The position numbers and the translations under genes were made by a program. Positions 1 to 20,140 of a DNA stretch of 20,140 nt are shown one piece after another. This stretch comes from a virus. Location of the stretch: the IMG/VR virus record IMGVR_UViG_3300044619_000596, positions 1-20,140 of that record; one strand, 5' to 3'. The notes beneath the pieces are model-generated. The model had not been told where the DNA came from and did not search any database. It saw nothing but the letters and a program-made list of their open reading frames with translations. The first letter of the stretch is position 1. Each line of letters starts with the position of its first letter.

Positions 1-91
1 CTTCTAAATCGTCTTCTTCTAATTCATCCACGATGTCTTCAAAGTCATCTTCGAAGTCTTCATCAAATAGATCTGGATCTAGGTCTTCCAT
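1..91 (-). CDS. very acidic protein, N-terminal part (runs off left edge)
   Basis: The first 30 residues are visible and 19 of them are Asp or Glu, starting MEDLDPDLFDEDFED. The ATG at 89-91 has a GGGAG-type ribosome site four to six bases upstream, which favours it over an ATG three bases earlier that soon hits a stop. It lies just downstream of the ribonucleotide reductase on the same strand and is probably co-transcribed. I do not recognise a family. Such acidity fits a disordered tail or a DNA-mimic type protein, but that is only a guess because the rest is outside the window. Confidence 0.6.
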   Translation of the reverse strand, partial: MEDLDPDLFDEDFEDDFEDIVDELEEDDLE

Positions 92-131
92 TGCATCTCC
101 CAGTACTAGTAGGTATATAAATCGTACACTA

Positions 132-2162
132 TTATTTATTGTCTTTGATTAGTTTAACTTCGCAAGCATCTGTAGTGCAATACGCCTCGCCAACCGCATC
201 CGCCGCCATACCTGCGTACACTCCGGCAAAGTCGATCGGGAACAGCTTCATGCGAGCCTCTTCGTACTCACTCTCAGTAATCTGAGTATATGGCATCTGT
301 GGGTATACAGTGTTACCCATAGGCAAGAACGAAACAGTCTTCAGCTGACCATCATGCATGTGTAGGATTGACGCAATTGAGTCGGCTTCTTTCTCCGGGT
401 CAAAGGTCACAGTTACTGATACAGAGTTATCTGACCAATACCGTTGAGTTACAACCGCAAGAGCAACCTTTTCATGTACAGACACTTCCTTCTCCGCACG
501 CTTCGCATTAGTTTTGATAGGGAAGAAGACCACCGAAGTTGTTTCCGGTGATTCGGAAGCAGGCTCTACCCGATAGTTTGCCATTTTGAACAATGGGAGC
601 ATTGGGTCAGAGTTAGCAAATCGAATTGCTCTATTAAAGAACTTACCTCCTGATGCCCAGTGAACTCCAGGGGATTCTCCTGCCAGAATAGATACAGTGC
701 CGGACGGCTTTACCGTTGTCATCTTGATTGATGGGCGCACACCCAACCATTCAGAGTAGGACTCGTCATACCCCTTGACTACAGCGTAGCCTTCATTGAG
801 CCAGTCACGAAGAATAGTCCAACCATTATTATCAGCAAAGTTAGCAATACCAGAAATTGATGTTCCAATACGACGGTTACGCTGCATGATTGCGTTGGTT
901 TCCTCCCAGTGAGTAGGGAGAAGTGTCACAGTTTTGGCATATAGATAAGCAAACTTCAAAGTCCTCTTGAAGTCTTCAAGCGAATCGTGTCTATTTAGAT
1001 ATGTTTCTACCAAAGTACACATCTCAAAAGACTCAAGACTTTGCTCAGCGCATGGGTTATACCCTGCTACTCGCCAATCCTTATTGTTAGGTGGGTCAAT
1101 CAAACGACCATATTTCCGGGAAACGTCCATCCAGACTACTCCCGGCTCACCGTTGCGGACAATGCCATCAATGATCTTTGAGAAGTCAGAGCCAACCTTT
1201 GCTTCTACAGAGTTGTTAGACATCCAAGCCCAACCCGGATTCTTTGGATCATAGGAGTTTCGTTCTGGGTAAACTTCTGCATTCTTTAAGTTCAGAAAGT
1301 CTTCGTCGTCAATTCTACCAATTAGAAGCTCAGCAGAGCGACGTACGTTTCCGCTTACAACACAAACCCCGATTAGGTTGCCGATATCAGCAATGTCTTT
1401 ACGGGTTAGCTTTTCTCCTGCTCTTCCTACAAACAATTTATGAATGTAGTTATGTAGTCGTTCTAGAGGTTCATGTCCGGCTGCTGTTCCACCAAACGTT
1501 TTGATTGGAGTTCCTGCTGGACGGATTTCTTTGTAATCAAATACTGGAGCCTTGCTATCTGGCTTGAGGTAGGCATTGATGAGGGACGTGACTGACTCGA
1601 CCCATCCTTCTCGGGTGTCTGGTACGACATATGTATCTCCTTGAGTTGGTTCATAGATAGTAAAGTCCTTGTCGGCCCCCTTATCGTCGAACCCTACTCC
1701 GACACCTAACATGGATGCTTCCATTAGGAAAGCAAATGGTTTTGCTGGATTGAGCTTTGTCATTTCAGTTGTAGAAACAAAAGCACAATTTTGTAGTGCA
1801 GCGGAATTCCTCTGCTCATTAACAATTGGAGTTCCCATTACCCATAGTCCACGTCCTGGTGGAGTCCACTTCAATTGGAACAACCGGTCATATGCTTCTT
1901 TGGCTGATGAAGCAGCCTTAGCATCTGACCAAGGAAGTCGTTGGGATTTAGCATGGTCTTTCTGAAGTGAGTACATGCCATTAATGACACGTTCGCAAAC
2001 CTCTACCCAAGTTTCTTTAGTACCGTTTTCTTTAAGACGAGAGTATGTTCTTAAAAAAGTAATTTCTCCGACACTATTACCCGCTGCGTCTGAATACCCC
2101 CAAGGAACAGTCTTACCTTTGTATGAGTTGACGAAGTCCTCGGCTAATTTAAAAGAAAACAA
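132..2162 (-). CDS. adenosylcobalamin-dependent (class II) ribonucleoside-triphosphate reductase
   Basis: Reduces ribonucleotides to deoxyribonucleotides with a radical made from coenzyme B12, supplying DNA precursors in the cytoplasm. The 676 residues fit the monomeric Lactobacillus leichmannii RTPR type, whose enzyme is slightly longer (about 740). The PWG...RTYSR-like N-terminus is seen at 20-42. A Cys at 126 (LQNCAF) matches the first active-site cysteine, and NPCAEQ with Cys371 and Cys382, eleven apart, matches the radical-bearing and second redox cysteines. A C-terminal pair, Cys662 and Cys667, has the spacing of the shuttle cysteines that regenerate the active site. All key residues appear present. 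The start is a TTG at 2162 with AGAAGGG seven bases upstream; an in-frame stop lies further up and there is no ATG in between. It follows the TIM-barrel-like gene by about 40 bases. Phages often carry this enzyme to outpace host dNTP supply. Confidence 0.95.
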   Translation of the reverse strand: MFSFKLAEDFVNSYKGKTVPWGYSDAAGNSVGEITFLRTYSRLKENGTKETWVEVCERVINGMYSLQKDHAKSQRLPWSDAKAASSAKEAYDRLFQLKWTPPGRGLWVMGTPIVNEQRNSAALQNCAFVSTTEMTKLNPAKPFAFLMEASMLGVGVGFDDKGADKDFTIYEPTQGDTYVVPDTREGWVESVTSLINAYLKPDSKAPVFDYKEIRPAGTPIKTFGGTAAGHEPLERLHNYIHKLFVGRAGEKLTRKDIADIGNLIGVCVVSGNVRRSAELLIGRIDDEDFLNLKNAEVYPERNSYDPKNPGWAWMSNNSVEAKVGSDFSKIIDGIVRNGEPGVVWMDVSRKYGRLIDPPNNKDWRVAGYNPCAEQSLESFEMCTLVETYLNRHDSLEDFKRTLKFAYLYAKTVTLLPTHWEETNAIMQRNRRIGTSISGIANFADNNGWTILRDWLNEGYAVVKGYDESYSEWLGVRPSIKMTTVKPSGTVSILAGESPGVHWASGGKFFNRAIRFANSDPMLPLFKMANYRVEPASESPETTSVVFFPIKTNAKRAEKEVSVHEKVALAVVTQRYWSDNSVSVTVTFDPEKEADSIASILHMHDGQLKTVSFLPMGNTVYPQMPYTQITESEYEEARMKLFPIDFAGVYAGMAADAVGEAYCTTDACEVKLIKDNK

Positions 2163-2201
2163 AATAGTACCCTTCTCTAAAATGATGGTGTATTTACATA
2201 G

Positions 2202-3719
2202 TTAATCTATTTGCTCAGAGATTATTCTAGTGGTATCCGCCTCAGAAATCCCACCGTTCGGTAGCTCCTTTAGGGTGTTAGCTTTATCACCAAATAGTGC
2301 TGACAGTACACCGCCTGAAGTCTGGCGTTCTACGGTTAATTTGACAAACTCTTTATTTTCTTCAAGTTCTTTCAAACTCTTAACAATCTTAAATAGTCTA
2401 TCAATCTCTTGACCAGTGTTAGGATCCGGGTAACCGCCGTTTAGTTCTTCAGCAAATCTAGCAAAAGCAACACGGGCACCCTGCATCTCAATGATGGCAT
2501 TTAGTAAACCCTTAAGTTGGTCTTTAGTCTTTACTTCAACTGGCAAATTAAAGGCACAAGCATTTTGTGGCTTAAATGCGGGACAGTTAGCAGCAACAAA
2601 ACACGTATCGCATTGGCGCAAACTAGTGTGTGTAGTTTCAATGATAGGAACGTCTCTTATCAGGTCTCTGCCGTCGCTATCTCTATCCAAAACAGTCTTA
2701 GTATTTATCGAAAATACTGGCAAAGTACGCGTTTCTGATGCATCTCTTGCTACTAAACCAGGGCGTTCTACTGCAGAATCTTTCCGCACCTCAACACCTC
2801 TGTTATCAGGATCTATACCCATAGTTTCCGCAGAACCTGGACTATCTATGTCCACACTGTTATCAGATAACTTCTTGTCATTATCTACTATGGTTAAGTG
2901 CGGCGGCTTCTTTTTATCCAACGATTTCTCCAGCTCTAGGTACGACCAAATGGCGAGGCGAGTTACCTCATTACTATCATCATTAAGAATCTTGTCAAAG
3001 TCTAGTCCCGCTTTTTGTATAACGTTCTTATAACGGGGGCGAGCTTGGTCTTTTTGTTTCTTCTGATATCTAACTAGTCTAGTGGTATCCCAGACAATAG
3101 TTTCACCTCTCATCATTGGCGATAGCCACGAAAGAGTGCTTGCAGTTTCCAAAGGAACCTGTCGAAGGTTGTCTGGCTTGGCACAACCTAGTCCGTGGAA
3201 CTTAGTACCAAACTGGCTCTGAAGGGCCCTGGTGCGTCCTGAGAGGGTTGTATCGCTATCTATGGTCTCTCCTAATAGGGCGACGTTTTCCCATTGTTCA
3301 GAGAGCGAGAACAGGGCAGCATGCCCCATTTCTGGTTTCCATACTGGCCAGTATTTGTCTTGCAACTCAAATCCTAGGGTTTTCCTTTGGTCGGATATCC
3401 AGTCAGATCCAAGTACTTGGGAGTCGAACTCAATTACCCCGGCAATATGATCATAGTTATTGGCAATGAAATCCTCAAAAGCCGCAGCATAATCCTGCAG
3501 CTCACGGGTGCTTAGCCCAGCTGCATCTGCGTGCCGGCCGCCGCCATCGAGGTAAACCTTGACGTCGCTTGGGTACTTCTCTGATAATAGATAGTTCTTA
3601 GTCTTGGGCAATCCACGTTTAGCTAGGCCCCAGTAGCTCACTGATATGTGCTGTACACCCGAATCAATAAGAAGTAGTCTGTGGGACGGAACTTCCCCGC
3701 CCATAAATACCAGGTTCAT
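2202..3719 (-). CDS. phage TIM-barrel-like protein, possibly related to TGT/DpdA transglycosylases, with C-terminal Cys cluster
   Basis: 505 residues, ATG overlapping the stop of the HAD-like gene by four bases (ATGA), so the two are translationally linked. The N-terminal ~230 residues alternate predicted strands and helices, with conserved-looking patches: YLDGGGRHADAAG (57-68), EFDSQVLGSDW (97-107), YWPVWKPEMG (123-132), FHGLGCAKPDNLR (174-186) and TASTLSW (192-198). That layout (strand, FHxLG, then a Ser/Thr-Trp patch) recalls the tRNA-guanine transglycosylase barrel and phage DpdA relatives, which swap guanine for 7-deazaguanines. I cannot prove this by eye, and no deazaguanine synthesis gene is visible. 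After a disordered linker (270-360) comes a CxxC-x5-C-x8-C cluster at Cys370, 373, 379 and 388, a likely zinc or iron-sulfur site, and then a helical C-terminus. The usual TGT zinc motif is not seen. Function should be regarded as unknown. Confidence 0.6.
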   Translation of the reverse strand: MNLVFMGGEVPSHRLLLIDSGVQHISVSYWGLAKRGLPKTKNYLLSEKYPSDVKVYLDGGGRHADAAGLSTRELQDYAAAFEDFIANNYDHIAGVIEFDSQVLGSDWISDQRKTLGFELQDKYWPVWKPEMGHAALFSLSEQWENVALLGETIDSDTTLSGRTRALQSQFGTKFHGLGCAKPDNLRQVPLETASTLSWLSPMMRGETIVWDTTRLVRYQKKQKDQARPRYKNVIQKAGLDFDKILNDDSNEVTRLAIWSYLELEKSLDKKKPPHLTIVDNDKKLSDNSVDIDSPGSAETMGIDPDNRGVEVRKDSAVERPGLVARDASETRTLPVFSINTKTVLDRDSDGRDLIRDVPIIETTHTSLRQCDTCFVAANCPAFKPQNACAFNLPVEVKTKDQLKGLLNAIIEMQGARVAFARFAEELNGGYPDPNTGQEIDRLFKIVKSLKELEENKEFVKLTVERQTSGGVLSALFGDKANTLKELPNGGISEADTTRIISEQID

Positions 3720-4180
3720 TCAAATCTCTTAACATTGCTTCCAAGGTGGGCATCCATAAGTGCTTGACGTTGGCGCTCTACTTCATCTGCCAGGTCTTTC
3801 CACGGCCGTACATCTCGGCTTCTACGAACAAACTTAGGGGCAGCAAAGAGCATAGATGGTACGCCTTTAGATAGTGCGTAAGCACAACGATCCGCATCTG
3901 GATCTATAAACAAATCAACTATGCCTTGAGCTTGAGCTATGTCTAGCTGTCGAGAACGCAAATCTTGGCCCTCAAAGAAGTATCTACTATCATAGATATC
4001 TCCATAACCAACTATGAGATTAGCACGAAGCCAGTGCTCAGTTAGTTCAGGGCTATGATCCGAGGCAATAATGACCCGGTAATTACCTGCAAGAATACGA
4101 AAAAGCTTGACGCCCTCCGCTATTGGATCGCCTACTTCTGTTCTTAGTACTCCGTCTAATGCTACGAATGCTGTGGCCAT
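3716..4180 (-). CDS. HAD-like protein with substituted nucleophile
   Basis: 154 residues with the outline of a small haloacid-dehalogenase-fold phosphatase: motif I at 5-12 (FVALDGVL), a motif II Ser at 40 after a hydrophobic strand (VIIASDHS), and a motif IV acidic pair in DLFIDPDADRC (Asp93, Asp95). In active HAD enzymes motif I reads DxDGxx and its first Asp forms the phospho-intermediate; here that position (residue 7) is Ala, while the second Asp (9) is kept. It is therefore probably catalytically altered or a non-catalytic binding protein. It starts eight bases after the DUF6321-like gene and its stop overlaps the next ATG, placing it in a tight group with the nucleotidyltransferase-like and barrel genes. 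Substrate unknown. Confidence 0.7.
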   Translation of the reverse strand: MATAFVALDGVLRTEVGDPIAEGVKLFRILAGNYRVIIASDHSPELTEHWLRANLIVGYGDIYDSRYFFEGQDLRSRQLDIAQAQGIVDLFIDPDADRCAYALSKGVPSMLFAAPKFVRRSRDVRPWKDLADEVERQRQALMDAHLGSNVKRFE

Positions 4181-4188
4181 TTAATACT

Positions 4189-4449
4189 CTAACAATCCCA
4201 CTTTCTAAGTGCTAGTGCCTTGCGAGTTGGTTTACCGTTCTTGTCTTTCATAGGGCCTTCCATACCGCCCATGCGTGCACAGAAAGATTTACGACGTGCA
4301 GCAGACTTTTTAGACTTCTTTGCTTGCTCTGCTGATACAGGAGGCTTTAGGTTATGGCCTTGTGCTTTTGCAGATGCACGACCTTTAGCGTTTAGTCCAC
4401 CTTCAGGGTTTTTACCCTCTTTACGTTGCCATGCTGGTGATTTAGCCAT
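4189..4449 (-). CDS. small basic DUF6321-like phage protein
   Basis: 86 residues, starting MAKSPAWQRKEGKNPEGGLN and very rich in Lys and Arg. The pattern PAWQRKEGKNPxGGLNxKGR and the end (FCARMGGMEGPMKDKNGKPTRKALALRKWDC) match what I recall as DUF6321, a short family of unknown role found widely in tailed phages. Its composition suggests nucleic-acid contact. The ATG has a strong AAGGAG site and overlaps the end of the nucleotidyltransferase-like gene by eight bases. No catalytic motif; two cysteines only. Confidence 0.8.
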   Translation of the reverse strand: MAKSPAWQRKEGKNPEGGLNAKGRASAKAQGHNLKPPVSAEQAKKSKKSAARRKSFCARMGGMEGPMKDKNGKPTRKALALRKWDC

Positions 4450-5317
4450 GGATTCTCCTTATCAGTGTGTCAGTATCGGGTAACTCTATTCCATAAGTCT
4501 GGATCTGTTGTTGTTTATCAGACTCTGTTTTAGCATCTTTGATTGCTCTTAATGCCTGTACAGCACCAGAACGTTTGCCTGCTTGCCATCTATAATTATT
4601 AAAGTCAGAATACCCCGCACCAATTTTGCTAAACGCAACTTTTCTTCCAGCGTGGATGTCATCAAAGAAAGTAGACGCCTGTTCAGTGGCTAGTTTTAGC
4701 CTGCGTTCTGCGTTCAATCTATGAGCAGGGTTAGTTGCTCCACGCACCTCTTCTAAAGCTGCTGAGTACCGGCTAACAAGTTCTTTAGCCATCTCATGGT
4801 CTCTGTTTGTCTTTTGTTCCCAAGCACGGCTATAAGGAGGTTCTGGGTTTTTGTCTGGTTGGACAGTCCAAATATCTCCAATTAAATCATAGGCTGCGTA
4901 AGGATTAATATCTCTGATGTCAGACTGCTCATTAACATAGTAAGTTAACTCGTACCCTTCCCAATTACGGGTCTTTGGCATAAGTTCTTTGTTAAAGCCT
5001 TCGTTTAGTAACGACGCAATTTCTTGATTTGAAAACCCCGTATACTCTGGGTTGTTTTGTCTAAAAAGAACATAGTTAATTCCAACTAAACAATCTAAAT
5101 CACCAGGTTCACGTGCAGCTTCCCACTGGTATGAAACACCAGATCCAGCAATCCAAGCTTTAGTCCAGGTATGTGGTGCAGCAAAGTGTTTTGCTAAATA
5201 ATCAAAGAGCATTGATAGTACGCCAGTGCGAACCCAAGGCTTAAGGCCCTCGTTATCAAACAGCTTTGGATCTAGCTGTTGTGATGGCCTACTGAAGTAG
5301 GAGGTGGCAATGGTCAT
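4442..5317 (-). CDS. nucleotidyltransferase-fold protein
   Basis: 291 residues from the ATG at 5317; a TTG 21 bases further upstream is also in frame but the ATG has the better-placed GGAAG-type site. Residues 57-79 carry the signature of the DNA polymerase beta-like nucleotidyltransferase superfamily: a Gly-Ser pair (58-59) followed by GDLDCLVG with Asp73 and Asp75 as metal ligands. Such enzymes transfer a nucleotide to RNA, protein or a small molecule; the acceptor here is unknown. The middle (140-225) is helical with many charged residues. The gene is the first after a clear terminator at 5342-5368 and begins a chain of overlapping genes (DUF6321-like, HAD-like, barrel protein). A template-independent NTase, for example antitoxin-like or tRNA-modifying, is possible. 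Confidence 0.7.
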   Translation of the reverse strand: MTIATSYFSRPSQQLDPKLFDNEGLKPWVRTGVLSMLFDYLAKHFAAPHTWTKAWIAGSGVSYQWEAAREPGDLDCLVGINYVLFRQNNPEYTGFSNQEIASLLNEGFNKELMPKTRNWEGYELTYYVNEQSDIRDINPYAAYDLIGDIWTVQPDKNPEPPYSRAWEQKTNRDHEMAKELVSRYSAALEEVRGATNPAHRLNAERRLKLATEQASTFFDDIHAGRKVAFSKIGAGYSDFNNYRWQAGKRSGAVQALRAIKDAKTESDKQQQIQTYGIELPDTDTLIRRIHG

Positions 5318-5341
5318 AGACCTATTCTTCCATAGCAATAC

Positions 5342-5368
5342 AAAAGGCAGGCCCCTAAAGGCCTGCCT
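5342..5368 (-). terminator. intrinsic terminator downstream of the 5385-5708 gene
   Basis: A perfect 9-bp stem (AGGCAGGCC at 5345-5353 with GGCCTGCCT at 5360-5368) closes a six-base loop. On the minus strand the stem is followed by TTTTG, a short U tract. It sits 17 bases past the stop of the acidic protein and before the nucleotidyltransferase gene, so it should end most transcription coming from the right. Confidence 0.75.
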
Positions 5369-5384
5369 GTTGAGTATTTAATTG

Positions 5385-5708
5385 TTACTTAGCAGCGGCT
5401 TTCTTCTGCATTTCAAGGGCCTCAAAACGAGCAACGGTGTACTCGGCAGCGGCCTGTGCTTGCAAGTCTGCAAGAATTTCAGAGGCATAACGACGAACCT
5501 CTAACAAAGTAATTTCGCGTTCAATTGGCATACTAAATAGTTGCCTGTCACGTTCTACAAATACGTGGCCATCAACATCGATTAGTACTGCAAAACCAGT
5601 CTCAATCTTAGGTGGAGTATCTGTTACTTCTGGTTCTGGATTAAGAGTGTCAAGGATTACTTCTGCTGAATCCTCAATTGCTGCGTTTACTGTACGGTCT
5701 TCTGACAC
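5385..5708 (-). CDS. small acidic unknown protein
   Basis: 107 residues, acidic N-terminus followed by a short segment with alternating hydrophobics (ETGFAVLIDVDGHVFVERDR, 36-55) that looks like a beta hairpin, and a helical Ala/Glu-rich C-terminus ending in KKAAAK. The start is GTG at 5708 with AAGGAG seven bases upstream. It is the last gene before the terminator at 5342-5368 and follows the Cys-containing gene by ten bases. I do not recognise a family; a virion-associated or regulatory role cannot be told from sequence alone. Confidence 0.75.
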   Translation of the reverse strand: MSEDRTVNAAIEDSAEVILDTLNPEPEVTDTPPKIETGFAVLIDVDGHVFVERDRQLFSMPIEREITLLEVRRYASEILADLQAQAAAEYTVARFEALEMQKKAAAK

Positions 5709-5718
5709 GAGTTTCTCC

Positions 5719-6300
5719 TTATTTATACATTCCAGCGGCCTTGCGCTGCTGGGTTACTACGTGGGACTTAACTGGACAAAAATCACAAAGAAAGACGTTA
5801 GTACCTGCTGACTTAGCAGCAGACATCAAACCGGCTTCTTTACGAAGTTCAGCGGTGTTCTTTGGAACAAGACGCTTGTTCTTAGACCGCCAATCGGTGC
5901 AACCTTCTTGTGGTCGAAGGTGCTCACTATAGCACTTCATAGCATCGTCGTAAAACGTTGCTTTAGTAGTGTAATAGTCTGGGTCAATATCTGCAAGACC
6001 GCCGCCTACCTTGTTACGTAGGTTCTCAATAACCTGCTTCTTAACTTCAGGGCGTGAGTAAAGCTTTACTCCGATCTTAGATAGAAACCCGTTATGAGGA
6101 ATTCCGGCAGACTCGTGCTTTTCAACAAGAATCTGAAGAGTTACATCATCGTCTGGGTGACCTTCAAAATCAGGCAGTTCTTCAATTGTTTTACAGTTGT
6201 AGCAATACAACAAACGAAGTTTAGGACCATCGTCCTTAATCTCTGTGTACGTGCCTTCATCTGCGGGCTTACCGCCCTGACCCAAGATAGGTATACTCAT
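5719..6300 (-). CDS. unknown phage protein with two CxxC pairs
   Basis: 193 residues. Two CxxC pairs, Cys33/Cys36 (LLYCYNCKTIEEL) and Cys172/Cys175 (FLCDFCPVKSH), lie at opposite ends and could join in one zinc site; two more cysteines (about 122 and 133) are in the middle. The remainder is charged and mixed helix/strand. Similar proteins with a short N-terminal YCxxC patch occur in actinobacterial phages as hypothetical proteins, from memory. The ATG has a strong GGAGGATAAT site. Its neighbours are a TipAS-like protein upstream and an acidic protein downstream, probably one transcript ending at 5342. Role unknown; nucleic-acid binding is possible. Confidence 0.75.
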   Translation of the reverse strand: MSIPILGQGGKPADEGTYTEIKDDGPKLRLLYCYNCKTIEELPDFEGHPDDDVTLQILVEKHESAGIPHNGFLSKIGVKLYSRPEVKKQVIENLRNKVGGGLADIDPDYYTTKATFYDDAMKCYSEHLRPQEGCTDWRSKNKRLVPKNTAELRKEAGLMSAAKSAGTNVFLCDFCPVKSHVVTQQRKAAGMYK

Positions 6301-6314
6301 ATTATCCTCCGATG

Positions 6315-6701
6315 TTATAGTGCTACTTTGTACGAATATTGCTTAAGCATATTGTAGACGTAAGTATTTAACCCGTCCGCATACTTATTAAAAAATGATA
6401 TGTAGTCCTTGTCAAGAAGAGAACATAAAGCTAAATTTGCTATGACTGACCTATCTACCTTGAAGAACCAATCCTCTAGGTGAGAGCAAAGCCTATCAAA
6501 GTCTTCCTCTGAAAATTGCTGGGAATTTTTTAGCTTGTCCGTCATATGCTCAATCATTTCGGTTGCTTCTTCAGCCATAACAACCCAATCTTGCCTTGAG
6601 TACTGCTTCATTCTTTCCTGAGCCTCTAAAACATATGGGTCATTTGGTACTTTAGATGACCAATTTTTCCACAATTGTAGGCAGGTTACCTCTTCATCCA
6701 T
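6315..6701 (-). CDS. stand-alone TipAS-like (antibiotic-recognition) domain protein
   Basis: 128 residues, all helical. From 20 to 122 it follows the TipAS domain pattern: an AxxRxKxYSxxDW start (AQERMKQYSRQDW, 27-39), a long acidic helix, a central helix ending with W78, then DKDYISFFNKYADGL (97-111) and a closing helix near NMLKQY. In the family this globin-like domain sits behind a MerR HTH (TipAL of Streptomyces) and traps thiopeptide antibiotics and related compounds. Here no HTH or second domain precedes it, so this is equivalent to the short TipAS form, a sequestering or sensing protein. It starts 12 bases after the previous gene. The ligand is unknown, and the N-terminal ~18 residues are unassigned. 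Confidence 0.75.
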   Translation of the reverse strand: MDEEVTCLQLWKNWSSKVPNDPYVLEAQERMKQYSRQDWVVMAEEATEMIEHMTDKLKNSQQFSEEDFDRLCSHLEDWFFKVDRSVIANLALCSLLDKDYISFFNKYADGLNTYVYNMLKQYSYKVAL

Positions 6702-6713
6702 ACGACTACCTTA

Positions 6714-7907
6714 CTACAGGTTTGGGTTCTTACCTACTTCGAACGCAGCTGACCGCGCTTCACGGCCTGCATTTTTGTTAGCTTCAATGTTCCGTAAACG
6801 CTCAGCCTCAGTGTTCATAGATAGTTCAGCAGTGGCTTGCTTATCTTGACGAGCTTGACGTCCGGCAGCGAAGCGCTCAATAATCCCAACCTCTGGAGCT
6901 TCTTTTTCTAAACCTGTTAGGGTAACTTCTATTCTTCTATTAGCAGTCTTAGAGAACCCACGAGGTCTTACTCCTCCTTCAGGAATTCCAGCGGCTTTTC
7001 GTTCAGCTCTACTTTTAATTGCTTCTAAAACTTCATTTTTTTGACCGTCGGACATAGAAACTTTTTCAAAAGGTTCGCCTCTACGTTTTGCTTGAAGTTG
7101 GTTGTAAACTTTGTCAGCTAAACCAGAACCCTGACCTAAAGGCAAATCTTCAGAATCTCCTGGGCCTTTGGGTTTCTTTTTACGACCACCACGGCTGTTA
7201 GGTACTCCCTTTTTATTAAACTTATACTCGGTAGGTGTACTTGAAGGGGCTGTAGGTGCTTCTTCAGAAACAGTGTTATCAGAAGTATTGTGGCCACCTC
7301 CGGTACGAACACGTTCTAACTGACGTTCTAATGTAGAAGCCTGCTCTGCTGGAGTACGTCGACTCTTAACTTCCTCAAGATGAGTAGTTCTTGTACCCCC
7401 ACCTTTTCCTAAGTCTTCGTTTACACGACCAACTAGAGCGTCTTCTCCTGTCATACCTTTCTTAACAAGCTCACCCTCTAGATAGGTTCTTTTTTCTCGT
7501 TCTTGAATTCCTCGCCATGCGGCAAATTTTCTTACATCTTCAGGGTGTATTCGGCGTTGGCTAACGCCAGTTTCTCCACGACTAATACTATTTTCTATGA
7601 TCTTACCTAGATGCGTTGCACAAACTGGAGTTTGCTGATGCTCAGCCTCTCCCTCAAGCTGTACAAAATGTGTTGCGGGACCTGAATGCCCCCATCCACC
7701 TGAATGAGTAGCCTCGCAGTCCAAAGTTTTTTTAATTTCATGTGTTTGTAACTCTGGGTTAAACGACTGTCGTTTAATAGGGTCTAGTAAATCAGTATTA
7801 TCTGCAAAAGAACCAGACGGAGTATGTTCTACTTTTGTGTATTGTGGCTTTTCAGAAAGTACGGTCGTAGAAGGAAGACTTGCACGGTCTTCATAATTCA
7901 AAGCCAT
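6714..7907 (-). CDS. large charged unknown protein, likely disordered
   Basis: 397 residues with long charged, Gly/Ser/Thr-rich stretches, for example 205-260 (including a Lys/Arg run RGGRKKKPKG), and a helical, Arg/Ala/Glu-rich C-terminus (about 315-390). Residues 63-100 hold C64, H68, H74, H80, H89, C95 and H98, a possible metal-binding or small folded patch. I do not recognise a family. It starts with an ATG three bases after the stop of the 84-residue gene and is followed by the TipAS-like gene. Size and place among small unknown genes would suit a scaffold, internal virion or DNA-binding protein, but nothing decides it. Confidence 0.7.
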   Translation of the reverse strand: MALNYEDRASLPSTTVLSEKPQYTKVEHTPSGSFADNTDLLDPIKRQSFNPELQTHEIKKTLDCEATHSGGWGHSGPATHFVQLEGEAEHQQTPVCATHLGKIIENSISRGETGVSQRRIHPEDVRKFAAWRGIQEREKRTYLEGELVKKGMTGEDALVGRVNEDLGKGGGTRTTHLEEVKSRRTPAEQASTLERQLERVRTGGGHNTSDNTVSEEAPTAPSSTPTEYKFNKKGVPNSRGGRKKKPKGPGDSEDLPLGQGSGLADKVYNQLQAKRRGEPFEKVSMSDGQKNEVLEAIKSRAERKAAGIPEGGVRPRGFSKTANRRIEVTLTGLEKEAPEVGIIERFAAGRQARQDKQATAELSMNTEAERLRNIEANKNAGREARSAAFEVGKNPNL

Positions 7908-7910
7908 TAG

Positions 7911-8165
7911 TTACTTGCCTTTACTTTTTAAAAGTCTGTTTTCTCTAGCTACGTTAATAGATACTACGTTAGACGGACCACTTAAATTAAATTGTTTTAA
8001 ATGCTCAGCACGATCTCCAGTGCGTTGTGAGCGAATAGCGGGATGCATCTCATCATAGGCTTTTCCTGGAATAGGAACCCAATGAGAGTTTGGCTCAGTA
8101 AGTCCAACTGTGTCGGATATTTTCCGTACGTTGTCCTTTACTTTTTCCCACTTATCGTTAGGCAT
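7911..8165 (-). CDS. small unknown protein
   Basis: 84 residues with an amphipathic start (MPNDKWEKVKDNVRKISDTV) and a basic end. No recognised motif; no cysteine. The ATG comes two bases after the stop of the upstream gene, with no clear ribosome site, so translation may depend on coupling. The next gene starts three bases after its stop. Confidence 0.7.
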   Translation of the reverse strand: MPNDKWEKVKDNVRKISDTVGLTEPNSHWVPIPGKAYDEMHPAIRSQRTGDRAEHLKQFNLSGPSNVVSINVARENRLLKSKGK

Positions 8166-8167
8166 TT

Positions 8168-8452
8168 TTAGTTAGTAGCGCCCATTTGATTATTGAAAGT
8201 GTCTGCAACAGGCATAGGGGAACGACGAGCAGAAGAAGCGTTGTTTGACAAAGGATTTACCTTTGTAGTTGCTTCTTGCTCAATAAAGTCATAGTTCCAA
8301 TATGGGTTAAGACCTCTGCGGTTTGCACGCATGATGTCATCACCAGTTGAAGGATCAGCTACTGTTGTGTTAGGACGTACCTTGCGGTACTTACCATCAG
8401 TTGCTCCTTCATTCATAGAAGTGTTTAGGGAGCGTGATTCGTTAGTTGCCAT
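8168..8452 (-). CDS. small unknown protein
   Basis: 94 residues, Asn/Ser/Arg-rich, with an aromatic patch GLNPYWNYDFIEQEA in the middle and otherwise likely unstructured. The ATG overlaps the stop of the 50-residue gene by one base (TAATG), a coupling signal used throughout this block. No recognised family. Confidence 0.7.
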   Translation of the reverse strand: MATNESRSLNTSMNEGATDGKYRKVRPNTTVADPSTGDDIMRANRRGLNPYWNYDFIEQEATTKVNPLSNNASSARRSPMPVADTFNNQMGATN

Positions 8453-8604
8453 TATTTATCCTTTTCTTGGTCATAAAGCGGCGTAACTTTTCTTACAGTT
8501 TTAGGTTCAGCTGTCTTGCCACCCATAGCTTTAGCTAATAGAGCAATTCCGTCAGGTGAACTAAAACCTTTGCGTACTTTTTCACGACGAGGTACAAACT
8601 TCAT
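8452..8604 (-). CDS. 50-residue basic protein
   Basis: ATG at 8604, 50 residues, starting MKFVPRREKVRKGFSSPDGI and ending PLYDQEKDK. Its stop shares one base with the next ATG (TAATG), and it begins two bases after the stop of the 59-residue gene, which supports a real gene despite its size. The VPRRE motif at 4-8 also occurs near the start of that neighbour, suggesting a shared short element or old duplication. Function unknown. Confidence 0.65.
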   Translation of the reverse strand: MKFVPRREKVRKGFSSPDGIALLAKAMGGKTAEPKTVRKVTPLYDQEKDK

Positions 8605-8606
8605 AG

Positions 8607-8786
8607 TTAGTCCTTACCTGTGGTAACTTCGTACTTGCCGTCTTGTTCAATGATTCCTTTAGCGTGAGCAGCAGAAGAAGCGCCCATAGGTGTTACTGAG
8701 CCCGACCAACTTCCGTCTTTAGCTCGAACACTGTGGGTGAATGTTCCACGCTCTTTAGCGTTTTCTCTACGAGGTACAGAACTCAC
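8607..8786 (-). CDS. 59-residue protein with GTG start
   Basis: Starts at a GTG that overlaps the upstream stop in a GTGA junction, which picks this start. Sequence begins MSSVPRRENAKERGTFTHSV and holds a strand-rich centre (DGSWSGSVTPMG) and a C-terminal IIEQDGKYEVTT hairpin, so it may be a small folded beta protein. It shares the VPRRE motif with the next gene. Family not recognised. Confidence 0.65.
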   Translation of the reverse strand: MSSVPRRENAKERGTFTHSVRAKDGSWSGSVTPMGASSAAHAKGIIEQDGKYEVTTGKD

Positions 8787-8908
8787 TTCTTACCAGCTTT
8801 CTTTTTCTTCTTAGCTTCTTTTTCTTTTTCAACATCAGCCTTGGTCTTTACCTTTAGGGGTACGACCTTGTACTTGGCGTCTTTGCCGTCTGGAGTTTTG
8901 ATAGCCAT
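8783..8908 (-). CDS. 41-residue Lys-rich protein
   Basis: ATG at 8908 with a GAGGG site about ten bases upstream. The N-terminus (MAIKTPDGKDAKYKVVPLKV) looks like a short beta hairpin; the tail is almost all Lys, Glu and Ala with a run of five lysines. The stop overlaps the next GTG start. A nucleic-acid-binding peptide is plausible but unproven. Confidence 0.6.
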   Translation of the reverse strand: MAIKTPDGKDAKYKVVPLKVKTKADVEKEKEAKKKKKAGKK

Positions 8909-8939
8909 AATCTCAGTATCCCTCTTTTTTAATAGATTG

Positions 8940-9221
8940 TCAGCCTGTTTGTTGCTTGCGAACTCTAGGGCGGATAACCCTCTTAGTTCTAGCTACATAC
9001 TTAGTGGTGTTTCGGCGCCTAGCAGTTGCCTGTTCAGAACCTGGGTTAAGTTTATTAGATTGACCTGAGGTCCAGCTGCCCGTAGATTTTCTTTCCCAGC
9101 TTTCTACTGAGGAAAAAGACTTAGTTCTACCCTTTGGCTTTGAAGCTTTAGGCTTTGGAGCACCAGAAGCTGTTTTAGGTACAACACGACGAGGTGGTTT
9201 TCCACCAGATTTAGCGTTCAC
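8940..9221 (-). CDS. very basic disordered protein
   Basis: 93 residues from a GTG at 9221, overlapping the zinc-ribbon gene by 11 bases. Rich in Arg, Lys, Ser, Thr, Pro and Gly with no large hydrophobic stretch except short Trp-containing patches (SVESWERKSTGSWTSG, about 38-53). Composition suggests DNA or RNA contact or condensation. No family recognised. About 30 bases without a gene separate it from the 41-residue gene. Confidence 0.65.
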   Translation of the reverse strand: MNAKSGGKPPRRVVPKTASGAPKPKASKPKGRTKSFSSVESWERKSTGSWTSGQSNKLNPGSEQATARRRNTTKYVARTKRVIRPRVRKQQTG

Positions 9222-9378
9222 TCATAGCTCGTTTCATATGTTTGCCGTAAAGTGCATTGCGACAAGTTGGGCACATTTTGCCATCTGTATACATTGCTTC
9301 AACTGGGGTCATAAATAGGCCGCACTTAGGGCACGCAACACTACCATCATAGATAGTTTCAGTTACAAACTCATCCAT
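9211..9378 (-). CDS. 55-residue zinc-ribbon protein
   Basis: ATG at 9378, overlapping the end of the BldC-like gene by eight bases. Two CxxC knuckles, Cys16/Cys19 (VACPKCGLF) and Cys36/Cys39 (MCPTCRNALYGK), seventeen residues apart, make a classic four-cysteine zinc ribbon, followed by a basic tail (KHMKRAMSER). Such ribbons bind nucleic acid or protein. Placed directly after a DNA-binding protein, it may act with it, though that is inference from position. Confidence 0.7.
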   Translation of the reverse strand: MDEFVTETIYDGSVACPKCGLFMTPVEAMYTDGKMCPTCRNALYGKHMKRAMSER

Positions 9379-9589
9379 TGTTAGGGTCCACCAGCTTCTC
9401 TACCTGGTCTGCGTAGAAACGTCTATGGCCACCTAATGTACGCATAGCTTCTAATTTTCCAGCGCTATGCCAACGTTTAACTGTATCTGGATGCACTTTA
9501 AATCTTTCTGCAACTTCAGCTCCGGTCATTAATTCCCGAGGCTGTACTCTTCTATTAGGGTCGTTAGACCTATCTTTTGGGGCGCTCAT
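9371..9589 (-). CDS. BldC-like MerR-family DNA-binding protein
   Basis: 72 residues from the ATG at 9589, which shares one base with the upstream stop (TAATG); a GTG six bases earlier is possible but less likely. Residues 20-63 match the BldC/excisionase-like winged HTH: LMTGAEVAERFKVHPDTVKRW (HTH) followed by the wing AGKLEAMRTLGGHRRFY, including the family hallmark RTLGGHRR. BldC is a short developmental regulator of Streptomyces that binds DNA head to tail as a filament-like array. This phage copy could act on phage or host promoters, or be an excisionase-type accessory, but no integrase is visible. It lacks any effector domain. Confidence 0.85.
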   Translation of the reverse strand: MSAPKDRSNDPNRRVQPRELMTGAEVAERFKVHPDTVKRWHSAGKLEAMRTLGGHRRFYADQVEKLVDPNNG

Positions 9590-9939
9590 TACCACACGCT
9601 TTCTGAAACGTTGCGAGAAGTTCCTTGGTATGAAGTTGGAGATTGTGAATAGTCTGTTCTTGTTGGCTCAAACTGAGTATCTACATCCATAACATCCATA
9701 ATCCCAATAGCACGTGTACGGTACCCGTAACGTGGTGGGAACAACTGAATCTGTGGAAGAGGCGGGCGAACAATATCTTGAATCATTGCCTTAGGAAGAG
9801 TTACTGAGCGTACAGCCCTAGTTAACAAAGCTTCTTGTGTGTCTTTAAACGGCCCCATGTAATCGTAGCGGATCTGTGGATCCTCAGAGAGGATAGGGCG
9901 GTTCTTACTATGATCATAAACTGAATCTTGTGATTGCAT
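9589..9939 (-). CDS. unknown phage protein
   Basis: 116 residues. A central patch rich in Pro and aromatic residues (RPPLPQIQLFPPRYGYRTRA, about 58-77) lies between a charged start and a Ser/Thr/Gln-rich end. No motif known to me. It is coupled by one-base overlaps to the small membrane peptide before it and the BldC-like gene after it. A virion or tail-associated protein is possible. Confidence 0.65.
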   Translation of the reverse strand: MQSQDSVYDHSKNRPILSEDPQIRYDYMGPFKDTQEALLTRAVRSVTLPKAMIQDIVRPPLPQIQLFPPRYGYRTRAIGIMDVMDVDTQFEPTRTDYSQSPTSYQGTSRNVSESVW

Positions 9940-10082
9940 TATTTACACCCGCACTTCTTCTTACTCATTTTCCACCACATCCATGCATGATGAATAGCCA
10001 TAAGTCCCATAACAATCCACATTAGTTGCATTTCAGTTATGCCACCGCCGGTGGTTAAAATCATTTGCTCATGATCATGCAT
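9939..10082 (-). CDS. 47-residue His/Met/Trp-rich membrane peptide
   Basis: ATG at 10082, stop at 9939, joined to both neighbours by TAATG overlaps, which is good evidence for a real gene. One membrane segment (MQLMWIVMGLMAIHHAWMWW, residues 18-37) follows a short outer part with HDHEQM and is followed by a basic, Cys-containing end (KMSKKKCGCK). The cluster of His, Met and Cys could bind copper or another soft metal. Charge placement suggests the C-terminus stays inside. Could be a lysis or envelope peptide; no family recognised. Confidence 0.65.
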   Translation of the reverse strand: MHDHEQMILTTGGGITEMQLMWIVMGLMAIHHAWMWWKMSKKKCGCK

Positions 10083-10624
10083 TATTGGAACCTAGGCTTC
10101 AGATGCTGGAAATGCTTAGCTGTTCTAGGATGGAACTCTGCAGGAACATTAGCCGATACGTTTGCTTTTCCATCATTAACTAAATGTGGAGCTGGTGCAA
10201 GGTTTTGATTTGGTGCATGTCTACGAACATACATAAGCATGCTGCCTTCATCTTCATCAACCTTAGCCGCTACCTTTAGTCTACGATCTGGTTTAAATTC
10301 TGATGGCCAGGCATACTCACCTGGATCAATTCGTTCACCTTTATGAACTCCGCGTTGATAACCGCGTTGTGTTTGGCGAGACTTAAGTGAATCAAGGACC
10401 GTATCTGAGATTGCGTAAGGCTTGCCTTTATCGTCACGACGAGAACGAATTGTTCCTAAGTATCCATCTGGGTACTCAGCCTCCGGCGTTCTTCCCACAC
10501 CCATACGTAAGAAGTCCATAGAGCTGCGGGGTACAACAGGCGTGCCTCCACCACCAGTGGTGGTGTAAGCGCCGATGTAACCGCTAGCTCCAAGGTACTG
10601 CCAGTTTTGATGTGATTGAGGCAT
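10082..10624 (-). CDS. unknown phage protein
   Basis: 180 residues, starting MPQSHQNWQYLGASGYIGAY, with a Thr/Gly run (TTTGGGGTP), a strongly basic middle (RQTQRGYQRGVHKGERIDPGEYAWPSEFKPDRRLK) written here only as an overview at about 85-117, and a His/Pro-rich end. No cysteine, no membrane segment. It follows the holin-like gene by nine bases and overlaps the membrane peptide gene by one base. I do not recognise it; a virion protein is a reasonable guess only. Confidence 0.65.
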   Translation of the reverse strand: MPQSHQNWQYLGASGYIGAYTTTGGGGTPVVPRSSMDFLRMGVGRTPEAEYPDGYLGTIRSRRDDKGKPYAISDTVLDSLKSRQTQRGYQRGVHKGERIDPGEYAWPSEFKPDRRLKVAAKVDEDEGSMLMYVRRHAPNQNLAPAPHLVNDGKANVSANVPAEFHPRTAKHFQHLKPRFQ

Positions 10625-10633
10625 GCCTAAAGT

Positions 10634-10921
10634 TTACTTCTTTTTAGGGCTTGAGGCTTTCTTAGTTGCCTTTTTCTTTGAGTCATCCAAGATAGCGTTA
10701 AGCTGCTTTGTAATCTCTGGGAGAGCAATCTTGGCAATTAGACCAAATGCTGGGTCCTTTGGGTTAAACGCACGAAGTGCTACTGGGATTACGGCAATCA
10801 AACCTGCTGCAATAAGACCCTTTGGATCTGTGTTGCCTGTGGCAAGTAGTGCTCCGGCTGCTGCAATAAATGAGCGGCCGTAAGATGCAAGCATTGCCTT
10901 TGTTTTTGAATCTAGTTTCAT
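10634..10921 (-). CDS. holin-like two-helix membrane protein
   Basis: 95 residues. Two hydrophobic segments, about 17-27 and 35-50 (SFIAAAGALLATG and LIAAGLIAVIPVALRAF), joined by a short polar turn, then a polar helix and a lysine-rich end (KKKATKKASSPKKK). This is the usual shape of small class II type phage holins, which make the inner-membrane hole for the endolysin. The ATG has AAGGAG five bases upstream. It overlaps no gene but lies two bases after the coiled-coil membrane protein. Located next to the divergent plus-strand lysis block, but on the opposite strand. Confidence 0.65.
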   Translation of the reverse strand: MKLDSKTKAMLASYGRSFIAAAGALLATGNTDPKGLIAAGLIAVIPVALRAFNPKDPAFGLIAKIALPEITKQLNAILDDSKKKATKKASSPKKK

Positions 10922-10923
10922 AA

Positions 10924-11130
10924 TTACTCCTTGTTATTTCGTTCTGCGATCATAATGTATAAATCGTCAATCCTGGATTCTAATCTATCTACGGAGTCAC
11001 GCAAACTGCTGCCAGAATTTGGTTTCAATTCGATTAAATAGTGTTTTACCATCCAACGAATCATTACAGCAACCGCACCAATTAACGATGTGATTGTCAG
11101 GGCAAACGCGGCCCAGTCTTGAGGTGACAT
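10924..11130 (-). CDS. one-helix membrane protein with coiled-coil tail
   Basis: 68 residues from the ATG at 11130, chosen because GGAG lies five to six bases upstream; an in-frame start 60 bases further up has none. One membrane helix (AAFALTITSLIGAVAVMIRW, about 7-26) is followed by a polar linker and an amphipathic heptad region (LRDSVDRLESRIDDLYIMIAERN, 43-65). This shape is common beside phage holins (DUF2746-like or pinholin/accessory proteins). First gene of the minus operon, facing the divergent plus-strand operon. Confidence 0.7.
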   Translation of the reverse strand: MSPQDWAAFALTITSLIGAVAVMIRWMVKHYLIELKPNSGSSLRDSVDRLESRIDDLYIMIAERNNKE

Positions 11131-11224
11131 TAGTTCTCCAAGAAGTTGAGTTGTATGCGCAACTATGATACATAAAATACACCGCGTCATGTTAAAGTAT
11201 GAACATAGTTAAGAAGGAGAAAAA
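11131..11224. promoter_or_regulatory. divergent promoter/leader region
   Basis: The only divergent intergenic gap in the window, about 94 bases and AT-rich; it must serve the plus operon and probably the minus one. On the plus strand TTGTAT (11151-11156) and TAAAAT (11173-11178), 16 bases apart, are a weak sigma70-like pair. On the minus strand the best pair has poor spacing. Exact promoters are not certain. Confidence 0.35.
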
Positions 11225-11227
11225 ATA
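11213..11227 (+). promoter_or_regulatory. ribosome binding site facing an ATA start codon
   Basis: GAAGGAG (11213-11219) is followed after five bases by ATA at 11225-11227. The same spacing, AAGGAG plus five bases, precedes the ATG of the holin-like gene at 10921. No ATG, GTG or TTG exists in this frame between the stop at 11210 and a TTG at 11279, which would remove the signal peptide. The site therefore points to ATA as start or to a sequence error at this base. Confidence 0.55.
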
Positions 11228-13801
11228 AACCTACTGCGCCTATTCGCAGCACTAATCCTTACACTATTCCTCTTTATATTGGGACAATATTCAGCACACG
11301 CCGAAGAACCAACCGTAACTACGGTTGTAGTCAGCCCTGCCTCCACAGATTCTTCTCCAAATCCTGTGACTTCTCCTGCTCCCGTAGTAGTTGTTGTGAC
11401 AACAAGCGATACTTCGACTTCCACGGTTCAGACCACTGGATCCCCCCAACCAACCACCCAGACGCAAACCCAAACAGTATTAGTAGTTCCAACTGTAACC
11501 TCCGTTCAAGAAAAAATTGAGGTTGCAACTGTAGCACTATCTACTGCGGTAGCCGTAGCTACCCCTGAGCAACAGTCTGCTGCTGCAGCCCCTGTGGTAA
11601 CAGCTCAAGCAGATATTACAACAGCAACGACCGCGGTTGCGGTAGCCGTGACAGCAGTTGCAGCCGTAGATACTCAAACAGCAGTAGTAACGCAAGCCGT
11701 TACTAACGTAGATTCAGCTACAGCAGTAGTGGCTACAGCCACAGCAGCAGTAGAGTCTCAAACAGCAGTAGTAGCAGTTGCAACAACTAACTTAACTAAT
11801 GCTCAAACTACATTGACCGCTCTTCAAAATACCCCTTCAGATAGCAAGACCTATACAACCGAAGGCTATGTAGCCCCTGTTGCTCCTGAAACCCCAACAG
11901 TTACTACAACAACGCTTCCAGTCATGTACGACGGCTTTACAAAAATTAACACGCCTTTTGACATAAAAATGGGTAACACAGTTTATGAAGGTCAAGGAAC
12001 AAACAGCCAAATTTATGTGACTTCAAAAGCAACTATTACCTTTGGTAATGGCGACTATAACTGGTGGGATTTTCCAGCAGGAGCACATATCTCAGTCTTT
12101 GGTAGCGACTTTCAAAGTGCTGGACCTAACTCATCTACGGTAGTAAAGACTACTGAAACTACTCTAGAAGTCGACTGGAATCTTCACAAGTTTGCGGAAC
12201 CAAATAGCCCTATTACAAATGTAAATTGGAAAATGACAGTCAATCCAACAACAGGGGAATGGACTGGTGTTGGAACCGTTGCGGGAAACACAACACAACT
12301 GCATAACGGACCACGTATTGGTGTTCGTGAAGAAGCAGGTCAAGCAGTAAAACCAATGACCAATGTAACCAATGAAACTTTAACGGCTCAAATTACAAGC
12401 CAAACAGCAGTAGTCGCTGATAAAACAGAAGTTAAAGCGGTTGAAGTTGCTGTGCTTACATCTCTTACAGAAGTGAAAACAACAGCAGAGACAACACTTG
12501 CAACAGCTCAGACCACACTAACAACAGAAAATCAAACATTGACTACCCTCCAATCAACGGCTAATACAGCGGTTACTACAGCAAATCAATTAGCAGATAC
12601 TGCGACTGCTAGCGTAGCAGTAGCGGTTGCTGCTCTTCAAGTTCCAACACCTATAGTTCAACCAGTGGTCCCTGCGCCCACCCCGGCTCCAGAACCTCAA
12701 CCCGTTCCTCAACCTGAGCCAACACCTGCTCCCCAGCCTGAGCCTGTACCGGTTCCTCAACCTGAGCCAACACCCGTACCTCAGCCAGAGCCGCAACCAC
12801 AGCCTGAGCCTGTGCCAGAACCAGCCCCACAGCCTGTGCCTGTGCCCGAGCCTGAACCATTACCCGTTCCTGAACCTGCTCCAATAGAACCACCTGTGCC
12901 CGAGCCTTCTCCAGAGCCCGTTCCAGAGCCTGAACCTGTGCCTGAGCCACCTACTGAGCCCTCCACAGAAGAGCCATTGCCACCCATAGAAGAGCCACAG
13001 CCACCGGTAGAGCCCGAAGCACCACCCGTAGAGCCCGAGGCGCCTGAGGAACCTGCCACACCCGAGGAACCAGCACCAGAACCAGTGTTACCAGAGCCAG
13101 AGCCAGAAAATCCGTCCACAGAACCATTAGAACCTCCTATTGTAGAGCCAGAGCCTATCACAGAAGTTGAAGAGGTTACGTCTGCCGTAGAGGATGTTCT
13201 ATCTGATGGCAAGCTTTCTGCTGCTGATGCTGAAGATATTATGGATGCTCTAAACGCAGATGGAGAAGTTACTGCTGAAGAAGTAGGTGCGTTATCTGAG
13301 GCCCTATCTGCTGATGGCAAATTAACTACCGCTGAAAAAGAATTGGTAGCTGAAGCACTCATTGAATCTGTAGCCCCAGGTGAGACTCTCACATCAGAGC
13401 AAATTCAAGAGGCAGGCATTGAGTATAAGGACCTACCGGAAGATACTCCTGTCGAGGTTAGGCAGGATGAAAACGGAAATGAAGTTATCATTACAGCAGA
13501 CGTTGCTGCAGCCCTCGTGCTACTAGAGAACCCTGCGGAGTTAATTGGCGCAATATTTGATGACCCCGGTCAAGCCCTGCAAGCACTTGGAAGTATCGGT
13601 GCTGATATGTCAGATGAAGAACGTGAAGAAGCGACCGAAATGGTAGTTGCTGCCGTTGTGGCTGCAGGCGCTGCTATTAATGCAGTTGGTGCAGCAACAG
13701 GAAGCACTGGTGGAAGCACTGGTGGTTCTGGTGGCGGAGGTAGCTCTGGTGGCGGAGGTCCATCAGGAGATTCTAAAGGCGTTAGGAGACGTAAACCTTG
13801 A
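11225..13801 (+). CDS. secreted repeat-rich envelope protein (signal peptide, beta domain, Pro-rich stalk, DGKL repeats)
   Basis: 858 residues if started at ATA 11225; the first TTG is at 11279. Residues 2-25 form a signal peptide: NLLRLF, a long hydrophobic core, then QYSAHA before EEPTV, a typical signal-peptidase site. Next: Thr/Val/Ser/Pro-rich region (26-95), Ala/Thr/Val coiled-coil-like repeats (about 95-215), a beta-rich domain with Trp and Gly (about 233-380, including NTPFDIKMGN and NYNWWDFPAG-like text GDYNWWDFPAG), a second Ala/Thr helical part (385-470), a Pro-Glu-rich stalk (473-645), three tandem 18-residue DG repeats at D661, D679 and D697, an acidic helical part, and a Gly/Ser-rich end (826-848) closing with RRRKP. 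It is thus exported, probably to act in or on the cell wall. No catalytic motif seen. It leads the lysis operon, with the next gene overlapping by four bases. Tail fibres lack signal peptides, so that reading is disfavoured. Confidence 0.85.
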   Translation: MNLLRLFAALILTLFLFILGQYSAHAEEPTVTTVVVSPASTDSSPNPVTSPAPVVVVVTTSDTSTSTVQTTGSPQPTTQTQTQTVLVVPTVTSVQEKIEVATVALSTAVAVATPEQQSAAAAPVVTAQADITTATTAVAVAVTAVAAVDTQTAVVTQAVTNVDSATAVVATATAAVESQTAVVAVATTNLTNAQTTLTALQNTPSDSKTYTTEGYVAPVAPETPTVTTTTLPVMYDGFTKINTPFDIKMGNTVYEGQGTNSQIYVTSKATITFGNGDYNWWDFPAGAHISVFGSDFQSAGPNSSTVVKTTETTLEVDWNLHKFAEPNSPITNVNWKMTVNPTTGEWTGVGTVAGNTTQLHNGPRIGVREEAGQAVKPMTNVTNETLTAQITSQTAVVADKTEVKAVEVAVLTSLTEVKTTAETTLATAQTTLTTENQTLTTLQSTANTAVTTANQLADTATASVAVAVAALQVPTPIVQPVVPAPTPAPEPQPVPQPEPTPAPQPEPVPVPQPEPTPVPQPEPQPQPEPVPEPAPQPVPVPEPEPLPVPEPAPIEPPVPEPSPEPVPEPEPVPEPPTEPSTEEPLPPIEEPQPPVEPEAPPVEPEAPEEPATPEEPAPEPVLPEPEPENPSTEPLEPPIVEPEPITEVEEVTSAVEDVLSDGKLSAADAEDIMDALNADGEVTAEEVGALSEALSADGKLTTAEKELVAEALIESVAPGETLTSEQIQEAGIEYKDLPEDTPVEVRQDENGNEVIITADVAAALVLLENPAELIGAIFDDPGQALQALGSIGADMSDEEREEATEMVVAAVVAAGAAINAVGAATGSTGGSTGGSGGGGSSGGGGPSGDSKGVRRRKP
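12642..13160 (+). repeat. Pro/Glu-rich tandem repeat coding region
   Basis: Codes for PEP/QPEPxP-type repeats in the stalk of the secreted protein. At DNA level a 23-base identical copy occurs at 12704-12726 and 12752-12774, a period of 48 bases or 16 residues; other copies are degenerate. Such regions are prone to length change. Confidence 0.8.
13202..13372 (+). repeat. three 18-residue DGKL-type repeats (half EF-hand-like)
   Basis: Within the secreted protein, D661, D679 and D697 each begin DGxhxxxE-type units of exactly 18 residues (DGKLSAADAEDIMDALNA, DGEVTAEEVGALSEALSA, DGKLTTAEKELVAEALIE). The loop acidic residues resemble a calcium-binding half EF-hand or dockerin-like loop. A very similar unit is in the next-but-one gene (residues 59-76). 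Confidence 0.75.
13693..13766 (+). repeat. Gly/Ser direct repeats
   Basis: Two copies of GGAAGCACTGGT (13699-13722) followed by two near copies of TCTGGTGGCGGAGGT encode a flexible Gly/Ser tail of the secreted protein. Likely a linker, not a separate element. Confidence 0.7.
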
Positions 13802-13968
13802 AGATTATTAGAGACATGATTGACCAACTATGGACATTGTTAGGCATGTTTATTGCCTGGGTTGTTCTTGACGGATCTGCAAAGACTGTTGTTGGTTACG
13901 CAATCATTGGAACATTAATTGCTTGGGCCGTTACCTACCCACTACGTAACCCAAAGGATGAGGAATAA
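13798..13968 (+). CDS. small two-helix membrane protein, TTG start
   Basis: 56 residues from a TTG at 13798 that overlaps the preceding stop in a TTGA junction, with AGGAG nine bases upstream; an internal ATG at 13816 is the alternative. Two hydrophobic segments (about 12-24 and 31-47, LLGMFIAWVVL and VGYAIIGTLIAWAV) joined by DGSAK, then PLRNPKDEE. Shape and operon position suit a small holin or holin partner. The next gene starts two bases after its stop. Confidence 0.65.
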   Translation: MKIIRDMIDQLWTLLGMFIAWVVLDGSAKTVVGYAIIGTLIAWAVTYPLRNPKDEE

Positions 13969-13969
13969 T

Positions 13970-14332
13970 ATGAAATCAGTAGGAAACATTATCTTAAGAA
14001 TCATTGCGACATTTGCTGCTAGCGGCCTATCAGTAATCGGTGCGGGTGCCATTGCAGGCATTTCAACAGTAAAAGCAATAACAGTGGCTGGCCTTACAGC
14101 AGTAGCCGTTGTTGTAGAAAAGCTTGCCCGTGGTTTTATGAACGATGGAAAGCTAGATATCAATGAGATTAACTCAGCGTTTGCAGCTGTAGACGCACAG
14201 TCTAAGACTGCTGCAGATTTAAAAGTTGAAGCAGTTCAGTCTGGACAAGACATTGTTATTTCATCAGGTGCTAAGCCAGACGGCGAGGTTCCAGCAGAAC
14301 AACCTGTAGATGAAGATTGGGATAAGCGATAA
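13970..14332 (+). CDS. holin-like membrane protein with DGKL calcium-loop-like tail
   Basis: 120 residues from the ATG at 13970, which has GAGGAATAAT upstream; an earlier in-frame TTG would add a polar piece and lacks support. Two membrane segments (about 8-30 and 34-50, rich in Ala, Gly, Val and Ile) are followed by KLARGFMNDGKLDINEINSA (51-70). DGKLDINEINSAFAAVDA is an 18-residue unit like the repeats in the secreted protein two genes upstream. The tail is acidic. One-base overlap (TAATG) links it to the endolysin gene. Plausible holin or lysis regulator; calcium binding is inference. Confidence 0.7.
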   Translation: MKSVGNIILRIIATFAASGLSVIGAGAIAGISTVKAITVAGLTAVAVVVEKLARGFMNDGKLDINEINSAFAAVDAQSKTAADLKVEAVQSGQDIVISSGAKPDGEVPAEQPVDEDWDKR

Positions 14333-14875
14333 TGGCAGATCAAGGAACAGCAGCTCGTCTTATCGAAGTTGCTACAGCAGAACTAGGGACTATTGAAGGT
14401 CCTAAAGACAATGAAACTAAGTACGGCGCTTACACAAAGGCTAACTTTCAGCCATGGGTCATTTGTAAACTGGTGCGCTAACGAAGCCGGTGTAAAAGTA
14501 CCTAATACTGTTTACACACCTGGTGGAGCAGCAGCATTTAAGAAAAAGAACGCATGGATCGATGGAGATCTAGCAGACCCAGAACCAGGAGATATTGCCT
14601 ATTTTGATTTCCCTTCAGATGGAGTCGATAGAATTTCTCACGTAGGTATTGTTATCAAAGACAATGGCGACGGAACTGTTTGGTGCATCGAAGGAAACAC
14701 AAGCCCGGACGATAAAGGATCACAGCGTAATGGTGGTCAAGTATCTAAGAAGCTTCGTGCGTATAAGAAAAACCCTAAGAAGGTTCAGATTTCTATTGTA
14801 GGATTTGGCCGCCCTAAGTTTGGCGGAGCTCCTGCAGCACCAGCAACTAAATGCCCAACCTGCCCTTGTAAGTAA
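14332..14875 (+). pseudogene. CHAP-domain endolysin, frameshifted with loss of the catalytic Cys codon
   Basis: CHAP enzymes cut peptidoglycan cross-bridges or amide bonds with a Cys/His pair. Frame 1 from the ATG at 14332 encodes 42 good residues (MADQGTAARLIEVATAELGT..., ending ANFQPW) and then reads into a stop at 14479-14481. The rest of the domain continues in another frame from TCA at 14459: SFVNWCANEAG, NTVYTPGGAAAF, DPEPGDIAYFDF, ISHVGIV (catalytic-type His) and WCIEGN, ending in KCPTCPCK at 14875. Families have PWC-x-SFVxWC here; the sequence lacks 'CG' and is short by five bases, matching TGGTGTGGG reduced to TGGG between TGG repeats. Restoring five bases gives 182 residues with Cys43 and His105. 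It is either a real loss or a sequence/assembly error. Confidence 0.8.
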
Positions 14876-14967
14876 TGTACTACCTCACCCACATTACATT
14901 CCAAGGAGTGTTTATTGCAACGATAGTCGCAGTAACAATCCTTGGAATGTGGTGGGCTGAGCGCTAG
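14875..14967 (+). CDS. 30-residue membrane peptide at operon end
   Basis: ATG shares one base with the endolysin stop (TAATG). It encodes MYYLTHITFQGVFIATIVAV and a short hydrophobic end with LGMWWAER: one membrane helix with an outer aromatic/polar start and a positively charged end. Its stop overlaps the stop of the convergent phosphoesterase gene. Very short, so partly supported by the overlap; possibly a lysis accessory. Confidence 0.5.
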   Translation: MYYLTHITFQGVFIATIVAVTILGMWWAER

Positions 14968-16142
14968 CGGTCGTTATTACCGCCAAGCACAGTTAATTCT
15001 CTTCGAGGATCAAATCCCTCACCAACAACTAAAGAAATAAGTCCTGGTGCGCTTTCAAGTCCAGACTTATCACGGAACCAAGCAGAACCGTTATCCATTG
15101 CTGGATTCTGAATAAATAAACGTGGACCTACATTCTGTGCACGATAGTGGTGATAGTGACCAACATTAAGAATGTCCGCATTAGATACAGAACAACGTCC
15201 CATAACTTGACCTTGCCACCACTTAACCATGTCGCGTGACTGATGTCCGTGAGCCATGCCGTACATAACACCGCTTAGGTTTACTGTCAGAGTACTGTCA
15301 TCTGCTGCTGGATAACGGAACTCAACGCGATCACGTAGAAACTCGCTTTCTTTACAAATGTCTTCTACCTGAGCAACTACGTCAATCTGCCAAGAATCTT
15401 CAGGGCGTCCTACTAGGAAACGCTGTACCTCATCGTGGTTACCTGGAACTACCGGAACAATAAGTTTGTCTGTTAAAGGTGCAAGCGCCTTAATTTGAGC
15501 AAGAAGCATACGACGTCCAACTCGTACTTGTTCTGAAACACCAATGTCATGGCGTCCCATTACCTTACCCTTTTGACTTGTCATACCTTCAATGCAATCG
15601 CCAAGCTGTGGCAATGCAATTTGTTTAATGCCGTACTTACCAGCTAAATACTTGTGATGATCAACAGCTTCGTCTATAGATCTAAGAACTCTATCGATAA
15701 TAGCTGGCGTATCATCCTTACCGTATTGAGTATCTCCTATGCTGTAAACAGCAGTTAGATCTCCATTAGAACTAAGGATGTCTTTAGGTTCCCAGTTAAC
15801 AATTAAAGATAGTAGTTGTTCTAGATCGTAATCAGGTGCAGTTGACTTGCCTGAAGGAACAACGTTAACTCTAAATGATTCTAGCCAGTCCCCATTAAAT
15901 GTTTGCCAACGTGAACGTCGATGAGATACAACAGTCCACTCAGCTGGATCTAGCTTTGCTTCAATAAGAATTTCTTCTGCGCCAGGAGTATTTCCATCTG
16001 GGCGTGGAGTAGAAACAATAAAGCCACCATCTGTTCCAATTTCAGAACGTGGTCGCCATGCTTCTGGAATATTTTTACTTGACTTGTCAGAACCTTCTTG
16101 TCCAGCTTTTATAATTTCGTTATAATCGTCTGCTAAAGACAT
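14964..16142 (-). CDS. calcineurin-like metallophosphoesterase
   Basis: 392 residues from the ATG at 16142 (GAGGAG upstream); a TTG two codons earlier is in frame but not needed. The C-terminal ~260 residues carry all five blocks of two-metal phosphoesterases: GDTQYGK (136-142), GDCIEG (181-186), GNHDE (234-238), HGH (298-300) and GHYHHY (328-333). The order recalls the SbcD/Mre11 nuclease and related phage enzymes, so it likely hydrolyses phosphodiester or phosphomonoester bonds in DNA or nucleotides. The N-terminal ~125 residues (with SRWQTFNGDWLESFRVNVVP) are a phage-specific domain. It overlaps the small HTH gene by ten bases, suggesting they work together. Substrate not determined. Confidence 0.9.
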   Translation of the reverse strand: MSLADDYNEIIKAGQEGSDKSSKNIPEAWRPRSEIGTDGGFIVSTPRPDGNTPGAEEILIEAKLDPAEWTVVSHRRSRWQTFNGDWLESFRVNVVPSGKSTAPDYDLEQLLSLIVNWEPKDILSSNGDLTAVYSIGDTQYGKDDTPAIIDRVLRSIDEAVDHHKYLAGKYGIKQIALPQLGDCIEGMTSQKGKVMGRHDIGVSEQVRVGRRMLLAQIKALAPLTDKLIVPVVPGNHDEVQRFLVGRPEDSWQIDVVAQVEDICKESEFLRDRVEFRYPAADDSTLTVNLSGVMYGMAHGHQSRDMVKWWQGQVMGRCSVSNADILNVGHYHHYRAQNVGPRLFIQNPAMDNGSAWFRDKSGLESAPGLISLVVGEGFDPRRELTVLGGNNDR

Positions 16143-16366
16143 ACACAATCTCCTCTGCGATGGTCACGAACGGCAGTCTTGCCAAATGTTCCACCGGCAC
16201 GTCGGAGTAACATAAATAAATCTTTTGTACTTAGCTCATCATCTTCAATAGCTATATCAAGTACTTTTTTATCTTCTTCTGGGAGCGTATCAGCCCACTG
16301 TCCTACAATACAAAGTTTTAAATTACCTAAAGACTTTGCCTCTGCGTACAAATCTTGCAACGACAT
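16133..16366 (-). CDS. small HTH-like DNA-binding protein
   Basis: 77 residues with a helical core: LPEEDKKVLDIAIEDDELSTKDLFMLLRRAGGTFGKTAVRDHRRGDCVCL. The region STKDLFMLL...GTFGKTAVRDHRRGDC (about 46-75) has the form of a helix-turn-helix with a basic recognition helix; short proteins ending in HRRGxC are frequent in actinobacterial phages, from memory. GGAGGG lies upstream of the ATG. Coupled to the phosphoesterase gene by a ten-base overlap. Might target DNA or help load the phosphoesterase. Confidence 0.7.
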   Translation of the reverse strand: MSLQDLYAEAKSLGNLKLCIVGQWADTLPEEDKKVLDIAIEDDELSTKDLFMLLRRAGGTFGKTAVRDHRRGDCVCL

Positions 16367-16395
16367 TGGTGCCCTCCATACTTTAGTCCAATTAC

Positions 16396-16432
16396 AGTAC
16401 TAGGCCCTGAGGAAACCCCAAGGCCTAGTGAC
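16396..16432 (-). terminator. hairpin, possible terminator or attenuator
   Basis: ACTAGGCC (16399-16406) pairs with GGCCTAGT (16422-16429), with an inner partial stem around an AAA loop. It lies between the 16447-16815 gene and the HTH gene. No U tract follows on either strand, so termination is less sure than at 5342. The core AGGCC/GGCCT is like that of the 5342 terminator. Confidence 0.45.
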
Positions 16433-16446
16433 TAGCATACATCAAA

Positions 16447-16815
16447 TTAGTAAGAAGTGCTATTACCAGAATCAAAGTTTGAACGATCACGCTTTGCAGC
16501 GGTCGAAATGATTCGGCCGTTAGCCTGTGTTGCTCCTGCAGCTGGGTCGGTCATCTTTGTGTAACGAGGTGCGCCCTTAATTGAATACGCAGCTCCTGCA
16601 CGATCTTGGCCTGTAGCAGAAACGTTGCTACGTGTGCCCATAGGTTGAGCATATGGATCCCCAGCCTGTGCACCTTTCTTCTTAACAAGTGTGCCAGCTT
16701 CTGGTGATGCAGATGGAGCAGTGAACTTAATTCCATCTTTCATCATAGGCTTGCGACCTTGCTTTGCCATACCTGCAAGCGCCTCGTCAGGGCTTGGGAT
16801 TGAGCTTTTTGCCAT
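16447..16815 (-). CDS. basic, likely disordered unknown protein
   Basis: 122 residues, rich in Ala, Ser, Gly, Lys and Pro, with no membrane segment or cysteine. It starts MAKSSIPSPDEALAGMAKQG. Possible nucleic-acid or virion protein. AGGAAAACC precedes the ATG. Followed by the hairpin at 16396-16432. No family recognised. Confidence 0.65.
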   Translation of the reverse strand: MAKSSIPSPDEALAGMAKQGRKPMMKDGIKFTAPSASPEAGTLVKKKGAQAGDPYAQPMGTRSNVSATGQDRAGAAYSIKGAPRYTKMTDPAAGATQANGRIISTAAKRDRSNFDSGNSTSY

Positions 16816-16857
16816 GGTTTTCCTAACTGTTGTGAGATCTCTTAATACAAGAATATA

Positions 16858-17139
16858 TCAACTTACATTGATAGTAAAGACTATCGCGGAAATTTGTCCG
16901 TCACGGGAATCCACGGTAGTGAATCCTGGGCGGCAATTTAGGTCAAGACCTCTAGGGGCAACGTAGCCTCTAGCGATAGCAATAGCTTTTACTGCCTGGT
17001 TTACTGCTGAGGCACCAACTGCACGAATTTTTACTTGTGGGTTTTCATACAATGCGTGAGCAATTGCAGAACCTACCGATTGTGCGTTAGAACCGGCGCT
17101 TACACGCAGGAACTTCTCTTCATTATCTTTTTCAATCAC
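16858..17139 (-). CDS. spoVS: stage V sporulation protein S (SpoVS) family protein
   Basis: 93 residues. Positions 10-90 follow the SpoVS pattern closely: LRVSAGSNAQSVGSAIAHAL, VKIRAVGASAVNQAVKAIAI and ARGYVAPRGLDLNCRPGF. SpoVS proteins are Alba-like small nucleic-acid-binding proteins; in Bacillus one affects spore coat and septum formation. The start is GTG at 17139 with AAGGA about ten bases upstream; no other in-frame start is better. It lies 60 bases after the PD-(D/E)XK nuclease with a short hairpin between. In a phage it may bind phage or host DNA or RNA; that is inference. Confidence 0.88.
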   Translation of the reverse strand: MIEKDNEEKFLRVSAGSNAQSVGSAIAHALYENPQVKIRAVGASAVNQAVKAIAIARGYVAPRGLDLNCRPGFTTVDSRDGQISAIVFTINVS

Positions 17140-17164
17140 GAGTTTGTAGTCCTTAGTTTTCGAT

Positions 17165-17181
17165 TTAGAGTTGCCCTCTAA
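17165..17181 (-). other. short hairpin upstream of spoVS
   Basis: TTAGAG (17165-17170) and CTCTAA (17176-17181) can form a 6-bp stem around a five-base loop. It lies 25-40 bases before the spoVS GTG start, inside the leader. No U tract, so not a typical terminator. A translation-control element is possible. Confidence 0.3.
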
Positions 17182-17198
17182 GGAAAACGGTACGTGAT

Positions 17199-17549
17199 TT
17201 AAGAGGCTCCGTCAGCGTATCCGGCCTCTTTTAAGAGGTTTACGAAGTCCTCTAGCCTTAGTATTACTGGCCATTCGCCAATAGTAGCCTCGCCTTGACC
17301 ATTAAGTCGCAATACAGCTACGGGCAAATCTTTGCCATTATGGCGATCTTTTAGCTGTTTTATAGCTGCAGAAGGATTAAATCCTGTGCGAGCCTTTACT
17401 TCCCAATCAATGCCGATAGTTCCAGTAACGTCAGTACCCGAACGACCAGCCCCGGTAGACTCTGCATACGGCCAGCCGTTTGCGACTAAATAGTTAGCCA
17501 CAATTTTCTGTGACTTATAGCCACGGTGTTTTCTACTATTAGTGGTCAT
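17199..17549 (-). CDS. PD-(D/E)XK-type nuclease (Hjc-like)
   Basis: 116 residues from the ATG at 17549. A GTG 12 bases earlier lies very close to the GAGG of a possible ribosome site and is the alternative. Motifs: GxDVTG with Asp40 (SGTDVTGTIG), then Glu50-Val-Lys52 in IDWEVKARTGF, the D...ExK metal-binding core. The N-terminal helix with KSQKIVANYL resembles archaeal-type Holliday-junction resolvases and phage resolvases. It would cut branched DNA during recombination or packaging. The end of the gene encodes a short hydrophobic/polar tail. Overlaps the stop of the 104-residue gene by 11 bases. VRR-NUC-like nucleases are the other option. Confidence 0.8.
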   Translation of the reverse strand: MTTNSRKHRGYKSQKIVANYLVANGWPYAESTGAGRSGTDVTGTIGIDWEVKARTGFNPSAAIKQLKDRHNGKDLPVAVLRLNGQGEATIGEWPVILRLEDFVNLLKEAGYADGAS

Positions 17550-17853
17550 TAGACCACTCACCCTCTACATAGTAGCCAAACTCTTTATCTAAGTTTTTTA
17601 CAAACTCTATATCTGGATTCTGGCCATTCCAAGTAAAAAAGTTGTTTCTAGATATACAATGACGCCCAAGTAGTTCCCTAATTAAAGGATCGTAGTGATT
17701 ATGATTTATAAAAGCATGCTCAGATTCAAAATTTTCTGGTAAGCCTCGTTCCTTTAACCACTCTTCTTTTTCAGTAATCATAGAGATGTATAGCTCCCTA
17801 CCAACCCTAAAAAATAAATTTTTCCAATTAATATCGTCGTCTAAAGATTCCAC
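17539..17853 (-). CDS. unknown acidic protein
   Basis: 104 residues, GTG start at 17853 with AGGG seven bases upstream. Starts MESLDDDINWKNLFFRVGRE; contains many Glu/Asp/His/Asn and aromatic residues, no recognised motif. It sits between an unknown protein and the nuclease with a nine-base gap and an 11-base overlap. Function unknown. Confidence 0.65.
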   Translation of the reverse strand: MESLDDDINWKNLFFRVGRELYISMITEKEEWLKERGLPENFESEHAFINHNHYDPLIRELLGRHCISRNNFFTWNGQNPDIEFVKNLDKEFGYYVEGEWSNDH

Positions 17854-17862
17854 GTCTTTACC

Positions 17863-18657
17863 CTATTCTACTAAATTTTGTTTAATTTCGTGCATAAGTT
17901 GTTCTTTAACTTTAGCATTTTTTGCCATAGCATACTTTTCAGTTAAGGATCTAAATAACCCGTACCTAATAGAAGCTGCACCAAGCTCTAAATGCAAATT
18001 TGCAATCTTTGTTGTTCTCATAAACCGTTTAAATACAACCGGCCTATCTGTAAGAACTTGCATATAAAACAAAGGATCTTCTTCATAAAAACTTAACTTA
18101 TCCGTAGATAACGGAATGTGGTAGTCCAACTGGAATGATCTAAACCATTGCCCAATATCAAACTGCCCTATAGATAGCATTGCGCCGTCTGCTGGGGCTG
18201 AATGTGGGTAATACGGAGGAGTAAACTTAGCAATAACAGGGTCTTCTGCTACAAAAAGCCAAGCCATATTGTACAAAACATTTGCGTAGCCATCAAAAGA
18301 AGATTTACGAAGCACGTTTAAATACACCCTAGATTGTAATTCAGAACCAAAAGGTAGGGAATTAGTAGCGTAGTTAGGAGATTTTGACATTTCTTCTGCT
18401 GCAGCCTTTAAAAACCCTTCTGGAAAATTAACTATATTTTCTACAGCGTTTTTAAAAACAAAAATATTATTAGTAGTGTCCCTATGAGCAGGGCAGGCAT
18501 AAAGGTTGTCTCCACCAAGTTTTTCCAGACTACGCAACGAGTTTACCTCTGAGGACAAACTTACTGGTGCGGGGTAAAGTAAAGACCAAGAATCTAAATC
18601 GCTTTCATAGGCTGCTGGAGCCCAATAAATAACTAAAGGCTCTTTGTTACTTCCCAT
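17863..18657 (-). CDS. unknown phage protein with mixed fold
   Basis: 264 residues, start ATG overlapping the dNMP kinase gene by 11 bases. Mixed helix and strand, no signal peptide. Distinct patches: VIYWAPAAYESDLDSW near the start, CPAHRD (55-60), and ADGAMLSIGQFDIGQWFRSF near 155-175. Tyr/Trp/Pro-rich centre suggests a folded protein that may bind a small molecule or another protein. No catalytic motif recognised. C-terminus is helical and charged. Confidence 0.7.
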   Translation of the reverse strand: MGSNKEPLVIYWAPAAYESDLDSWSLLYPAPVSLSSEVNSLRSLEKLGGDNLYACPAHRDTTNNIFVFKNAVENIVNFPEGFLKAAAEEMSKSPNYATNSLPFGSELQSRVYLNVLRKSSFDGYANVLYNMAWLFVAEDPVIAKFTPPYYPHSAPADGAMLSIGQFDIGQWFRSFQLDYHIPLSTDKLSFYEEDPLFYMQVLTDRPVVFKRFMRTTKIANLHLELGAASIRYGLFRSLTEKYAMAKNAKVKEQLMHEIKQNLVE

Positions 18658-19264
18658 TTTTGTTTTCCATTCTTATAGATATAAGGTTTTCTAAATCTTC
18701 TAAAGTACCGTTGTTTACAAAAATTTGACTTACTTTGTACCCGTCTAATTCAGATTCTGAAACGTGGTCGTTTACTGGACCAAACCCAGCACGCTTTACA
18801 CGCCAGAGCTGACCGCCTAACTCTTTAATCTTTTCAGCTTCATTCTTAAATCTAACATCTGTTACCACAACACGTTCACCACTTTTTATGGTGCTTAGAG
18901 CAGCGCTAATCCAAATGTCCTCATTAAATAATTTTCTAGCTGAGTTACCTAAGTCTTGCAATAACCTACGAACTTGAGGCTCTTGCTTTGCGTTATCCCA
19001 ACCAACTAAGTTTACAAGGTCTTGCAAATAACCTGTAGGGCTGCACGCAACCATAGGATTAATTTCGTACAAAAAGTCCCTAATCTTGTCCGCAAATGCA
19101 ATCCTTCTGTAACCGTATTTGTTTACCAATACAGAAGCAGCAGTGTCTTTTCCAGACTGTGCGTAACCAGTCAAACCAATGATTTCATAACCAGGGTAAC
19201 CGGTAGGGCTCTTGGGTAAGCCTAGCTCTTCATCAGTAAATAAAGAAAGCTGTTCATAACTCAT
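18647..19264 (-). CDS. deoxynucleoside monophosphate kinase
   Basis: 205 residues. P-loop GLTGYAQSGKDT at 30-41, then FADKIRDFLYEINP (75-88), a helical region with LLQDLGNSARKLF and VVVTDVRFKNEAEKIKELGG (133-152), and a final GPVNDHVSESELDG. This is the pattern of phage dNMP kinases (T4 gene 1-like), which convert dNMPs to dNDPs using ATP. It pairs functionally with the ribonucleotide reductase at the left of the window for dNTP supply. ATG overlaps the previous stop by four bases (ATGA). Confidence 0.85.
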   Translation of the reverse strand: MSYEQLSLFTDEELGLPKSPTGYPGYEIIGLTGYAQSGKDTAASVLVNKYGYRRIAFADKIRDFLYEINPMVACSPTGYLQDLVNLVGWDNAKQEPQVRRLLQDLGNSARKLFNEDIWISAALSTIKSGERVVVTDVRFKNEAEKIKELGGQLWRVKRAGFGPVNDHVSESELDGYKVSQIFVNNGTLEDLENLISIRMENKNGK

Positions 19265-19746
19265 GGTGTAAACCTCCGGGTCCTAGATCGCATACCACCA
19301 CCGTCTGATGTACGGCGTGTTAATTCACGAGATACTACTTGAGAGTCACGCTCTACGCTAAGAGCACGTGTCTCAAGAAGTTTACGAAATGCGTAACGAG
19401 TATTTAGGTCATCGTACAAATCGTTTACTTCTGGAGATACAGCAATTTGTGCTTTAAGAACAGTTACTTTATCTCCGCCTTTTGTACCAGTCCAGTTCTT
19501 AAGCATTGCACCAGCTTCTGCTACATCTACGTTGCGCTGTGCTTCGCGTTCATTAATTACAGCAATAGCATGAGCTCCTGATAGGTGATCGTTCCATTGA
19601 GTAAACTGTACAAAAAGATCCATGAGACCTTCGTCATCTAGTTCAGTAATATCACGAGGAAGTTCTGGAATTTCGTAACCCGGTTTTGGAGAAAGAGTAA
19701 ACCCAAGCTCTCCAAGACTGTCTAATACTTTACGGCTAATGCTCAT
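19261..19746 (-). CDS. helical phage protein, possible recombination accessory
   Basis: 161 residues from the ATG at 19746, which overlaps the FmdB-like gene's stop by four bases (ATGA); a GTG 12 bases earlier is less likely. Helical and highly charged, with a long middle (LMDLFVQFTQWNDHLSG, INEREAQRNVDVAEAGAM) and a C-terminal VERDSQVVSRELTRR helix. The layout of a helix with Trp, a long charged helix, a Lys-containing break and a final helix ending in Arg residues recalls UvsY-type recombination mediators, but the match is weak. Neighbours (Cas4-like nuclease, dNMP kinase, nuclease) favour DNA metabolism. Confidence 0.6.
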   Translation of the reverse strand: MSISRKVLDSLGELGFTLSPKPGYEIPELPRDITELDDEGLMDLFVQFTQWNDHLSGAHAIAVINEREAQRNVDVAEAGAMLKNWTGTKGGDKVTVLKAQIAVSPEVNDLYDDLNTRYAFRKLLETRALSVERDSQVVSRELTRRTSDGGGMRSRTRRFTP

Positions 19747-19913
19747 TGGCCGCCCCACCCTCCACCTTTAAGTTGAATGCCAAACGGAGAATACTGCCTA
19801 AACGCTTCACCGCCACACTTGCATACAATTGCAGGTGATGGCCCATCGCTAATAGGGAAAAAACTTTCTGTTACTTCTTGACACTTTGAACACTTGTAAT
19901 CGTAATCAGGCAT
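19743..19913 (-). CDS. FmdB-like zinc-ribbon protein
   Basis: 56 residues from the ATG at 19913 (GGAG seven bases upstream; an earlier in-frame start would add eight residues without a better site). Begins MPDYDYKCSKC, the usual start of FmdB/CxxC_CXXC_SSSS regulatory-type proteins, with Cys8, Cys11, Cys31 and Cys33 as the zinc ligands, and ends with GIQLKGGGWGG as in that family. Thought to regulate or bind nucleic acid; role in phages unknown. Coupled to the next gene by four bases and overlaps the upstream nuclease gene's end. Confidence 0.82.
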   Translation of the reverse strand: MPDYDYKCSKCQEVTESFFPISDGPSPAIVCKCGGEAFRQYSPFGIQLKGGGWGGQ

Positions 19914-20140
19914 CGGTACTCTCCTTATAAGGCTCACACCGCTTACATCCGGCTATAGGGTCAATATTACACACAGGTGGACGGTTGTTGTCAACTGCCC
20001 AAGCTATGTCCAATGCCTGATCAAATAGATCCTTAGTAAACTCTGGGTTGTACTTAACAGTGAACTCTTTATAATCTTGGTTAGCTTTAAGCTCATAGAT
20101 AAATACAATCTCATTTGGAGCAGAAGGAAGATCTCCGGCC
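19906..20140 (-). CDS. C-terminal end of a Cas4/RecB-like exonuclease (runs off right edge)
   Basis: The last 78 codons are in the window. They contain IVFIYELKANQDYKEF, a helical region with LFDQALDIAWAVDNNRPP, and a cluster VCNIDPIAGCKRCEPYK with three cysteines. Cas4 and related PD-(D/E)XK exonucleases have their C-terminal iron-sulfur cysteines in this form, with the first cysteine of the four-Cys cluster and the nuclease core located upstream, out of view. So a Cas4-like ssDNA exonuclease is likely; other phage nucleases with a Cys tail are possible. The stop overlaps the FmdB-like start by eight bases. Confidence 0.55.
   Translation of the reverse strand, partial: AGDLPSAPNEIVFIYELKANQDYKEFTVKYNPEFTKDLFDQALDIAWAVDNNRPPVCNIDPIAGCKRCEPYKESTDA

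Follow-up and report, generated by a model that had tools for sequence, protein, structure and literature searches.

The TipAS-family gene and its genomic neighbours

The window, i.e. the whole stretch of DNA analysed, is a 20,140-base IMG/VR virus record that contains an ORF of the TipAS family (Table 1). The ORF is read on the minus strand from an ATG at position 6701 to a TAA at 6315-6317 (128 codons). The stop-free frame around it comprises just 131 codons, with an in-frame stop three codons upstream, so that no N-terminal domain is hidden in this frame. The MerR-type HTH and coiled coil of TipA-class regulators are absent from the 128-aa product, which contains a single domain and not an AlbA-style tandem. 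The original prediction of a stand-alone TipAS domain on a virus record was thus borne out, with no HTH in frame.

Table 1. Features at the TipAS locus of the window
Feature	Position	Strand	Evidence
Stand-alone TipAS-family domain gene, 128 aa	6315..6701	-	PF07739 35 bits; MerR-fused TipAS HMM E 5.2e-5; model vs 2mbz Z 11.7
Upstream flank, variable 397-aa gene	6714..7907	-	No Pfam match above cut-off
Downstream flank, conserved 193-aa phage gene, marks insertion site	5719..6300	-	Relatives in 55 loci, up to 95% identity
Short gap before 193-aa gene, ribosome-binding-type stretch	6301..6314	-	GGAGGATAATATG in window, L029, L030, L031, L037

Family membership was assessed with profiles. The motifs that had suggested TipAS were present (A27xxR30xK32xY34S35xxD38W39 and F104xxY107xxG110L111), and the Pfam profile PF07739, the check proposed for them, matched residues 23-122 with profile positions 14-117 of 117 (E 2.2e-8; cut-off 23.8 bits). 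The orthologue on contig L005 scored 29.3 bits and relatives 28.8 bits, and none of nine control versions of the ORF (eight shuffles and one reversal) gave a TipAS match. A second HMM was built from 14 TipAS domains of full-length MerR regulators or the PDB, none of them stand-alone (one typed TipAS, ten from plasmid records, and three from phage records, all three MerR-fused). It was applied to 155 sources (the window and loci, leaving out seven loci that were duplicates, extracts or irrelevant), which gave 10,558 stop-to-stop frames with a minimum length of 50 codons. E values were 5.2e-5 for the window ORF and 0.0057 for its orthologues; the remaining matches at E<=10 were only the 13 source loci and one further regulator (L023). 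Profile-profile alignment of the phage family with TipAS was colinear over 23-123 (E 2.3e-4, probability 44, with a thin phage profile).

Single-sequence searches with the phage protein found no TipAS in phages, the PDB or plasmids and no relative in genome contigs, and the four-sequence phage profile found no TipAS match in the PDB. The kinship is thus visible only to family profiles. A profile including the phage rows matched TipA, SkgA and Lmo0526 in the PDB, and AlbA only at E 0.15-0.29. Searches of PHROGs and NCBIfam with the ORF gave no meaningful match. Judged from these profile matches, the ORF at 6315-6701 is a real TipAS-family domain.

Other genes of the window were also inspected. 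The phage ribonucleotide reductase encoded at 132-2162 (minus strand) contains an insertion domain of B12 type; its Pfam barrel domain scores below the cut-off. The gene at 2202-3719 (minus strand) is queuine tRNA-ribosyltransferase/DpdA-like (PHROG 887, 33-34% identity to BRock-like phages), which suggests deazaguanine modification of the DNA. A 74-aa MerR/HTH_17 protein, BldC-like by eye, is encoded at 9371-9595 (minus strand). The 840-aa ORF at 11279-13801 (plus strand) appeared by eye to be Thr/Val/Ala-rich, followed by Pro/Glu repeats and a Gly-rich basic end; its product is possibly surface or tail related.

Copies, genomic sites and selection

Copies of 83-84% identity were found on three further IMG/VR contigs, bringing the known records to four. 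A scan of the viral collection with the degenerate pattern ERMKxYSxxDW returned only the three known contigs, a pattern that more divergent copies could escape, and scanning viral sequences with a TipAS alignment brought no confirmed copy. Contig L010 was rejected as a relative, as its match falls, by eye, in an integrase-like ORF.

Two genomic sites were distinguished. In the three relatives, TipAS lies between the genes of a DnaB helicase and a Toprim primase (L005:7997-8406), its start overlapping the helicase stop (ATGA). The window copy lies instead between the 397-aa and 193-aa genes. Nucleotide similarity between the window and L005 was confined to 6316-6702 (85.8% identity); the 500-base flanks gave no meaningful alignment, and no neighbour was common to both sites.

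TipAS was found in front of the 193-aa gene relative in none of the 55 loci holding one, and the ribosome-binding-type stretch is common to relatives without TipAS. In the closest collinear locus (L029), some 30 bases separate the end of a relative of the 397-aa gene (58% identity in the best segment) from the 193-aa gene, and TipAS is absent. At the position of TipAS, L068 and L073 hold ORFs of 154 and 170 aa, respectively, according to a mechanical ORF list.

For the helicase-primase site 81 loci were searched, of which 76 had both genes; L084 (same record as L005) and four loci without helicase were excluded. The two genes most commonly abut (34 loci, <=25 bases); the others are separated by 54-59 bases (15), 112-122 bases (13), more than 300 bases (11) or TipAS (3), counts that are not independent events, since many loci are near-duplicates. 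In the 112-122-base class, the ten loci L085-L087, L090-L092, L095-L097 and L118 were examined and held a small basic ORF of about 43 aa, whereas L145 held other sequence; L093 and L147 complete the class. At L120:5531-6001 the junction is occupied by WhiB (54 bits) together with a cysteine-containing ORF. The junction therefore looks like a cargo slot, which is empty or filled by the basic ORF, by TipAS, or by WhiB with the cysteine-containing ORF.

The window and L005 copies differed by dN 0.082 and dS 0.647 (dN/dS 0.13 by NG86 and 0.20 by YN00), and the gene is under purifying selection. GC content is 0.377 in the gene and 0.441 in the window; for L005 the values are 0.341 (TipAS copy) and 0.415 (contig). 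Profiles and synteny show the TipAS gene to have been acquired horizontally; it is a mobile, selected, AT-rich accessory gene.

Phages with either site belong to one broad group, given the cross-occurrence of two genes: an L005-type DnaB (34-56% identity) occurred in all 16 large records selected from the set with the 193-aa gene, and the 193-aa gene (33-51%) in all 16 selected from the helicase-primase set. Across 136 complete related records, made up of four named phages and 132 IMG/VR contigs of which many are short, no TipAS match exceeded the cut-off, the single weak match (G021) reaching 17 bits. Named kin are the BRock-like Streptomyces phages (DpdA-like protein 33-34%, DnaB about 30% identity), in both of the two examined of which helicase and primase adjoin, and Actinomycetia phage DSL-LC01 from Dishui Lake (ribonucleotide reductase gene, 69% nucleotide identity). 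Because of these kin and of WhiB, the window phage probably infects freshwater actinobacteria.

TipAS was also surveyed in cells and other phages. Of the 296 Actinomycetota genomes sampled, 93 gave a match, for the most part in frames whose length would accommodate a MerR regulator; six lay in frames below 175 aa, two of which (G211 and G244) were examined closely. G211 was rejected as a lone cellular TipAS, being a MerR-TipAS gene split by a frameshift; in G244 no MerR-like ORF was seen by eye beside TipAS. The two thus yielded one lone cellular TipAS, a free-standing ORF of 127 aa (74 bits) at L276:1687-2070, from a 7.9 Mb genome of the same sample. The phage collection contained 12 records with a TipAS match at E<=1. 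The three examined (L013, L014 and L015) encode full-length MerR-type regulators of 241-266 aa, and three more are annotated as MerR. In Streptococcus phage Javan105 (L013:3665-4390) the complete MerR-TipAS gene lies between the terminase large subunit and portal genes, an odd location for a regulator. TipAS also appears once in a gene table of Staphylococcus (PMC9414953).

Predicted fold and ligand-site residues

Structures were predicted with AlphaFold2. A model from the four phage sequences alone was poor (pLDDT 53.5, six helices), and its fold search gave a best Z of 4.2, with AlbA (9qbm) at rank 24 (Z 3.4) and TipAS unlisted. A second model was made after addition of 21 Streptomyces TipAS domains (24 rows; pLDDT 91.0, pTM 0.82). 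Its best solved match was 2mbz, TipAS with bound promothiocin A. Foldseek placed it there with probability 1.00 and TM 0.77 but an E of only 0.024, no match reaching E<=0.001. VIA aligned 128 of 128 residues with 2mbz (Z 11.7, rmsd 2.9), where helical bundles with Z under about 13 may reflect a common arrangement; apo TipAS (1ny9, Z 10.2) followed, and then globins (6.5-5.0), the first non-TipAS row being at Z 6.5. Among the predicted viral proteins of BFVD, no match to the model was found at E<=0.001.

The structural model called for by the original prediction thus gave a TipAS/globin-like fold, a match that is partly circular because TipAS rows were present in the alignment. The predicted fold is support, not proof, of membership, and the sequence evidence is independent of it. 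Profile match and predicted fold, the two points on which the prediction could have failed, were both obtained.

A thiopeptide trap of the TipA type, in contrast, found no support. In the alignment the two cysteines of TipAS (207 and 214, domain positions 97 and 104) are replaced, by V82 and N89 (K89 in the relatives), and TipAS residues 1-15 lack a counterpart; the 24-row model predicts an N-terminal helix at residues 3-17 of the phage protein. In the literature, macrocycles are described as bound in an N-terminal pocket of TipAS (PMC6078987), and the alpha6-alpha7 region as a lid that closes over the ligand and contacts the HTH (PMC7762955). Since the N-terminal stretch without counterpart belongs to this lid and both cysteines are gone, covalent thiopeptide capture and signalling to DNA both appear unlikely. 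The TipA changes F123/F126 or I112/F123 are reported there to lower drug affinity hardly at all (PMC7762955), and F123, F126 and I112 fall in the part absent from the phage protein. Identical in all four phage copies are W11, W14, Y23, Y34, W39, W78, F79, F80, F103, F104 and Y107, while W14, Y23, Y34, D38, W39, S64, H74, D97 and G110 are invariant across the 24-row alignment.

Proposed role and comparison with known systems

Tentatively (probability roughly 0.38), the phage protein is read as a free-standing, non-covalent small-molecule sponge serving infection. As it lacks an HTH, it does not regulate transcription alone. Acting in the cytoplasm, it would hold a small aromatic or amphipathic molecule without a covalent bond, and sequestration would shield the infected cell, or replication of the phage DNA, from that molecule. 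From the gene order in the relatives, its synthesis would coincide with that of helicase and primase as replication starts. The reading has two precedents. In Streptomyces TipA the short isoform, TipAS, predominates and sequesters the drug (PMC7762955), and AlbAS, the portion of AlbA that binds the drug, holds albicidin in a Trp-lined tunnel (PMC6078987). The latter source reports that single AlbAS halves fold and bind albicidin at only 0.6 and 3.4 uM but fail to neutralise it; one AlbA-type domain is thus insufficient there, which counts against the sponge reading.

A bolder, doubtful version of the sponge reading is counter-defence against chemical immunity: the mobile TipAS, in some phages produced along with the replication genes, would sequester antiphage natural products of the host community that target DNA or translation, for example anthracyclines, gyrase poisons or peptides. 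Such a counter-defence sponge would, to our knowledge, be the first. A limited literature search found no phage-encoded protein countering small-molecule defence among the titles listed. Antiphage defence by small molecules is established in bacteria, and no replication of phage Bas33 was detected under daunorubicin (PMC13250531). The pyrrolobenzodiazepines (PBDs) bound by AlbA are DNA-targeting.

A repurposing of the TipAS fold as a replication accessory, with loss of its binding to small molecules, is rather unlikely; such a protein would bind helicase or primase of the phage, or a replication protein of the host. The absence of the cysteines and of part of the ligand pocket would fit, as would the placement between helicase and primase, with overlap of the helicase stop, in three of the four phage records. 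The window copy, however, lies elsewhere between other genes, and the helicase abuts the primase in 34 of 76 loci while the slot holds other genes such as WhiB, giving it the look of a cargo site.

Improbable, too, is a decoy that binds an inducer or subunit and so mutes a host TipA-class MerR regulator, or a split TipA whose partner is the phage MerR/HTH_17 protein. In favour, TipAS domains occur in 93 of the 296 Actinomycetota genomes, and the 74-aa MerR/HTH_17 protein is encoded on the same strand. According to PMC7762955, TipA dimerises through its coiled coil and the alpha6-alpha7 region touches the HTH; a coiled coil is absent from the phage protein, as is part of the alpha6-alpha7 region. 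A distance of 2.7 kb separates TipAS from the HTH gene, homologues of which were found in three of 55 related loci (available flanks), none of them with TipAS. Equally low is the chance that the protein senses a host metabolite and passes the signal on to another phage protein instead of acting as a sponge: TipAL does use its TipAS domain as a sensor (PMC7762955), but the phage protein has no output domain, and no neighbour is shared by the two genomic sites.

A protein outside the TipAS family, either a helical bundle formed by chance or an all-alpha pyrophosphatase of MazG type, is highly improbable: EExxE (44-48) and ExxD (66-69) of the window protein form a MazG-type pattern, and a similarity to DR2231 (Z about 4, 60 residues) was seen with the poor model from four sequences, but Pfam MazG gave no match up to E 10, the TipAS profile matches proved specific in the controls and the 10,558-frame scan, and the MazG idea was dropped because E48 is not conserved (K in three of three relatives).

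TipAS domains have so far been known as bacterial drug sensors or drug traps. Now that phages are seen to carry such a domain as a separate, mobile gene under selection, it becomes a testable question whether phages make proteins that soak up small molecules able to stop infection. The TipAS family itself is known; what is new is its occurrence as a phage-borne, free-standing, mobile domain.

The closest likeness of the phage protein is to the short isoform TipAS of S. lividans TipA (1ny9, 2mbz, 2mc0), as a free-standing domain with a predicted fold fit over 128 residues. Sequence identity is 16-21% with Streptomyces domains and 9-16% with the TipAS members of the wider alignment. Unlike TipAS, the phage protein has no cysteines, 15 fewer N-terminal residues and no long TipAL form, and it is phage-borne. 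AlbA/AlbAS of Klebsiella are likewise TipAS-like domains with drug binding, of albicidin (PMC6078987) and, by the AlbA drug-binding domain, also of pyrrolobenzodiazepines (PMC12144233). AlbAS, however, is a tandem of two such domains, whereas the phage protein is one. The MerR-TipAS proteins of the Streptococcus phage Javan105 type also place TipAS on a phage record, but in the three examined are full-length MerR-type regulators. The lone cellular ORF L276 resembles the phage protein in being a single TipAS domain without HTH, but it is cellular and far closer to the family profile.
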